Part shown: positions 1 through 64,000 of the stretch, in pieces
Position numbering within the stretch: the stretch's first letter is position 1
Layout of the letters: the number at the start of each line of letters is the position of its first letter
From: Halonotius aquaticus
Lineage (GTDB): Archaea > Halobacteriota > Halobacteria > Halobacteriales > Haloferacaceae
Assembly (NCBI RefSeq): GCF_003605575.1
Contig: NZ_QKNY01000006.1
Span: forward strand, 1 to 64,000
Direction: 5' to 3'
DNA: 64,000 nucleotides
The notes under the pieces: generated by a model
Told to the model about the DNA's origin: nothing
Seen by the model: the letters and a program-made list of their open reading frames with translations, nothing else
The model's database searches: none
Program-made: the position numbers and the translations under genes

Positions 1-56
1 CGGTTCGGTGGTCGCTGCATAACAAACGCTAAGCCGCCGGCTCCAAACCCTCGGAT

Positions 57-1811
57 ATGCGCTTAGAGGAGTTTTGGGGCATCGGGCCGAAGACGGCCGC
101 GCTGCTCCGTGAGTCGATCGGCGAACCCGACGCCATCGCCGCCATCGAGAACGCCGACATCCGGACGCTCGCCGCCGCTGGCGTCCCACGCGGGCGGGCG
201 GTCAGGATCCTCCGGCGGGCCAGCGGCACCGACGGCATCGAGGTGCTCGGCACCGGCGACACCCGCGATGTGTACGACAAACTGCTCTTGGTCGCCAGCG
301 AGTACGCCCTCACGAACCATGCCGCCGACCGAATCCGTGTGATGACGCCGCTGTCAACGCGGGAGGCGATGGCCGACCGCCTCGATCGCGTGTTGGCCGC
401 GAAAGCCGCTTGGATCGACCTCGGCGACGACGACCGCGAGCGGGTGATCGACGCCTTCGACGCCTACGATGACGCCGGCGGCACCGACAGCGCAGCCGTC
501 GAGGCCGCCCTCGAACTCGATGCCGTCGGGCTGGCGGGCGAGCCGTTCGACGCGCTGGCTGGAATCGACAGCGACGCCCTCGAAGCGGCGAAAGGCGCGC
601 TCGGAGCCGTCCAGGAAACCGACGGTGGTGTTGTCGTCGCCGAGGGAGCCGACGACGAACTCGACGCACTTCGAGCCGAGCGCGACGCGGCAGCCGATCT
701 CAACAACGCCGCCTTCGATATCATCGAGACGGTGCGGAGCGACGGCGTCCGCGATATGGACGCCCTCCAAGCGGGTGTCATCGAGCATATCGCGAGCGAG
801 ACCGGGATCGAACCACCGCGGGTGCGGTCGGCCGCAGCCGACGACGCCGTCGACGCCGCCGACTTCGTTAGCCAGACACTGCGCGCGCTGGTCGACGACC
901 TCGAAACGGCGGTCGCCGAGCGCGAAGAAACGGTCGCCACCGAGCTACAGGATCGCATCGGCGAGGCCGACGCCGACGTGACCGCCGCCGTCACGGCGAT
1001 CGGCGACATCGCCGTTGAGCTCTCGTTGGGCCGGTTTGCGGCCGCCTTCGACCTTCAGCGACCCGAACTCGTCGACGATGGGGTGGCGGTGCGCAACGCA
1101 CGCAATCTCTTTCTCGACGGCGACGTGCAGCCGGTTACCTACGCGGTTGGAACCCACGGCCTCACCGACACCGCCCGGTCGCTGTCGCCGCCGACCGGTG
1201 ATCGCGTGGCGGTGCTGACGGGCGCGAACTCCGGCGGGAAAACAACCTTGTTGGAGACGCTGAGTCAGGTCGCGCTCCTGGCGGCGATGGGACTGCCAGT
1301 CCCGGCCGACGAGGCTGAGGTTGGACAGTTCGAGACGATTGTCTTCCATCGTCGCCACGCCTCGTTCAACGCCGGCGTCCTCGAATCGACGCTGAAATCG
1401 ATCGTGCCACCGCTGACGGGCGATGGCCGGACGCTGATGTTGGTCGATGAGTTTGAGGCGATCACCGAACCCGGGCGGGCGGCCGACCTGCTCAACGGGC
1501 TGGTGTCGCTGACCGTCGACCAGTCGGCCCTCGGCGTCTACGTGACCCATCTCGCCGACGATCTGAGCCCGCTGCCCGAGACCGCCCGGATCGACGGCAT
1601 CTTCGCGGAGGGGCTTGATCCCGAGCTCGAACTCCAGGTCGACTACCAGCCACGGTTTGGCACGGTCGGCAAATCGACCCCGGAGTTCATCGTCTCACGG
1701 CTCGTCGCCAACGCGACCGACCGCGCCGAGCGCGCTGGCTTCGAGTCACTGGCAGCAGCAGTCGGCGAGGAAGCAGTCCAGCGAACGCTGTCGGATGTTG
1801 AGTGGCAGTAA
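57..1811 (+). CDS. MutS-family ATPase with N-terminal helix-hairpin-helix
   Basis: Probable DNA-binding ATPase related to the C-terminal (MutS_V/MutS2) half of MutS proteins, 584 aa. Residues about 1-60 look like a helix-hairpin-helix DNA-binding module (FWGIGPKTA, then GVPRGRA). A long acidic and helical middle follows. The ATPase core has a Walker A TGANSGGKTT at residues 388-397 and a Walker B ending in D464-E465 (LVDEFEA). No MutS mismatch-recognition domain (Phe-x-Glu clamp) is visible, so a role in recombination or structure processing is more likely than classical mismatch repair; this is inferred. The ATG at 57 starts the HhH directly. It converges on dnaJ with about 20 bp between stops. 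Confidence 0.85.
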   Translation: MRLEEFWGIGPKTAALLRESIGEPDAIAAIENADIRTLAAAGVPRGRAVRILRRASGTDGIEVLGTGDTRDVYDKLLLVASEYALTNHAADRIRVMTPLSTREAMADRLDRVLAAKAAWIDLGDDDRERVIDAFDAYDDAGGTDSAAVEAALELDAVGLAGEPFDALAGIDSDALEAAKGALGAVQETDGGVVVAEGADDELDALRAERDAAADLNNAAFDIIETVRSDGVRDMDALQAGVIEHIASETGIEPPRVRSAAADDAVDAADFVSQTLRALVDDLETAVAEREETVATELQDRIGEADADVTAAVTAIGDIAVELSLGRFAAAFDLQRPELVDDGVAVRNARNLFLDGDVQPVTYAVGTHGLTDTARSLSPPTGDRVAVLTGANSGGKTTLLETLSQVALLAAMGLPVPADEAEVGQFETIVFHRRHASFNAGVLESTLKSIVPPLTGDGRTLMLVDEFEAITEPGRAADLLNGLVSLTVDQSALGVYVTHLADDLSPLPETARIDGIFAEGLDPELELQVDYQPRFGTVGKSTPEFIVSRLVANATDRAERAGFESLAAAVGEEAVQRTLSDVEWQ

Positions 1812-1832
1812 AGCGTCACCGCGGACAGCAGC

Positions 1833-3002
1833 TCAGAAACTGTTTTTGATCTTCTCGAAGAAGCCCTCAGAGACGTCGACCTCCTCGCCGCCAGCCTCGG
1901 CGAAGGCTTCGAGGGCCTCCTTCTGGTCGTCGTTGAGCGACTCAGGGGTGACGACCTGAACGGTCACGTAGAGATGCCCGTTGCGCCGGCTGCGGAGCTT
2001 CGGCATCCCGAGACCCTTCAGGCGGAACCGCTCGCCGCTTTGGGTGCCCTCGGGGATGTCGAGTTTCTTTGGGCCATCCAGCGTCGGCACCTCGATCGTA
2101 TCGCCGAAGACCGCCTGTGGGAATGAGATCGGCTGATTGTAGTGGAGGTCGTCGCCGTCGCGTTCGAACTCCTCGTGCTCCTGCACCTCAACATCGATGA
2201 GGAGATCGCCAGGCGGGCCGTTGTTCTCGCCGGGCGCGCCCTCGCCGTCCATCCGAAGGGTCTGGCCGGTTTTGATGCCGGCTGGCACCTCGACAGTGAG
2301 GGTCACCTCGTTTTGGGTGATGCCGTCGCCGCCACAGGTGCCACAGGTCTGGTCGGCGACCTCACCCTCGCCACCGCAGCGCCGACAGGTCGAGCGCTGC
2401 TGGACGCGGCCAAACGGCGTCTGTTGGACTTGCCGCACCTCGCCGGCACCGTTACACTCCGGACAGGTCGAAACCTCCGCCTCCGGTGGGTGGCCCTCAC
2501 CGCCGCAGGTTTCACACTCCTCAGGGCGGGTGACGGTGAACTCCTTGTCGACGCCCTCGTAGGCTTCTTCGAGGGTGATCTCCATCGACGTGCGGAGGTT
2601 TCGGCCCTGTCGGGGGCGGTTGCCACCGCCGCCACCACCGCCGCCGCGGCCGCCGCCGAAGAACTGCTCGAAGATGTCCTCGAAGCCGCCAGCACCGGCC
2701 CCGCCACCGCCGAAGCCACCCATCCCGCCGGGGCCGCCAGCCCCGCCGCGCCCGTCGTCGAAGCCGCCGCGTTTTTCGGCCTCTTCGAACCGCTCGTGGC
2801 CCATCTGATCGTAGGCCTGGCGTTTCTCCTCGTCGGTCAGCACCTCCTTGGCCGTCTTGATCTTCTTGAATTTCTCCTCGGCGTCGGGCTCGTCGCTTAC
2901 GTCCGGATGGTATTTCGAGGCTTTCTCCCGATAGGCCTGCTTGATCTCGTCTTCTGAGGCGTCACGTGAGACGCCCAGCACATCATAGAAGTCCTCGCTC
3001 AT
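1833..3002 (-). CDS. dnaJ: Molecular chaperone DnaJ (Hsp40)
   Basis: Type I DnaJ co-chaperone, 389 aa, which stimulates DnaK ATPase activity and delivers unfolded clients. It has the full domain order: J domain at residues 4-70 with the HPD motif at 32-34, a Gly/Phe-rich linker at about 80-130 (unusually Gly-rich), four CxxCxGxG zinc-finger repeats (starting CETCGGEG, CPECNGAG, CRRCGGEG, CGTCGGDG), and the C-terminal client-binding beta domains. dnaK and grpE are not in the window: the upstream neighbour is the divergent tbp gene. The start at 3002 begins with MSEDFYDVLGV, the normal J-domain start. Confidence 0.97.
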   Translation of the reverse strand: MSEDFYDVLGVSRDASEDEIKQAYREKASKYHPDVSDEPDAEEKFKKIKTAKEVLTDEEKRQAYDQMGHERFEEAEKRGGFDDGRGGAGGPGGMGGFGGGGAGAGGFEDIFEQFFGGGRGGGGGGGGNRPRQGRNLRTSMEITLEEAYEGVDKEFTVTRPEECETCGGEGHPPEAEVSTCPECNGAGEVRQVQQTPFGRVQQRSTCRRCGGEGEVADQTCGTCGGDGITQNEVTLTVEVPAGIKTGQTLRMDGEGAPGENNGPPGDLLIDVEVQEHEEFERDGDDLHYNQPISFPQAVFGDTIEVPTLDGPKKLDIPEGTQSGERFRLKGLGMPKLRSRRNGHLYVTVQVVTPESLNDDQKEALEAFAEAGGEEVDVSEGFFEKIKNSF

Positions 3003-3183
3003 CAGTTATCCTTCGCTAGTTAGCGCGACTACTTGAAAAACGCGGCTTCCGGACTCAGGCTCTCGACGCCCGTAGCGGCGGCTGTTGTCGTGTTTCGACT
3101 GTCTCCGGCGGTGTGCGTGTGTTCGGTGTCGACGACGAATGGCGTTCATCATCGACGACGAATCTCCTGCTGTCGCTGTCGGC

Positions 3184-3198
3184 GAAAGCGTTTATAAG
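3184..3198 (+). promoter_or_regulatory. BRE/TATA promoter of tbp
   Basis: A purine-rich BRE (cgaaagcg) runs straight into a strong archaeal TATA element, tttataagg, at about 3191-3199. A start of transcription about 25 nt downstream falls near 3220, leaving a short leader before the tbp ATG at 3238. This supports the 3238 start over an in-frame upstream one at 3085. Confidence 0.7.
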
Positions 3199-3237
3199 GG
3201 GGCCTTTTATCCGTTGGGCACCTCCATACTAATAACA

Positions 3238-3798
3238 ATGAGCGCGCCGGCTGACTCCATCGAGATCCAGAACGTTGTCGCATCGACGGGGATCGGGCAG
3301 GAACTCGACCTCGAAGCACTCGCCACCGACCTCCCAGGAGCGGATTTCAACCCGGATAACTTCCCCGGGTTGGTCTACCGCACCCAAGAGCCAAAGGCAG
3401 CAGCCCTGATCTTCCGATCCGGCAAGATCGTCTGTACCGGCGCGAAAAGCATCGACGACGTGCATGAGGCCCTTGACATCATCTTCGGCAAGCTTCGAGA
3501 TCTGGGGATCCCGGTCGAGGATTCGCCCGAGGTGACTGTCCAAAACATCGTCTCCAGTGCGGATCTGGGTCACAGTCTCAACCTCAACGCCCTTGCGATC
3601 GGGTTGGGCCTCGAAGACGTCGAGTACGAACCCGAGCAGTTCCCTGGGCTGGTCTACCGGATGGACAATCCCGAGGTCGTGATCCTGTTGTTCGGCAGCG
3701 GCAAGGTCGTCATCACCGGCGGCAAAACGGTCGACGACGCGAGTGCGGCTGTCGAGCGGATCGTCGACCGCATTGACGATCTCGGCCTGTTGGGCTGA
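3238..3798 (+). CDS. tbp: TATA-box-binding protein (TBP)
   Basis: General transcription factor that binds the TATA element and recruits TFB and RNA polymerase. The 186-aa length is typical of haloarchaeal TBPs. The two direct structural repeats are clear (about residues 9-90 and 98-181), each containing FPGLVYR and then a basic/hydrophobic strand (FRSGKIVCTG in the first, FGSGKVVITG in the second). The reading frame is open upstream to 3085, but the canonical N-terminus (MSAPADSIEIQNVVAS) and the TATA box at about 3191 place the start at the ATG at 3238. Haloarchaea often carry several TBP paralogs; only this one is in the window. Confidence 0.97.
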   Translation: MSAPADSIEIQNVVASTGIGQELDLEALATDLPGADFNPDNFPGLVYRTQEPKAAALIFRSGKIVCTGAKSIDDVHEALDIIFGKLRDLGIPVEDSPEVTVQNIVSSADLGHSLNLNALAIGLGLEDVEYEPEQFPGLVYRMDNPEVVILLFGSGKVVITGGKTVDDASAAVERIVDRIDDLGLLG

Positions 3799-3874
3799 TC
3801 GACTCAGTGGAACTGTGAGATTCACCACGAAATCGCATGAAAACTTATATTCCTCCCTGTGATACGTTCACGTA

Positions 3875-4513
3875 GTGGCATCCAGACAGCCCAGTCCGGG
3901 TGTCGAGGAGACGCCCGGCGGTAGGTCGCTTCCCGAACCGACGGCGTACGCCGATGCGGTCGGCCGCGCCGAACCGAGTGCCGACACGCCAAGCCGGCAC
4001 CGTTCTCCCGAGGATCCCCCACCGCGAACGCCCGCGGTGTATGCCCACACAGACCACTTCCGGCAGCGACTGCACCAGCAGGGCCGGTATGTGTCTGTCC
4101 CGATCGTCGCCGAGGCGATCAAACAGGGGCAACTCCGCTGGAACACGACCGACGGCTGGCGGTTCGCGCTCGTGAAACATGGCATCCGGTATGTGATCGT
4201 TGTCAGCGACACCGAAACGAAGTCGCCGGTCGTCGTCACCGGCTGGACGGCGATCGACGACTGGGAAACCGCGCATACGGACTCCAGATGGAACGAGACC
4301 GACCTCCAGACGATCCGACTGCGGGCGGATCTCAGCAGTCACCGTGACGAACAGATCCCCGACCGGATTCGGCCCCGCGATGTCGACCGCGCCTTCGAGA
4401 TCGGCGGCCACCGGGTCGTCACCGAGGCCGGCGCGGGCTCGGTCGAATGCGTCGAGTGCGACGGCCGGTTCCGCTCGAAGGACGAACTGAATCGACGACA
4501 CTGCCGGCGGTAG
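3875..4513 (+). CDS. Conserved haloarchaeal hypothetical protein, DUF7087-like length
   Basis: Not recognised. The 212-aa soluble protein has a Pro/Ser-rich disordered N-terminus (about 1-55), a compact central region (about 58-170) rich in aromatic residues, and a C-terminal Cys/His cluster (CVECDGRFRSKDELNRRHC) that could bind zinc as a small finger. The GTG start at 3875 lies about 28 nt after a TATA-like aaacttatatt (3840-3850), so the message is probably leaderless. It sits between tbp and the helicase gene on the same strand. The family label in the call is only a guess from length; treat it as unknown. Confidence 0.6.
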   Translation: MASRQPSPGVEETPGGRSLPEPTAYADAVGRAEPSADTPSRHRSPEDPPPRTPAVYAHTDHFRQRLHQQGRYVSVPIVAEAIKQGQLRWNTTDGWRFALVKHGIRYVIVVSDTETKSPVVVTGWTAIDDWETAHTDSRWNETDLQTIRLRADLSSHRDEQIPDRIRPRDVDRAFEIGGHRVVTEAGAGSVECVECDGRFRSKDELNRRHCRR

Positions 4514-4584
4514 GTAGTCGCCGATTCCTCGGCCGTCCACCGTCGGTCACAACGGGTTTGTGGCTCGGCAGCCTTGCTCGCATA

Positions 4585-6537
4585 ATGACCGACCCCGACC
4601 GCGATATCGACGACAGCGAGTCGTCTCTCGATACTGAGTCCTCGACTGCTGCTGTCGATGTTGACGCTGCTGCCGACGTTGCCGACGACGGTGACCTCCC
4701 GGATGACGCCGACGCAACCGACCTCCCGACGGCGTCACTCTCGCTCGATGACTTCTACGAAGTTGTCGACGCCGAGGAGCGACCGGTGCTCACGGCCAGC
4801 CAAGTCGCTCGTCGACTCGATTGCAGCCGCGAGGAAGCCAAACGCGGGCTTGACGCGCTCGAAACCGCCGGCAAGCTCGATCGTGCCGATGTCGAACATG
4901 ATCCTGTCGTCTGGTACCCATCAACCGTCGGCGACCTGGCGGGACGGGAGCGCGTTGTCCTTTTTCCGACTCGGCGAGAGATCGTTGTCGATGAGCCGAC
5001 CCAATACACTCGCGCCCAACTCGCCCAGTTCGCCCATCTCGTCGATTCGACCGGCACCGAGCCCGGCACCCGCGGCTATCTCTATCGCATCCGGCAGGAG
5101 GATATCTGGGCCGCGCCGTTCGACGACCTCGATGAGTTGCTTGCCGCGATGCACTCGGTGTTGCCGCGTCAATCGCCGCATCTCGACGAGTGGGTGACCG
5201 CCCAATGGGAGCGCGCCAGCCAGTTCATCCTCCGAACCCACGACGATGGCTACACCGTCCTTGAGGCCGCCAACGAGAACCTGATGGGCAATGTCGCTCA
5301 GCAGAAACTCCCCGAGGACGCCCTGCGCGCGCCGATCTCCGAGACTGAGGCGTGGGTCAACAGCGACGAGGTCGCCACGGTCAAGCGGACGCTCTATGAG
5401 GCGGGCTACCCGGTCGCCGACGACCGCGAACTCGACACCGGCGACGCGCTGGAGGCGGAGTTGACGGCGACGCTCCGAGAGTACCAGCAGGCGTGGGTCG
5501 ATACCTTCCTCGACCAGCAGGCCGGCGTTTTTGTCGGCCCGCCCGGCAGCGGAAAAACTATCGCTGCCATCGCCGCCCTCGTCGCGGTCGGCGGCGAGAC
5601 GCTGATCCTCGTGCCGAGCCGCGAACTCGCCGCCCAGTGGCGCGAGGAGTTGACGACGCACTCGACGCTGACCGACGCCGATATCGGCGAGTACCACGGT
5701 GGGACGAAGGAGATCCGCCCGGTCACCATCGCCACCTACCAGACCGCCGGGATGGATCGCCACCGCCAGCTGTTCGACTCTCGCGGCTGGGGGCTGATTA
5801 TCTACGACGAGGTGCAGCACATCCCCAGCCCGATCTTCCGGCGGAGCACCCAGCTACAGGCCGCACACCGGCTTGGCCTCTCGGCGACGCCAGTTCGGGA
5901 GGACGACAAGGAGAAAGAGATTTTCACTCTCATTGGCCCGCCGATCGGCACCGACTGGGCCGCGCTGTTCGAGGCCGGCTTCGTCGCCGAACCCGAGGTG
6001 CAGATTCGCTATGTGCCCTGGCGCGACGACGACGCGAAAAACGCCTACAGCAGTGCCGACACGCAGGATCGCCACCGTATCGCCGCCCAAAACCCTGCGA
6101 AGATCGACGAGATTAGAGCCCTCCGAGGACGGCATCCCGACGCCAAGACGCTGATCTTCGTCGACTATCTCGACCAAGGCGAGGCAATCGCCGACGCGCT
6201 GGATGTGCCCTTTATCAGCGGCGAAACCGCCCACCATGAACGCCAGCGGCAGTTCGCCGCGTTCCGCGATGGTAGCCAGCAGACGCTCGTCGTCTCCCGA
6301 ATTGCCGACGAGGGGATCGACCTGCCGAACGCCGAACTCGCTATCGTCGCCTCCGGGCTCGGTGGCTCCCGCCGCCAGGGCACCCAGCGCGCCGGCCGGA
6401 CGATGCGGCCCGTCGGCAACGCGGTGCTATACGTGCTGGCGACCCGCGGCAGCCGCGAGGAGGATTTCGCTCAGCGACAGATGCGACATATGGCCGGCAA
6501 GGGTGTCCGGATCAGCGAAACGACGATCAGCGAATAG
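4585..6537 (+). CDS. XPB/Rad25-type DNA helicase (SF2)
   Basis: ATP-dependent 3'-5' DNA helicase of the XPB/Rad25 group, probably acting in nucleotide excision repair or transcription-coupled processes, 650 aa. After an acidic tail (1-45) it has a winged-helix-like segment (LTASQVARRLDCSREEA, about residues 69-85), a central damage-recognition-like region, then the helicase core. Walker A GPPGSGKT is at 318-325, the DEVQH motif II at 408-412, motif III LSATPVRED follows, and motif VI QRAGRTMRP begins at 601. The frame stays open to 4447, overlapping the previous gene, but the ATG at 4585 begins the acidic N-terminus and lies 71 bp beyond the preceding stop. Neighbouring DNA-handling genes (MutS-like, RarA-C-like) are not obviously cotranscribed. 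Confidence 0.9.
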   Translation: MTDPDRDIDDSESSLDTESSTAAVDVDAAADVADDGDLPDDADATDLPTASLSLDDFYEVVDAEERPVLTASQVARRLDCSREEAKRGLDALETAGKLDRADVEHDPVVWYPSTVGDLAGRERVVLFPTRREIVVDEPTQYTRAQLAQFAHLVDSTGTEPGTRGYLYRIRQEDIWAAPFDDLDELLAAMHSVLPRQSPHLDEWVTAQWERASQFILRTHDDGYTVLEAANENLMGNVAQQKLPEDALRAPISETEAWVNSDEVATVKRTLYEAGYPVADDRELDTGDALEAELTATLREYQQAWVDTFLDQQAGVFVGPPGSGKTIAAIAALVAVGGETLILVPSRELAAQWREELTTHSTLTDADIGEYHGGTKEIRPVTIATYQTAGMDRHRQLFDSRGWGLIIYDEVQHIPSPIFRRSTQLQAAHRLGLSATPVREDDKEKEIFTLIGPPIGTDWAALFEAGFVAEPEVQIRYVPWRDDDAKNAYSSADTQDRHRIAAQNPAKIDEIRALRGRHPDAKTLIFVDYLDQGEAIADALDVPFISGETAHHERQRQFAAFRDGSQQTLVVSRIADEGIDLPNAELAIVASGLGGSRRQGTQRAGRTMRPVGNAVLYVLATRGSREEDFAQRQMRHMAGKGVRISETTISE

Positions 6538-6558
6538 CGACTTGACGGCGGCTGCAAG

Positions 6559-7623
6559 TTACGCGATCACGTCGGCGATAGCGTCCATCACGCGGTCGAC
6601 TTTCTCGACATCCGCGTTGTAGCCCATGTGACCGACCCGGATGATGTCGTCGGCGAGATCGCCGAGACTCGTCGCTAGCACGATGTCGTGATCGGCTTCG
6701 ACGCGCTGGCGCACATCCTGTGCGTCTCCAGGCATGTGGAAGCCTGTTACCGTCGGCGATGCCCGTGATTCATCCGGATAGAGTGACAGCCCGAGCTCTC
6801 GTCCGCGTTGGCGACACCGCTCGGCGGCGCGTTCGTGACGATCGTGGACATTTTCGATCCCTTCCTCACGCAGCCGCGAAACCGCCTCCGCGAGCGCGGC
6901 GACGTTGGCGTCGAGATGCGTGTACGGAAAACCCTCGGAGACATCGCGCCACGGGAGAAGGTTCGTGTATAGCGACGTCGGTTCGCGTTCTTCCATTACC
7001 GCCCATGCACGATCGCTGACGGCCGCTGTCGTGAGGCCGGGCGGCGCGCTGAAACACTTCTGGGAGGCGCCGAGGCAGACATCGATCCGGTCGGTCGGCA
7101 CCGGCGTCCCGCCGAGCGAAGAGACGGCGTCGACAACGCTCAGCACGTCGTACTCCTCCAGCAGATCCAACACCGGTGAGAGGTCGTTGAGCGTCCCGGT
7201 CGGCGTCTCGCAGTGAACCAGCGTCGCCAATTTGAATGGGTCGTCCGCTTCCTCGGCGTCGGCGAGTGCGGCTTCGATCGCGTCAAGATCGTAGCCCGCG
7301 TCGTAGTCGGCCGAGACGAGTTCCGCCTCGCCGTCGTAGCTGTCGACGAAATCGGCGAATCCCTCGCCATAGAGGCCGTTGGCGATACAGAGCACGCGGT
7401 CGCCCGGCGCGACGAGCGAGGCGATAGCGGCTTCCAGCCCGAGGATGCCCTCGCCGCCGGGGACGATCACATCGTGGTCGGTGCCGTAGATTTGCTGGAG
7501 ATTCCGACAGAGGCGGTCGTATCGCTCGGCGAACTCGGGCTGTACCGCTGAATTCGGCTGCGGTTCGGCCATCGCCTCTCGCACTTCCGGTGGGACGGCG
7601 GTCGGCCCCGGCGTGAACAACAT
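6559..7623 (-). CDS. Class V aminotransferase (alanine/serine-glyoxylate type)
   Basis: PLP-dependent fold-type I aminotransferase, 354 aa, most like alanine-glyoxylate or serine-glyoxylate aminotransferases. The N-terminal LFTPGPTAVPPEV is the family signature, VVDAVSS (Asp165) contacts the PLP ring nitrogen, and Lys189 in GASQKCFSAPPG is the Schiff-base lysine. The substrate pair cannot be told from sequence. The ATG at 7623 starts at the family signature; an upstream extension to 7698 would overlap the next gene and adds unrelated basic sequence. It lies 47 bp downstream of the 7671-8444 gene on the same strand and may be cotranscribed with it. Confidence 0.9.
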   Translation of the reverse strand: MLFTPGPTAVPPEVREAMAEPQPNSAVQPEFAERYDRLCRNLQQIYGTDHDVIVPGGEGILGLEAAIASLVAPGDRVLCIANGLYGEGFADFVDSYDGEAELVSADYDAGYDLDAIEAALADAEEADDPFKLATLVHCETPTGTLNDLSPVLDLLEEYDVLSVVDAVSSLGGTPVPTDRIDVCLGASQKCFSAPPGLTTAAVSDRAWAVMEEREPTSLYTNLLPWRDVSEGFPYTHLDANVAALAEAVSRLREEGIENVHDRHERAAERCRQRGRELGLSLYPDESRASPTVTGFHMPGDAQDVRQRVEADHDIVLATSLGDLADDIIRVGHMGYNADVEKVDRVMDAIADVIA

Positions 7624-7670
7624 GGCTGTTCGTCGGCGGGCGACCCAGTAGTGGGTTGCGATCCCGGGTG

Positions 7671-8444
7671 TTATTCGATCTCGTCTGGCTCGTCCCATTT
7701 CTCATCGCTGTCGACAGGCTCGATAGCATGGCTGATCTCGGCCTCCGAGTAGTCGATCTCGTCGAGTACCATACTCAGGCGTTGCCAGCGCGCGCTTTGC
7801 TCGTCTTCGCCGTCGGGGCCGACCCGCGCGCCGCGAGTTTTGAAAAAGCGCGTCCCACGGTCGCGTTTGGCTCCCTCGCCGGTGTGGCCGTCGAAGATCG
7901 CGTCGAACTCGCCTTCGGGTTCGAGGTCGCCAGCCGGGAAATCGAATCGCGGTTCCTCGCCTGCCTCGCGGGCCGCGGCGCGCTCGTCGGCGACTTTCCG
8001 AAAGTATTCGTCGGCGTTGGCGGCCTCCCGTGTCGAGGTCGCTCGCGCGGCGGCCAAGGCGGCGTGGATCGCACAGAGACGTTGCCGCCAGTCGTCAGTT
8101 TCCCAGCGGTCGGTCGCCAGTTCCTCGTATCGCTGGATCGTCAGCGCGACCGACTCGCCGGCTCGGAGGTCTTCGACAACGTAGAGATTGAGGCGATCCC
8201 AGAGGTTCCAGCCGTAACCCGACCGCTGGAGTTCCCAGGCGGCCCACGCGGCGACTTCCTCATCAGAGCGGCGGACGGCCTTCTGCAGCAGGCTGGAGAC
8301 AGTATACCGGCTGTAGCCGCCGTCGGTTTCGTCGGCCTGCTTGGGCTCGCCGAAGTCGTTTTGCGTGTCGGCGTCGGGGTTACGCTCGGTGTCGAGGTCG
8401 CCGTCGCTGCCGAACGTCGCTTGCCGGGGCTCGTCGTCGGCCAT
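7671..8444 (-). CDS. Hypothetical protein with RarA/MgsA C-terminal-like helical domain
   Basis: 257-aa acidic protein. Residues about 48-95 (YTVSSLLQKAVRRSDEEVAAW, then WDRLNLYVVEDLR) resemble the C-terminal oligomerisation region of RarA/MgsA/WRNIP1 clamp-loader-like ATPases, where a SAxxKSxRxSD helix and a RRLxxxAxEDIG helix occur. No AAA+ ATPase module or Walker motif is present, so it would be a stand-alone C-domain; this is an inference from motif resemblance. The rest is charged and helical with a negative tail. No signal peptide or membrane segment. It is 47 bp upstream of the aminotransferase gene. Confidence 0.65.
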   Translation of the reverse strand: MADDEPRQATFGSDGDLDTERNPDADTQNDFGEPKQADETDGGYSRYTVSSLLQKAVRRSDEEVAAWAAWELQRSGYGWNLWDRLNLYVVEDLRAGESVALTIQRYEELATDRWETDDWRQRLCAIHAALAAARATSTREAANADEYFRKVADERAAAREAGEEPRFDFPAGDLEPEGEFDAIFDGHTGEGAKRDRGTRFFKTRGARVGPDGEDEQSARWQRLSMVLDEIDYSEAEISHAIEPVDSDEKWDEPDEIE

Positions 8445-8491
8445 ATCGGCTCTGGGAGTGGCGGCGGCTAAAACGCGGCGGCTGCCACTGG

Positions 8492-9046
8492 CTACGTGGG
8501 TGTTAGCGTGTCACTGGGATCGACCCGCTTGACGACTCGCTCGCCGGCCGCGTTGACGCCGACGAGGATCGCTACCGCGACGGCGATGATGGCGACCTGC
8601 TGCGGCGTCGATAACAACCCCAGCGAGACGATCAGCGTCGTCGCACACGCGGGGGGATGCACGGCGTCGGTGGCGATCATCCCCCAACTGGTCAGCATGA
8701 TCGACAGCGTCGCACTCGCTGCCAGCCCCAGACCCGTAATCGACAGCGGCGGTGGCGTCGCGGTGATCGCTACCTGCCCGCCCAGCAGCGACCATGCGAG
8801 CAAGCCGGCCAACCCGCCGATGAGGTGACTGCCGACGATGCGAACGGGACTGGTGCGGTCGCTGTGGTGCTCGAAGGCGAGGACAAAGGCGGTCGGGCCG
8901 AGACTCGGGAAAACGAACGGCTGGCCGCTGGCCCACGCGATCACGCCGAGGGCGGTGAACAGCAACCCGGCGTACAGGCTCGTCCAGAGACGAGGGCGCA
9001 TGTCACGCCTTCGAAAGTCGTACATAAACAAGTCTTGTTCTGTCAT
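8492..9046 (-). CDS. HPP family integral membrane protein
   Basis: 184-aa membrane protein with four to five hydrophobic helices (about 22-40, 45-60, 72-90, 103-125, 148-168). The family hallmark H130-P131-P132 occurs in DAVHPPACATT, together with the conserved FPSLGPTAF loop near 46-54. Some HPP proteins in cyanobacteria and chloroplasts have been linked to nitrite transport, but the substrate of archaeal members is unknown. Short basic N-terminus, no CBS domains. It is flanked by same-strand genes at 47-77 bp. Confidence 0.85.
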   Translation of the reverse strand: MTEQDLFMYDFRRRDMRPRLWTSLYAGLLFTALGVIAWASGQPFVFPSLGPTAFVLAFEHHSDRTSPVRIVGSHLIGGLAGLLAWSLLGGQVAITATPPPLSITGLGLAASATLSIMLTSWGMIATDAVHPPACATTLIVSLGLLSTPQQVAIIAVAVAILVGVNAAGERVVKRVDPSDTLTPT

Positions 9047-9123
9047 GCTTTGGTTCGAAAATTACAGTCGAATCTGTCTATTCTTCAAATTTCGCCGTGT
9101 GGCCGCGTTCTAAATCGGCTCTC

Positions 9124-10125
9124 CTATAGATCCAATTCGGCAAGCAGCCGCGCTGTAATCACCTGTTCGACGATCTCCAGCAGGCTGTCGTCGTTGGTCG
9201 TGAAATCCGCGAAGAGGCCTAGCGGGATCTCGCCGCCGGCAACGTCGTGGTGGCCGCCCGCGCTGCCGACATCGGCGAACGTTTTCCGAAGGACATCGCC
9301 GACGTGGATCCGTGGATCGGGCGACCGCGCCGAGAGGTGGATCGACTCGTCGATGATCCCGAAGACGATCACCGTCTCGACGCCCTCCAGCGTGGCGAGG
9401 TAGTCCGCAGCCTGCGGGACGGCGTCGCGCTCGCTCGTCCGGCCGACGTGGGAAATGAGCACTGCCGAGGTCGTCGTCCGGTTCGTGATCGCCGTCGCAA
9501 TCGCATCCAGCGTCGCCCCGGAGACCGACGGCGTCGACAGCGTCTGCAGCAGATCGAGATCCGCGTGATCGTGGAGGAAGCCCGCGGCGTCGTACTCGGC
9601 GGCGGTCGCTCCGCGCAGGAAATTTAGTGTTTCCCGCCGGATGGCGAACAGCAGCGCGGTCGCCAGCATGTCCTCGACTTCCATGTCGAGAGCCTCGACG
9701 TATTCGGCGAGGATCGTCGCCGCCGCACCCAACTCCTCGCGGTGGTCGACGAATCGGGCGTCGATGTCCTCTGCGGGGTGATGGTCGATCACGATATCGA
9801 TGGCTGTCTCCGGGAGGACGTTGTTGTTCGCGCCCGGCGTCGAGTGATCGACGAACGCGACGAGGGAGTCCTCGGAGCGTTCCTGTAGTGCGGCGGCATC
9901 GAACGGTTTGAGATCGATTTCGAGCAGATTGACGAACGCGCGGTTCTCTTGGTGGGAGATGTCGCCGCTGTAGAGGATGTTTCGCTCGTCGATCCCGGCG
10001 TCGGCGGCGATCCGGCCCAACGCGAGCGCGCTGGCGAGACAGTCCGGGTCGGGGTTGTTGTGGCAGACGATGTTGAGTTCGCTGCCGTCGGCAAGGAGGT
10101 GGTGGAGGTCGTGGACAGAACTCAT
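9124..10125 (-). CDS. DHH family phosphoesterase (RecJ/Nrn-like)
   Basis: Mn-dependent phosphoesterase of the DHH/DHHA1 superfamily, 333 aa. Metal-binding motifs: HNNPDPD at 22-28, DHSTP at 93-97 and DHHP at 114-117. The C-terminal DHHA1 signature GGHHDVAGGEI is near residue 290. Size and architecture match nanoRNase/oligoribonuclease- or c-di-AMP/pAp-phosphatase-like proteins rather than full RecJ; the exact substrate is uncertain. It is divergent from the AbrB gene at 10222. A second, different DHH protein lies at 45117-46349. Confidence 0.9.
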   Translation of the reverse strand: MSSVHDLHHLLADGSELNIVCHNNPDPDCLASALALGRIAADAGIDERNILYSGDISHQENRAFVNLLEIDLKPFDAAALQERSEDSLVAFVDHSTPGANNNVLPETAIDIVIDHHPAEDIDARFVDHREELGAAATILAEYVEALDMEVEDMLATALLFAIRRETLNFLRGATAAEYDAAGFLHDHADLDLLQTLSTPSVSGATLDAIATAITNRTTTSAVLISHVGRTSERDAVPQAADYLATLEGVETVIVFGIIDESIHLSARSPDPRIHVGDVLRKTFADVGSAGGHHDVAGGEIPLGLFADFTTNDDSLLEIVEQVITARLLAELDL

Positions 10126-10221
10126 TGGTTCGTTTTCCGGTGCTACACACTTAGGAATAGGTAGCGTTCTACCGAGTCACCCAGGGCAACGTATTTTGAG
10201 TTGCCACCTGAACCGCGATCT

Positions 10222-10470
10222 ATGCCCCGCAAGATCGAGCGTGAGACAACGATTACTGAGCAGTTCTCGGTGACGATCCCGCCCGCGGTGCGACGCGCGG
10301 CTGGGGTCGAAGCCGGCGACACGATTCGCTGGCAGGTTGATGACGACGGCTCGCTCTCGGTCGAACACCGCCGGCAGCAGTACGGTGCGTTCGACGATCT
10401 GAATGCTGTGGACATTGGTGAGTCGACAGATGCTGCTAACGATCACGACCTCGGCAGTCGAGAGTTTTGA
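10222..10470 (+). CDS. AbrB/SpoVT-type DNA-binding regulator
   Basis: 82-aa SpoVT-AbrB swapped-hairpin DNA-binding protein: RETTITEQFSVTIPPAVRRA followed by the GDTIRWQVDDDG strand is typical. Such proteins act as transition-state regulators or as antitoxins paired with VapC. No PIN-domain toxin is adjacent, so it looks like an orphan regulator. The ATG at 10222 is preferred over a TTG at 10201, which adds only seven residues. It borders the AT-rich island downstream. Confidence 0.85.
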   Translation: MPRKIERETTITEQFSVTIPPAVRRAAGVEAGDTIRWQVDDDGSLSVEHRRQQYGAFDDLNAVDIGESTDAANDHDLGSREF

Positions 10471-10550
10471 CGGCTAAAATTGGTATTGACTCTCGGTAGC
10501 GTGGCTATGGGCCGGTAATTATAACTCGTTCAGTTGTACATAACAGTCAT

Positions 10551-11460
10551 ATGAGAACTCGGCGCGCTGTCCTCTCAGTTATCGGGATGGCCGCATTCGC
10601 GGGCTGTTCGAGTCAGGCCACGGATACAACCGACCAAGCCGCAGAGCGGGAGCTTTCGATTGCGTTTGACGGACTAGGCAAATACGAAGAAAAAGTAAGA
10701 AACGCCGAACCACTAGAAGAAGCCAGCCTCGAAGTCACCGTCGACGACGTACACCAAATGCTGGAAGAAACCGATTCAGCAATGGAAGAAGCCGAACAAA
10801 TCGCATACTTCGCAGAAACAGTAAACGACGAAGACCTACACAGCATCCTCCAAGAATACCACCTAGAAAAAAACAAGTACAGAAAACCAAGTCGTCGTCA
10901 ACCAAAACCATCACTTCGGCGGTAATGCAGGCAACGTCAACGAAATCTACACCGTCAAAAACGGAAATCTTCAAAGCCAACCAATACTCCAAACAGACCT
11001 CCTAGTCAAAACAGAAAAAGGAGACACCATCCACAAACCCGGACAACAAACACCACAAGAACTCAAAGCACAACGAAACGACGACCGATACACACGAATG
11101 GTAGCACAAGATTACGATGCTCTCACGGATAGAATACGATCTGGAAGAGAGGATGGAGGTACGGATGAAGAAGTCCAAGACTTTAGACAATTAATAATGT
11201 CGAAATGGAGCAGTGCTCTGTTTGGAACCGGGAATGAAGCAAATCTAATACCATACGGTGGAGAAAGCTCAAATCTGGTTTTCGATGCGATGTATAACGA
11301 TGGGAATACAGAAGCATTAGTTGAGTTGAACCAAGCATATGCTGAATCAGATTTCGTAGGATCAGACCAAGTCGTGTCAGCACAGTACACAGGAAACGGT
11401 TGGCAGTTTGAAGCCCACCCAGACTATGAAATGGGAGAAAAACTCCCAGCCAACCAATAA
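10551..11460 (+). pseudogene. Frameshifted lipoprotein gene in AT-rich island
   Basis: Two reading frames read as one protein. The first (10551-10925) starts with a Tat-like MRTRRA, a hydrophobic stretch and a lipobox AGCSS, so the product would be a membrane-anchored lipoprotein. At an A7 tract (10867-10873) the sequence shifts frame: dropping one A joins ...QEYHLEK to TSTENQVVVNQNHHF, and this second frame then runs without a stop to 11460, including the part starting with ATG at 11098. The joined product would be about 302 aa. No known domain is recognised. Codon use and base composition are AT-richer than the neighbours, suggesting acquisition. The shift could be a real mutation, a homopolymer sequencing error or slippery expression. 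Confidence 0.7.
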
Positions 11461-11469
11461 TTTATTTTC

Positions 11470-11798
11470 TTAATTCCAGTTTCTGTCCTCCCAGACATCA
11501 ATCGGATTTCTAACCTCACCTTCTAAATCTCCTGGGAAGTTTTGGAATAGTTGGTTGTGTGGTATTCCGGTGGTGGTGTATTGTTCGATGGCTTGGTAAC
11601 TGCTTTTCTGCATGGCAGGCTCTGTTACATGTTCTACCTTGAATGGGTCGTAGTTGTTTGTACCTGCGATTATGTAGTCTGGCCCGTACTTCTCAAACCT
11701 ACCGGGTTGTTCCACTCCCGTTGGAATCCGTAGTTGCAGCTGTACCGGTTGTAACCCGCCGACCGGTCAAAGCCCGCCCAGTTTGTTCCGACGGGGAT
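11470..11798 (-). pseudogene. Decayed gene remnant, convergent with the lipoprotein gene
   Basis: The 3' part reads as a protein-like frame ending DVWEDRNWN at 11470, rich in Tyr and Asn (YGPDYIIAGTNNYDPFK). Upstream, near 11695-11702, the protein-like signal moves to another frame reading IPVGTNWAGFDR, then YNRYSCNYGF and WNNPVG. Adding one T in a short T tract would join the two as NPVG-FEKYGPDY. A stop at 11799-11801 closes the frame and no credible start is found beyond it, so the 5' end is missing or further shifted. The family is not recognised. Shares the low-GC composition of the gene it faces. Confidence 0.5.
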
Positions 11799-11937
11799 CT
11801 AACTGTTGGGATATGCTACAGAGGCTGTGACGCTGAGCGCGTTGGTACTCTATTCGGGAGATGAAACCGTTCTGTTCGTCACTCATAGAGACACGCGTCA
11901 CTCCAAGTGACTGGTGTTGAGTACGGCTCGCGCTCGT

Positions 11938-12660
11938 TCAGTACGTTTCTCGATCCGATCCGATTTTCGTCCCGTCGGGTCGCTTCTGTCCCTCTGAATC
12001 GTGAACGACGACGCCGTCGACATCGCGGGATTCGTAGTTCTCTCGCACGGCGATTGCCTCCTCGATCTCGCGGATCGCCCGCTCTTTGAGCGCGGCCGCT
12101 AACTCCTTGGCCTCACTCCGCGAAATATCGCGGCCCAGGCCTTCACACTCGTGGGCGCGAACCATGCCCTCGCCGTCAACAGCTTCACCCATCGGTTGGC
12201 TCGTCCCGCCGAGAGCGACGCTGAAGGGGTACGTCTTGCAGATCAGCGGGCGGTCGTCGTGGACGCCGCAGTGGCCGGTGCCGTCGTCGCGTTCCTCGTA
12301 GAACGTACAGTCGCCGCAGGCGTCGGTCTGGAGGGCCCACTCGAATGTCTCGCCTGCGGTGGCTTCCGCGCCATCTTCCTCATCCAGTCCGTACGGCATC
12401 GGCCGCGCTACATCGCGCCAGTCGTAGTCGCCGGCGTCCTGCAACTCGCGGATTTCGTCGGGAAAGACGGTCGCCGTGTGGGGTTCGCGGTCAGTGGCGT
12501 CAGCCTCTTTCTTTTCTTCGTCGCCATCGCTGTCAGGGTCGTAGCCCTTGCAACACGCGCCACAGCGCGTACACTCGAAGCCAATCGACTCGATGGCGTC
12601 GGCGAGGTCGTCGACCGCAAGCGAGCAGGCGCGGTCGAGTTCAGTTTCGAGGCTGTCCAT
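11938..12660 (-). CDS. YkgJ family cysteine-cluster protein
   Basis: 240-aa protein of the YkgJ (CxxCxxCC, formerly UPF0153) family of putative Fe/Zn-chelating proteins. The hallmark C30-x2-C33-x2-C36-C37 occurs in CTRCGACCKG, followed by later conserved cysteines in DACGDC, GHCGVH and the RPLICKTYPF motif. Function is unknown; related proteins are thought to bind a metal or Fe-S cluster. Its ATG overlaps the stop of the upstream radical SAM gene by one base (TGATG on the minus strand), so the two are translationally coupled and likely work together. An acidic insertion lies at about 43-60. Confidence 0.9.
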   Translation of the reverse strand: MDSLETELDRACSLAVDDLADAIESIGFECTRCGACCKGYDPDSDGDEEKKEADATDREPHTATVFPDEIRELQDAGDYDWRDVARPMPYGLDEEDGAEATAGETFEWALQTDACGDCTFYEERDDGTGHCGVHDDRPLICKTYPFSVALGGTSQPMGEAVDGEGMVRAHECEGLGRDISRSEAKELAAALKERAIREIEEAIAVRENYESRDVDGVVVHDSEGQKRPDGTKIGSDRETY

Positions 12661-14387
12661 CAGTCGGAGGGCTGACTCGCCCCCGAGCCGGTCGTCACAA
12701 ACGCCGAGAGGTCGATCTCGCCGCCGACGGCCTCAGGGGTTTCGTAGGGCCGGTTGACGACGAGGTCGCCGGCGCGCTGTTTGCCGATTCCCGGCAGGGC
12801 TTCGAGTTCGGTCATGCTCGCGCTGTTGATATCCAGCGGGTACGGAACCGCTGTCACCGACCGGTAGCCGTGATCGACGATGACGGCATCGACTGTCTGG
12901 CCGAGCGGTCGTTCCTCGGGGAATCCGACGAGCAGTGGGTAGGTGCCCAGTTGCCGGCCGAACGTGCGGCCGTCCTCGTGGTATTCGAGATGCACGTCCG
13001 GCAGGACGGTGCCAGCGGGCGCAACACGCTCCAGCATCGGCTGGTCGATAGTCTCCCGAACCTCCTGTTTGTAGGATTTGAACAGCTCCTTGTGCTCCTC
13101 GGCGATGGCCGCGCCGGTGTCGGACATGTCGGTACCCTCGAAGGCCATCACCTGGCGGATGTTGATGCGGCGGAGCATCAACCCCTCGTCGTAAACGCGC
13201 TGGAGGAACGCCCGGTTGTGGTCGTAGGTTGCGCGGCGTTCCTCTTGGAGGCCGTGCAGCAGATTGATTCCAGGCAACAGTTTCGGCAGGCGATTCCCTG
13301 CGTCGTCGCCGTGGGTCGGTGCGTCGCTGGCGTCCTCGCCGGGTCGCCAGCCGGCCTCCTCGTTGACGATTTTGACCGCCTGAAAGCACTCCTCGGCGGT
13401 GACGTTGAGGTTGTTGGCCTCTTGGACGACGGGATCGGCGGACTCCAAGCCGAAAGCGGCGGTGTCGCCGGGCGTGTTGTGCTCGGCGATGATGCGAATC
13501 CCCTCGCGGCTTTTTTCCGGCCACTCGACAATCGTGATCGGGTTCATATTGTCGAGGTGCAGCGTTTCGAGGTCGGGCGCAACCTCTCGAATCCCGCTGT
13601 AGAGCCGCCGAAGCGCGTCAGGGTTGGGGGCCTCACCGTCGCCGCCGAAGGCGAGGATGTCGGCCTGCCGGCCGAGCCGGAAGTGTTTGACGCCGTAGTC
13701 AGATAGGGTGTCGACCTCGTCGACAACGGCGTCGGCCGTGCGGAAGGCGGGATTCCCATAGAGAGGTTCGGTACAGAACGAACAGCGGTAGGCACAGCCC
13801 CGGGAGGTTTCCATCTCACAGATCAGGTGATCCGGGTGGTTGGGATGCTGCTCGACGATGAACGCGCCGTCGGGGGCCCACCGGCTGAGTTCGTCGTTGT
13901 CGCGCATCCGGTTGTTGAACCCTTCTAACCCGGAGTCGACGAGATCGTAGGCGGCCGCCTCAACGTCACCTTTGGCAACGAAATCGAAGTCGAGATCCTT
14001 CCGTTCGGTTTCGGTCGCGCCGGCGTTCTCGTCGCCGACGCCAAACTTGACGGGGCCGCCCATGAGCGAGGTGCCCTCGGCGACCCATGCGAGTTCCTTG
14101 ACTTCCTCGGGTTCGGCTGGCGTCCCACCAACGTAGCTGCCGGGGACGGTCATCCCGCCGACATAGATCATGAGGTCGGCGTCGGCGACCGCGTTCCATT
14201 TTTGCTTATTGTCGCGGAGTTCGTCAATCGTGTGGTAGGTGATCTGCGATTGGGGGACGCCAGCGTCGACGAGCGCGCCGGCGGTAAAGCGCGGATACGT
14301 CGAGATGTAGGGTGGCACGCCGAAATGTGCCGGCTCGTCGACGTAGCCGTCGACGATGGTAACGGCGAGCTCCGAGGGCCGAGTCAT
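12660..14387 (-). CDS. Radical SAM protein with C-terminal HhH domain
   Basis: 575-aa radical SAM enzyme. The 4Fe-4S cluster cysteines are C198-x3-C202-x2-C205 (GCAYRCSFC). The N-terminal 190 residues look like a B12-binding-type or Rossmann-like domain without the DxHxxG motif, and residues about 519-560 form a helix-hairpin-helix (INSASMTELEALPGIGKQRA), as in ComEA-like or nucleic-acid-binding modules. The combination suggests a nucleic-acid-linked modification, for example an RNA methylthiolation-like or repair reaction, but the substrate is not known. Coupled to the downstream YkgJ gene by a one-base overlap. Confidence 0.88.
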   Translation of the reverse strand: MTRPSELAVTIVDGYVDEPAHFGVPPYISTYPRFTAGALVDAGVPQSQITYHTIDELRDNKQKWNAVADADLMIYVGGMTVPGSYVGGTPAEPEEVKELAWVAEGTSLMGGPVKFGVGDENAGATETERKDLDFDFVAKGDVEAAAYDLVDSGLEGFNNRMRDNDELSRWAPDGAFIVEQHPNHPDHLICEMETSRGCAYRCSFCTEPLYGNPAFRTADAVVDEVDTLSDYGVKHFRLGRQADILAFGGDGEAPNPDALRRLYSGIREVAPDLETLHLDNMNPITIVEWPEKSREGIRIIAEHNTPGDTAAFGLESADPVVQEANNLNVTAEECFQAVKIVNEEAGWRPGEDASDAPTHGDDAGNRLPKLLPGINLLHGLQEERRATYDHNRAFLQRVYDEGLMLRRINIRQVMAFEGTDMSDTGAAIAEEHKELFKSYKQEVRETIDQPMLERVAPAGTVLPDVHLEYHEDGRTFGRQLGTYPLLVGFPEERPLGQTVDAVIVDHGYRSVTAVPYPLDINSASMTELEALPGIGKQRAGDLVVNRPYETPEAVGGEIDLSAFVTTGSGASQPSD

Positions 14388-14497
14388 ATCACGCTGTTCG
14401 GCGTCAAGCGGCTAAAGCCGTGTGATCCGGCCTGCAGGTGTGCCGCTTCCACCAGCGTGCCACGTGATTTAACTTCATGGCAGCCCTCCCTTCTGGT

Positions 14498-14656
14498 ATG
14501 CCTGAAACCGTCGAAGTCGAATGCGACAACGGGGACTGCGAACTCGATATGTTCGAAGTCCACTACACCTACGACGTGCCTGACGACCACGGGGTCGATG
14601 ATCTCAGCTGTCCGTACTGCGCCGACAGCGCGAGCCTCTCGGAGATCGTCCTATGA
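14498..14656 (+). CDS. Small zinc-ribbon-like protein (52 aa)
   Basis: A 52-aa frame with an ATG at 14498 and stop TGA at 14654. It contains paired cysteines C9-x4-C14 and CPYC (C38, C41), which together could bind one zinc. The stop overlaps the ATG of the following Hsp20-like gene (ATGA), so the two are translationally coupled. Composition is acidic, as in the neighbours, and the Cys spacing argues against chance. Small haloarchaeal zinc-finger proteins of this size are common and mostly uncharacterised. No function can be assigned. Confidence 0.75.
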   Translation: MPETVEVECDNGDCELDMFEVHYTYDVPDDHGVDDLSCPYCADSASLSEIVL

Positions 14657-15141
14657 CCCGGCTGGAAACCTACGGCCGGGAGGCCCTCAACACGGTGCTG
14701 GAACGGATCGGCCGCGGCGTCAGCCAGGTGCAGTCCCGCAAGCCGCTCTCGTATGATCTCTTGGAGAGCGACACCGAATATCTCGTCGTCTTTGACGCGC
14801 CGGGCGCGACCGCTGAGGATGTTCAGGTGCAGTTCGTCGACGGCGAACTTGAGGTGCGGATCGACCGCTTCCGAGCGTTCCACAAGGGCTTCGAGATGCG
14901 GTTCCCCGGTCGCGGGCTGACGCTTTCGGGGACGGCGACGCTGCCCGACGCCGCCAGCGTCACCGGTAGTGAGACGACCCCGGATGCGACACTGACCCAG
15001 GATGGAACCCTCCATGTGACGATCCCGAAAGCTGCCTCAGCGCACACGGTTGCCGTCGAAGACGACGACACCACCCGCGACGAGCAGTCCGGCGACACGG
15101 GCGACGACGACACCCCCGACAACCACACAGACGACGCCTAA
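14653..15141 (+). CDS. Hsp20/alpha-crystallin-like protein (GvpH-like)
   Basis: 162 aa. Residues about 30-125 form an alpha-crystallin-like beta sandwich: EYLVVFDAPGATAEDVQVQ is the typical sHsp strand pair and GTLHVTIPK corresponds to the GxLxVxIPK end strand. The C-terminus is an acidic disordered tail. Divergent enough that it may be a specialised member, as in haloarchaeal GvpH or sHsp paralogs. The start overlaps the stop of the 52-aa zinc-ribbon gene by four bases. A second, more canonical Hsp20 is at 40994. Confidence 0.8.
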   Translation: MTRLETYGREALNTVLERIGRGVSQVQSRKPLSYDLLESDTEYLVVFDAPGATAEDVQVQFVDGELEVRIDRFRAFHKGFEMRFPGRGLTLSGTATLPDAASVTGSETTPDATLTQDGTLHVTIPKAASAHTVAVEDDDTTRDEQSGDTGDDDTPDNHTDDA

Positions 15142-15418
15142 CAACGTCTCTGCGTGGTGGGGCCCTCTGTATCGTCTGTTTCTCTCGTTCCATGGGCGCA
15201 GCCTGCCGAACTGCGCAGCATGGTTGAGCCGCCGTGGGCAGTGTTGGTCTGAATCAATCAGTCCGCTACAGAGAGCTACATATACATACGAAACGTCCAG
15301 TAGTTGCTGATATTTAGTTACGTACAACCGCTGTTTTCGCCAATACGTTTTTACATTTCAACCAACAACGTAGCGATGAACTGAACCCTCATTGCAAGCG
15401 ATCCGTTCCACACTAGCC

Positions 15419-15742
15419 ATGAAAGACCTCACCGCGTTTCAGCGAGACCTCTTGTACGTCATTGCGAGCCTCGATGACCCATACGGACTCGGGATCAAGG
15501 AGGAACTTGAATCGTACTACGACGACGATGTCAACACCGGACGTGTCTACCAGAATCTCGGGAAACTGGTCGACAGCGGCTACGTCCAAAAGGACGCCAT
15601 CGACAAGCGAACCAACTCCTACACGCTCACCGCAAGCGCCACTACCGCGATAGATGATCGCCAGGCGTGGGAGAGCAAACAGGTGCGGCGGATCGACGCC
15701 GGCGACCCAACCCCGTCGCCGGAGGCTGAAACCCACTCGTAG
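15419..15742 (+). CDS. PadR family transcriptional regulator
   Basis: 107-aa winged-helix protein: FQRDLLYVIASLDDPYGLGIKEEL is the first helix and HTH of PadR proteins, and GRVYQNLGKLVDSGYVQK is the recognition helix with wing. It likely regulates transcription as a dimer; its ligand and targets are unknown. The ATG at 15419 is used; an upstream in-frame TTG at 15392 adds nine poorly matching residues. A TATA-like tttttaca at about 15348-15355 precedes it. Its stop abuts the convergent Nudix gene. Confidence 0.88.
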   Translation: MKDLTAFQRDLLYVIASLDDPYGLGIKEELESYYDDDVNTGRVYQNLGKLVDSGYVQKDAIDKRTNSYTLTASATTAIDDRQAWESKQVRRIDAGDPTPSPEAETHS

Positions 15743-16342
15743 CTACACCGGAAGATCGGCGTCGGCGTCGACGACCCGGTCGGCCTCCGGGGGGATCTCC
15801 CAGTCGGTCGTGAGCTCTAGCAGTTGCGCCAGCATGCGGCCGGTCGCCCCCCAGACGGTGTAGCCAGCCACGTGGAAGAAGTGAATCCGGATCGGCCCGT
15901 AGTGTGGGTGATCGCGGTGTTCTGACTCGTAGTTCGAGCGGTCGATGAGTGCGGCGACCGGCAGCCGAACGATCTCGGCGACCTCGTACTCGTCGGGGGT
16001 GTACTCCCGATCGGGTATCCGGCCAACGAAGGGGCGGACGATGTATCGGGTGACCGTTTCGATGTCGTCGATCCTGCCGACGACATCGGCTTCATCGGGT
16101 CGAAGCCCGATCTCCTCGTCGGCCTCTCGGAGGGCGGTGGCTTGGAGATCCGCATCCGACGGCTCGCGGCCCCCGCCCGGAAAGCTCATCTGGCCGGGGT
16201 GGTCGCCAAGCTGCTCAGAGCGTTTGGTGAAGAGGATCGCCGGCTCGCCGTCTTGGTCGATGATCGGCGCGAGCACCGCAGCCTCCTTTGCGGGGTCGGC
16301 GATCGCCGACGGCGTATACTGAGCCACCCCCGTCAGATCCAT
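15743..16342 (-). CDS. Nudix hydrolase, probable CoA pyrophosphatase
   Basis: 199-aa Nudix enzyme. The Nudix box is complete (G-x5-E-x7-RE-x2-EE-x-G, with R72, E73, E76 and E77 visible), and upstream lies the UPF0035 signature RSEQLGDHPGQMSFPGG that marks NUDT7/NUDT8/YeaB CoA and acyl-CoA pyrophosphatases. It would cleave CoA or derivatives to 3',5'-ADP and phosphopantetheine. Converges on padR with no gap between stops. Shares strand and short spacing with the hypothetical gene at 16367. Confidence 0.92.
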   Translation of the reverse strand: MDLTGVAQYTPSAIADPAKEAAVLAPIIDQDGEPAILFTKRSEQLGDHPGQMSFPGGGREPSDADLQATALREADEEIGLRPDEADVVGRIDDIETVTRYIVRPFVGRIPDREYTPDEYEVAEIVRLPVAALIDRSNYESEHRDHPHYGPIRIHFFHVAGYTVWGATGRMLAQLLELTTDWEIPPEADRVVDADADLPV

Positions 16343-16366
16343 ATCTATTCTTGCAGGGCAGTCCTC

Positions 16367-16861
16367 TTAGTCCTGCGGGAGCAGCGGTGTCAGCGACGCT
16401 CTGATCGCGTCGGTTTCGACAGCGGCCCACGCTTCGAGGTCGTAGCTCACATCCAGCAGTGCCGCGGCGCGGTCGGCGTCATCGGCGGCGACGGCCTCGT
16501 CGGCTTCGGCTTCAAGCCGGGTTTGCACCTGTTCGGCCAGTCGATCGCGGTCGACAGATCGTGTCTCGTAGTCGAGAATATGGGGTAGATCCTCGGCGTT
16601 CGGCGGCAACGTCGGAAACGCCGCCGGCCCGACCGTGAGCAACGACTCGCTGTCAGCGTCGCTCGCGTCGCTCGATGTGGGCGCGTACTCGACGAGCACA
16701 TACTCGGTGATTGCGGTCTCGATGGCGTCGGTGACGGCTGCGTCGTCAACGGCTGCCCCCTGTTTGAATGCTAACTCGGTGAGGGCTTGGGAGAGTTCCT
16801 CCCGCGTCAATGCGCCAAAGAGGTCGACGACGCCGGCGAGTTCGTCACCTGTCGCGGTCAT
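16367..16861 (-). CDS. Conserved haloarchaeal hypothetical protein (DUF7109-like)
   Basis: 164-aa soluble acidic, mostly helical protein. It begins with a region resembling a small winged-helix (VVDLFGALTREELSQALTEL), followed by DAVTDAIETA and a C-terminal helical half. I believe the family is a haloarchaea-restricted DUF (DUF7109), but this is from memory of its style rather than a search. No catalytic motif, signal or membrane segment. It lies between the Nudix and glycosyltransferase genes on the same strand (gaps 24 and 36 bp), so it is probably cotranscribed. Confidence 0.7.
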   Translation of the reverse strand: MTATGDELAGVVDLFGALTREELSQALTELAFKQGAAVDDAAVTDAIETAITEYVLVEYAPTSSDASDADSESLLTVGPAAFPTLPPNAEDLPHILDYETRSVDRDRLAEQVQTRLEAEADEAVAADDADRAAALLDVSYDLEAWAAVETDAIRASLTPLLPQD

Positions 16862-16897
16862 ACCACGCTGGTGTCGCTGCTGTCATTTGAGTCTACC

Positions 16898-18016
16898 TCA
16901 CTCGGTGGTCGTCGACTCCCCGCCGGTCGCCGCCGCCAAATCGGCTGCGGCCGCTTCGGCGACCGCCTCGGGGCTGATCGGCGCGTCGTTCCAGGCTGGC
17001 AGGCGGCTATCCTCACCCGGTTCCCGCAGGGCGTCGGCGTAGGTGTCGATCTGTTCGCGCTCGTCGTCGCGGTCGTAGGCCAGATCGTTGTAGGCGGCGT
17101 CGACGGCGTACTGTCGGCGCAGCGATTCGGCAGCCGTCCGGTAGCGGTCGGGGAGCGTCGCGTAATCGATGTCGACACCGTGCTCGGTGACGACCCGGAA
17201 CAGTGCCTCGCCGACGGCCGCGCTCATCTCCGAGAGCCCGGTTGGCCCGCCGACTGCGCGGTGGTCGTGTTCGTACGCGCCGAGGTCGACCTGCGCGCTG
17301 CCGTCGACGCCAGCGTGGGCGAACGCTTCCCCGAGCGTGCCGACCTCAAGGCCCCACGATCGCTGCACGCGCATATCGGCGATGAGATCGCCCGTCGCGG
17401 CAAACTCGCCGGCCAGGGCGTACCGGAACGCATCGAGATACTGCAAGATCTCGGCGTCGGCGGCCCCGTCGGCTAACGCCCGGACGAGCGGTGCGTAAAA
17501 CAGCCGGAACAGGCGGCCGTAGAGCTGTCCGTTCTCAACCCGGGCGTAGTAGCCTTTCGAGAACTGATGGCCGTGTTCCAGCGGGAACAACAGCCGCGGG
17601 ACGTAGGAGCGGTGGTAGGTTTTCGTGTCGGCATCATGGCAGACGACGTAGTCGGCATCGAGCACCTGTCCGAGCGCGAGCCACACATCCCGGCCCTTGC
17701 CCGCTGAGCCGTTGAGCCCGTTGTCAGCCAGCAGGTCGGCGAGCGTCGGGCCGTTACACCACAGCACCTCCAGTGGGAGGTCGAAGTCGGCGAGCCAGTC
17801 CCGAAACGGGCCGACCTTCTTCGCCGGCGCGCGCAGCGGGACGACGACGCGTTTGGGTGCGACGGCTTCCAGTTCGGACAGGACACCCTCGGCGGCGAGG
17901 CCGGCGTACTCCCGTTCGGTCATCGGGACGACGACCGCGGCGCGATCAGTCGGTGCTGCCGGCGTGGTCTCTCGGAGATGGTGGAGCGTCGTAATCCGTT
18001 CTTGGACGTACTCCAT
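16898..18016 (-). CDS. Glucosyl-3-phosphoglycerate synthase-like glycosyltransferase
   Basis: 372-aa GT-A-fold glycosyltransferase of the GT81/GpgS type, which transfers glucose from an NDP donor to 3-phosphoglycerate to make the compatible-solute precursor glucosyl-3-phosphoglycerate. Seen: donor-binding VVVPMTEREY near 29-38, GKGRD at 106-110, the metal-binding D128-A-D130 in CHDADT, and a long helical C-terminal half. The phosphatase GpgP is not in the window, so either it is elsewhere or the product has another use. Substrate is inferred from family. Cytosolic. Confidence 0.8.
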   Translation of the reverse strand: MEYVQERITTLHHLRETTPAAPTDRAAVVVPMTEREYAGLAAEGVLSELEAVAPKRVVVPLRAPAKKVGPFRDWLADFDLPLEVLWCNGPTLADLLADNGLNGSAGKGRDVWLALGQVLDADYVVCHDADTKTYHRSYVPRLLFPLEHGHQFSKGYYARVENGQLYGRLFRLFYAPLVRALADGAADAEILQYLDAFRYALAGEFAATGDLIADMRVQRSWGLEVGTLGEAFAHAGVDGSAQVDLGAYEHDHRAVGGPTGLSEMSAAVGEALFRVVTEHGVDIDYATLPDRYRTAAESLRRQYAVDAAYNDLAYDRDDEREQIDTYADALREPGEDSRLPAWNDAPISPEAVAEAAAADLAAATGGESTTTE

Positions 18017-18096
18017 TTACGATCTGTTGTGGCTGTGCGGACATAGACCCCGCGGTCGGTGTCGCGTCGGCAGCGCGCTCTCACCGCGGTGTCAGC

Positions 18097-18381
18097 CTAC
18101 CACCGAACCTCGAAGCCAGCGATCCCCTCGGGTGATTCCATCGTGGCATCGACATCGTTGACCTCGGCGGCACGGCTGCCGGTTTCACACCACTCACACA
18201 TCGCCTCGACGCGTTCTTCGTCGCCCTCGAAGACGGCTTCGACGCGGCCGTCATCGAGATTTTTGACCCAGCCGTCGACGCCACGCTCGCGGGCGGCATC
18301 GCGGGTGCTAGCGCGGTAGTAGACGCCTTGGACGCGACCACTGACGAACACGTGGGCTCGGACACGGTCGGAGTCGGACAT
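18097..18381 (-). CDS. acyP: Acylphosphatase
   Basis: 94-aa acylphosphatase, which hydrolyses acyl phosphates such as 1,3-bisphosphoglycerate or carbamoyl phosphate. The signature GRVQGVYYRAST contains catalytic Arg23, and Asn41 in GWVKNLDDGRVE is the second catalytic residue. Normal length for the family. Stands alone between the glycosyltransferase and the metalloprotease on the same strand. Confidence 0.95.
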   Translation of the reverse strand: MSDSDRVRAHVFVSGRVQGVYYRASTRDAARERGVDGWVKNLDDGRVEAVFEGDEERVEAMCEWCETGSRAAEVNDVDATMESPEGIAGFEVRW

Positions 18382-18451
18382 ATCGCTTGCTTTTGCTGCG
18401 ACGCTGATAAACGCTCAGTTCGTGGTCGAACCAACGACTGACGCCTCCTGG

Positions 18452-19399
18452 TCAGGGGTCGACACGATCGAGCCACTGGATCGGCTCAGCCAACTCGGTA
18501 TCAGTCGGGAGATTTTCTGGTCGCTCCCAGACAACGCTGGCGGCTTCCAGCCCGCGGGCATCGGCAACGGTCTCGAAAAAGCGCGCGCCACGTTCGTACT
18601 GATCGCGTTTGAGGCCCAGCCCGAGCAGTCGGCTCATCAGCCGCTTTAGCGGCCCGCCGGAGCCACGCCGAGCGTCGAGTTTGGCCCGCAGATCGGCGTA
18701 CTCCTCGTCGAAGGCGCGATCCATCAGCAACTCGGCGTAGCCTTCGACGGCGGTCATCGCGGTGGTCAACTCCTCGAAGGTTGCCTGATCGAGGTCGCCC
18801 GCCGAGATGGCCGTGACACTGTCCTGCATCCGCGTTTCGAGGTACTCCGGCAGCCACGGCGCGACGCCGAACTCCGCGGCGTGGGCGACCTCGTGGAACG
18901 CGATCCACCGACGGAAGCGAGGATACGCCACATTGAGGTCGTCGGCGACCCGGCGGATGTTCGGGCGGACGAAGTACAGCGCGTGGCCGCCGTCGGCGAG
19001 CAACAGCGGGTCGTACTGCCCGAGAACGTTTCGGCCCAGAAAGCCCATTGTGACCGCCATCGTCCCGGTGTTGATCGTCCGTGAGACCCCCGGCAGCACC
19101 GTCGTCGACGGCTCCAGGGGGTCGACGACCCGCCGGAAGGTTTCGATGTTGGCGTCGATCCAGTGGTGGCGGTGTTGGATTTCGATCGTTTCCGGGAGGT
19201 CAAAGTCGACGCCGCCGGCCGCACGGAGGCGGTCGCGGGCGTCCCGCACGTCGGCTCGAAAGCCGGCCTGCTCCTCGGATGAGAGCGTGAGATCGCCGGC
19301 CGGCGTCGATGCCTTGGCCGCCTCGGCGACGCTTCCCCAGTCGATGATGCCGCCGCCGTCGGCGTCTGCGACCGCTTGGGCGCTACGAAAGAGATTCAT
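18452..19399 (-). CDS. Zinc-dependent metalloprotease-like protein (DUF2342)
   Basis: 315-aa protein of the DUF2342 / F420-biosynthesis-associated family. The zinc motif H169-E170-x2-H173 (FHEVAHAAEFG) is present, flanked by the conserved ARF/GFLGRNVLGQYDP and LYFVRPNIRR blocks. Called a hydrolase from fold; no activity or substrate is established. The start is set at the ATG at 19399 (MNLFRSAQAV): an upstream frame to 19504 would run into the divergent M42 peptidase start region and lacks family similarity. The two genes are divergent with about 100 bp between starts. Confidence 0.85.
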   Translation of the reverse strand: MNLFRSAQAVADADGGGIIDWGSVAEAAKASTPAGDLTLSSEEQAGFRADVRDARDRLRAAGGVDFDLPETIEIQHRHHWIDANIETFRRVVDPLEPSTTVLPGVSRTINTGTMAVTMGFLGRNVLGQYDPLLLADGGHALYFVRPNIRRVADDLNVAYPRFRRWIAFHEVAHAAEFGVAPWLPEYLETRMQDSVTAISAGDLDQATFEELTTAMTAVEGYAELLMDRAFDEEYADLRAKLDARRGSGGPLKRLMSRLLGLGLKRDQYERGARFFETVADARGLEAASVVWERPENLPTDTELAEPIQWLDRVDP

Positions 19400-19502
19400 A
19401 TCTTTGGTGGGGTGGCGGCGAGTAAAGTCCTTGTGCGTCCACCAACCGCCGCGTGGGTGCCTAACCGTGACGTTGATACGCCTGCTGCCGCTGCAAAATA
19501 GC

Positions 19503-20567
19503 ATGCAGGAGTCCCAACGAGCGTTTCTTGAATCGCTGTTGACGACGGCCAGCCCCTCGGGGTTCGAAACCGACGGCCAACGCGTCTGGGTTGATTATGT
19601 CGAGGAGTTCGCCGACGAGGTCACGACCGACGACTACGGGAACGCGGTCGCCGTCCACGAGGGATCGGGCGAGGGCCCCGAGATCGCCTTCAGCGGCCAC
19701 GCCGACGAGATCGGCTTCATCGTCCGCGACATCGACGACAACGGGTTCATCCGGATGAGTCGGATCGGCGGCTCCGATCGAACTGTCTCGCAGGGCCAAC
19801 ACGTCACGATCCACACCGGCGAGGGCCCGGTACAGGGCGTTGTCGGCCAGACAGCGATTCACCTCCGGGACACCGGGGGTGAGGAGTATCCGGATATCGC
19901 CGAGCAGTTCATCGATATCGGCGCGACCGACGGCGACGAGGCCGAGGAACTGGTCGAGGTTGGCGATCCGATCACGTTCTCCAGTGAGCTGTATGAACTC
20001 CAGGGCAGCCGACTCACGGCCCGAGGGATGGACAACCGGATCGGCACCTGGAGCGCGGCCGAAGGGCTGCGCCGGGCGGTGGAGGCCGATGTCGACGCGA
20101 CGATCTATGCGGTCAGCACCGTCCAAGAGGAGGTCGGCATCAAAGGGGCCCAGATGGTCGGCTTCGATCTCGATCCTGACGCCGCCATCGCTGTCGACGT
20201 AACGCATGCCACCGACAACCCAGATGTGCCGGGCGACAAGCAGGGCCCCGTCGAGTTGGGCGAGGGGCCGGTCGTCTCCCGTGGCAGCGCGAATCATCCG
20301 CGCGTCGTCGACCTCGCTCGCTCGGCCGCCGAAGCCGACGATATTGAGATCCAGCTCCAAGCTACCGGCACCCGCACCGGCACCGACGCCGACGGCTTCT
20401 ACACGAGTCGCGGCGGCATCCCTTCGCTCAACATCGGGCTGCCGAACCGGTATATGCACACCCCGGTTGAGGTGATCGACACCGAGGATCTCGATGCGGT
20501 CGCCGCGCTCCTCGGAGCGATCGCGGCTCAGGCCGGGGAGATCGATTCCTTTGCGGTCGATATCTAA
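19503..20567 (+). CDS. M42 family metallopeptidase (aminopeptidase/endoglucanase-type)
   Basis: 354-aa cytosolic di-zinc aminopeptidase of the M42 (TET, FrvX, CelM) family. Metal ligands visible: H66 and D68 in FSGHADEIG, D177 in MDNRIG, E209-E210 in VQEEVGIKGAQ (E209 catalytic base), D232 in VDVTHATD and the late His in RYMHTPVE. Members form dodecameric tetrahedra that trim peptides after the proteasome. The frame is open far upstream, antisense to the metalloprotease, but homology starts at the ATG at 19503. Converges on methylmalonyl-CoA epimerase. Confidence 0.95.
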   Translation: MQESQRAFLESLLTTASPSGFETDGQRVWVDYVEEFADEVTTDDYGNAVAVHEGSGEGPEIAFSGHADEIGFIVRDIDDNGFIRMSRIGGSDRTVSQGQHVTIHTGEGPVQGVVGQTAIHLRDTGGEEYPDIAEQFIDIGATDGDEAEELVEVGDPITFSSELYELQGSRLTARGMDNRIGTWSAAEGLRRAVEADVDATIYAVSTVQEEVGIKGAQMVGFDLDPDAAIAVDVTHATDNPDVPGDKQGPVELGEGPVVSRGSANHPRVVDLARSAAEADDIEIQLQATGTRTGTDADGFYTSRGGIPSLNIGLPNRYMHTPVEVIDTEDLDAVAALLGAIAAQAGEIDSFAVDI

Positions 20568-20573
20568 GGCCGG

Positions 20574-20957
20574 TCAGTCGGCGACAAACTCGATCAACAC
20601 GCCGCCCGTCGATGAGGGGTGGAGAAACGCGACCTCATGGCCCCACGCGCCGGGGCGTGGTTCCTCGTCGATGCGATCGATACCCTGCTCGGCAGCCCGC
20701 GTCAGGGCGGCCTCGATATCGGCGGTGCTGAGTGCGAGGTGGTGGATCCCAGAGCCGTGGCTGTCGAGATAGCGGGCGATCGGCCCGTCCTCGCGTGGTT
20801 CTAAGAGTTCAAAATACCCCGAGCCGAGGTCAAGAAAGCTGACCGCCATCCCGTCGAATCGCTCCTCGTGGACGATCGACGCGTCGAACAGCGCGGCGTA
20901 GCGATCGGCGAGGGTGTCGGCATCGTCGGTGGCGATCCCGGCGTGATGAAAGTCCAT
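20574..20957 (-). CDS. mce: Methylmalonyl-CoA epimerase
   Basis: 127-aa glyoxalase-fold enzyme that interconverts (S)- and (R)-methylmalonyl-CoA. It has two vicinal-oxygen-chelate repeats with the metal ligands H5, H72, E123 and the catalytic-site E50 (GYFELLEP). IHHLAL and GVLIEFV are the usual family landmarks. It lies 1.4 kb from the mutase large subunit gene on the same strand, separated by a sensor kinase. Together they feed propionyl-CoA or the methylaspartate-type flux into succinyl-CoA. Confidence 0.95.
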   Translation of the reverse strand: MDFHHAGIATDDADTLADRYAALFDASIVHEERFDGMAVSFLDLGSGYFELLEPREDGPIARYLDSHGSGIHHLALSTADIEAALTRAAEQGIDRIDEEPRPGAWGHEVAFLHPSSTGGVLIEFVAD

Positions 20958-21032
20958 GCCGAGTGTTGCGGTGAGAGCTGCATAAAGTCGGGCGGTCGAT
21001 GGCGGTGCCAGCGGGGCCGTCGATCCAGCGCG

Positions 21033-22127
21033 TTACGCGCTGATCAGCGCGCGATCGAAGGCGATCCGGACGGTCGTCCCGCCGCTTTCGGGTGTTTCGA
21101 TCGTTAACTCGGCGCCGTAGCGATCCGTGATCCACCGCACCAACCAGAGGCCGAGCCCGCTGCCGTGGTGGAGTGGGGTGATCTCCTGGTTGCCGGTCAC
21201 GACCTCTCGTTCCGTCGCCGGAATCCCCGGCCCGTTGTCGGCGATGATCAACTCGGCGGTGGCGTCGTCGACAACGCGGGCGGTTACTGTCACCGTTGGT
21301 GTCGCGGCTGTATTGTGCCGAATCGCGTTGTCAACGAGGCTTTCGACGAGCACCCGGAGGCTGGCGTCGGCGGCAACGAGCAGGGCTGTCGGGCAGTCGG
21401 TCGTGATCGCAGCGGCCGGGAACTCCTCGCTGCAGGCTGTGACGACCCGATCGATGATGGCTGTGATATCGGTTGGCTCCAGCGTTGGCGACTCTCCGAG
21501 CACCCGCTGGACGGTTTTGGCCTCCTCGCTGAGTCGGGCCAGCCCGCTTGCGGTGTCGCTGATTGCGTCGGCGGCCGCCTGTATCTCCTCGTCGTCGGTC
21601 AGGTCGCTGATCTTCTCTGCTTGCCCGGCGATCACGTTCACGTCGTTGCGGAGATTGTGTCTGAGGACGCGCTGGAGGACATCGAGGTGGCGTTCCCGAC
21701 GGAGTTCCGCGGTCACGTCGGTGTAGATCGCAAACCCGTGGCCCTTCCGGATCGGGACGCTCCGATAGACAAACTGCCGGCGACCGTCAGCGGTCACCCG
21801 TTCGACGACCGCGGCGTTTGACTCGCCGGCGGCGGTCTGCTGATCGAACTGTTTGGCCTCCTCGCGGCGATCGCTCGGGACGATGAGGTCGTTGAGCGAG
21901 ACGCCGCTTAATGACTCGGTACCGTGGCCGAAGGTGTCGGCAAACGTCGCGTTGGCCTGGACGATGACCGGATCGCCGTCGACCAGTTCGAACTCCACGA
22001 CAGCCTCGTTGAGTTCGTTGAATAGTCGCTTGAAGCGATTCATGCCGTCGGTGCGTGGATAGGCGGTCACTGTGTTCCTCCTCTCATTGTCATCATCTTG
22101 GCAACCATGTCGGCTGGTTGAGTTCAC
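21033..22127 (-). CDS. PAS-domain sensor histidine kinase
   Basis: 364 aa. A PAS domain (about 30-130, with FADTFGHGTESL and the GHGFAIYTDVT end) precedes a histidine-kinase core with the H-box in VLRHNLRND (typical of haloarchaeal HPK), an N-box VDNAIRHNT, DNGPGIP and GSGLGLWLV. No transmembrane segment, so a cytosolic redox or light-type sensor is likely. Start: GTG at 22127 is chosen because a TATA-like element sits exactly 26 nt upstream, giving a leaderless start; an ATG at 22043 (MNRFKRLF) is a reasonable alternative. No response regulator adjacent. Confidence 0.9.
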   Translation of the reverse strand: MNSTSRHGCQDDDNERRNTVTAYPRTDGMNRFKRLFNELNEAVVEFELVDGDPVIVQANATFADTFGHGTESLSGVSLNDLIVPSDRREEAKQFDQQTAAGESNAAVVERVTADGRRQFVYRSVPIRKGHGFAIYTDVTAELRRERHLDVLQRVLRHNLRNDVNVIAGQAEKISDLTDDEEIQAAADAISDTASGLARLSEEAKTVQRVLGESPTLEPTDITAIIDRVVTACSEEFPAAAITTDCPTALLVAADASLRVLVESLVDNAIRHNTAATPTVTVTARVVDDATAELIIADNGPGIPATEREVVTGNQEITPLHHGSGLGLWLVRWITDRYGAELTIETPESGGTTVRIAFDRALISA

Positions 22128-22148
22128 CAGCGTATTGCGACCAATGGC

Positions 22149-22157
22149 TAATAAAAC
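22149..22157 (-). promoter_or_regulatory. TATA element before the PAS kinase
   Basis: On the minus strand the sequence gttttatta forms a TATA element centred about 26 nt upstream of the GTG at 22127. Such spacing is the norm for leaderless haloarchaeal transcripts and supports that start. It lies in an AT-rich stretch (22128-22313) between the kinase and the mutase gene that holds no other recognisable feature. Confidence 0.55.
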
Positions 22158-22313
22158 ACGACTAATAGTTGAATAAGCGATACAAATGTCTTTCTTTTCG
22201 GAAAAATAGTATTCGTTACTGTACAGAAATTCGTATACCGTAATCGTCGTTTGTGTTTGTGGAGTTGGTGGCTGACGCGGCTGGCCACCCGGTGTCGAAA
22301 CCGATCGGTGTCA

Positions 22314-23990
22314 TCAGACGCCGGGTTGGTATTCGCCAAACTCCTCGCGGAACACGTCACAGATCTCTTGGACGGTCGCGTAGGCTTTCACCGCCTCGAT
22401 CACCGGCGGCAACACGTTGTCGTCGCCGGCTGCCGCCGCGGCCACCGCATCGAGTGCCTCGTCGACAGCGTCGTCGTCGCGCTCGGCCTTCACCTCCTCT
22501 AGCTGCTCGATCTGTCGTTGTTCGTCTTCCTCGTCGACGGATTCGAGATCCATCTCGGGGTCATCATCGACCTCGAACTCGTTGACGCCGACGATGATCC
22601 GCTCGCCCGCCTCGATCTCCTGTTGACGCTCGAAGGCGACATCCTGGATCTCCTGTTGGATGTAGCCCGCATCCACCGCCCGCAACATCCCGCCGCGGTC
22701 GTCGATGTCGTCGATGATCTCGCGGGCCTCGGCTTCGACCTCATCGGTCAGCGATTCGACGTAGTAGCTGCCGGCCAGCGGGTCGATCGTGTCGGCGACG
22801 CCGGATTCGTGGGCGAGGATCTGCTGGGTACGGAGCGCGGTTCGCACCGACTGCTCGGTCGGCAGCGAGAGGGCCTCATCCTTCCCATTCGTATGCAGGC
22901 TCTGTGTCCCACCCAGCACCGCCGCGAGCGCCTGATAGCCGACACGAACGACGTTGTTCTCGATCTGTTGGGCTGTCAGCGTCGAGCCGCCGGTCTGGGT
23001 GTGGAATTTTAGCTGTTTGGATTTTGGATTCTCAGCCCCAAATCGCTCGTCCATGATCCGCGCCCACAGCCGGCGGGCCGCCCGGAACTTGGCGACCTCC
23101 TCGAAGATGTTGTTGTGAGCGTTGAAAAAGAAAGAGAGCTGCGGCGCGAACTCGTCGACGTCCTGGCCGGCGTCGATGGCGGCCTCGACGTACTCGATCC
23201 CGTTGGCGAGCGTGAAGGCGATTTCTTGGGCCGCAGTCGACCCCGCCTCCCGAATGTGATAGCCTGAAATCGAGATCGTGTTGAAATTTGGCACCGCCTC
23301 GGCCGCGAATTCGAAGGTATCTGTGATCAACCGCATCGACGGCTCCGGCGGGTAGATGAAGAGGTTGCGAGCGATATACTCCTTCATGATGTCGTTTTGA
23401 ATCGTCCCGCGCAACTCCGAGCGGTCAACGCCCTGCTTGTCGCCGACGGCGATATACATCGCCAGCAGCACGACTGCGGGGGCGTTGATTGTCATGCTCG
23501 TCGAGACCTCGTCGAGCGGAATCCCATCAAAAACGGTCTCGAAATCCGCGAGCGTGTCGATGGCGACGCCGGCCTTGCCGACCTCGCCGGCGGCCATCGC
23601 CGCGTCGGAATCGTAGCCCATCTGCGTCGGGAGATCGAACGCCATCGAGAGCCCCGAGGAGCCTTGGTCGATCAGGTAGTTGAACCGCTCGTTGGTTTCG
23701 CTTGCGGTGCCCATCCCCGCGTACTGCCGCATCGTCCACAGCCGCCCGCGGTGCATCGTGGAGTAGACGCCGCGCGTGTATGGTTCCTCGCCCGGAAAGC
23801 CGATATCGTCCTCGTAGTCGAGGTCAGCAATGTCGTCGGGTGTATAGAGCCGCTTGACCGCCTGGCCACCGGTGTCGGTGGTGAACGTCTCCTCGCGCTC
23901 GCCGAACCGATCCAGCGTCGGGCCGGCCGTCTCGGCCTCCCAGTCGGCTTTCGCCTCGCGGATCGCTTCGAGATCGTCCTCATCAAACAT
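22314..23990 (-). CDS. mcmA1: Methylmalonyl-CoA mutase, large (catalytic) subunit
   Basis: 558-aa catalytic subunit of split archaeal methylmalonyl-CoA mutase, the enzyme that rearranges (R)-methylmalonyl-CoA to succinyl-CoA. The TIM-barrel is complete: [22 protein letters not shown] is the substrate-binding start, followed by [36 protein letters not shown] and [15 protein letters not shown]. The cobalamin-binding domain (DxHxxG) is absent, as expected for the separate small subunit, which is not in the window. The start is the ATG at 23990 ([10 protein letters not shown]); upstream sequence is unrelated. An acidic insertion is at about 475-505. Confidence 0.95.
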
Positions 23991-24115
23991 GCCTCGACAG
24001 AGACGGCGACCCCTGTTAAAATCCGTTGGCGACGCGATGAGATCCCAGTGGCACGCATGCCCTCCTGGCAGCCCGCTTCGCCATGCTTTTGCTGCCGCCA
24101 CCAGAAGGGCGAGGC

Positions 24116-24526
24116 ATGTTTGGAGGCGGCGGTATGAATCCGCGGAAGATGCAACAGATGATGGAACAGATGGGGATCGACGTGACCGAGATCGACGCTG
24201 AGTCGGTCACGATCACGACGAACGACGGCGAACAACTCGTCTTTGAGGCCCCGGAGATCACCCGAATGGACGCCCAGGGAACCCAAACCTACCAGATCGT
24301 CGGCGAACCCGACCGACAGGAAGCCTCGGGTGCGGCCGGTGCCGTCGAAAGCGGTAACGCCGGCAGCGACGCCGGCGACGATAGTGGTGGCGAGGCTGAC
24401 GACGAGATCCCCGAATCCGATATCAAGCTCGTCGCCTCTCAGACCGGCGTCTCGCCCAGCGAGGCCCGAGAGGCACTTGAAGCCGAGGACGGCGAACCTG
24501 CCGCAGCGATCAGCCGCCTGGAGTGA
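24116..24526 (+). CDS. nac: Nascent polypeptide-associated complex protein
   Basis: 136-aa archaeal NAC alpha-like homodimer subunit, which binds ribosomes and emerging nascent chains. The Gly/Met-rich N-terminus ([20 protein letters not shown]) leads into the NAC domain (about 20-66), then an acidic low-complexity linker, then a C-terminal UBA domain (about 101-136, [19 protein letters not shown]). The ATG at 24116 begins at the canonical start. Its TGA overlaps the GTG of trmI by three bases, indicating an operon. Confidence 0.95.
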
Positions 24527-25248
24527 TCCTCCTCGTTCACGGCGACCGAGAGTATCTCCGGGAACCGGGCGACGAACTCCACACCGACCTCGGCGTCGTC
24601 GAGATCCCCGAAGACGTGGAATCTGGTGACACGCTGGAGACGCATCTCGGTGAGGCGTTCCGCGCCCGCGAACTCCGCGGCCCCGACCTGTTCAACCATC
24701 TCGAACGCACCGGCGCGCCGATGATGCCGCGAGATATCGGCCTCGTGATCGGCCATACGGGCGCGTCAGCCGGCGACCGCGTGCTCGACGCCGGCACCGG
24801 AACTGGTATTCTCGCTGCGTATCTCGGCCGGCTCGGAGCCGAGGTGACGACCTACGAGCAGGACGCCGAGTTCGCCGAGGTTGCCCGCGACAACATGGCT
24901 GTCGCTGGCGTCGACGACACCGTTGAGGTACGCACTGGCGACATCACCGAGGAAATCGATGTGCTTGCCGACGGCGAGCCGTTCGACCTCCTGACGCTCG
25001 ATACCGAGGATGCTCCCGAAGTCGTTGCCGACGCGGCTGATCTGCTCGCCTACGGCGGCTATCTTGCCGTCTACTCACCGTTCGTCGAGAACTCACGGGC
25101 GAGCGTCGAGGCTGCCGAGGCGGCTGGACTGGCTGATATCGAGACCGTCGAGACGATCCAGCGGGAACTCACCGTCGACGACCGGGGGACGCGGCCCTCG
25201 ACGGCCGGCGTCGGCCACACGGGCTATCTGACATTCGCCCGGCGGTGA
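24523..25248 (+). CDS. trmI: tRNA (adenine-N1)-methyltransferase TrmI
   Basis: 241-aa class I SAM-dependent methyltransferase that makes m1A at position 57/58 of the tRNA T-loop. It has the small N-terminal beta domain, LGEAFRARELRGPDLF, and the SAM-binding VLDAGTGTG at 88-96; TYEQDAEFAEVARDN follows as the acidic-loop motif. Family known to be a tetramer. The GTG start overlaps nac, a gene pair commonly linked in haloarchaea. Followed within 50 bp by two small hypothetical genes. Confidence 0.92.
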   Translation: MILLVHGDREYLREPGDELHTDLGVVEIPEDVESGDTLETHLGEAFRARELRGPDLFNHLERTGAPMMPRDIGLVIGHTGASAGDRVLDAGTGTGILAAYLGRLGAEVTTYEQDAEFAEVARDNMAVAGVDDTVEVRTGDITEEIDVLADGEPFDLLTLDTEDAPEVVADAADLLAYGGYLAVYSPFVENSRASVEAAEAAGLADIETVETIQRELTVDDRGTRPSTAGVGHTGYLTFARR

Positions 25249-25292
25249 TCGCCGGAAGCACTATGCCGTTGCCGACCGTGTATAGGGATACA

Positions 25293-25508
25293 ATGGCATC
25301 CGATGATACCGAGATCGACGAGACGCGAACGTGGCCGGAACTGGCGATCGGACTCTACGAGCGACTGACGGGCCGCGGCGCCGAGATCGCCTACGAGTTC
25401 GAGGACATGCAGGTCGATGTGCCCGATCGGGTTGGCGACGATGCAAACCACGCTCGCTGGCGGCTTGATGGGACGCTGACGATCCGAACAAGCGAAAACG
25501 ACGAGTAA
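25293..25508 (+). CDS. Small haloarchaeal hypothetical protein (71 aa)
   Basis: 71-aa acidic protein with a helical first half (ELAIGLYERLTGRGAEI) and a beta-rich second half ending in HARWRLDGTLTIRT. Not recognised; the alternating VDVPDRV and WRLDGTLTI strands suggest a small beta-sheet protein. In-frame upstream ATGs at 25263 and an ATC at 25245 exist, but the start at 25293 (MASDDTEIDE) is favoured because the earlier residues look untranslated. It follows trmI by 44 bp and is probably in the same operon. Confidence 0.65.
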   Translation: MASDDTEIDETRTWPELAIGLYERLTGRGAEIAYEFEDMQVDVPDRVGDDANHARWRLDGTLTIRTSENDE

Positions 25509-25513
25509 CGAGT

Positions 25514-25930
25514 GTGACCGACGCCGAGTCAGGATCGGCCCCCGAGCAACTCGTCGTGGGGGTGGATCTGACCCTCCAGTCCGACCGCGCGGACGTGTCG
25601 ATCACGACCGCCGACGGCATGCTTGTCGTCGATGTCGACAGCCTCGGCGGGCTGTTCGCCCTATACGACCTCCAGCAAAACGTCACCGCAACAGCCGGCC
25701 ACTGGCTTCCCGAGACGGACGAACTCCCGGACGAGACACCCCTGGTGTTCAACTCACCGGCCGTCATCCGGGTTCGTGAACGGGTGGTTGCTACCTACGT
25801 TCCGGATGGCACCGGCGGCCTGCTGGCTCGTGTGTCGTCGCTGTCGATGATACGGCTTTCTCCGCGGGGATTGGTCGGCGCGGTTGCCGCCGAAGCGGCC
25901 GCCCGCCTTCGCGGCTGGCTCGGCACGTAA
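25514..25930 (+). CDS. Haloarchaeal hypothetical protein
   Basis: 138 aa, GTG start at 25514, five bases after the preceding stop, so likely cotranscribed with nac-trmI. Beta-rich N-terminal half (VVGVDLTLQSDRADVSITT) and a C-terminal helix rich in Ala (GLVGAVAAEAAARLRGWLGT) that could associate with a membrane or form an amphipathic helix. Not assigned to a known family. No catalytic motif visible. Confidence 0.6.
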   Translation: MTDAESGSAPEQLVVGVDLTLQSDRADVSITTADGMLVVDVDSLGGLFALYDLQQNVTATAGHWLPETDELPDETPLVFNSPAVIRVRERVVATYVPDGTGGLLARVSSLSMIRLSPRGLVGAVAAEAAARLRGWLGT

Positions 25931-26050
25931 CCGACACCCTTCGCGGCATCGCGCCTTTTATACAGAATGCGTCATTGCTAATCATATGTGTTGTAGTATT
26001 GTGGCAATAGCCCAAAACAGTTTTACGTCGATAGCTCCTATCCTGTGGTG

Positions 26051-26395
26051 ATGAGTTCACAATCCGATGCTGCGCCAGCCGAACCGATTCACCTGACCGA
26101 CGCCGACGAGTACGCCGATATCGTCTCGCGGTATGATACCGTTCTCGTCGATTTCTACGCTGACTGGTGTGGCCCCTGTCAGATGATGGAGCCGACGATC
26201 GAGGCCCTCGCCGAGGACACCGCGGCGGCGGTACTCAAGGTCGATGTCGACCAGTTCCAAGCGTTGGCGAGCCAACACGGCGTCCAGGGCATCCCGACGC
26301 TGTTGGTCTATGCTGACGGCGAGCAGGCCGAGCGCATGGTCGGTGCCCAAACCGGCGACGCGCTCGAAAATACCATCACTGGCTACACGGTCTAA
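26051..26395 (+). CDS. trxA: Thioredoxin
   Basis: 114-aa thioredoxin with the active site W39-C40-G-P-C43, the buried-Asp strand VLVDFYADW and the cis-Pro loop GIPTLLVYADG. Reduces protein disulfides, including MsrA/MsrB, which are encoded elsewhere in the window. Three possible starts (GTG 26045, GTG 26048, ATG 26051); the ATG is chosen and lies about 29 nt after a TATA-like gttttac (26019-26025), consistent with a leaderless message. Confidence 0.94.
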   Translation: MSSQSDAAPAEPIHLTDADEYADIVSRYDTVLVDFYADWCGPCQMMEPTIEALAEDTAAAVLKVDVDQFQALASQHGVQGIPTLLVYADGEQAERMVGAQTGDALENTITGYTV

Positions 26396-26459
26396 CCACC
26401 GTGGGGGTGAGCTGTCTCGGCCGCGACGATTTTCCGTCCGCTCCCCGGAGTGGTAAGCA

Positions 26460-27569
26460 ATGACACCGCGAGAGCTCCGTGCCGACGTGCCGGGGTTACA
26501 GGAGTCGGCGTATCTCAACTTCGGGGCCCACGGGCCGAGCCCGGAGTATGTTGTTGAGGCGGTCAGCGACGCCGTCGCCGACCACGAGTTCAACTCCGGC
26601 ACCGACGACCCCTACACGACCGCCTTTGCGGGCTACGACCGCGCCCGCGAGCGCGTCGCCGAGTTCATCCGGGCCGAGCCCGAGGAGGTCGCCCTCACCG
26701 AAAGCACGACCGACGGGATCAACCGGATCGCCACCGCAATCGACTTCGACCCCGGCGACGTGGTCGTCCGCACCGACCTGGAACATCCGGCCGGCACGCT
26801 GCCGTGGCAACAACTCGAAGCGCAGGGTGTCGAGGTGCGCGTCGTCGAGACCACCGACGGCCGCGTCGATATCGACGCCTACACCGAGGCCGTCGCCGAC
26901 GCGCGGCTCGTCTGTTTCAGCGCGGTGACGTGGACACATGGCACACAACTGCCTGTTGCCGAGCTGGTCGATATCGCCGCCGAGGCCGGCGCGTTCACCC
27001 TCGTCGATGCGGTGCAGGTGCCTGGCGAGCTCCCGATGGACGTTCAGGAGTGGGGGGCTGATGCTGTGGCCGCGGCGGGCCACAAATGGCTGCTCGGGCC
27101 GTGGGGGTCGGGCTTTCTCTATGTAGACCGAGAAGTCGCCGACACCATGGTACCGGGCGCGGTCGGCTACCGCAGCGTCACCGAGCCGACGGCCGCCGAG
27201 TTGACCTACGAACCCGGCGCGAAACGCTTCGAGATCGGCACCACCTCGCCGGGCCCCCACGCCGGCCTGATCGAGGCGATCGATGCCATCGAATCGGTCG
27301 GCGTCGAGCGGATCGCCGATCGGATCGAGACGCTAACTGACCGACTGAAAGCCGGCATCGACGACGAGGCCCTGTTGAGCCCACAGGCCCACGAATCTGG
27401 GCTGGTGTCGATCGCCGTCGACGATCCCGAGGCAACCGTCGAGCGGTTCGCCGAGGAGGGGATCGTCATCCGGTCGCTGCCACACCCCGATGCGATCCGC
27501 GTGTCGGTGCATGCGGTTTCGACGGCCGCCGAAATCGATTCAGTGCTCGCGGCCCTAGAGACAGTATAA
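26460..27569 (+). CDS. Class V aminotransferase, cysteine-desulfurase-like but lacking the active Cys
   Basis: 369-aa PLP-dependent enzyme of the NifS/SufS/isopenicillin-N-epimerase branch. Present: AYLNFGAHGPSP, LTESTTDGINRI, LVDAVQVPGE (Asp183) and the Schiff-base Lys209 in AAGHKWLLGP. The mobile-loop catalytic Cys of SufS is not seen; the only cysteine is C152 in VCFSAV. It is therefore more likely a selenocysteine-lyase-like or epimerase-like enzyme than a cysteine desulfurase. Coupled to the next gene by a one-base overlap. Confidence 0.88.
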   Translation: MTPRELRADVPGLQESAYLNFGAHGPSPEYVVEAVSDAVADHEFNSGTDDPYTTAFAGYDRARERVAEFIRAEPEEVALTESTTDGINRIATAIDFDPGDVVVRTDLEHPAGTLPWQQLEAQGVEVRVVETTDGRVDIDAYTEAVADARLVCFSAVTWTHGTQLPVAELVDIAAEAGAFTLVDAVQVPGELPMDVQEWGADAVAAAGHKWLLGPWGSGFLYVDREVADTMVPGAVGYRSVTEPTAAELTYEPGAKRFEIGTTSPGPHAGLIEAIDAIESVGVERIADRIETLTDRLKAGIDDEALLSPQAHESGLVSIAVDDPEATVERFAEEGIVIRSLPHPDAIRVSVHAVSTAAEIDSVLAALETV

Positions 27570-27844
27570 TGGCTGCCGAAACGCGCGTCTGGCTCGTCGA
27601 GCGCACCTACTCGGATGACGAACAGAACCTGATCATCCTCACGTACGCCACGCCCGACGGCCGACAGGATTTCCGCAAAGAGCGCGCGCTGACGAGTTTC
27701 AGCGGCGACCACCGCGAGACGCCGGTCAGTCTCACGGTGCCGGCTGACAACCTCGGTGTCGTTGACGACCCCGACACCCGCGAACGCTACGAAACCGAAG
27801 CGACGCGGATGGCCGCGGAGTACGACGCCGACGACGCGCTGTAA
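27569..27844 (+). CDS. Small haloarchaeal hypothetical protein (91 aa)
   Basis: 91-aa acidic protein starting at an ATG that overlaps the aminotransferase stop by one base (taatg), so it is translationally coupled. Beta-rich first half (VWLVERTYSDDEQNLIILTYATPDG) then a DFRKERAL segment and a helical C-terminus. No known domain. Its coupling suggests a partner or small regulatory role for the upstream PLP enzyme. Confidence 0.7.
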   Translation: MAAETRVWLVERTYSDDEQNLIILTYATPDGRQDFRKERALTSFSGDHRETPVSLTVPADNLGVVDDPDTRERYETEATRMAAEYDADDAL

Positions 27845-27856
27845 CCGCTGTCCGGC

Positions 27857-28570
27857 TTACGTGTCTTCTTTGTCTTGCTGTTGGCCGAGAGCTTTGGCAA
27901 CCGCAAACAGATAGCCCAAGCCCTGTTTGATCTCCGGGTCGCGGAACCCCCTTGCGAGTCCGATCGCCCCGACAGACGAGGTATCGGCCTGTTCAGCCGC
28001 GCCGACGCTGTCGAGGAGGGATTTGAGCCCCTCGCGGGTGTCGTCGTCGCTGGCGGTGTCGGCAAGCTCCCCGAGTGAGGAGCCGGTGCCGGCCAGCGAG
28101 ACAACCATCTCATCGGTCAGTGCCGCGTTGGCGAGCCCGGCGACGTTGCCAAGCTCGGCGAGATCATCGAGCGTGCCGTCTCGCTGTAGCTCCAACACCG
28201 TCTCCAGCGCGTCGGTGAGGTCGTCGCCGTTTTCGCCGACTGTTTCGGCCAGTCTGATGGTTTCATCGGTCGCAACGCCGTCGGCGGAGGCTGCCAACGT
28301 CTCGGCGGTGCCGGTGAGTTCGACGACCATCTCGTCGGTCATCGCGGCCTCACCGAGGGTGACGACATCGAGCAGTTCGTTAACTGCATCGAGTCGCCGG
28401 ACGAAGTCGGCTACCGCCTCGGGGTTCTCTGCGATAGCGGCTTCCAGTGCTTCATCGTCGCTGACACCGTCGGTATCGACGTTGATGGCGTCATCAGCAT
28501 CGTCGCTGCTGGCCTCATCGGCCTCGCCGTTGTCGTCGACGGTAGCCGACTCTGTCTCGGCGTCGCTCAT
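27857..28570 (-). CDS. DUF1641 family protein
   Basis: 237-aa acidic protein. Two internal repeats containing ALTDEMVVxLxGT (one beginning near residue 76, one near 157) and the C-terminal GLARGFRDPEIKQGLGYLFAVAKALGQ mark DUF1641. In archaea and bacteria this family accompanies sulfide:quinone oxidoreductase-like or formate dehydrogenase genes, and it is thought to help assembly or docking, though no activity is known. The gene starts two bases after the SQR-like stop and belongs to the tusA operon. Confidence 0.85.
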   Translation of the reverse strand: MSDAETESATVDDNGEADEASSDDADDAINVDTDGVSDDEALEAAIAENPEAVADFVRRLDAVNELLDVVTLGEAAMTDEMVVELTGTAETLAASADGVATDETIRLAETVGENGDDLTDALETVLELQRDGTLDDLAELGNVAGLANAALTDEMVVSLAGTGSSLGELADTASDDDTREGLKSLLDSVGAAEQADTSSVGAIGLARGFRDPEIKQGLGYLFAVAKALGQQQDKEDT

Positions 28571-28571
28571 C

Positions 28572-29717
28572 TCAGATCAACCCCCGTGCGGTGAGCCAGT
28601 AGGATTCGTTGTAGGCGAGCTTCGACCAGTGAATCGACTGTGATGGCGCGATCGGTGACGGCGGGTTCTGGTAGTCGAACTCGACGAAGGAGGCCGAATC
28701 CATCCCCGTCTCAATGAAGCAGATCGTCTTGCCGTCGTATGCCGCTGTCGGTACTTGGCCGCGTACCTCGCTGGCAAGTCGCTGTCCGATTGTGCCAGCC
28801 TGGTAGTGGGCGACGCTCCCAGCTTTCGGAACGCCGGTTGCGGCCGCATCGCCAAGCGCGTAGACGTCCTCGGCGTGTTCGGCCTCCAGCGTGTGTTTGT
28901 CGACATCGACCCAGCCGCGGTCGCCGAGCCCGGCATCCTCGATGATGTCGACCCCACGGTGGGGTGGGATCGCCACCAGCAGGTCGTAGTCGAGCTCGGT
29001 TCCCTCCATGGACGTGAGTACGCCCTCATCCGGCTCGACCGATTCGGCGTTGAAGAACGTCTCAATGGTGATGTCGCGTTCTTCGAGCAGCGGCCGGGCC
29101 CATTCGGCGATCTGGGCGTTGCCGTGGACGCGCTGGATCGGGTAGGTGTAGGTGATCTCGATGTCCTCTCGAAGCCCGCGTTTGCGGAACCAGTCGTCGG
29201 TCATAAACGAGAACTCCAGCGGCGCGGCCGGGCACATGTGCGGGCTGCCGATGACGCTCAACACGAGGTGGCCTTCGGTGAACGACAGCAGTTCCTCGCG
29301 GAGTGCCAGCGAGCCGTCCTCGCTGTAGAAGTCGTGGCCGCCCTCCTGCAGGCCGGGTACCTCGTCGGACGCCAGCGTCGAGCCGGTGCCGACAACGAGG
29401 TGGTCGTAGCCGATGGGCGTTGCGTCCGTGGTCGTCTGGAGCTGCTTGGCGTCGGTATCGATCTCGGTGACTCGGGTGTCTTCGATCTCGATGCGGTTGT
29501 CGATCAGTTCTCGGAGTGGTCGCCGCCCGTCGGCCGGCTCACGCTTGCCGAACGGGACGTATAGCCAGACGGGCTTGTAGACGTGATCTGGGCCGTCGTT
29601 GAGGAGTCGGACGCGTACCTCGCCGGCATCGATCTCGTCGTCGAGTCGCTCCGCAAGGTCGTTGGCAAGCACGGCCCCACCGGTACCGCCGCCGATGATG
29701 ACGATGTCGTCGGTCAT
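28572..29717 (-). CDS. FAD-dependent sulfide:quinone oxidoreductase-like protein
   Basis: 381-aa pyridine-nucleotide-disulfide-reductase-fold flavoprotein. FAD-binding GGGTGG is near residue 9, a second Rossmann segment follows, and ALGDAAATGVPKAGS binds FAD ribityl. Two cysteines fit SQR catalytic positions: C162 (SPHMCPAAP) and C333 (KTICFIETG). It likely oxidises sulfide or a sulfane sulfur species to quinone, but a persulfide role with TusA is possible. The start at 29717 (MTDDIVIIGGG) overlaps tusA by four bases. Confidence 0.88.
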   Translation of the reverse strand: MTDDIVIIGGGTGGAVLANDLAERLDDEIDAGEVRVRLLNDGPDHVYKPVWLYVPFGKREPADGRRPLRELIDNRIEIEDTRVTEIDTDAKQLQTTTDATPIGYDHLVVGTGSTLASDEVPGLQEGGHDFYSEDGSLALREELLSFTEGHLVLSVIGSPHMCPAAPLEFSFMTDDWFRKRGLREDIEITYTYPIQRVHGNAQIAEWARPLLEERDITIETFFNAESVEPDEGVLTSMEGTELDYDLLVAIPPHRGVDIIEDAGLGDRGWVDVDKHTLEAEHAEDVYALGDAAATGVPKAGSVAHYQAGTIGQRLASEVRGQVPTAAYDGKTICFIETGMDSASFVEFDYQNPPSPIAPSQSIHWSKLAYNESYWLTARGLI

Positions 29718-29953
29718 GCTTTCTCCACGTAGAACGCCGTGTAGTCGTCGTGCTCTTCGATCTCGTGTAGCGTGTTGCCGGCCTCCTCGACCCACTCGGG
29801 CACGTCGGTGCGTGACTGCTCGGCGTCGCTGAGGAGTCGCACGACATCGCCCGATTCCCCGTCGCGGATCGCGCCGATCAGATCCATCAGCGGGCCGGGA
29901 CAGGTCGCGCCGCGTGCATCGACGGTCGTGGTCGGTTCGATAGATGTACTCAT
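29714..29953 (-). CDS. tusA: TusA-like sulfur carrier protein
   Basis: 79-aa TusA/SirA-like sulfur carrier. The active Cys18 lies in the family signature RGATCPGPLMDL. It shuttles persulfide sulfur between desulfurases and acceptors. The frame is open to 30154, but homology starts at the ATG at 29953, and a TATA-like aatattaata at about 29984-29991 lies roughly 30 nt upstream. First gene of tusA-SQR-DUF1641, suggesting sulfur transfer linked to quinone reduction. Confidence 0.9.
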   Translation of the reverse strand: MSTSIEPTTTVDARGATCPGPLMDLIGAIRDGESGDVVRLLSDAEQSRTDVPEWVEEAGNTLHEIEEHDDYTAFYVEKA

Positions 29954-30086
29954 CGTTACACCTACACCTTTGATCTCCATCGTATTAATATTGTGCGTCC
30001 ATTCCAAAACAATGAAAAACCGACTGTTGCAGATAATATCACACAGGTGTCTCTCTCGGTGACGACCAGAAGCGACCGACAGCAGT

Positions 30087-33000
30087 CTACTGGAGCGCGT
30101 CAGCGACCTTCTCGATGGGGTGTGGCGGTTTGCCGTCGTACCGGTCAGTGTCACCGAGTTGTGAGCGACAGGAGGTACCCGGCGCGACGACTGTGTTGCC
30201 CGGCGAGTCGTCGACGGCGTCGAACAACAGGCGGCCGATCGCCTGGCTCATCGAGTAGTGTTCGGCCTCGTAGCCGAAAGAGCCGGCCATCCCACAGCAG
30301 GTGGTATCGAGAACGTCGACCTCGTAACCTGCTCGCCGGAGCACGCCGACCGCGTGGTGCTCTCGGCTGGCGGCAGTCTGGTGGCAGTGGCCGTGATACG
30401 ACAGGGTCTCCTCGCCCGCCGTGTCGATGGCCTCGTCCAGCCGGAAGGTGTCGATATACTCTAACACGCTGTAGGTGTTGTCGGCGACGGCCTCGACCGC
30501 ATCGCCGGACAGCAGATCGAGATAATCTTCCTGATACATCACCGCGTCGCTGGGTTCGACGCTGACAAGCTCCCAGCCGTCGGCGACACGGTCGGCTAAC
30601 ACCTCGACGTTGGCCTCGGCGGTCGCTTTCGACTGCTCAAGCAGCCCCTTCGAGTGCGCCGGTCGCCCGCTGTCAGTCACCTCGTCGGCGATGGCGACAT
30701 GGACGCCGGCGGCTTCGAGCACTTGAACCGCGGCTTTGCCCACGTCGGGCTGGGTGTAGTTCGTGTAGGGATCGGCGATCAGCAAGGCCTTGTGGTCGGC
30801 CTCGCGTTCGCTGACAGCTGGCGTTCGGTTTCGATCCCACTCTTGTAGGGTGGTGCGGCTGAACGTCGGTAGCTCGCGCTCGCGGGCGATGCCGAGCGTC
30901 TTCTCGGCGAGCAGGCCGCTGCCGGGAAGCTTCGTCGCCAGGTTCGACAGCGGGGCAAACGTGCTCCCGAGGCTGTACAGCGTTTCGACGTTGGCGAAGA
31001 GTTTGTCGCGGAGGCCGACGCCCTCGCGCTGATGGCGTTCGTGAGCAACCTCGGTTTTCAGCTTCGCCATATCGACGCCGCTGGGGCAGTCTCGCTTACA
31101 GCCCTTACAGCCAATACAGAGATCCAGCACCTCGTGGCTGAACTCATCGGTAAATACGTCGTCAGGGAGCTCGCCGCTCATCGCCCGCCGGAGCATGTTC
31201 GCGCGGCCACGAGTCGAGGTGATCTCTTCGTTTTCTGTCGCCCGGTAGGTTGGGCACATGACGCCGCCTGTGGTATCCTGATGGCCGGTACAGCCTGCAC
31301 AGCCGTGACAGAGTTCGGCCATCCCCTGAAACCCATTTTCGTTGTCCCAGTTGAGCGTTGGCTCAAAATCGGCATCAAACTCGTAGTCAGCGTCATATCG
31401 AAGATTTTCGGTCGGGTCGGCGTCGCCGCTGACGTTGCCGGGGTTGAGCAGGTCGTCGGGATCGAAGGCGGCTTTGAGTCGCTGGAACAACGACCAGATC
31501 TCGTCGCCGTAGAGCTTCTCGTTCCATGTCGTCCGCGCGCGGCCGTCGCCGTGTTCGCCCGACACCGAGCCGCCGTACTCGATGACGAGATCGGTCACGT
31601 CGTCGCAGATCTCGTACATCGTTTCGATGCCGTCGTCGGCTTTGAGATCCAGCAGCGGGCGGATGTGGAGCACACCGGGACCAGCGTGGGCGTAGTAGGA
31701 GGCGAAGGTGTCGTACTCCTCGAAGAGCGTCTGGATGTCGGCGACGTATTCGGGGAGGTTCTCGGCAGGAACCGCGGTGTCTTCGATGAACGGCCAGTGT
31801 TTCGCGTCGCTCGTCCGCGACAACAAAATGGGGAGGCCGGCCTTCCGCATCTTCCAGAATTTGGTCTGGCGGTCGGCGTCGTAGGCTTCCAGGGCGTCGA
31901 CAGCGTAGGTCTCGTCGGTCGTCGTCGATCCTGCGTCGTCGCTGGGCGCGACCGCCGCAGCAACGCCCGGCAGGCGGTCAGCGAGTAGGTCGGCGACTTT
32001 CTGTTTCCCGTCAGCAACCGAATCGGCATAGAACTCGACGAGCAGCGTCGAATCTGTGCCGTCGGGGAGAATATCGACCACATCGGCAAACTCCGGGCGG
32101 TCGGCAGCGAGATCGAGGAAGACGTCGTCCATTACTTCAACGGCCGCGGGGTCGTGTTCGAGGATCGGAGCTACGTCCTCCATCGCGTCGAGCACGTCGT
32201 CGTAGGTCAGCATGACGACTGCCGTCTCGTTGGGAATCGGCTCCAGCGAGACGGTCGCCTCGGTGACGATGCCGAGCGTGCCTTCGCTGCCGGCCAGCAG
32301 GCGACCAACGTTAACCGCGCCGTGTTCCTCGGCGTCGGCGATCAGTTTGTCGAGATTGTACCCCGAGACGTTGCGCATGAGATCCGGGTAGCGAGACTCG
32401 ATCTCATCGCGGTGATTACGGAGAATGTCGCTGACGACGGCGTAGACTTGGTCTTCGATGCTCGGGTCGTCGTCGCTCGCGGCGGCCTCGGCGCGGTCGT
32501 GGAGGGCGTCAACCTCCATCCAGTCGAATGTTGTTACCGTGCCATCGGCCAGCACGACCTCGCAGGCTTCGAGATAGCCGTCGGCCTTCTCGTATTTCAG
32601 CGAGTGCGCGCCGGTGGAGTTGTTGCCGATACAGCCGCCCAGCACGCTCTTGTCGCCCCACGCGGGATCTGGAGCGTATTTGAGGCCGTGGGATTCCAGT
32701 TTGTCGTTCAGCCGGGCGAGCGTGATCCCCGGCTGTGCGGTCACAGTTTCGGCGTCGGGATCGATGTCGACGACGCCGTCCATCTGCTTTTTAAAATCGA
32801 GGACGACAGCCTCGTTGACGGTTTGACCGGCGAGGCTGGTGCCGCCGCCGCGGGGGAGCACCGGGATGTCGTTGTCGGCGCAGTACGTCATGACCGCCTG
32901 CACGTCGGCCGTCGAGGTCGGGACGACGACGCCGATCGGGAGTTGGTGGTACGCGCTGGCGTCGGTCGCATACAGGTTTCGGGTGTAGCTGTCGAAGCGA

Positions 33001-33137
33001 ACCTCACCATCGACGAGGGCATCGAGGTCGGCGACGAGGCCCGGGTCGTCGATCTCACTGCTCCGGTAGTCGTAGTTGCTTCGCGGATCGGCGGCTGGCT
33101 CCGGCCGCGACCGCTTGGACGGCGTTGGTTTGCTCAT
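30087..33137 (-). CDS. FAD/Fe-S oxidoreductase fusion (D-lactate dehydrogenase/GlcD-GlpC type)
   Basis: 1016-aa three-part enzyme. N-terminal FAD_binding_4 (PMH fold, about 60-240; LPRGGGTSLAGQTVNEAV and GGCIGNNSTGAHS), FAD-oxidase C-terminal domain, then two 4Fe-4S-type cysteine clusters (CHGCAGC and CIGCKGCKRDC near 620-700), then a GlpC-like CCG domain with TCCGMAGSFGYE. It would oxidise D-lactate, glycolate or a similar 2-hydroxyacid and pass electrons to the respiratory chain. Substrate not determined. Natural fusion of GlcD- and GlcF/GlpC-like parts. Stands alone on the minus strand. Confidence 0.92.
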   Translation of the reverse strand: MSKPTPSKRSRPEPAADPRSNYDYRSSEIDDPGLVADLDALVDGEVRFDSYTRNLYATDASAYHQLPIGVVVPTSTADVQAVMTYCADNDIPVLPRGGGTSLAGQTVNEAVVLDFKKQMDGVVDIDPDAETVTAQPGITLARLNDKLESHGLKYAPDPAWGDKSVLGGCIGNNSTGAHSLKYEKADGYLEACEVVLADGTVTTFDWMEVDALHDRAEAAASDDDPSIEDQVYAVVSDILRNHRDEIESRYPDLMRNVSGYNLDKLIADAEEHGAVNVGRLLAGSEGTLGIVTEATVSLEPIPNETAVVMLTYDDVLDAMEDVAPILEHDPAAVEVMDDVFLDLAADRPEFADVVDILPDGTDSTLLVEFYADSVADGKQKVADLLADRLPGVAAAVAPSDDAGSTTTDETYAVDALEAYDADRQTKFWKMRKAGLPILLSRTSDAKHWPFIEDTAVPAENLPEYVADIQTLFEEYDTFASYYAHAGPGVLHIRPLLDLKADDGIETMYEICDDVTDLVIEYGGSVSGEHGDGRARTTWNEKLYGDEIWSLFQRLKAAFDPDDLLNPGNVSGDADPTENLRYDADYEFDADFEPTLNWDNENGFQGMAELCHGCAGCTGHQDTTGGVMCPTYRATENEEITSTRGRANMLRRAMSGELPDDVFTDEFSHEVLDLCIGCKGCKRDCPSGVDMAKLKTEVAHERHQREGVGLRDKLFANVETLYSLGSTFAPLSNLATKLPGSGLLAEKTLGIARERELPTFSRTTLQEWDRNRTPAVSEREADHKALLIADPYTNYTQPDVGKAAVQVLEAAGVHVAIADEVTDSGRPAHSKGLLEQSKATAEANVEVLADRVADGWELVSVEPSDAVMYQEDYLDLLSGDAVEAVADNTYSVLEYIDTFRLDEAIDTAGEETLSYHGHCHQTAASREHHAVGVLRRAGYEVDVLDTTCCGMAGSFGYEAEHYSMSQAIGRLLFDAVDDSPGNTVVAPGTSCRSQLGDTDRYDGKPPHPIEKVADALQ

Positions 33138-33209
33138 GGGTTGTTGGCTGGGAATTGGGAAACCGGATGAATGAATCTATGGTTGGCAGGCGTGGTGAGA
33201 GCGCCGTCG

Positions 33210-35579
33210 CTATGCGCGCTGTAGGGTGATCTGTGCGATCGTCCCGCCGTCGATATCGACAGCAAACACACCGTCGGAGTAGGTGACGATCCGGTCGATG
33301 AGCCAGAGGCCGACGCCGCTGGCGTGGCTGAGCGTGGATTCATCCGCTTGGTCGATGACCGCAAGCTCGTTTGTCGGGATCCCCGGGCCGTCGTCGGCGA
33401 CGGTGATCTGTACCTCGTCGTCGGCTGTGGCTGTCACCCGGATCTCCCCGCCATCCTGCACCGCGTGTTCCAGTGCGTTCTCGATGAGGTGGGTGATCGC
33501 TGTCGGGAGCTTTGGATGCGCAATGACGGCTGCCGTGGTGTCGATATCGACGACGAGATCCACGTCGGCTGGTGGGTCAGGGGCCGCCGTGATCGCGTCG
33601 TCGATGACCGTCTCGACCGGGAGCTCCCGGCGGTCATTCCGGCTTTGGACGACCGATCGCATCGTCCGGGCGTTTTCGGCGGTCGCCTCAAGCCCCTCGG
33701 CGTGGGCCAATATGCGGTCGGTGAATGCGGCGTCATCACAGGCCTCGGCGAGCTGTTGGGTTCGGGATTTGATCACACTGAGATCCGTCCGTAGATTGTG
33801 CCGGAGCACGCGGTCGATGACGGCCTCCAGGAGCTCGAGATCTCGTCGGTTCTCGATCAGCTCGATCGCTGTTTCAAGGCTTGAGGCCAGCGTTTCGGCG
33901 ATCTTTTGATCAGCAGTCGTAATGTTCTGCGGGCGCATCGCCGCCGGGATCAACACGCCGAACTCGCCGATCGGCGTGATCGCCTCAGAGCGGATCACGC
34001 TGTCTTCGTTGTAGGCCTCTGGGTGCTCCCGCACATCCGAGACCAGCCGCGTTTCACCCGCCTCGTAGGCTTTCCAGGCGATACTGTTTCCGGGTTCGAA
34101 CGTCGGATGCGTCCCGATAAGCTCCGCGGCGCGTCCGGTCGCGCCGATCGGTTCGAGTCGATCCGTGGCGGGGTCGGCTCGCCAGATCCCCGCGGTCGGG
34201 AAGTTGGTCGCTGTCGGGAGTTGATCGACGACTCTCTCGACCATCTCATCGACGCTGGCGGCGGTGACAGCGTCTTGGGTGATCGACTGGATCGCCTCAA
34301 GGCTCTGGACGCGTTCTGTCCGGGTCAACGCGATGCGACCGAAGGCCGCCAGCAGTTGCCCCAACTGTCGGGCCGTTTCGTCGAAGCTCTCCGGTCGGTC
34401 GTCGCCGACGATGACGACGCCGTGATCGCCCAGCGGCAGCAACAGCACACTTTCGATCGTCTCGTCGTCACAGCGGAGCGTCGTGTCGGCATCGGACAGC
34501 GCGTCGATCCGATGGGGTGTCCCATCGTACGTTGCCCACAGCGGCGAGTCGCCGTCCGGGTCGGTATCGACAAATATCGGCTCCGTTGCGGTTGTTGCTG
34601 CCGGCTGTAGTGTGTCGGTACCGCGGTCGTAACGGTGAATCTCGGCGACCGCCACATCGAGTACCGATACCATTGTTGCCACCGTTCGGTCGCAGGCTGT
34701 CGCCTGATCCTCGCTGGTCAGGATCGCCGCTGACTCCTCGGAGAGTGATGCTAACGTCCGCTGGCGGCGTCGTTCCTCGGTGATATCGACATACAGCAGG
34801 AAGATTTCCTGGCCTTGTGGCGTCCGCACCGGCACGCCGCGCAGGAGAAACTCGCCCGTTCCGGTTGGTGTCTGTCGGCGCACCGCCTCGGTTACTGGAT
34901 GGCCATCCCGTAGGCGTGATTCGATCTCGATCAGCCGGTCGGGGTCGCTGTCAGGGGCCGGGTCGGTTGGATCAATCCCGTCGGCTGGGGCTGTCGGCTG
35001 GCCGAACGTCGCTGTGAATGCCGCGTTCGTGCGGCCGATCTCACAGCCCGTTTCGCTGACAACGACGGTGACCATCGGCTCGTCGATCGTCGTGAACAGG
35101 GCCTCAAACCGCCGGCGTGCATCGCTTAGCGTCGTTTTGACCTGCTTGGTGCTGCAGGCTGTTGCCAGCTGTTCGTTGAGCGGCGTTACCCCCGTTAGCA
35201 TCGCGTCATCGAGCGGCTCGCCACGCCGAGCGAGTAACAGCACGCCGAACTCAGGCAGGTCAAACAGCCAGTAGTATCCATCGTCGTCGACCGTTCCGGT
35301 GATCGGCAGCGACGCCCGGTGCTCCTCGTCGGTGGCAGCCCACCCAGCCAGCCGCTTTTCGGCGGCGTCATACAGCGGGTCGTCCGTTCCGACGGCCGCA
35401 TCCGGGTCGACGAGCCGATACTCGTCCGTGTCGTGCCGCTCGAAGACCGCGCCGACCGAACAGTCGAGGTGGTCTAGATACGCGTCCAGTGCGGTCACCG
35501 CTGTTGCTTCGAGTGTCTCCTCGGGGGTGATCGCAAGCGACAGCGCGTACAGCGTCTCGATCCGTTGGTGGCTATCCAT
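33210..35579 (-). CDS. Multi-domain sensor histidine kinase (GAF-PAS-GAF-GAF-HK)
   Basis: 789-aa cytosolic sensor. An N-terminal GAF-like domain is followed by a PAS domain (VTVVVSETGCEIGRTNAAFTATF), two GAF-like domains (the second including PTAGIWRADPATDRLEPIGATG), and a histidine-kinase core with VLRHNLRTDL H-box, ENALEHAV N-box, DDGPGIP and SGVGLWLI. No membrane helices. Such bacterio-opsin-activator-like kinases respond to light or redox. No partner receiver adjacent. Confidence 0.9.
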   Translation of the reverse strand: MDSHQRIETLYALSLAITPEETLEATAVTALDAYLDHLDCSVGAVFERHDTDEYRLVDPDAAVGTDDPLYDAAEKRLAGWAATDEEHRASLPITGTVDDDGYYWLFDLPEFGVLLLARRGEPLDDAMLTGVTPLNEQLATACSTKQVKTTLSDARRRFEALFTTIDEPMVTVVVSETGCEIGRTNAAFTATFGQPTAPADGIDPTDPAPDSDPDRLIEIESRLRDGHPVTEAVRRQTPTGTGEFLLRGVPVRTPQGQEIFLLYVDITEERRRQRTLASLSEESAAILTSEDQATACDRTVATMVSVLDVAVAEIHRYDRGTDTLQPAATTATEPIFVDTDPDGDSPLWATYDGTPHRIDALSDADTTLRCDDETIESVLLLPLGDHGVVIVGDDRPESFDETARQLGQLLAAFGRIALTRTERVQSLEAIQSITQDAVTAASVDEMVERVVDQLPTATNFPTAGIWRADPATDRLEPIGATGRAAELIGTHPTFEPGNSIAWKAYEAGETRLVSDVREHPEAYNEDSVIRSEAITPIGEFGVLIPAAMRPQNITTADQKIAETLASSLETAIELIENRRDLELLEAVIDRVLRHNLRTDLSVIKSRTQQLAEACDDAAFTDRILAHAEGLEATAENARTMRSVVQSRNDRRELPVETVIDDAITAAPDPPADVDLVVDIDTTAAVIAHPKLPTAITHLIENALEHAVQDGGEIRVTATADDEVQITVADDGPGIPTNELAVIDQADESTLSHASGVGLWLIDRIVTYSDGVFAVDIDGGTIAQITLQRA

Positions 35580-35671
35580 TCGTGACTTCGAGTGATATCG
35601 ACGACGGAATTGTCTCGCTTAGTTGTCAGTCAGCGATAATACATCGTATACGGGATCAGTATCGACTCCGC

Positions 35672-35851
35672 TTACCGCCAACTCCATTTGCGGCCACGGA
35701 CCACACGCATGGCAATAAATCCGATCAGCACCATCGAGACGAAGGTGATCGAACTCGGCACCGTGAGATAGCCGGCCGACACCAGCACCCCTGCCATGAT
35801 AACCCCCATCACCACGGTCAACACCAGTTCGAGATCATTGACGCTGGACAT
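35672..35851 (-). CDS. Small two-helix membrane protein (59 aa)
   Basis: 59 aa with ATG at 35851. Two hydrophobic segments (about 9-28, LVLTVVMGVIMAGVLVSAGY, and 34-49) and a basic C-terminus (RVVRGRKWSWR) suggest a small inner-membrane protein with positive residues inside. No family recognised. It sits between the histidine kinase and the dehydrogenase gene, about 40 bp from the latter; strand is the same as both. Too short to assign more. Confidence 0.6.
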   Translation of the reverse strand: MSSVNDLELVLTVVMGVIMAGVLVSAGYLTVPSSITFVSMVLIGFIAMRVVRGRKWSWR

Positions 35852-35889
35852 ACCCGGAGGGATACCGGCGACCCGAAAAGTCGTTTCGG

Positions 35890-37047
35890 TCAGTCATCCC
35901 CGGGCATCGATCCGGTATCAAGGTTGATCCATTCCCCCGTGGTGTCGGCACGCTCGATGGCATCGAGGACGCGCTGGACGGCATAGCCGTCGGCAAACGA
36001 TGGCTGAAACGTCGTCTTGTCGGCGACCGCCGAGAGGAAGGCCGCGCTCTCGTGGACGAAGGTGTGTTCCCACCCGAGGACGTGGCCCGGCGGCCACCAG
36101 GCGTCCAGATAGGGGTCGCTCTCCTCGGTTACCAACACCGTCTCGTAGCCGCGGTTGTCACCGGTCAGCACCGCCAGTTCGTTGAGCCGTTCGAGCGAAA
36201 AGCGTAGACTTCCCTCCGTGCCGTGGATTGTGATGGTGTGGTCATTTTTGTGGCCGGCGGCGACCCGGGAGGCTTCGAAGCTAGCGGTCGCCCCGTTGGC
36301 GAAGACGGCTTCGGCGGTGTAGGCGTCGTCGACGCTGACCGGCCGATACTCGGCGACGGTCTCGCCGTCGTCGGCGTAGATTGGCCGTTCGTCAACGAAC
36401 GTCTGTCGCTGGCCGGTGATGCGGTCGATACCGCCGGTGTGGTCGCCGATGAGGAACCGTGCGAGGTCGATCGTGTGCGCTCCCAGATCACCGAGCGCAC
36501 CGGAGCCTGCGGCGTCGCTGTCCATCCGCCACGTCCAGGGTGCCTCGGGATCGACGAGCCAGTCCTGTAGATACCGCCCGCGGAACTGCCGAATCTCGCC
36601 GAGTTCGCCGCGATCGATCAACTCCTTGGCGTACTGGATCGCCGGGACAAAGCGATAGTTGAAGCCACAGCCCGCCGGAACCGTCGCCTCGTCTGCGGCC
36701 TCGGTCATCGCCTCAGCGTCGGCCAGCGTCGCCGCCAGCGGCTTCTCACAGAGCACGGCTGTGTCAGTGTTGAGAGCGGCGATCGATGGCTCGGCGTGGA
36801 GGTGATTCGGCCCGAGATTGTACAGCACGTCCACGTCGTCGATGACGGCCCGCCAGTCGGTCGCTGTGTGCTCGAAGCCGAGTCGATCGGCGGCCTCGCT
36901 GAGCGCGGCCTCGTCGCGGCCGATCAGCGTGTGCCGTTCTGTCGCTGGCGCTTCGGGGACGAACATCGGAAGGCGGGCGATGGCGTTGGCATGAGCGCGA
37001 CCCATGAACCCATAGCCGAGCATTCCGATCCGCAGCGGATCAGTCAT
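35890..37047 (-). CDS. Gfo/Idh/MocA family oxidoreductase
   Basis: 385-aa NAD(P)-dependent dehydrogenase. Rossmann start IGMLGYGFMGRAHANAI (GxGxxG), CEKPLA with the conserved Lys-Pro, GFNYRFVPA and the C-terminal GFO_IDH_MocA_C domain (GDLGAHTIDLARFL with His). Acts on a sugar or inositol-type substrate. Start at 37047 (MTDPLRIGML). Adjacent to another family member at 37175, suggesting a shared sugar pathway. Confidence 0.92.
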   Translation of the reverse strand: MTDPLRIGMLGYGFMGRAHANAIARLPMFVPEAPATERHTLIGRDEAALSEAADRLGFEHTATDWRAVIDDVDVLYNLGPNHLHAEPSIAALNTDTAVLCEKPLAATLADAEAMTEAADEATVPAGCGFNYRFVPAIQYAKELIDRGELGEIRQFRGRYLQDWLVDPEAPWTWRMDSDAAGSGALGDLGAHTIDLARFLIGDHTGGIDRITGQRQTFVDERPIYADDGETVAEYRPVSVDDAYTAEAVFANGATASFEASRVAAGHKNDHTITIHGTEGSLRFSLERLNELAVLTGDNRGYETVLVTEESDPYLDAWWPPGHVLGWEHTFVHESAAFLSAVADKTTFQPSFADGYAVQRVLDAIERADTTGEWINLDTGSMPGDD

Positions 37048-37174
37048 CGTGCTCACCGCGTAGCTGGCGGGTGATCTGCCGCGATGTGCGTTGTTGTAAC
37101 ATGATCGATTCAACAGCGACCAGCCGAATAACAGTTCGCCCGCCAGCGCGGTACAGTGCCGGCCAGTCTCACCC

Positions 37175-38242
37175 TCATTCAAGCCCGACGGCGTGGCCCG
37201 CGTCCGCAGAGCGATAAATCGCGTCGATCACCCGCTGGACGGCTACCCCCTGTTCGACCGTGTTTGTTGTCGGTGCTTCTCCCTCCCGGACGTGCTCAAG
37301 GAAGTAGCCAACCTCGGCTGCATGCGTGTTGCTGTCGCGGGTTTCGACGGTTGTTTCGGTAAGGTGTTCTTGCCCGGTTGTGTCTGCCTCATAGAGGGTG
37401 AGCGAATCGGCTTTTCGGTCATAAACTGCGCCGGCGTCGGTACCGCGAAACACGAACTCGTCGGTTCGCGGTCGGTTAGTCGCCCACGCGACCTCTAGGG
37501 AGATAGTGCGGTCGTCAGCGGTGCGGATGAACGCGCTAGCGGCATCCTCAACATCGAAGGCATCGGGGCCCTCGTCGTCGCCCCACATGTGGAGATAGGT
37601 GTACTCTTCGCGGGTGCCGAACTCCGCCCGTGTTGTCGCCGAGACCTCGGTGATCTCAGGGAAGTCAAGCACTGATAACGCGAGGTCGATGGCATGGACG
37701 CCGATGTCGATGATTGCGCCGCCGCCGGCGATCTCCGCCGAGGTAAACCATGATCCACGACCGGGGATGCCGCGTCGCCGCACGTAGTTCGCCTCGATGT
37801 GGGTGATCTCCCCGAACCGACCCGCCGCGCGGTAGCTGGTGAGGACGTCGATCGGGGCGGCAAACCGGTTGTTGAAGCCGACCATACAGAACCCCTCAGC
37901 GTCGGCGGCCGCCGCCGCGATCCGCTTCGCGCTATCGAGTGTGTGGGCGAGCGGTTTTTCGATCAGTACGTCACAGCCAGCCGCCAATGCGGCGGTTGCA
38001 TACTCCTCGTGGTATTTGTTCGGCGTTGTGACGAAGATAGCCGCAGCGTCATCGAGCAGTGGCTCCAGGGTGTCGTACGTTGGAACTGACCATTCGGCGT
38101 TAAACTCCCGGCGGGCGGTTTCGTCGACGTCGACGCCGCCAACGAGGTCGGCGTCGTGGTCGGCAAGGATCTCGGCGTGGTGGGCGGCGATTCCCCCGAG
38201 GCCGACGATACCGACGCTGACTGGCTCCGGTGTCATTGGCAT
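37175..38242 (-). CDS. Gfo/Idh/MocA family oxidoreductase
   Basis: 355-aa second member of the family. VGIVGLGGIAAHHAEIL is the nucleotide-binding motif, EKPLAHTLDSA the catalytic-lysine motif and GGAIIDIGVHAIDLALSVL the conserved Asp/His helix. Start at 38242, with an alternative ATG six bases later. Substrate unknown. It is upstream of the other dehydrogenase gene (gap about 127 bp) and overlaps none. Confidence 0.92.
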   Translation of the reverse strand: MPMTPEPVSVGIVGLGGIAAHHAEILADHDADLVGGVDVDETARREFNAEWSVPTYDTLEPLLDDAAAIFVTTPNKYHEEYATAALAAGCDVLIEKPLAHTLDSAKRIAAAAADAEGFCMVGFNNRFAAPIDVLTSYRAAGRFGEITHIEANYVRRRGIPGRGSWFTSAEIAGGGAIIDIGVHAIDLALSVLDFPEITEVSATTRAEFGTREEYTYLHMWGDDEGPDAFDVEDAASAFIRTADDRTISLEVAWATNRPRTDEFVFRGTDAGAVYDRKADSLTLYEADTTGQEHLTETTVETRDSNTHAAEVGYFLEHVREGEAPTTNTVEQGVAVQRVIDAIYRSADAGHAVGLE

Positions 38243-38285
38243 GGTTCGGGTACCGCCAGCCGATAAACCTGTGGCCCCGCGATAG

Positions 38286-40841
38286 TTACCCCCCGATTGA
38301 ATCAGGATCGTCGAGCGCAGCCACGACGTCAACCGCGGATCGGTTCTCGGCGACATCGTGGACGCGAACGATATCGGCCCCGCGCTCGGCGGCTAGGGCG
38401 GTCGCCGCGACCGTCGCGTCACGCCGGTCGTCGGGCTCACTGTCGATTTTGCTGAACATGGATTTCCGGGAGTGGCCGACGAGAACGGGGCAGCCGAGTG
38501 CATCAAACTCGCCGAGGCGATCCAGAAGTTCGAAGCTTTCAGCACTTGTTTTCCCAAAGCCGAGGCCGGGATCGACGATGATCCGCTCGCGGGGGATACC
38601 GGCTTTTTCGGCAAGTATCAGTCGCTCGTTGAGGACAGCGAGAATATCCTCAACCACGTCGTCGTAATCGATCTCCTTGTCGGGGACGACCGGTGCGTCG
38701 ATCGAGTGCATGAGGATCACCGGCACCTCGCGGTCGGCGACCAACTCCCGCATCGCCGAATCGTCAAGCCCGGTTACGTCGTTGACGATATCAGCACCGG
38801 CATCGAGCGCGGCCTCCGCAACCGCGGCTTTCCGGGTGTCGACGGAGATAGCAACGTCCAGTTCCGAGACGGCCTCGATGACCGGTACGACGCGGTCGAT
38901 TTCTTCCGCAACGCTCACTGGCTCCGCGCCGGGACGCGTACTCTCGCCGCCGATGTCGATGATATCTGCTCCCGCATCGACGAGTGCTCTTGCTCCTTCG
39001 ATGGCCGCATCTTGATCAAAGAAATCGCCGCCGTCGTAGAAGCTGTCGGGCGTGACGTTGAGAATCCCCATGACTGCGGTGCCGTCATCCCACGGTCTGT
39101 GCTCGGTCGATGTCGCGGTGGCAGTGGACTCGGCAGTGAGGCCCAACTGCTCGCGGAGGTCAGCCGCGATCGTCGGGAGGCCGACACCGCAGTCAGCGAG
39201 TTGGGTTGTCAACGCACGGAACTCGGCGAGTGTCCCCGAGAGGACGAGCTCGTGGCGTTCGCCCGGTGTTGTAACGCCCGAAGCGACGCAGTTGCCGCCG
39301 AGCGCTGCGAACTGCTCGCGGAGGATGGCCGCCTGTCTGTCGTCAACACGGGTCGCGATCGTTCGGTGGACTGTCTTCTCGTGGCCGCTGTCGATGTCAC
39401 CGGCTGTTGCGTGAATCCCGTCCAACACATCGGTCGCTGTCGCGGTGTCGTCGACGCGTTTTGGGATATCGAGTCGCGTCACCGCCGATCGGGCCTCGCC
39501 GACCGCAAACAGCGATCCTGTGACGAGCAGGCAGTCGTCGGGGCCGACCCGCGTTTCAGCCTCGCTGACGGCGTCGGCGACCGCCTCGCCTGCGGTCACC
39601 GATTCGATGCCCTCGGTTTCGAAACAGCGGGCCAGGACGGCCGGATCTTCGGCGCGGTCGAGATTTGGGCGACAGGTGATCACCGAGGTTGGTGTCGGCA
39701 GCGCGGCGATCATCTCGGCGTGGGGCTTGTCGTGCATCGCGCCGAAGACGATATGCAGGTCGTCGTACTCGAAGGTCGACAGCGTCTCGGCGACCTTCTC
39801 GATGGCGTCGGCGTTGTGCGCGCCATCGAAGACGGTCAGCGGCTCCGTTTCCAGCACCTCAAATCGACCGGGCCAGTGAGCGTTGCGAAGTCCCCGCCGG
39901 AGGGTTTCGGTGCCGAGGGTGGCGGCTGTGTCGTCGCCATCCTCGTCGAACGTTTCGACGACTTGCCCGGCCAGCGTCGTTGCGATCCCGGCGTTGAGGG
40001 CTTGGTGTTCGCCGAGTAATGCGAGTCGGGCCGAACAATTCAGCCCGTCGGCAAACGGTGCTGGGAATCTGGTGGTTCCGTCACCGCTGCTCTCAGTATC
40101 TCTGTCGCCCGGTATCGACACCGAGATCTGTGATTCCGTTGTGGTCACGCGACCATCGTAGCCGACGGTCACGTCTGTTGTTCCGTCGGTGCCGATCGTC
40201 AACACGTCGCCTGCGTCGGCTCGAAGCGTCGCAAGCGCGTCACCGGTCGTCCCGGTTACCAGCGGCGTTCCGTCGTCGGGGGCGACTGCCGCTTTCGTCG
40301 CCGCGATCTCCTCGATGGTATCCCCTAAGACGCTCGTATGCTCCAAGGAGATGGTCGTCACGCAGCTGGCGATGGGATCGATGACGCTGGTTGCATCGAA
40401 CTCGCCGCCGAGACCGACTTCGAGGACGGCGACGTCGACGTCCTGCTGATCGAAATACCAGATCCCGAGTAGGGTGACAACTTCGAAAAACGTCAGCGGC
40501 TCGCCGTCGGCAGCACGGTCGATCAGCCACGGTTTGACCTGCTCGACGAACTCAGTAATCGCGTGGTCGGTGATCGGCCGGCCGTCGACCTGAATCCGCT
40601 CGTTCAGCGTTTCGAGGTGTGGCGAGGTGTAGAGGCCGACTGAGTAGCCGGCTTCCCGCAGCACGGACTCGGTCAGCTTCGCCGTGCTGCCTTTCCCGTT
40701 GGAGCCGGCGACCTGCACGAACCGGATGTCGCTCCCGGGGTCGCCGAGCTCCGACCGCAACGCGGCCGCCGACTCGATGCCCGGCCGCACCTGAAACCGG
40801 CGGAGGTCAAAGAGGAAGTCCACCGCCTCGTGATACTCCAT
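38286..40841 (-). CDS. folCP: FolC-FolP fusion: folylpolyglutamate/dihydrofolate synthase - dihydropteroate synthase
   Basis: 851-aa bifunctional folate enzyme. N-terminal Mur-ligase-fold FolC has the P-loop GSNGKGST at 46-53 and TSPHLETLNERI. After a linker (about 430-575) comes FolP dihydropteroate synthase from residue 581: GILNVTPDSF, DIGGESTRPGA, SVDTRKA, NDVTG, VDPGLGFGKT and LVGHSRKS are all intact. It would join pterin with p-aminobenzoate and then ligate glutamate. Start at the ATG at 40841 (MEYHEAVDFLFDLRRF); a second ATG at 40856 adds five residues. DHFR lies 1.7 kb away. Confidence 0.95.
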   Translation of the reverse strand: MEYHEAVDFLFDLRRFQVRPGIESAAALRSELGDPGSDIRFVQVAGSNGKGSTAKLTESVLREAGYSVGLYTSPHLETLNERIQVDGRPITDHAITEFVEQVKPWLIDRAADGEPLTFFEVVTLLGIWYFDQQDVDVAVLEVGLGGEFDATSVIDPIASCVTTISLEHTSVLGDTIEEIAATKAAVAPDDGTPLVTGTTGDALATLRADAGDVLTIGTDGTTDVTVGYDGRVTTTESQISVSIPGDRDTESSGDGTTRFPAPFADGLNCSARLALLGEHQALNAGIATTLAGQVVETFDEDGDDTAATLGTETLRRGLRNAHWPGRFEVLETEPLTVFDGAHNADAIEKVAETLSTFEYDDLHIVFGAMHDKPHAEMIAALPTPTSVITCRPNLDRAEDPAVLARCFETEGIESVTAGEAVADAVSEAETRVGPDDCLLVTGSLFAVGEARSAVTRLDIPKRVDDTATATDVLDGIHATAGDIDSGHEKTVHRTIATRVDDRQAAILREQFAALGGNCVASGVTTPGERHELVLSGTLAEFRALTTQLADCGVGLPTIAADLREQLGLTAESTATATSTEHRPWDDGTAVMGILNVTPDSFYDGGDFFDQDAAIEGARALVDAGADIIDIGGESTRPGAEPVSVAEEIDRVVPVIEAVSELDVAISVDTRKAAVAEAALDAGADIVNDVTGLDDSAMRELVADREVPVILMHSIDAPVVPDKEIDYDDVVEDILAVLNERLILAEKAGIPRERIIVDPGLGFGKTSAESFELLDRLGEFDALGCPVLVGHSRKSMFSKIDSEPDDRRDATVAATALAAERGADIVRVHDVAENRSAVDVVAALDDPDSIGG

Positions 40842-40945
40842 ACTCGGGTATGCCATCGCCGCCGCTTATGGGTAACGAAGGGGGTCGCCGGCAGTCAGGA
40901 TCGTGTGGGTTTGTGTCACGTTACAACCCACCATGAATTTTAAGA

Positions 40946-40952
40946 TTTATTA
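40946..40952 (+). promoter_or_regulatory. TATA element of the Hsp20 gene
   Basis: AT-rich gattttaagatttattac contains TATA-like tttatta about 24 nt before a likely start of transcription near 40975. A Shine-Dalgarno-like gaggtga at 40981-40987 lies 6 nt before the ATG, so this message has a short leader, unlike most neighbours. Confidence 0.55.
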
Positions 40953-40993
40953 CGAACCGCCAACAATCATCGACTGCACTGAGGTGAAAAGCC

Positions 40994-41365
40994 ATGGCAC
41001 TGATCCGAGCACCGACCAGTTCCTGGCGACAAGGCCTCGACGTACCGAGCCGATTGTTCGAACGTAGCGGTAACGACTACGAACTGTTTGAGGAGGACGG
41101 CGAGTTCGTCCTCTCCATCGAGCTCCCGGGGTTCGACCCCGCGGAGATCACCGCCTCGTGGGACAGCGGCGTGCTGAACGTCGCCGCCGAACACGAGGAC
41201 GAACAGCGCGGACAGCGACGAACCTACCACCGGCGGTTCCGCTTCCCCAAGGATGTCGACGACGAGGCGATCGCCGCCGAGTACAACAACGGGATCCTTG
41301 AGGTTCGGCTGCCCGTCGAGACGGGTGCGGCCGTCTCAGGCACCGAGATCGAGGTAGAGGCGTAA
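40994..41365 (+). CDS. Hsp20/alpha-crystallin small heat shock protein
   Basis: 123-aa sHsp that holds unfolding proteins in an ATP-independent way. The alpha-crystallin domain occupies about 30-120: EFVLSIELPGFDPAEITASW, then RRTYHRRFRFPKDVD (the FPKDVD is typical) and NNGILEVRLPV with the conserved G-I-L strand. No C-terminal IxI motif is obvious. A good TATA and Shine-Dalgarno precede it. Followed 60 bp later by the CDC48 derivative. Confidence 0.94.
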   Translation: MALIRAPTSSWRQGLDVPSRLFERSGNDYELFEEDGEFVLSIELPGFDPAEITASWDSGVLNVAAEHEDEQRGQRRTYHRRFRFPKDVDDEAIAAEYNNGILEVRLPVETGAAVSGTEIEVEA

Positions 41366-41425
41366 GCGGCGCCGTCCGATCGAACACCGACTCGGTATTT
41401 CGTTTTTACACGCTGGAGGTCAGCC

Positions 41426-42271
41426 ATGCAACTCAGCGTCAAACAGCTCAAAAACCGCGACCCCGGCAGTGGCATGGCCGTCATCGACCGCGAGGCCCTC
41501 GGCGACCTCGGTGTCTCCAGCGGCGACTTCGTCGCGATCGAGGGACGGGACGGCGGCCGCGCGGTCGCCCGCGTCTGGCCGAGTGACTCCGGCGACGCGG
41601 GACGGGGGATCATCCGCATTGACGGCCAGCTCCGGGCTGCGGCCAACGTCAGCATCGACAATCAAGTAACCGTCGAACCGACCGATGTGGCACCCGCCGA
41701 GCGTGTCCGCGTCGCCCTCCCCGACGCGGTGGGCGTTCGCGGCGATCTCAGCTCGCATATCCGCGAGCAGCTCACCGACCACGCCGTGACGGCCGGCGAC
41801 ACCAACGTCGGCGAGCGCGTCGTCAGCCAACTCCTGACGGAACTCGACGGCCTCGAAGAGTTGGAGGACGTGGTCGTCATCGCCACGACCAACCGGCCCG
41901 AGCTGATCGACGACGCACTACTGCGGCCCGGCCGGCTGGATCGCCACATCGAGGTTGCTGATCCCGATGAGGACGCCCGCCGTGAGATCTTCGATATTCA
42001 CACCCGCAACAAGCCGCTGGCCGACGATGTCGATCTCGACGATCTGGCCGCCCGCACCGAGGGCTATGTCGGCGCGGACATCGAAGCCGTCTGCCGGGAG
42101 GCGGCCACGGTTGCCGTCCGCGACCACGTCACCGCCGCCGACACCGACGACGAAACGCCGGTTGACGAGATCTACCTGACTGCCAACCACTTCGAGCAGG
42201 CCTTCGACGAAGTCGATGCCGAGTCCGCCGCCTTCGAGGCTGACTCGCCGCTCGAAGCCGAGGCAGTCTAA
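41426..42271 (+). CDS. Internally deleted CDC48/VCP-type AAA+ protein
   Basis: 281 aa. Residues 1-120 are the CDC48 N-domain ([20 protein letters not shown], a double-psi beta barrel), then from about 126 the sequence jumps to the second half of an AAA+ D2 module: [18 protein letters not shown], sensor-1 ATTNRP, arginine-finger-like RPGRLDR, and the lid ([14 protein letters not shown]). Walker A, Walker B and the whole D1 are absent; full CDC48 is about 740 aa. Frame is intact and a ggaggt ribosome-binding site (41415-41420) precedes the ATG, so a protein is probably made, but it cannot hydrolyse ATP. Confidence 0.85.
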
Positions 42272-42294
42272 CCGTCGGCGCGCGGCCGTGGGGG

Positions 42295-42447
42295 TTATTC
42301 GACCCTATCGTCACCGAAGGAGAGCGTGAGCCCCTCGCTTTCGTAGATGTTGATGAGCTCGGTGACAATCTCGTCGTAGGATTCGTTGTCGATGCGGAGG
42401 GCGTCGAGTCGCTCGATGGTTGCTTCGTCGAGTTCGACTGCCGGCAT
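42295..42447 (-). CDS. Small antitoxin-like/CopG-type protein (50 aa)
   Basis: 50 aa with an ATG at 42447 and stop at 42295. VELDEATIERLDALRIDNESYDEIV resembles ribbon-helix-helix or DUF7557-type haloarchaeal small proteins of VapB/CopG style: a beta strand, then two helices. No PIN-domain toxin gene follows. It converges on the CDC48 derivative (23 bp between stops). Could be a DNA-binding dimer; family assignment is tentative. Confidence 0.65.
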   Translation of the reverse strand: MPAVELDEATIERLDALRIDNESYDEIVTELINIYESEGLTLSFGDDRVE

Positions 42448-42498
42448 AACAGTCGTAACTATGCTGTCAAGCGATTTGAGTGTAACGGCGGCCGCTGC

Positions 42499-42993
42499 TT
42501 ACTCGCGTTCTGCGCCGGCAACGCGAACCCACTCCTCCAGTCGGAAGCGGTCGTATTCGGTCGTCGATTCGAGCTGCCAGTTCGCGTCGTCCCACACGGG
42601 ATAGAACGCGTCGCCGTCGTACTCGCCGGCCACCCGGCTCAACACCATCCGGTCGATGTGTGGTTGAAACAGGTCGTAGATCACCGCACCACCGATCACG
42701 TAGACCGTCTCCGCATCCAACGCCTCGGCGACAGCGACCGCGTCGTCGACGCCGCCAGCGTGGTGAGCAGTCGGCACATCAAATTCTTGCTCGCTTCGGC
42801 TGAGAACGATCTGGGCTGCGCCCGGGAGGTCGTCCAGCATTGATTCGAAGGTGACCCGCCCCAAAATGACAGGATCGGTGGCGATCCGCTCGCGGTACTG
42901 CTGTTTGTCGGCTGGGATCGACGGCCACGGGAGCTCGCCGTCGTCACCGATCACACGGTTGTCGGCGATGGCGGCGACTGACACCAGTTCCAT
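42499..42993 (-). CDS. folA: Dihydrofolate reductase
   Basis: 164-aa NADPH-dependent DHFR that makes tetrahydrofolate. [24 protein letters not shown] carries the substrate-binding Trp/Pro loop and the catalytic acidic site, [11 protein letters not shown] is the NADPH-binding Arg/Thr strand, and [12 protein letters not shown] the GG motif. Close to the FolC-FolP gene (1.7 kb), but with unrelated genes between them. Thymidylate synthase is not in the window. Confidence 0.95.
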
Positions 42994-43037
42994 AGCCAGC
43001 GTACGGGCGGCGGTGAGAAAACCGTTAGCGTGTCGAC

Positions 43038-43313
43038 TCAGCTCGGTTCGTTGATCGCAAGGTTGGTTGTGGCGGCGGGCTCCTCGGTGACCAGCGAGTA
43101 GAGCCGTTTGCGGGCGTCCTGAATGTGGAGCCGCTCCTCGATGAGGTCATCGTCGGCCAGCGTTGTCAGCGCGTAGCGAACAGTACGGGAGGGGAGCAAC
43201 GATTCGGTTGCGAGGTCACCCTGCGTCAACGGCCCCTCGTATTCGAGCGTTTTGTAGACCAGCTTCGCGCTCGGCGGGAGATCTTCGAGGGTTGAACGGG
43301 TGGCGTCGTCCAT
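43038..43313 (-). CDS. Winged-helix (MarR-type) transcriptional regulator
   Basis: 91-aa winged-helix protein: [43 protein letters not shown] is a clear helix-turn-helix, and [14 protein letters not shown] is the wing. Haloarchaea have many single-domain regulators of this kind. Ligand and target are unknown. 45 bp from the DHFR gene on the same strand, possibly cotranscribed. Confidence 0.88.
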
Positions 43314-43471
43314 ACGAGAAGACCGCTACGCCGGTAATTAAACACCACGGGGTTGTGCGTCGGTCGCGGTCGACCGCCTGTATCGCCACTGTTGGTACGC
43401 TGTGCTGTCGAGCGTGAAATCAGCAACAAAACCCGATCGTCGATCGAAATCCCTGCGGCGACGCCCGGTCG

Positions 43472-44053
43472 CTACGGTGCTTCGCCGGTTTCGAGCGTGA
43501 AGTCCGCAATGGGGTAGGCCACACAGGTCAGCGTGTAGCCCTCTTCCATTTCCTCGTCGGTGAACGTTTCCTGCTCGTAGTGGATCACGTGATCCTCGGC
43601 GGGGCCGTCTTCGATGTGGCCCGCACAGGAGACACACTGCCCCTGTCGGCAGGCATACGGGAGGTCGAACCCTTCGTCTTCGGCCTTGTCGAGGATCGTC
43701 TCGTTGCTGGCGACCTCGATCGTTTCGCCCTGTTTGGCGAGTTCGATCTCGTGGTACTCAATCTCGTCTTCGGGCATCTCCGCGGGGCTCTGTTCTTCCG
43801 GCTCGGCCTCTTCAAGTTCGCCGTCTTCGCCTGTTTCGGCACCGCCTTCGATGGCGACCGCGCCGCCACCGCCGCCGATCGATCGGTTCATCGGCTCAGG
43901 GAAGCTGGTCTCCGGCACTGCCGCTGCGCGCTTCTCAAGGATCTCCTGGGAGATATCGGGGTTTGCCTCCCATTCGGTTCCATTGGCAAAGTGCAGCACG
44001 ACGAACATCCCCGTCAGGGCTGCAGCGATGCCAAACGCCACAAGATCAACCAT
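43472..44053 (-). CDS. Membrane-anchored 2Fe-2S ferredoxin
   Basis: 193 aa. An N-terminal transmembrane segment (about 3-21) is followed by an acidic Gly-rich linker (about 45-100) and a plant-type 2Fe-2S domain (about 100-190) with C135-x4-C140-x2-C143 and C177. The cluster pattern is the usual CxxxxCxxC...C. It would carry electrons near the membrane. Partner not known. Upstream (minus strand) of nothing coded closely; gnd lies on the same strand 75 bp away. Confidence 0.93.
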   Translation of the reverse strand: MVDLVAFGIAAALTGMFVVLHFANGTEWEANPDISQEILEKRAAAVPETSFPEPMNRSIGGGGGAVAIEGGAETGEDGELEEAEPEEQSPAEMPEDEIEYHEIELAKQGETIEVASNETILDKAEDEGFDLPYACRQGQCVSCAGHIEDGPAEDHVIHYEQETFTDEEMEEGYTLTCVAYPIADFTLETGEAP

Positions 44054-44128
44054 ATTGAGGCGTTAGGAATCGGGGGTTAATTACCTTACGAGGTTCCGCC
44101 TGCGTGTGTCGGTGTGCGTCTGTGACGC

Positions 44129-45025
44129 TTATTCGTTGCGAGCGACATGATGTCGCCCGAACCCGTATCGGAGCCGGTTGGCCAACCGCCGGGAGAATCG
44201 CCCCTCGTTGCGGCTGTCGAACCGCTCGGCAAGAGCTTGGTAGATGAGTGGCACCGGTACCTCCTGTTCGAGTGATTCCTGCACCGTCCAGGTGCCTGTC
44301 GAGCCGCCAGCGACGTGGTCGGCGACGTCGCCGAGGTCGTTGCCCTCCTCGATGAAGGCTTCCTCACAGAGCTCAAGCAGCCACGAGCGGATCACCGCGC
44401 CGTTGTTCCAGGTTCGCGCGATCGACTCCATATCGAGGTCGTAGCGGCCGTTGGCCAACAGCTCAAAGCCCTCTCCGTAGGCCTGCATCAGCGCGTACTC
44501 AACGCCGTTGTGCACCATCTTCACGTAGTGGCCCGCGCCGGATGGGCCCATTCGGTCGTGGCCCTCCGGGCCGGTGGCGACCGCATCGAAAACAGGGGTG
44601 AGTTCCTCGTAGGCCCACTCGGGGCCGCCGATCATCAGCGAGAAGCCAACCTCTGCGCCCGCGGGCCCGCCGCTGGTGCCACAGTCGAGGTAGGCCGCCG
44701 AACAGGCGTCGGCGCGGTCGACCGATCGCTGGAACTTGGAGTTGCCGCCGTCGACGACCACGTCGTCCTCGGTGAGGTGTGGATCAAGGTCGTTGAGGGT
44801 TGCATCGACCGCTTTGCCGGCCGGCACCATCAGCCAGATCCGTTTGTCCGCGCCGAGTTGCTCGACGAAGTCGGCGATCGAGTCGGCTGGCGTTGCCCCC
44901 GCGTCGGCTGCCGTTGCGACCGCGTCGTCGTCGAGATCGAAGGCGACCACGTCGTGGCCGCCGTCGAGTGTGCGATCAACAACGATCTGTCCCATCCGGC
45001 CAAGGCCGATCACACCAAGTTGCAT
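44129..45025 (-). CDS. gnd: 6-phosphogluconate dehydrogenase (decarboxylating)
   Basis: 298 aa, the short archaeal/GntZ-type form. It oxidatively decarboxylates 6-phosphogluconate to ribulose 5-phosphate. NAD(P)-binding GLGRMG at 7-12, substrate loop DGGNSKF, CGTSGGPAGAEVG and the catalytic Lys/Asn in KMVHNGVEYALMQAYGEGF are all present. Haloarchaea use this oxidative branch for pentose synthesis. Divergent from the DHH gene at 45117. Confidence 0.95.
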   Translation of the reverse strand: MQLGVIGLGRMGQIVVDRTLDGGHDVVAFDLDDDAVATAADAGATPADSIADFVEQLGADKRIWLMVPAGKAVDATLNDLDPHLTEDDVVVDGGNSKFQRSVDRADACSAAYLDCGTSGGPAGAEVGFSLMIGGPEWAYEELTPVFDAVATGPEGHDRMGPSGAGHYVKMVHNGVEYALMQAYGEGFELLANGRYDLDMESIARTWNNGAVIRSWLLELCEEAFIEEGNDLGDVADHVAGGSTGTWTVQESLEQEVPVPLIYQALAERFDSRNEGRFSRRLANRLRYGFGRHHVARNE

Positions 45026-45116
45026 GCGCGAGGGAAGACGGTGGGGGGTGGTAGTGGTTGTGATTGTACTCGCTCCAACACAGGGGAGTTTTCACCGTTG
45101 CCGATAGAGCCAGCCT

Positions 45117-46349
45117 ATGGACGATTCGCTTATCGACAGCAGCGAGCTTTCGCTTGATCGCCGGTCGGTTCTGCCGGGCACCGGCTTCTTTTATCCGAAT
45201 TCGCTCGACGAGGATCGAAGTGAGGAACGCGCTAAGGCCGCCATCGACGGCGCGGAGGCCGTCGTCGTCACCGACTCCGATGCCGATGGACTGGGCTGTG
45301 TCGCGCTCATCCGCGAGCGGTACGACGCCGCCCTCGATGTTGAGCCGTTCCTCAACGAGATTAACGCTCGACTCGACGATGGCGACGACAGCGATGAGAC
45401 ATCCGTTGCGACGGACGATGGGGGTGACTCCGCGGTCGGCCTCATCGCCGCCGGGCCACACTCTCTGACAGAATCCCTGGAGTACGTCGCTGCGTATGCC
45501 GAGCCCGGAACCGATGTCTACATTTGTGATATCGCGCCCGATAGCTACGAAGCGGTCGCCGATCCCCTAGAGACAATCCGCGATCGAGACGACCGCGTCT
45601 CGTGGTACGACCACCACCAGTGGCCCGAAGCGGTTGCCGACGCTGTCCGTGATATCGGTGTCGACCTCGTTGTCGGCGATTCCGACGCGGAGTGCAGCAC
45701 GGATGTCACGCTGCGCTCCCTAGAGTATGATTTCGACGAGCAGTTCACCGAGTTGGCGGCGGTCACCCGCGATCACGACCTCTGGATCAATGACGATCCA
45801 CGGAGCAAGGATCTGGCCGACTACGCTTTCTGGACCGACGCCGAGGAGTACGCCGCCGTCGTCGGTGCCTATGGGGCGTCGCTGCCACAGCCGGTCGAGG
45901 AGTACATCAGTCACCGCCGCGTCGAAAAAGAACAGTTGATCGTGAAAGCCGTCGATCGGGCGGCGTACAAATCGGTTGGCCCGTGGACGGTCGGCGTCAC
46001 CTACGGTCGCTGCTCACAAAACGAGGTCGCCGACGAACTGCAGGCCGCGGGCGCGGACGCGGCGGTCATCGTCAAACCCTCCGGAAGTGCGAGCATCCGC
46101 GGTGGCGAGGGCTTCGAGTCTGCCCATTTGGTTGCCCGACAGGTCAACGGCGGCGGCCATCCCAAAGCCGCGGGCTGTAAACCCGATATCTACGACGACA
46201 TGATGGATTACGCCTACCACTGGACGACGAAGGGCGAGACGACGAAACGCGTGATTTTGCAGGCCTTCGAGCGCGTCGCTGAAGAGTTGGATGCAGCCGA
46301 CGAGGCTGATGAGGCTGACGAGGACGACACCGACACAGCCGACGAGTAG
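45117..46349 (+). CDS. RecJ-like DHH/DHHA1 exonuclease-type protein
   Basis: 410-aa DHH protein, archaeal RecJ-like. DHH motifs: TDSDADGLG near 52-60, CDIAPDSY, DHHQWP, and the C-terminal DHHA1 GGGHPKAAGCKP with an acidic tail. Likely a single-strand exonuclease or nanoRNase; archaeal relatives bind the GINS/MCM complex. Different in architecture from the DHH protein at 9124. It precedes bioB on the same strand with 74 bp that contain a regulatory site. Confidence 0.9.
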   Translation: MDDSLIDSSELSLDRRSVLPGTGFFYPNSLDEDRSEERAKAAIDGAEAVVVTDSDADGLGCVALIRERYDAALDVEPFLNEINARLDDGDDSDETSVATDDGGDSAVGLIAAGPHSLTESLEYVAAYAEPGTDVYICDIAPDSYEAVADPLETIRDRDDRVSWYDHHQWPEAVADAVRDIGVDLVVGDSDAECSTDVTLRSLEYDFDEQFTELAAVTRDHDLWINDDPRSKDLADYAFWTDAEEYAAVVGAYGASLPQPVEEYISHRRVEKEQLIVKAVDRAAYKSVGPWTVGVTYGRCSQNEVADELQAAGADAAVIVKPSGSASIRGGEGFESAHLVARQVNGGGHPKAAGCKPDIYDDMMDYAYHWTTKGETTKRVILQAFERVAEELDAADEADEADEDDTDTADE

Positions 46350-46403
46350 CGACGGACGCTACTCGCCCTGCTCTCCTGGCTTGATCCCCGACACTTATTA
46401 TCG

Positions 46404-46432
46404 TGTAAACGACACAGGTGATCGTGGTTTAC
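46404..46432 (+). promoter_or_regulatory. BirA-type biotin operator over the bioB start
   Basis: TGTAAAC at 46404-46410 and GTTTAC at 46427-46432, an inverted pair separated by 16 nt, match the BirA consensus TGTAAACC-N14/15-GGTTTACA (known for bacterial and some archaeal biotin operons). It overlaps the candidate TATA (cttatta, 46394-46400) downstream region and the start codon itself, so binding would block initiation on a leaderless message. The spacing matches to the base when counted from the conserved hexamers. Confidence 0.65.
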
Positions 46433-47515
46433 GAGACAGGAAACCGAACCATCGACGACGCTGTCGCCCGCGTTCTCGACGGCGACCAGATCGACCGCAC
46501 TGACGCCATCGCGCTGTTGGCCCAGCCGGTCGACGATCTCGCGGCGGCGGCCGACACCGTGCGGGCGACCCTCGGCGACGGCACCGTCGACGCCTGCAGC
46601 ATCGTCAACGCGAAAGCCGGCAACTGCGCTGAGGACTGCGGCTTTTGTGCCCAATCGGCACACTTCGATACCGGCATCGAGACCCACGGCTTCCTCGATC
46701 CCGAGGAAATCTTAGCGGCCGCCAAACGCGCCGAAGCCGACGGCGCACAGCGGTTCGGCATCGTGGTCGCCGAGAAAGGCGTGAGCAAAGAAAGGCGACC
46801 CGAGGAGTGGGCCGATGTCCTCCGTGCGGTTCGACTGGTTCGCGATGAAACCGATGTCGAAATCGACGCCAGTCTCGGGCTGCTCACACAGGCGGAAGCC
46901 GATATCCTCGCCGACGAAGGACTCAATCACTACAATCACAACATCGAGACCTCACCGCGGTACTTTGATGAGATCGTCTCGACGCACTCCTTTGAGGATC
47001 GCCTCAAGACACTCCGCCGCGCGAAGAACGCTGGGATGGATCTCTGTGCCGGCGTCATCCTGGGGATGGGTGAAACACCCGCTGACCGTGTTGACGCCGC
47101 GCTCGAACTCCGAAAGATCGGTGTCTCCTCGCTGCCGGTCAACATTTTGAACCCGATTGAGGGGACGCCGCTCGGCGACCGCGAGTCGGCAGCGATCTCG
47201 AAAACTGATCTCATCAAAACCATCGCTGTCTACCGACTGCTCCACCCGACCGCCCGCGTTCGACTGACGGGTGGCCGCGAGGTTAATCTCGCCGAGGATG
47301 AACAACACTGGCCTTTCGAGGCCGGTGCCGACGGCCTGCTGACCGGCGACTATCTCACGACCGGCGGGCAGGATGCCGCAACCGATATCGAGGTTATCGA
47401 AGACGCCGGCCTTGCGCCCAACACGGCAGTCAACGAGTTCGATCCTGAGCGCGTCAAAGCAAACGCCAACCGCGATGGTGCGGACGCCGCCATCGAATCG
47501 CGTGCTGACGACTAA
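46424..47515 (+). CDS. bioB: Biotin synthase
   Basis: 363-aa radical SAM enzyme that inserts sulfur into dethiobiotin. C68-x3-C72-x2-C75 (NCAEDCGFC) binds the 4Fe-4S cluster; further family blocks (FGIVVAEKGVSKE, GLNHYNHNIETSPRY, VNILNPIEGTPL, LTGGREVNL) confirm BioB. Start at GTG 46424, giving MVYETGN; a GTG at 46418 is also in frame. A TATA at about 46397 suggests a leaderless message. Other bio genes are not in the window. Converges directly on the enoyl-CoA hydratase gene. Confidence 0.96.
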   Translation: MVYETGNRTIDDAVARVLDGDQIDRTDAIALLAQPVDDLAAAADTVRATLGDGTVDACSIVNAKAGNCAEDCGFCAQSAHFDTGIETHGFLDPEEILAAAKRAEADGAQRFGIVVAEKGVSKERRPEEWADVLRAVRLVRDETDVEIDASLGLLTQAEADILADEGLNHYNHNIETSPRYFDEIVSTHSFEDRLKTLRRAKNAGMDLCAGVILGMGETPADRVDAALELRKIGVSSLPVNILNPIEGTPLGDRESAAISKTDLIKTIAVYRLLHPTARVRLTGGREVNLAEDEQHWPFEAGADGLLTGDYLTTGGQDAATDIEVIEDAGLAPNTAVNEFDPERVKANANRDGADAAIESRADD

Positions 47516-48337
47516 TTATTCACCAGTAAACGCCGGGTCGTCGTCATTTTGGAATGCGGTGACACCTTCGCTGAAGTCCTCGGTATCGAGCAGTTGCCCG
47601 AAAGCGTGAGCCTCGATTTCGAGGCCGGCGTCGGTGTCGTCGCGGCCGGCGCGCATCGCGCGTTTTGTGTATTTCTGGGCGAGCGGCGGGCCAGCGGCGA
47701 CCTGTTCGGCTACCTCCATTGCTCGCTCGGCGAACTCGTCGGCGTCGACGACGCGGGCCAGAAAGCCGTAATCGGCCATCTCTGCTGCGGTGTAGCGGTC
47801 GCCGGTGAAGATGATCTCTTTGGCGCGACTTTCGCCGATGAGGTTCGGGAGTCGCTGGGTGCCGCCCCACCCTGGCAGCAACCCGAGGTCGTGTTCGGGC
47901 TGGCCGAACGTCGAGTCGGCAGTTGCGAGTCGAAGATCAGCAGCTGTCGCCAACTCCATCCCGCCGCCAAGACAGAAGCCGTCGATGGCAGCGACGACGG
48001 GGGTGTCGCAAGCCTCCAGTTTGCCGAAGGTTTGCTGGCCGGTGCGGGCGAGTTCGACGCCGTCGGTAGCGCTCATCCCGTCGGCGGCCAACGCTGCGAG
48101 CTCGGCTCCCGCTGAGAATGCGCGGTCGCCTGCGCCGGAGAGGAGGAGACAGCGCACGTCGCTGTCGGCATCGAGGGTGTCGATGGCGGTTGCCAACTCG
48201 TCGAGCAGTGCCGGCGTGATCGTGTTTAGCTCAGCCGGACGGTCAAGAATAATGCGGGCGACTGCATCGGTTCGCTCGATTCGAAGCGTTTCGAACGCGG
48301 TGGGAGTCGCGTCGCTATCGTCGCTGTATGCGTTCAT
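47516..48337 (-). CDS. Enoyl-CoA hydratase/isomerase family protein
   Basis: 273-aa crotonase-fold enzyme. IILDRPAELNTITPALLDEL, the oxyanion-hole GAGDRAFSAGAEL, and AIDGFCLGGGMELATAADL with PEHDLGLLPGWGGTQRLP contain the oxyanion-hole NH groups and catalytic Glu. May hydrate enoyl-CoA in fatty-acid or amino-acid degradation; the exact substrate is unclear. Its stop abuts that of bioB. Confidence 0.92.
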   Translation of the reverse strand: MNAYSDDSDATPTAFETLRIERTDAVARIILDRPAELNTITPALLDELATAIDTLDADSDVRCLLLSGAGDRAFSAGAELAALAADGMSATDGVELARTGQQTFGKLEACDTPVVAAIDGFCLGGGMELATAADLRLATADSTFGQPEHDLGLLPGWGGTQRLPNLIGESRAKEIIFTGDRYTAAEMADYGFLARVVDADEFAERAMEVAEQVAAGPPLAQKYTKRAMRAGRDDTDAGLEIEAHAFGQLLDTEDFSEGVTAFQNDDDPAFTGE

Positions 48338-48382
48338 ACTCGACCTACTGGCGGGTGGCGATTCAACGTTCCGTCTCGCCGC

Positions 48383-49015
48383 CTATGTGCTGTGGACGCT
48401 CCGGTTTGATGCGATGCCGAGGGCATTGGCGTCGCTCACCTCATGGCCGACAACATGGCCGTTGAGCGTTGCGGCCGCTGGCGACTCCCGAATCGCCGCC
48501 TCGTCGTAGCCGGCGTCCTCGAAGGCACTCATGATCGACCGCTTGTTTCGGAGGCTGTACTTCTGGTGGTAGTCCTCAGCCGGAACAAACCGGGATAGTT
48601 GTTCGACACGGGTTTCGATCCCGTCGACCGTGTAATCGTTGGCGTCGAGATAGTCGGTGAGCGCCTCGCGCTGGTCGGCGGTTGCGACAAAGACGATGTT
48701 TTGATACTGGGTTTTCCGCGTCTGCTGGGTCGGATCGTGACTCCGGAAGACGAGATCGAGCAGGTCGCGAAAGGATCGTTCCGCAGGGTCGTAGTCGACC
48801 TGGAATGCTTCGGTGTGATCGCCGAGATCGTGATACGTTGGATCAGTTTTTGTGCCGCCGGCATAGCCAACGCGGGTGCGGACGACGCCGTCGAGCGCGC
48901 CGAACTGGGCGTCCGGCCCCCAGAAACAGCCGAGTGCGAACGTCGCCGTCTCGGTTGCTGCTGGGTCGGGGGCTGCGTCGTCGTACGCTTTGATCGTAGA
49001 CGCTGTGGGAGCCAT
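48383..49015 (-). CDS. msrA: Peptide methionine-S-sulfoxide reductase MsrA
   Basis: 210-aa MsrA that reduces methionine-S-sulfoxide. The active Cys30 lies in GCFWGPDAQF, and YHDLGDHTEAFQVDYDP and HDPTQQ are the other family blocks. Ends with a longer C-terminal tail than the core domain, which contains no second resolving Cys pair, so recycling probably uses thioredoxin directly. 8 bp downstream of msrB, as a two-gene operon. Confidence 0.95.
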   Translation of the reverse strand: MAPTASTIKAYDDAAPDPAATETATFALGCFWGPDAQFGALDGVVRTRVGYAGGTKTDPTYHDLGDHTEAFQVDYDPAERSFRDLLDLVFRSHDPTQQTRKTQYQNIVFVATADQREALTDYLDANDYTVDGIETRVEQLSRFVPAEDYHQKYSLRNKRSIMSAFEDAGYDEAAIRESPAAATLNGHVVGHEVSDANALGIASNRSVHST

Positions 49016-49023
49016 CGCGGTCG

Positions 49024-49431
49024 CTATTCGTCCTCGAAATCGAGGGCGATCCCGTTGATGCAGTAGCGTTTGCCGGTCGGCTCTGGGCCGTCCTCGAAGA
49101 CGTGGCCGAGATGGCCCTCACAACTGCTGCAGACAACCTCTGTGCGCGTGCGGCCGAGGCTGTGATCTGGCCGGGTCTCAACAGCGTCGCTGTCGGCTGG
49201 ATCGTAAAAACTTGGCCAGCCGGTGCCGGACTCGAATTTCTCGTCGCTCGTGAATAGCTCCTGGCCACAGCCGGCACAGCGGAAGACACCATCGTCGCTG
49301 ATATCTAACAGCGGTGAGGTGCCAGCGGGCTCAGTACCTGCCTCACGAAGGATCTTGTACTCCTCGGCTGAGAGAATCTCTTGCCACTCCTCGTCGCTGT
49401 CGGGCTGCTGGCTGTCGGGCTGATTGCTCAT
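49024..49431 (-). CDS. msrB: Peptide methionine-R-sulfoxide reductase MsrB
   Basis: 135-aa MsrB that reduces methionine-R-sulfoxide. Catalytic Cys124 in KRYCINGIAL, and four zinc-binding cysteines C52, C55, C101, C104 (CAGC, CSSC). The frame is open further upstream, but the ATG at 49431 (MSNQPDSQ) begins the family region. First gene of msrB-msrA, a joint oxidative-repair unit. Confidence 0.96.
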   Translation of the reverse strand: MSNQPDSQQPDSDEEWQEILSAEEYKILREAGTEPAGTSPLLDISDDGVFRCAGCGQELFTSDEKFESGTGWPSFYDPADSDAVETRPDHSLGRTRTEVVCSSCEGHLGHVFEDGPEPTGKRYCINGIALDFEDE

Positions 49432-49542
49432 ATCCACAACAGGGGCTACAGCGGTATAGTTCTCGTGGCGGTGTCCACCCGGCTCGCACAGCCCCGTCAA
49501 CGTGTATCGACTACGACGACGATGGCCGCGACGACACCCCAG

Positions 49543-50331
49543 CTACGCCTCCGGCACGTCGGCGGGTGTGAGCTCCTCGGCGGCCGCCTGGATCGACGCA
49601 TAGCGGTCGGTTGCCCACTCGACGGCCGCCGGTGTGTCGTTGATAACAACCCCGTGGACGCCACGGTCGGCATACACGATGAGGCCGATGTGATCCGGCT
49701 CCTCACCGATCCAGAAGCCGAATTCGATATCAACCGGCGCGCGATATACCGAAAACAGCGGTCGCTGAAGTCGATCAGCCACCGTCTCAGGATCGAGCGT
49801 CGACAGCCGTTCAAATACGGACTCCGCAAGCGTCATCTCCAAGGTGGTGTCATTGTCGGCAGCGATCCGGAAGACCCGATCTGTGTACCCTGATAGCGCG
49901 CGCGGTGCCACCCCACGAACCCGGTCGGCGGTGGCGATCCGATCGAGAAACTCCGTGAGCACCGCATCGGGCACCGGCTCCTCGGCCGGAAAGCTGTCGG
50001 CATCCTCAAGCGCGACGGTTGGAACCTCGTGATCACCCGACAGCGGCGATAACACCTCTCCCGCGGCGGTGATCGATCGGATCGATTCGACGGTGTTGGC
50101 ATACACCGCCGCGGTGGCCTCACCGGCGACTGTCGGCTGCCAGACGCCATCGTGGTAGGTCACCAGATCAGCCCCTTCGAGCTCTCTGACGACGGTATCC
50201 AACGTTGATCGCGGCATCGACAGTGTGTCGACGAGCGCGCGCTTCTCCTGTGGCTCCTCGACGATCGCTTGCAGGCAATCCCACCGTCGATTGACGGTGT
50301 ACAGAAGCTCGTGGGGGCTCTGATCCGACAT
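49543..50331 (-). CDS. Winged-helix regulator with FilR1-like middle domain
   Basis: 262 aa. N-terminal winged helix (RWDCLQAIVEEPQEKRALVDTLSMPRSTLDTVVREL) followed by an alpha/beta domain with paired strands (FRIAADNDTTLEMTLAESVF and FGFWIGEEPDHIGLIVYADRGVHGVVIN) as in FilR1/DUF1724 regulators. It probably senses a small molecule or autoregulates. The ATG at 50331 is preferred over 50352 because a TATA at about 50367-50372 puts the start of transcription near 50344. Confidence 0.85.
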   Translation of the reverse strand: MSDQSPHELLYTVNRRWDCLQAIVEEPQEKRALVDTLSMPRSTLDTVVRELEGADLVTYHDGVWQPTVAGEATAAVYANTVESIRSITAAGEVLSPLSGDHEVPTVALEDADSFPAEEPVPDAVLTEFLDRIATADRVRGVAPRALSGYTDRVFRIAADNDTTLEMTLAESVFERLSTLDPETVADRLQRPLFSVYRAPVDIEFGFWIGEEPDHIGLIVYADRGVHGVVINDTPAAVEWATDRYASIQAAAEELTPADVPEA

Positions 50332-50355
50332 CTGTTCGTTGCTCGTATCCATATT

Positions 50356-50390
50356 CGTGTAGGGGAATATACTTTCGGTAGGGGTACACG
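50356..50390 (-). promoter_or_regulatory. Candidate operator of the FilR1-like regulator
   Basis: An inverted repeat CGTGTA (50356-50361) / TACACG (50385-50390), with a direct repeat GTAGGGG at about 50359 and 50379, surrounds the TATA-like agtatattc on the minus strand. Such an arrangement is usual for an autoregulated promoter. Only the symmetric sequence is seen; binding is inferred. Confidence 0.45.
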
Positions 50391-50712
50391 AATTCGGAAC
50401 ACCTAGAGATTCTTCGAACGAGAGACTGTAGATGGCATAATATGGGTGGGACTTCTACCACGGACTGTCCACCACTGACCCCTCGGCCCTCTCCACCTGT
50501 CCGTCCCACCGTGGTCTGCCTCGTCCACGCCTCGGCCCTCCACTGACGGCTCTTAGTCGTCTCTTCGAGCGGGTTGCGTGGTGGAAGAACACCTCCTGTC
50601 GTTGCAAGCGCTGTTGATCTGTTTCTCCTCCGGCGACACCGCACGGTCGACAGCTGTCCACTTGTCTGGCGCGGCCACCACAGCTATAGGTCGCTGTCCC
50701 GAGACCCCAGCT
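50391..50712. other. Intergenic region before the phosphatase gene
   Basis: No convincing gene in 322 bp. It holds a TATA-like cataatat at 50436-50443, a long-range inverted repeat GGTGGGAC (50445-50452) and GTCCCACC (50503-50510), and a direct repeat CCTCGGCCCTC at 50481 and 50530. The top strand is pyrimidine-rich. A transcript starting near 50466 would form a structured leader of about 245 nt before the ATG at 50713, or a short RNA. Confidence 0.35.
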
Positions 50713-51330
50713 ATGACCGATACCGTGTGGGTTGTTCGGCACGGCCAACGGCAGGATACGGTCGATCCGGATTGGGAGTTGACCGCCGCCCGTGTTCACG
50801 ATCCGGGCTTGACCGAGCTGGGTCGCTGGCAAGCGTGGCGATGTGGCCGATTTTTCGCCGACAACGGGATCGATTTCGATGCGATCTACTGCTCGCCGTT
50901 TCTTCGGGCCGTCCAGACCACCGCTGAGATCTGTGGGGTGATCGGTGGGACAGGCTGGCTGGAACCTGGCCTCGGCGAACACCGCAACAACGAGTGGTTC
51001 GACAGCGACCCCGACACGCTCTCGTTCGAAACGCTGGGGAACTACTTCGATCCGATCCGCGACGACCACGAGCCCTTTGTTGTCCCCGAATTCCCCGAAA
51101 CTCACGACGAAGCTGAAGCGCGCGCCGGCGAGACCGCTCGCCGGATCGCCGACGCCCACGAGGGTCGGGTGCTCATCGTCGGCCACGGGCTGACGATCGG
51201 CGGTGTCGTCCGGGGCCTCGTCGGCTCGACCGAGGGTGTCGACGCGCCACTCTGTGGGCTCACCCGGATCGACCGCGTCGATGATCGCTGGGAACTCGGA
51301 TTGTCGGGCAAGACTGACCACCTCGATTAG
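50713..51330 (+). CDS. Histidine phosphatase family protein (phosphoglycerate-mutase-like)
   Basis: 205 aa. The RHG motif at 9-11 (VVRHGQRQD) with phospho-acceptor His10, catalytic late His in VGHGLTIGGV and Glu in EHRNNEW. The fold is that of cofactor-dependent phosphoglycerate mutase, but length and active-site loop fit a phosphatase or unknown substrate better. Start at 50713 (MTDTVWVVRHG); upstream in-frame sequence is the leader. Confidence 0.9.
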   Translation: MTDTVWVVRHGQRQDTVDPDWELTAARVHDPGLTELGRWQAWRCGRFFADNGIDFDAIYCSPFLRAVQTTAEICGVIGGTGWLEPGLGEHRNNEWFDSDPDTLSFETLGNYFDPIRDDHEPFVVPEFPETHDEAEARAGETARRIADAHEGRVLIVGHGLTIGGVVRGLVGSTEGVDAPLCGLTRIDRVDDRWELGLSGKTDHLD

Positions 51331-51387
51331 CCGTGGTATCCTGACGACGTAACTTCTATACCAGCGCGGGACGCACCCACACACGAT

Positions 51388-51780
51388 ATGAGTCAGTCGT
51401 ACAATCGCGGCACAATCGAGAGCTTCGGTCGGTGGCGGGAGTTCTCCGCCGGGATGTGGGCGTGGATCTTCCACAAGTTCACCGGCTGGGTGCTCGTTGG
51501 CTATCTTTTCACGCACATTGCCGTCCTCAGCACCGCCATTGAGGGCGCAGAGATGTACACAAACACGATCGTCACCCTCGAAGGGCTGTTGTTGGTTCGG
51601 ATTCTTGAGGTCGGCCTGCTGGCGGTTGCCGTCTTCCACATCCTCAACGGCCTTCGACTGCTGTTGGTCGATCTTGGGATCGGACTGGAATCGCAGGACA
51701 AGAGCTTCTACGCATCGGTGATCCTGACCGGAGCGATCACGGTTGCATCGGTGCCGACGTTCATCGCGGGGGCGTTCTAA
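51388..51780 (+). CDS. sdhC: Succinate dehydrogenase cytochrome b556 subunit
   Basis: 130-aa membrane subunit C. Three hydrophobic helices (about 25-48, 65-85, 105-128). [20 protein letters not shown] includes the His that ligands heme b and the helix of the SdhC family. It forms the quinone site with SdhD. The gene is preceded by a TATA-like cttctata at 51353 and followed, 2 bp later, by sdhD. Confidence 0.93.
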
Positions 51781-51782
51781 CG

Positions 51783-52154
51783 ATGGCTGAACACTACTCC
51801 TCGTTTACTGAGGGTGGCCGGCTCTGGCTCTGGCAGCGCATTACGGCGGCGTTTCTCGTCGTGGTGCTTGCCTTCCATTTCTTCCTGCTGCATTTCGTCT
51901 ACCACGCTGACGAGGTCACCTTCGGGCTGAGCGCGGCCCGCATGCAGACATGGACGTACTACTCGCTGATGGTGTTGTTCCTGATTACGGCGACGTTCCA
52001 CGGTGTCAACGGCGTCTACAACGCCCTCATCAACCAAGGGTTGACAGGGACGAAACGCCAAGTGGTCAAGTGGACACTCGTCGTTGCCAGCGGCATCCTC
52101 CTCGTTCAGGGGATCCGCACTGCAAACGCTTGGGCAGGCATCGGGGTATTCTAA
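51783..52154 (+). CDS. sdhD: Succinate dehydrogenase membrane anchor subunit
   Basis: 123-aa membrane anchor D. Helices at about 18-38, 56-76 and 97-118. The conserved LWLWQRITAAFLVVVLAFHFFLLHFV and FHGVNGVYNAL segments contain histidines for quinone and heme. Position directly between sdhC and sdhB, with spacing of 2 bp and 1 bp, is typical of the haloarchaeal operon. Confidence 0.93.
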   Translation: MAEHYSSFTEGGRLWLWQRITAAFLVVVLAFHFFLLHFVYHADEVTFGLSAARMQTWTYYSLMVLFLITATFHGVNGVYNALINQGLTGTKRQVVKWTLVVASGILLVQGIRTANAWAGIGVF

Positions 52155-52155
52155 C

Positions 52156-53055
52156 ATGAGCACGCAACCACCACAACAGCAATCCGAGGAACCGGCCGCC
52201 GAACAGTCCGCCGACGCGGAGTCGACGCCGGCGGCCCAACAGCGACGCGAGGACAAAAAGGCGGCCGACCGTGAGGCCCGGGACAAACGACAGGCTGAGG
52301 AAGCCGAACGAGAGGCCAAAGCCAACGAGGATACCCGCGAGATCAAGGTGTTCCGCTACGATCCCGAGGTCGAAGCCAAACAGGAACCGCGGTTCGACAC
52401 CTTCCACGTTCCCTTCACGAAGGGGATGACCGTTCTCGATGCCGTGATCTACGCCCGCGATCACTTCGATCCCTCACTCACCTTCCGTCACTCCTGTCGG
52501 CAGGCGGTCTGTGGCTCGGATGCCTTCTTCGTCAACGGCCAGCAGCGACTCGGCTGCAAAACCCAGATTTCTGACTTGGAGGAGCCGATCCGGATCGAAC
52601 CGCTCCCACATCAGGATGTCGTCAAGGATCTCGTCGTCGACATGGATCACTTCTACGAGGAGATGGAGGCGGTCGATCCGTACTTCGATCCCGACGAGAC
52701 GCCGGACGGCGAGCTTGAAGAGCAGCGACAGTCACGCGCCAACCGCGAGAAGGTGAAGATGTCGACGCGGTGTATCTGGTGTGGGGCGTGTTTCTCCTCC
52801 TGTAACATCGCCGCTGGCGACAACGAGTATCTTGGCCCGGCCGCGCTCAACAAGGCCTACCGGTTTGCGATGGACGACCGCGAGGGCGACGCCAAAACCC
52901 AGGATCGTCTCGAAACAATCGAACAGGAACACGGCGTCTGGCGGTGTCAGACCCAATTCTCCTGTACGAACGTCTGCCCGAAGGATATCCCACTGACCGA
53001 GCACATCCAAGAGCTGAAACGCGAAGCGGTCAAGAAGAATCTGAAGTTCTGGTAG
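52156..53055 (+). CDS. sdhB: Succinate dehydrogenase iron-sulfur subunit
   Basis: 299-aa Fe-S subunit of complex II, with an N-terminal charged extension (about 1-60). The 2Fe-2S cluster motif reads SCRQAVCGSDAFFVNGQQRLGC: the third Cys of the usual set is Asp, as in some SdhB proteins. Then come CIWCGACFSSC for 4Fe-4S and CTNVCP for 3Fe-4S. Passes electrons from SdhA to quinone. Start at 52156, one base after sdhD. Confidence 0.95.
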   Translation: MSTQPPQQQSEEPAAEQSADAESTPAAQQRREDKKAADREARDKRQAEEAEREAKANEDTREIKVFRYDPEVEAKQEPRFDTFHVPFTKGMTVLDAVIYARDHFDPSLTFRHSCRQAVCGSDAFFVNGQQRLGCKTQISDLEEPIRIEPLPHQDVVKDLVVDMDHFYEEMEAVDPYFDPDETPDGELEEQRQSRANREKVKMSTRCIWCGACFSSCNIAAGDNEYLGPAALNKAYRFAMDDREGDAKTQDRLETIEQEHGVWRCQTQFSCTNVCPKDIPLTEHIQELKREAVKKNLKFW

Positions 53056-53075
53056 ACGCTGGCGACATCGTTTAC

Positions 53076-53087
53076 TGCCCTTTTTAA
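53076..53087 (+). terminator. T-rich terminator candidate after sdhB
   Basis: tgccctttttaa with a T5 run at 53081-53085 lies 26 nt after the sdhB stop. T tracts act as intrinsic terminators in archaea. It would separate sdhCDB from the distant sdhA. Confidence 0.4.
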
Positions 53088-53128
53088 TGCGTGCCGCTGG
53101 TGGTTTGTGAGCCGAACGACAGCGGGAC

Positions 53129-53172
53129 AGCCGGGCATTCCCGGCTGAACCGCCGCCGAGTGGTACAATGAA
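53129..53172 (+). repeat. GC-hairpin / GGTACAATGAA unit A
   Basis: AGCCGGG-CATT-CCCGGCT, a perfect 7-bp stem with a 4-nt loop (53129-53146), is followed 15 nt later by GGTACAATGAA (53162-53172). The second copy of the same arrangement is at 53365-53418. Confidence 0.45.
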
Positions 53173-53364
53173 TCCTGTCGGCCGGCCGCTGCGAATGCAA
53201 GCGACCATCTATCCACCTGTTCGCCATCAAGTAAACGTTGTCGCAACTCGGTCTGTAAACTAGTTCTTATTACTACCTCATGAACATTAATTAGTGACTA
53301 AACGGCGACCTGGAATGTCATGCAAAGACGCGGGGCTTGCCAAACTAGTGTTGTCGCTTCGAAA

Positions 53365-53418
53365 GGCGGGACGGCGGTGGATGTGGGTCGACCCGCCAGG
53401 GGAAGTCGGTACAATGAA
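53365..53418 (+). repeat. GC-hairpin / GGTACAATGAA unit B
   Basis: GGCGGG (53365-53370) pairs with CCCGCC (53392-53397) across a short loop, with the palindrome GGGTCGACCC inside (53385-53394); ten nt later comes GGTACAATGAA (53408-53418). Shares GGGACxGC and the terminal motif with unit A. Confidence 0.45.
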
Positions 53419-53683
53419 CGGTCTCGGGCATGGCCGTGGCGGGTGGCACACGACCAGTTGGTTGAAGCGTCGAAAGCCACTAAAAGATTCTGCAAGGTAT
53501 TAGCCAAATAGTGTAATAGTAGATCATAATCGTTGTATCTCTATAGTATATTTATTCTACTACAGGGATTCCACCATGATGTACGTAGTCTTTCTATCGT
53601 CGCTTGTGGGCTCTCACAGCGCGCTCAACAGTGGGTCTCAACCCGGTGTTGCCCCCGTCGAATCCGAATGTTTTACTCCGTGC

Positions 53684-53711
53684 CTCCCGTTGCCATAGCT
53701 ATGGTTGGGAG
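53684..53711. promoter_or_regulatory. Palindrome upstream of sdhA
   Basis: CTCCC-GTTG-CCATAGCTATGG-TT-GGGAG: outer arms CTCCC/GGGAG and an inner 12-bp perfect palindrome. It lies about 118 nt before the sdhA ATG. It could be a transcription-factor operator, or a leader stem in the sdhA transcript. Confidence 0.5.
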
Positions 53712-53828
53712 CACCGTTGCTCGGCCGCCGATAGTCGGGGCTTGCTCGACGATGTGGCCGCAGCCGAGCCCGTGTTCCCGAAACTGCTGGTAACGCACAC
53801 GACCGTCAGAACCCAACACTACTCAACT

Positions 53829-55670
53829 ATGTACGAACACGATGTCGTCGTCGTCGGCGCGGGCGGAGCCGGACTCCGGGCTGCCATCGCCGCCGACGAG
53901 GCCGGTGCGGATGTCGCTATCGTCTCGAAACTCCACCCGGTGCGCAGCCACACGGGCGCGGCCGAAGGCGGGATCAACGCCGCCCTCCGGGACGCCGACT
54001 CCTGGGAAGATCACGCCTACGACACGATGAAGGGGTCGGACTATCTCGGCGACGCCCCCGCGATCGAAACGCTCTGTCAGAACAGCCCCTATGAGGTCAT
54101 CCAACTCGAACACTGGGGGATGGCCTTCTCCCGTGAGGACGACGGTCGCGTCTCCCAGCGACCCTTTGGTGGCCTCTCGTTCCCCCGGACGACCTACGCC
54201 GGCGCCGAAACCGGCCACCACCTGCTGCATACGATGTACGAGCAGGTCGTCAAGCGAGGCATCGAGGTCTACGACGAGTGGCACGTCCTCGATCTCGCGG
54301 TCACCGACGAGGAACGCCCCGAGGATCGCCACTGCCACGGCGTCGTCGGCTACGACGTGGCGACCGGCGAAGTCTCGGGCTTCAAGGCCCGCGATGGCGT
54401 CATCCTTGCGACCGGCGGCCCAGGCCAGGCGTTCGACCACACGACCAACGCGGTTTCCTGTACCGGCGACGGCCAAGCGATGGCCTACCGCGCCGGCGTC
54501 CCCCTGGAGGACATGGAGTTTATCCAGTTCCACCCGACGACACTCCCCTCGACCGGCGTCCTCATCTCCGAGGGTGTTCGCGGCGAGGGTGGCATCCTCT
54601 ACAACAAGGACGGCGAGCGGTTCATGTTCGAACACGGCTACGCCAACAACGACGGCGAACTCGCCTCCCGTGACGTGGTCTCCCGTGCCGAGTTGACCGA
54701 GGTCAACGAGGGCCGCGGCATCGAAGACGAGTACGTCCACCTCGATATGCGCCATCTCGGCGAGGAGCGCATCCTCGACCGCCTCGAAAACATCCTCCAT
54801 CTCGCGGAGGACTTCGAGGGCGCGGATGGCCTCGAAGAGCCGATGCCGGTCAAACCTGGCCAACATTACGCGATGGGCGGCATCGAGACCGACGAGAACG
54901 GCGAGACCTGCGTCGGCGGGCTCTACGCTGCCGGCGAGTGTGCCTGTGCCTCCGTCCACGGTGCGAACCGTCTCGGCGGCAACGCCCTCCCCGAACTCAT
55001 CGTCTTCGGCAAGCGCGCGGGCTATCACGCCGCCGGCAAGGAGATGGAGCCCGCCGAAATCGAAACCGGCCAGCGCGGCGAGTTCGAGCGCGCGACCGTC
55101 GACAGTCCCGTCGAACTCGGCGAGCCCGGCTCGCTTGGCGACGCCGTCGCCGACGGTGGGGCTGTCGCCGCCGGCGGATCGGCCGACGCCGACTCCGTTA
55201 TCGACACCACCGTCGAAACTGCTCGCCAGCGAATCGATGAGCTGCTGAACAGCGACGGGATCCATCACTCGGAAGTGCGGGCCGACGTCCAGGAGACGAT
55301 GACCGCGAAGGTCAACGTCTTCCGCGAGGAAGATGGCCTGAAGGAAGCCCTGCGGGAGATCCGCCAGGCACGAGAGGAGTACGAGAACGTGGCTGTCTCC
55401 GATCCCTCCCAGACGTTCAACACCGATCTGTTGCAGACGATCGAGACTCGCAATCTGTTGGATCTCGCTGAGGCGATCACCGTCGGTGCGCTCGCCCGCG
55501 ATGAGTTCCGTGGGGCCCACTGGCGGGCCGAACATCAAGAGCGCAAGGACGATGAGTGGCTGAAACACACGCTCTTGTCGTGGAATGATGGCTCACCGGA
55601 GCTGTGGTTCCGGCCGGTCATCCTTGAGGGCGAAGAGAAGACCTACGAGCCGAAAACCCGGAGCTACTGA
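53829..55670 (+). CDS. sdhA: Succinate dehydrogenase flavoprotein subunit
   Basis: 613-aa flavoprotein that oxidises succinate to fumarate. VVVGAGGAGLRAAI is the FAD ADP-binding motif, His41 in RSHTGAAEGGIN is the covalent FAD attachment site, and ATGGPGQAFDHTTNA and HPTTLPSTGVLISEGVRGEGG line the active site. The frame is open upstream to 53604, but the conserved start is the ATG at 53829. Separated from sdhCDB by a structured gap, so it probably has its own promoter. Confidence 0.97.
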   Translation: MYEHDVVVVGAGGAGLRAAIAADEAGADVAIVSKLHPVRSHTGAAEGGINAALRDADSWEDHAYDTMKGSDYLGDAPAIETLCQNSPYEVIQLEHWGMAFSREDDGRVSQRPFGGLSFPRTTYAGAETGHHLLHTMYEQVVKRGIEVYDEWHVLDLAVTDEERPEDRHCHGVVGYDVATGEVSGFKARDGVILATGGPGQAFDHTTNAVSCTGDGQAMAYRAGVPLEDMEFIQFHPTTLPSTGVLISEGVRGEGGILYNKDGERFMFEHGYANNDGELASRDVVSRAELTEVNEGRGIEDEYVHLDMRHLGEERILDRLENILHLAEDFEGADGLEEPMPVKPGQHYAMGGIETDENGETCVGGLYAAGECACASVHGANRLGGNALPELIVFGKRAGYHAAGKEMEPAEIETGQRGEFERATVDSPVELGEPGSLGDAVADGGAVAAGGSADADSVIDTTVETARQRIDELLNSDGIHHSEVRADVQETMTAKVNVFREEDGLKEALREIRQAREEYENVAVSDPSQTFNTDLLQTIETRNLLDLAEAITVGALARDEFRGAHWRAEHQERKDDEWLKHTLLSWNDGSPELWFRPVILEGEEKTYEPKTRSY

Positions 55671-55762
55671 GCGTCGACACCGATTCCGCCGCTGTGTGGT
55701 CTCGTCCCCGGTGACCGACCCGCGCCCGCAACACATTTTGCCCGAGGGAAATACGTTGAGGT

Positions 55763-56611
55763 ATGATTAACGAGACCGTCGAGGAGATTCAGGGGATGCA
55801 CTCCCACAGCTCCTCGACAATCGCGATCAAGGCGACGGAAGCGTTGTCGGAACTGCTTGACCGCGAGTACGCCTCCGTCGACGAGTTCGAACTCGACCTC
55901 CAGCGCAACGCCGGCGCGCTCCGGCGGGCCAACCCCTCGCATGCCTCCCTCCACAACGCGGTGCGGGCGGTCGAACGCTCGGTCGTCGATGTTACCGACA
56001 CCGTCTCAGAGGCTAAGGAGCTGACCCGGGAGATGATCGACCGCGTTGTCGACGATATCGAGACGGGCAAGCGGCGGGCCGCCGAGAACGCCGCCGAAAC
56101 CTTCGACGACGGCGAGACGTTCATGACACACGATTTCTCCTCGACCGCCTTAGCCGCGGTCGAAACCGCCGCCCAGGAGGGCCACTATCTCGACGCCTAC
56201 GTCATGGAGGCCCGGCCGCGCTATATCGGCCGCGGAACGGCGCGGATGCTGTCGGCGATCGACCGCGTCGAACCACATCTGATTGTTGACAACGCGATGG
56301 GTCACTTCCTCCAAGAGTGTGACCGCGTGGTCATCGGGATGGACTGTATCGTCGACGATACGCTATACAACCGCGTGGGCACGTTCCCGCTGGCGGCGAC
56401 AGCCAACCAGCTTGATGTCCCAGTCGTTGCCGTCGGCTCCGGTGCGAAGGTCATCGAGGAGGGCTTCGTCTTCGAGAATCAACAGCGCGACCCCTCGGAG
56501 GTCATGTTGGAGCCGGTCGAAGGGATCACCATCGAGAATCCGGCCTACGACGCAACCCCCGTTGAGCTCATCGATACGCTGATCACCGACACCGGCGTCC
56601 ACGACGTCTGA
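55763..56611 (+). CDS. eIF-2B alpha/beta/delta-like protein
   Basis: 282-aa member of the eIF-2B/ribose-1,5-bisphosphate isomerase/MtnA superfamily. N-terminal helical region then MTHDFSSTALAAVE, MEARPRYIGRGTA, DNAMGHFLQECDRVVIGMDCI, NRVGTFPLAATANQLDVPVVAVG. The catalytic Cys/Asp pair of MtnA is replaced, and no sugar-phosphate loop is clear, so it may be a translation-factor-like subunit or an isomerase. Not further specified. Confidence 0.85.
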   Translation: MINETVEEIQGMHSHSSSTIAIKATEALSELLDREYASVDEFELDLQRNAGALRRANPSHASLHNAVRAVERSVVDVTDTVSEAKELTREMIDRVVDDIETGKRRAAENAAETFDDGETFMTHDFSSTALAAVETAAQEGHYLDAYVMEARPRYIGRGTARMLSAIDRVEPHLIVDNAMGHFLQECDRVVIGMDCIVDDTLYNRVGTFPLAATANQLDVPVVAVGSGAKVIEEGFVFENQQRDPSEVMLEPVEGITIENPAYDATPVELIDTLITDTGVHDV

Positions 56612-56685
56612 GCCACTGGTGATCGCTGACCTGCACGCACTGTTTCAACCGAGATATCCTTACGACCGGACCACCCACACACGGT

Positions 56686-57684
56686 ATGGACGACACACAA
56701 GAGCCCGTGGAGGCCGCCGCCGAGGAGTCACGGGATCTGTATGAGATCGCCTCCTGGGAGGAACGCACCTCGATCGACGGGGCGGCGGTCGCCCTCTACT
56801 GGCTGTTGACGCGGGCGGCAAAGTGGATCGTCGTCCTGCTGGCGCTTGGGATTCTCGCCGGGATCGGCGGGTTGGCCGCCCTCAGCGATCCCGCTGTTGG
56901 TATGTTGACGCTGTTGTCGGTGGTGCCGGCCGCCGGACTCACGATCTACGTCTACCGCTCGGATGTGACCGACGCCGAGCCGCTGTCGCTGCTCGTGACG
57001 ACGTTTTTGCTCTCGATTCTGTTTGCGACGTTTGCGGCCGTGTTCAACTCAACAGCCGAGCGGTTCTTTGAGCCGCTTGGCGTCCTGGGAATGCCGCTGT
57101 TTTTCTTCCTGATTGTTGGCCCCGGCGAGGAGACAGTGAAGCTGCTTGCGGTGCGGCTGTACGCCTACACCGACCGCCGGTTTGACGCCGTCATCGACGG
57201 GGCGGTGTACGGCGCGGTCGCCGGTCTCGGCTTTGCGACGATCGAAAACTCGCTGTATATCCTCCGCCAACTCTCCGAGAGCGGTGAGTTGGCCGAACTG
57301 ACGATCGGGCTGAGCGCGGTCGCCGCCGGCGGCGACATCACCGCAGTACGCGCCCTGGCAGGGCCGGGCCACGTCATCTACTCGTCGATCGCCGGCTACT
57401 ATCTCGGATTAGCAAAATTCAATCCAGCGAACCGGGGGCCGATCGTTGTGAAGGGCCTCCTGCTTGCGGCAGCGATTCACGCGACGTACAACTCAACGGT
57501 AAGCATTGGTTCCTACGTCGTGACCTCGATCACCGGGCTGCCGGGGTTGGGTGGGTTTCTCGTCTACGTCATCATCTTCGACAGCATCTTCGGGCTCTTC
57601 TTGCTGCGGAAGCTCTGGCGATACCGGCGGCACTATCTGGAGACAAATGGCACGGAGCCCGCCGACCCGACGGCCGAGGGGTGA
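56686..57684 (+). CDS. PrsW family intramembrane metalloprotease
   Basis: 332-aa polytopic membrane protein with about eight helices. PrsW active-site motifs: E148-E149 in GPGEETVKLLAVR, E187-N188 in TIENSLYIL, His229 in GPGHVIYSS and His265 in AIHATYN. Bacterial PrsW cleaves the anti-sigma factor RsiW; the archaeal substrate is unknown. Converges on sepF with 3 bp between stops. Confidence 0.9.
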   Translation: MDDTQEPVEAAAEESRDLYEIASWEERTSIDGAAVALYWLLTRAAKWIVVLLALGILAGIGGLAALSDPAVGMLTLLSVVPAAGLTIYVYRSDVTDAEPLSLLVTTFLLSILFATFAAVFNSTAERFFEPLGVLGMPLFFFLIVGPGEETVKLLAVRLYAYTDRRFDAVIDGAVYGAVAGLGFATIENSLYILRQLSESGELAELTIGLSAVAAGGDITAVRALAGPGHVIYSSIAGYYLGLAKFNPANRGPIVVKGLLLAAAIHATYNSTVSIGSYVVTSITGLPGLGGFLVYVIIFDSIFGLFLLRKLWRYRRHYLETNGTEPADPTAEG

Positions 57685-57687
57685 GGC

Positions 57688-58038
57688 CTACAGCTTTTCG
57701 CGGTCAATCGAGATCCCGGTGGGGGTGACGATCAGTTGGTCGTCGCCCTTCTGAACAATGTCGCCGTCGACCTCGCGGGTGACCTGCCGGAGCTCGTCGA
57801 TGATGTGCTCGATCGTCCGGTCGCTCGTGCTGTGGCGGGTGATATCCGCAAGCACGAGATCGCCGTCGTAGATGGCGTCTTTGATGTCGATCACGTCGTG
57901 TTTGTCGCTGATCTCGGCGATCCTGACTGACATCCCCGCGCTCTCGGCGGCCCCCGACACGTCCTGCATGTCGAGTTCGACGTACTCCGACGCCGAGTGG
58001 CCGTCGTCGCTACCGAGGATCTTACTCATGATACCCAT
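57688..58038 (-). CDS. sepF: Cell division protein SepF
   Basis: 116-aa SepF, the FtsZ membrane anchor that archaea use instead of FtsA. The N-terminal amphipathic helix (MGIMSKILG) and the beta core (YVELDMQDVS, IAEISDKHDVIDIKDAIYDGDLVLADI, VQKGDDQLIVTPTGISI) are complete. Start at 58038; a Met at 58029 is alternative. FtsZ is not in the window. Confidence 0.95.
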   Translation of the reverse strand: MGIMSKILGSDDGHSASEYVELDMQDVSGAAESAGMSVRIAEISDKHDVIDIKDAIYDGDLVLADITRHSTSDRTIEHIIDELRQVTREVDGDIVQKGDDQLIVTPTGISIDREKL

Positions 58039-58148
58039 AGGGTACCGGAGCCGGCGTTCAACAATAGTTCTTACGTCAGACAGGCCCCTGACAGCTCACG
58101 AAAATCCCCGATCTGTGGGGTTTTGTCACTCCGACCCGAGTCACCGGT

Positions 58149-58868
58149 ATGACGGTCAGTCTCTGCGTGCGGGAACCCTACCGTGTCGATGGCGACCGCC
58201 AGTTCCGATTTGGTGTCGTCGCGGCCGCCGCGGTGCCGGGGATCGGCGCGCTCTCACCGGTCGTCTCCTCCGACGGTGCGGCCGCGATGGGCGGCCACAT
58301 CGACGATACCCTCGGCAACCGACTCAGTCGATATCTCGCCGACGGCGTCGCGATCGACGACGCGGTCGAGGCCCTGCTTGGTGCCGAGGATGTGGCCTCC
58401 CGGCGCGGCCGACAACTCCACGGTGTCGGCCGTTCCTCATGTGTGACGGTCAGCGGCCGCGACTGCGTGGCGGCCGCCGACCGCGATGGCGATCATTACA
58501 CCGCCGCAGGAACACATCTGCCGAACGAGGCAGCGCTTGATGCGATGGTTGATCGATACACCGGTGCAGCTTTCGGTGATGATCCGCTGGCCGAGCGGTT
58601 AATCGACGCGCTGACGGCGGCACGCGAGGTCGGCATCGATAGCCGCCGGGGCGATAGCGACAGCGATGGGCCGCTCACCGTCGGCAGTGCGGCGGTTCGC
58701 GTTGTCACCACCGAGTCGACTGACGACCGGCGATTCTACAACGATCTTCGGGTTGATGCCAGCGAGTCGCCGATCACCGATCTCGAAACAACGTACAACG
58801 CCGCGCTGTTGGGGTACGAGCAAACGGTCGACGCCTACGGCGAGCCGGATGCTCCGTCGTCTCCCTAA
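58149..58868 (+). CDS. DUF1028 family protein
   Basis: 239 aa. The N-terminal region (FGVVAAAAVPGIGALSPVVSSDGA) and following helices match DUF1028, an Ntn-hydrolase-like family of unknown substrate. The nucleophile-like residue is not clear. Soluble. Divergent from sepF (about 110 bp). Confidence 0.85.
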   Translation: MTVSLCVREPYRVDGDRQFRFGVVAAAAVPGIGALSPVVSSDGAAAMGGHIDDTLGNRLSRYLADGVAIDDAVEALLGAEDVASRRGRQLHGVGRSSCVTVSGRDCVAAADRDGDHYTAAGTHLPNEAALDAMVDRYTGAAFGDDPLAERLIDALTAAREVGIDSRRGDSDSDGPLTVGSAAVRVVTTESTDDRRFYNDLRVDASESPITDLETTYNAALLGYEQTVDAYGEPDAPSSP

Positions 58869-58901
58869 CAGCGAGCACTGAACTGTGGGGGCTGTCCAGC
58901 G

Positions 58902-59381
58902 TTAGACAGAAAATTCGTAGAGGTCGTCGCCAACGTGGTGGATCGAGTCGACGACCTTCCCGGAGTCGCCGAGCATGTCGTCGCTGGCGGTCTGTGCGCG
59001 ACCGACGGCGAGCACCTTCCCGTGGGTTTCCTCGGCGATAGCGACCAGATCGCCGTCGGTGATCCCGTCGTCGACCTCGACGATCCCTGGCCGCATCACG
59101 TCCGCGCCGTTGGAGACGAACTCAATCGCGCCGGCGTCGACGGTCACGAGCCCACGCTGTGGGGGATACTCGTTGGCCCCGTCGACGGTGAGAAACGGTT
59201 CGTCGTCGACGTAGGCGACCAGCTTGTCGCCGTCAACGAGGACAATATCGAACTCGGTGCCGTCGAGTTCGACGAGTTCGAAAGTGTCGCCCTCGATGTT
59301 GACCCCGAGGGCGTCCGCCAGCGACGCCGTGAGGTCGTCGATGGCGTCACTGCGGAGATGGTGTCTGGAGCTGACCTGCAT
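58902..59381 (-). CDS. PUA-domain RNA-binding protein
   Basis: 159 aa. N-terminal alpha/beta region (MQVSSRHHLRSDAIDDLTASLADAL) then a C-terminal PUA domain (about 75-150) with RGLVTVDAGAIEFVSNGADVMRPGIVEVDDGI, the MCT-1/DENR- and Tma20-type arrangement. Binds structured RNA, perhaps in translation or rRNA modification. Single gene. Confidence 0.88.
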   Translation of the reverse strand: MQVSSRHHLRSDAIDDLTASLADALGVNIEGDTFELVELDGTEFDIVLVDGDKLVAYVDDEPFLTVDGANEYPPQRGLVTVDAGAIEFVSNGADVMRPGIVEVDDGITDGDLVAIAEETHGKVLAVGRAQTASDDMLGDSGKVVDSIHHVGDDLYEFSV

Positions 59382-59424
59382 GCGCGGCCGGAGGGTGTCG
59401 GGGCGAATAAATCGCCCGTTTCGA

Positions 59425-59757
59425 TCAGACGTACGTGGTCAGCTGGGTGAGCCGGCCGTCGGGCCCAAACTCGAAAACGTCGATGAACGCAAACAGCTCG
59501 TCGCCGTTGGCATCCAGCAGGTGCCCGCTGGCTGCGCGGCCGCCTTCGGAGGCACAGACGGTGGTTAGCTTGTGGGTGGTTTCAGTCAGCGGCCGCTCCG
59601 AGCGCATGAACTCCAGAAACGACGCCCGATCCTCGAAGGTGCGGTCTGGGCGTCGCTGGACGAAGGTCGGATGCAACAGCGACTCCAATTCGGCGTACTC
59701 GCCGTCGTCAAGTCGCTGGTAGTAGGCTCGGACGCGACTGTCTCGATCCATAGTCAT
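59425..59757 (-). CDS. NTF2-like (SnoaL/DUF4440-type) protein
   Basis: 110-aa cone-fold protein: VRAYYQRLDDGEYAELESLLHPTF is the first helix pair, and strands end in FAFIDVFEFGPDGRL. A small-molecule pocket is expected, but no catalytic residues are certain. Start at 59757; 59751 is also in frame (MDRDSR). Confidence 0.8.
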   Translation of the reverse strand: MTMDRDSRVRAYYQRLDDGEYAELESLLHPTFVQRRPDRTFEDRASFLEFMRSERPLTETTHKLTTVCASEGGRAASGHLLDANGDELFAFIDVFEFGPDGRLTQLTTYV

Positions 59758-59874
59758 TCTTTGTCGGGGTACCTAAGAGCGTTGCCGGTCTGACCGCTGA
59801 TCCACCTGGGTCAGGATATCTCCTCGCCACGAACGCGCTACTTTTGATGGTCGCAAACGAACGCCGACCCAACT

Positions 59875-60384
59875 GTGGAGCTACATATCCGGTATGCGGG
59901 CGACGACGACCCCGAGAAGTGTACCGCCCGCAAGCTGGCGCGCTTCGAGTTGGCAACGCTCCACCGAAGCCACAGCGAGACCCCCTACGGCGTCGTTCTC
60001 AACCCCCACGCCGAGCAGGCACTCTCACCAGCCGACCGCGAGCGTGCTGAGGATGTTTCGCTCGTCGCTCTCGATTGCTCGTGGGAATCCGCGGGCGAAG
60101 CGCGCTTCTCGCTGGCCGGCGAGCACCGCGCGCTCCCCTATCTCGTCGCCGCCAACCCCGTCAACTTCGGTCGACCGATGGAACTCACGACCGTCGAAGC
60201 GCTTGCTGCCGCGCTCGCTATTTTCGGCGAAACCGAGCAGGCCGAAGCGATCCTCAGCAAATTCACGTGGGGCGAGACGTTCCTCGAACTCAACGCTGAA
60301 CCCCTCGATCGGTACGCCGACTGTGCGGATTCCAGCGATATCGTCGCCGTCCAGCAGGAATACCTTGACCGTGGGGAGGAGTAA
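59875..60384 (+). CDS. tsr3: rRNA aminocarboxypropyltransferase Tsr3 (DUF367)
   Basis: 169-aa Tsr3, which uses SAM to add the acp group to a hypermodified uridine of the small-subunit r[41 protein letters not shown] and the later [11 protein letters not shown] are family blocks. GTG start at 59875. Confidence 0.93.
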
Positions 60385-60434
60385 CGCCTGCCCGTGGCGA
60401 CACGTGAGTCAGCGGCGACAGTAATGCACAGCGT

Positions 60435-60800
60435 TCAGGCCGCGAGCAACGCGCCGAGTGCTCCCCCGAGCGCGCTATCGAGGGCCATAATCAGGGCGAT
60501 GATGACGCCGCCGATGACGACGCCACTGAAGCCGAGCAGGCCGCCGAAAGGGCCGCCGGCAGCGACCCCGATGACGCCAACGCCGAGCGCGAAGATCACG
60601 GCGACGGCGAAGCCAGCGATCGAGCCGGCGAGCAGGCCGTGTACCGCGCCGCTGGTGATCCCGCCCCCGGCGACGTAGCCAGCCGCGACCCCGCCGATGA
60701 GGCCCGCGCCGACGTGGCCGACGATCGGGACACCCGTCGCCAACGCGCCGGCGACGAACAAGACAATAAAGCCGATGCCGACTGCACGCCAGTTGGGCAT
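60435..60800 (-). CDS. DUF5518-type membrane protein
   Basis: 121 aa, almost wholly hydrophobic with four helices, Gly/Ala-rich (for example GHVGAGLIGGVAAGYVAGGG). The pattern matches the archaeal DUF5518/TIGR04086-like small membrane proteins. No active site. Between tsr3 and the P-type ATPase, opposite strand. Confidence 0.8.
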   Translation of the reverse strand: MPNWRAVGIGFIVLFVAGALATGVPIVGHVGAGLIGGVAAGYVAGGGITSGAVHGLLAGSIAGFAVAVIFALGVGVIGVAAGGPFGGLLGFSGVVIGGVIIALIMALDSALGGALGALLAA

Positions 60801-60970
60801 ACACGCCGGAGGCAGCCAGTCCGCAAAAGCCCGTGGATCCCGGGGTGGAGTATCCTGATCGCGGTAGTGGCCCTGTTGTTAACGATGCTGCCGCGAGAAG
60901 CAATCTTTCTAGCAATATCCGCGCTATTTAGCAGTTGAGTTAATAACCATCGAGCGAGTAGCCCCAATCA

Positions 60971-63364
60971 ATGAGCGACGATACCGCGGAGGCGACCCCG
61001 TCTGCACCACCGGATGCGACAGGGTCGACCACGACTGATTCGGTCGACAGCGATCTCGATACTCTCTCGCTGTCGGTGCCCTCGATGGACTGTCCATCCT
61101 GTGCTGGCAAAGTTGAATCCAGCGTGAGCGACCTCGATGGCATTGCCGATATCGACCCTCGAACCACCTCGGGAACGCTTGTCGTCGGCTACGATCCCGA
61201 CCGGACGACACCCGAGGCGATCCGCGGTCGTGTCGAAGCCGCCGGCTACGAGATCGTCGACGACGACGAACCATACGACCCGATGGCAATCTGGACAAGC
61301 GGGCGGGCGATCCGCACCGCCGTCGGCGCGGTGTTGTTGCTGGTCGGGATTTTGTTTGAGTGGCTGCTCCCTGCCGCAAATCCAACGCTCACAACGATCG
61401 CAGGCGCGGAGATCGGTCTTGATACGGTCGCCTACGTGGCCGCGGCTGCGGCTCCGGGTGTGATCATCCTGCGGAACGGCTATGCCTCGCTTCGCAATCG
61501 CAGCTTGGATATCGACCTGCTGATGACCGGCGGGATCCTCGGCGCGCTCGCGGTCAACCTTCCCTTTGAGGCGGCGACGCTGGCGGTGCTGTTCAGTATC
61601 GCCGAACTGCTGGAGCGCTATTCGATGGATCGCGCCCGCGGCTCGCTCCGAGAGTTGATGGCGCTGTCCCCGGAGACCGCGACCGTCCGACGGGACGGCG
61701 AGGAGCAGGTGGTCGCCGCCGACGCCGTCGAGATCGGTGACCGCGTGATCGTCCGCCCCGGCGAGAAGATCCCTGTCGACGGCGTGATTCGGGAGGGCTC
61801 CAGCGCGATCGATGAGTCGCCGATCACCGGTGAGAGCGTCCCCGCCGACAAGGAACCGGGCGCGGAGGTGTATGCGGGTAGTCTGACCGAGACCGGCTAC
61901 ATCGAGATCGAGGCGACCGCGCCGGCCAGCGAGTCGACGATCGCCCGCGTGATCGACTTGGTTGAGGCCGCCGAAGGCGAGGAGACTGACACCGAGCAGT
62001 TTGTCGATCGCTTCGCGGCGGTCTACACCCCGATCGTCGTCGCCGCCGCGTTGCTGACGATGGCGGTACCGCCGCTGCTCGGGTGGGGCGCGTTCACCGA
62101 GTGGTTCGTTCGCGGGCTGACGCTGCTGGTGATCGCCTGCCCCTGTGCGTTCGTCATCTCGACGCCCGTTTCTGTCGTCTCCGGGCTGACGAGTGCGGCG
62201 CGCAATGGCGTGTTGATCAAGGGTGGCCCGCATCTCGAAGCGATGGGTGATGTTGAGGCTGTCGCGCTCGATAAGACGGGGACGCTGACGACCGGTGATC
62301 TCGGCGTCACCGACGTGATCCCGATCAACGACACAACCGAAGCTGAGCTCTTAGACTGCGCGAGCACGCTCGAACAACGCAGCGAACATCCGATCGCCGA
62401 CGCGATCGTCGACCAAGCCCGCGAGGCCGGTGCCGTCGGCGACCGCCCGGTCGAGGATTTCGAGGCGCTGACCGGCGAGGGCGTTCGCGCCGAGATCGAC
62501 GGCGTCACCCACTACGCCGGCAAGCCATCGGTGTTCACCGAATTGGGCTTCGAACTCGATCATGCCCACCTCAAAACGGACGGCGGGCTGACGACCGACG
62601 CGATCGACGCCGATGAGACGGGTGCCGCCGACCCTAGCGACGAGCACCCGACGGTCGTTGAGGAGGCGACCGACTGCGAACACGGTCGGTACGTCGATCT
62701 GTTGGCGGAGACGATCCCACGGCTCCAACAGGCGGGCAAAACCGTCGTGCTTGTCGGCACCGATGAAACCCTGGAGGGGCTGATCGCCATTGCTGACACG
62801 GTACGCCCCGAGGCAACGTGGGCTGTCGATCAGCTTCGGGCCAACGGGATCAAGCGGATCGTCATGCTGACCGGTGACAACGAGCGCACTGCCCAAGCGA
62901 TCGGCGAGCAGGTCGGTGTCGACGAGGTGCAGGCGAGCCTGCTCCCCGAGGCAAAAGTCGATGCGGTGCGTGACCTCCGGGAGGCCCACCCAGGTGGGGT
63001 GGCGATGGTCGGCGACGGCATCAACGACGCCCCTGCGTTGGCGACGGCGACCGTTGGGGTCGCCATGGGTGCCGCCGGCACCGACACCGCACTGGAGACT
63101 GCCGACATCGCGTTGATGGCCGACGATCTGAGTCGGCTGCCCTACCTCCACACCCTCGCGGAGACCGCCGATGGCGTCATCCGGCAGAATATCTGGTCGA
63201 GTCTGGGCGTGAAGGTGCTGCTGGCGATCGCCGCGCCGTTTGGCTACGTCTCGGTGCTTGGCGCAATCGTCATCGGCGACATGGGGATGAGCCTCGGGGT
63301 AACCGGCAACGCGATGCGACTGGCTGGCCTGACACCCGCGGAACCGCCGACGGACAGCGAGTAG
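60971..63364 (+). CDS. P1B-type heavy-metal ATPase (Zn/Cd/Pb type)
   Basis: 797-aa metal-export ATPase. HMA domain with C41-x2-C44 (MDCPSC), membrane helices, phosphatase loop TGES, C390-P-C392 in the sixth helix, phosphorylation site D434-KTGT, an HP motif (SEHPIADAIV) and MVGDGINDAPAL. The late Asp in IGDMGMSLGV fits the ZntA-like Zn/Cd/Pb subgroup rather than copper; an insertion of about 45 residues is at 535-580. A TATA-like gttaataac lies near 60935-60943. Protects against metal excess. Confidence 0.94.
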   Translation: MSDDTAEATPSAPPDATGSTTTDSVDSDLDTLSLSVPSMDCPSCAGKVESSVSDLDGIADIDPRTTSGTLVVGYDPDRTTPEAIRGRVEAAGYEIVDDDEPYDPMAIWTSGRAIRTAVGAVLLLVGILFEWLLPAANPTLTTIAGAEIGLDTVAYVAAAAAPGVIILRNGYASLRNRSLDIDLLMTGGILGALAVNLPFEAATLAVLFSIAELLERYSMDRARGSLRELMALSPETATVRRDGEEQVVAADAVEIGDRVIVRPGEKIPVDGVIREGSSAIDESPITGESVPADKEPGAEVYAGSLTETGYIEIEATAPASESTIARVIDLVEAAEGEETDTEQFVDRFAAVYTPIVVAAALLTMAVPPLLGWGAFTEWFVRGLTLLVIACPCAFVISTPVSVVSGLTSAARNGVLIKGGPHLEAMGDVEAVALDKTGTLTTGDLGVTDVIPINDTTEAELLDCASTLEQRSEHPIADAIVDQAREAGAVGDRPVEDFEALTGEGVRAEIDGVTHYAGKPSVFTELGFELDHAHLKTDGGLTTDAIDADETGAADPSDEHPTVVEEATDCEHGRYVDLLAETIPRLQQAGKTVVLVGTDETLEGLIAIADTVRPEATWAVDQLRANGIKRIVMLTGDNERTAQAIGEQVGVDEVQASLLPEAKVDAVRDLREAHPGGVAMVGDGINDAPALATATVGVAMGAAGTDTALETADIALMADDLSRLPYLHTLAETADGVIRQNIWSSLGVKVLLAIAAPFGYVSVLGAIVIGDMGMSLGVTGNAMRLAGLTPAEPPTDSE

Positions 63365-63440
63365 CTGCTACCTGCTGTTGTCGCTCGCGCTGCGAGGCGG
63401 TCACCGCAAGTCCTATTCGGCGCGGTGATGTATTTGTTCT

Positions 63441-63911
63441 ATGACAATCGAATCCGGCGATGAGGTCGTTATCGAGTATGTTGGTCGCGCTGACGACGGA
63501 ACTGTCTTTGACACCTCACGCGAGGATGTTGCAACCGAATCTGGGCTGGCCGACGCCCAGCCAGACCGAGAGTTCACTCCGTTGACCGTCTCTGTGGGGG
63601 CCGGCGAGGTCATCGCCGGGATCGAAGAAGCCCTTCCAGGGTTAGACGAGGGTGAGACCACATCTGTCGAGGTGCCGCCGGAGAAAGGCTACGGTGAATG
63701 GTCAGAAGAGCACGTCCAAGAGTACGAGACCGACGAGCTGGCCGCCACTCTCGGTGGCCAACGGCCGGAGGTCGGCCAGTACGTCGAAACCGAGCAGGGC
63801 GCAGCCGCCGAGATCACCGACGTTGCCGACGATGTCTCGAAGGTAGATTTCAACCCGCCGCTGGCCGGGGAAACGCTCCACTTTGAGCTTGAAGTGGTCG
63901 CTATCAACTAA
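63441..63911 (+). CDS. FKBP-type peptidyl-prolyl isomerase (SlyD-like)
   Basis: 156 aa. DEVVIEYVGRADDGTVFDTSRED and AGEVIAGIEEALPGLDEGET form the FKBP core, and the inserted-flap region follows (PPEKGYGEWSEEHVQEY). It catalyses proline cis/trans isomerisation and acts as a chaperone. No His-rich metal tail as in SlyD. The remaining 89 bp to the window end hold no gene. Confidence 0.93.
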   Translation: MTIESGDEVVIEYVGRADDGTVFDTSREDVATESGLADAQPDREFTPLTVSVGAGEVIAGIEEALPGLDEGETTSVEVPPEKGYGEWSEEHVQEYETDELAATLGGQRPEVGQYVETEQGAAAEITDVADDVSKVDFNPPLAGETLHFELEVVAIN

Positions 63912-64000
63912 CGGGTTGTTGTTGACTCCGTAGGGGTCGCGGATACCGTTTCTTTGCGAGCCGTCTTGGCACGGTGAGTCGCTCTAAAATTGGCCAATGG

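Follow-up and report, generated by a model that had tools for sequence, protein, structure and literature searches.

The biotin synthase gene bioB of Halonotius aquaticus carries at its start an inverted repeat which is very probably an operator of the biotin repressor BirA. As judged from sequence, biotin-loaded BirA would bind this element and a second copy upstream of bioY, and would repress both genes.

An inverted repeat at the start of bioB

Direct reading of the sequence places TGTAAAC at 46404–46410 and GTTTAC at 46427–46432 of the window, the 64-kb stretch of DNA analysed here. The two halves are separated by 16 nt, so the pair, its spacing and its coordinates (46404–46432) had been given correctly in the original prediction. 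The letters of the site read, in order, TTATTATCG TGTAAAC GACACAGGTGATCGTG GTTTAC GAGACAGG; rewritten in the published BirA notation, the site is GTGTAAACG-[N14]-GGTTTACGA at 46403–46434. The left half-site, GTGTAAAC (46403–46410, forward strand, as for all features of this locus), lies at −21 to −14 from the bioB start and corresponds to TCGTMAAC in the class consensus and to TTGTAAAC in bacteria. The right half-site, GTTTACGA (46427–46434, +4 to +11), codes for Val2 and Tyr3 and reaches two bases into the Glu4 codon, its GTTTAC being codons 2–3 of bioB. The 16-nt spacer (46411–46426) contains the GTG start codon as well as the predicted start of transcription.

The gene downstream of the site (46424–47515, 363 aa) was identified as bioB by its matches to the Radical_SAM (PF04055) and BATS (PF06968) domains. 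Its start codon is most plausibly GTG 46424, which immediately precedes the right half-site: ATG or GTG occupies this position in relatives, and TTAT is found at −29 to −26. An alternative upstream start, GTG 46418, is unsupported by the alignment of relatives. The core promoter (46389–46398), consisting of a BRE-like CGACA and the TATA-like TTAT, was recognised by column conservation over 81 bioB loci and by the haloarchaeal motifs TTWT (TATA) and CGAAA (BRE) cited in a Haloferax start-site study (PMC4983044). A T at −28 is present in all 81 loci, as part of a TTWT box at −29 to −26. Because of this box, and because 72% of the protein-coding transcripts of Haloferax volcanii are leaderless (PMC4983044), the bioB message is likely to be leaderless as well. 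GTG is the start codon in 72 of the 81 bioB genes, compared with a GUG share of 6% in the leaderless transcripts of Haloferax (PMC4983044), and is possibly a weak start retained on purpose.

The exact pattern TGTAAAC-N16-GTTTAC matches once in the window and never in 100 dinucleotide shuffles. When up to one mismatch is allowed, GTAAAC-N16-GTTTAC is found at two places in the 2.47-Mb genome, the bioB start and upstream of bioY, and the reversed pattern has no match across the genome at the same tolerance.

Conservation in haloarchaeal bioB promoters

The half-sites were then followed through related bioB promoters, as the original prediction had suggested. We compared 81 bioB loci (80 relatives fetched by protein similarity, plus the window) in an alignment anchored on the start codon. 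The pair is conserved at the same place in 81 of 81 promoters, including a few variants of one base or one spacing step, although these sequences are related by descent and the counts are not independent. GTMAAC or GTTAAC, followed by N16-GTTTAC(GA), occupies the fixed place in 78 of them, and one-step variants are found in the others. The commonest halves are GTCAAC/GTTTAC (n = 55) and GTAAAC/GTTTAC (n = 18); rarer forms are GTTAAC (n = 4), GACAAC (n = 2), a right-hand GTTCAC (n = 1) and a 15-nt spacing with GTTGAC (n = 1). Upstream of −39 the alignment shows background variation, which is followed by four conserved blocks: the BRE, the TATA box, GTMAAC (−19 to −14) and GTTTACGA (+4 to +11).

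The pattern GTMAAC-N16-GTTKAC has 72 matches in the 854 kb surrounding the 80 bioB genes, and all 72 lie at the bioB start. When the spacing was varied from 8 to 30 nt over the same 854 kb, a 15-nt spacing was found once, at bioB, and other spacings three times, elsewhere. Chance as the origin of the pair is ruled out by the shuffles, the genome-wide counts and the reversed-pattern controls; the pair at bioB is a functional-looking operator.

The bioY site and a wider predicted regulon

The genome's other site is located at C18:125741, where CGTAAACCAATAGATTAAATCAGGTTGACG lies just 5′ of bioY, which is followed by a gene for an ABC-type ATPase. In H. aquaticus, near-exact sites occur only at bioB and bioY. 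A search of this genome, which has bioB, gave no bioF, and synthesis may be limited to the conversion of dethiobiotin or a like precursor taken up from outside.

Across the class, the strict pattern CGTMAAC-N16-GTTKACG occurs in 140 of 194 genomes and its reversed form in two of the 194. The strict sites inspected are nearly all upstream of bioB or bioY, with few others. The relaxed pattern GTNAAC-N16-GTTNAC is too loose for genome-wide use, its reversed control often scoring as high, and sites were therefore judged at the bioY promoter. Haloarchaeal bioY promoters in general have the site: in a sample read directly, mostly from genomes without a strict match, the majority show the pair with minor departures from the motif, in some cases with 15-nt spacing. 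The bioY operator usually ends about 14 nt upstream of the start codon, its spacer is AT-rich at the expected position of the TATA box, and both half-sites are upstream of the predicted transcription start. The geometry of the operator thus differs between bioB and bioY.

Some sites depart from this picture. The bioY promoters of genus g30 (L188 and L190) have an intact left half, GTAAACCA as right half and a gene start further downstream; this operator is altered or decaying. A strict third site is found in three species (L144 and L145 of genus g35, and G059, C2:2445302), 39 nt upstream of a gene without evident link to biotin, the 60-residue N-terminal part of which gave no Pfam match. In one further genome (L164; G171, C1:382300-387600, reverse strand, nt 889–916) a perfect GTCAAC-N16-GTTGAC is located about 95 nt upstream of a biotin carboxylase gene, which is followed by birA. 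This may reflect possible autoregulation of the carboxylase–birA cluster, or chance.

BirA as the probable reader of the operator

BirA is the sole member of the biotin ligase family encoded by the H. aquaticus genome. The N-terminal winged helix on which the predicted circuit depends is present in this protein, HTH_11 scoring 46.9 bits against a Pfam cut-off of 25. The ligase domains are also recognised (BPL_LplA_LipB, 58.9 bits; BPL_C, 40 bits), the GRGR motif is visible in the sequence, and the protein matches BirA of S. aureus and E. coli along almost its entire length. In its domains it thus agrees with the group II (repressor-type) biotin protein ligases. An N-terminal winged helix-turn-helix is seen in the BirA of relatives, too.

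BirA is present in 184 of the 194 genomes of the class. The ten genomes without it are also without bioB, bioY and the strict site, consistent with a haloarchaeon that has neither biotin ligase nor BioY (PMC3102087). As bioB and bioY are missing there as well, so that co-loss is expected, these genomes are uninformative as to the reader and were dropped as a control.

Genus g17 is more telling. Its BirA has no recognisable HTH in any of the four genomes, the protein beginning right before the ligase domain. The operator is absent from the three bioY promoters read in the genus, the best match having 4–5 mismatches of 16, which is the background level, while bioY itself is intact. In two of these promoters CGTAACGTT stands where the left half-site used to be and is apparently what remains of it after decay. 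The joint loss of helix and site, which counts as one evolutionary event, suggests that it is the helix of BirA which reads the operator. In the g17 proteins (L176, L177, L211 and L213) the ligase motif GRGR has also changed to PRGR, which may mean a relaxed co-repressor or dimer function.

The palindrome might instead be read by a different winged-helix regulator of the biotin genes, BirA being merely the ligase. Haloarchaea have many small winged-helix regulators, a fold also shared by some relatives of HTH_11, NiaR among them; nevertheless we consider this quite improbable, since the half-sites and their spacing match the BirA consensus, and since complete loss of the site at bioY, among the promoters read, is confined to g17, where alone a BirA without HTH was seen. 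The original assignment to BirA is very probably right, with bioY as a member of the regulon and the losses in g17 as independent support.

Constraint on the first codons of bioB at the DNA level

Since BioB protein identity falls to 66% among the 81 sequences, synonymous sites had room to drift. Among the 83 conserved four-fold codon columns that of Val2 varies least, with GTT in 81 of 81 genes; GTT makes up 5.9% of the other Val codons in the same genes. Tyr3 is replaced by Asp, Asn or His in several genes which retain a GTTNAC half-site. Asp with GTTGAC is found in Halalkalicoccus (L078), G171 (L165) and G128 (L168); the distantly related G021 (L167) has ATGGTTAACGAG at the bioB start, downstream of GTCAAC-N16.

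These observations leave hardly any room for the explanation that the right half-site merely encodes a conserved N-terminus (Val-Tyr-Glu), with the left half as a promoter element. It is true that most BioB proteins in the class share a conserved VYET, but such coding would account neither for a rare Val codon in every gene nor for a half-site that stays where Tyr is replaced (L078, L165, L167 and L168), and the same pair upstream of bioY has no coding role there. Conservation of the coding sequence alone is rejected by codon entropy and by the amino acid exchanges that keep the motif. By this comparison of codons, the conservation at the bioB start lies in the DNA.

Proposed mechanism

E. coli BirA carrying biotinyl-5′-AMP dimerises and binds an inverted repeat (PMC6391492). 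We infer that haloarchaeal BirA binds its operators likewise in dependence on biotinyl-AMP, and represses, at bioB, a promoter whose transcript is predicted to be leaderless. That the repeat instead works as RNA, its halves pairing, as they could in principle, to form a hairpin that controls the bioB message, is scarcely credible: the left half lies outside the transcript by its predicted start; with GTCAAC/GTTTAC, the halves of 55 of the 81 loci, one of the six pairs within the stem would be mismatched, and compensating changes are not seen; and at bioY both halves are upstream of the predicted start.

With BirA as repressor, plentiful biotin would lead to a BirA–biotinyl-5′-AMP dimer which places its two winged helices on TCGTMAAC and GTTKACGA, the centres of which, 22 bp apart, would be separated by about two helical turns. 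The bioB operator would be filled once the carboxylases are biotinylated. At bioB the dimer would cover about −21 to +11 of the presumably leaderless promoter, just 3′ of the TATA box, and would block loading, opening or escape of RNA polymerase. As the TATA box is just upstream of the operator, the block may affect the polymerase rather than TBP. A steric block of leaderless transcription, as originally proposed for bioB, is suggested here by the geometry. The two bioY half-sites lie on either side of the TATA box, so that TBP/TFB would be excluded. When biotin is scarce, BirA would be engaged as ligase and monomeric, and both bioB and bioY would be on.

More tentatively, one repressor may work in two modes, blocking TBP/TFB at bioY and the polymerase, with TBP/TFB bound, at bioB, and the bioB operator, lying in codons 2–4, may have dictated the N-terminus of BioB class-wide. 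We regard this combination as possible, though somewhat short of probable.

Comparison with known BirA operators

The kind of circuit is already known. Rodionov, Mironov and Gelfand reportedly proposed a BirA regulon and BirA sites in Archaea in 2002 (Genome Res 12:1507), and are said to have described a correlation between HTH and sites as well. The prediction of an archaeal variant of a bacterial circuit is supported by the sequence evidence, though a variant of this circuit in Archaea had been put forward before. A report of a haloarchaeal biotin operator was not found in the literature searched. To a proposal of this kind, the present analysis adds the sites at bioB and bioY throughout Halobacteria, their two different geometries, a half-site embedded at the start of a gene predicted to be leaderless, the codon constraint and the loss of HTH and site within the class.

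The regulon would be a simple archaeal one, in which a single bifunctional sensor acts through one operator on two genes, in a group that includes the genetically tractable Haloferax. It would represent a bacterial-type vitamin repressor adapted to a promoter with TATA box and BRE and to leaderless initiation, with an operator that is partly coding. The positions of the operators at bioB and bioY offer a way to ask which step of initiation an archaeal repressor blocks, and g17, the genus without BirA helix and sites, provides a ready natural control.

The bacterial BirA consensus is TTGTAAACC-[N14/15]-GGTTTACAA, attributed to Rodionov et al. 2002 (PMC545781). Haloarchaeal sites share with bacterial BirA operators of the E. 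coli bioO type the core GTMAAC/GTTKAC, with N16 between the six-mers equal to the published N14, the targets bioB and bioY, and a bifunctional BirA with an N-terminal winged helix-turn-helix. The proposed match to this consensus holds for the core half-sites and the spacing; the outer bases vary. These are G T on the left and G A on the right in the window site, TC...GA in the class consensus and TT...AA in bacteria, the outermost pair of haloarchaeal sites being mostly C/G instead of T/A. Variation at the ends is also known from Geobacter, where TTGTcAACC/GGTTgACgA variants include a 'gA' end (PMC545781).

The canonical TTGTMAAC-N16-GTTKACAA is found upstream of bioY in two non-haloarchaeal genomes of the Halobacteriota (L202 and L203), which thus retain the bacterial outer T/A pair, whereas haloarchaeal sites do not. 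In another non-haloarchaeal genus of this phylum (g93, L204–L209), a canonical TTGTAAAC-N16-GTTTACAA is located about 45 nt upstream of a gene which by eye resembles sodium:solute symporters, and which is a candidate for a BirA-controlled transporter of biotin or a precursor.

A site close to the translation start has been described for bioB of D. vulgaris (position 6; PMC545781). Haloarchaeal sites differ from the bacterial ones in being located on TATA/BRE promoters and, throughout the class, in having one half-site within codons 2–3 of a gene predicted to be leaderless.
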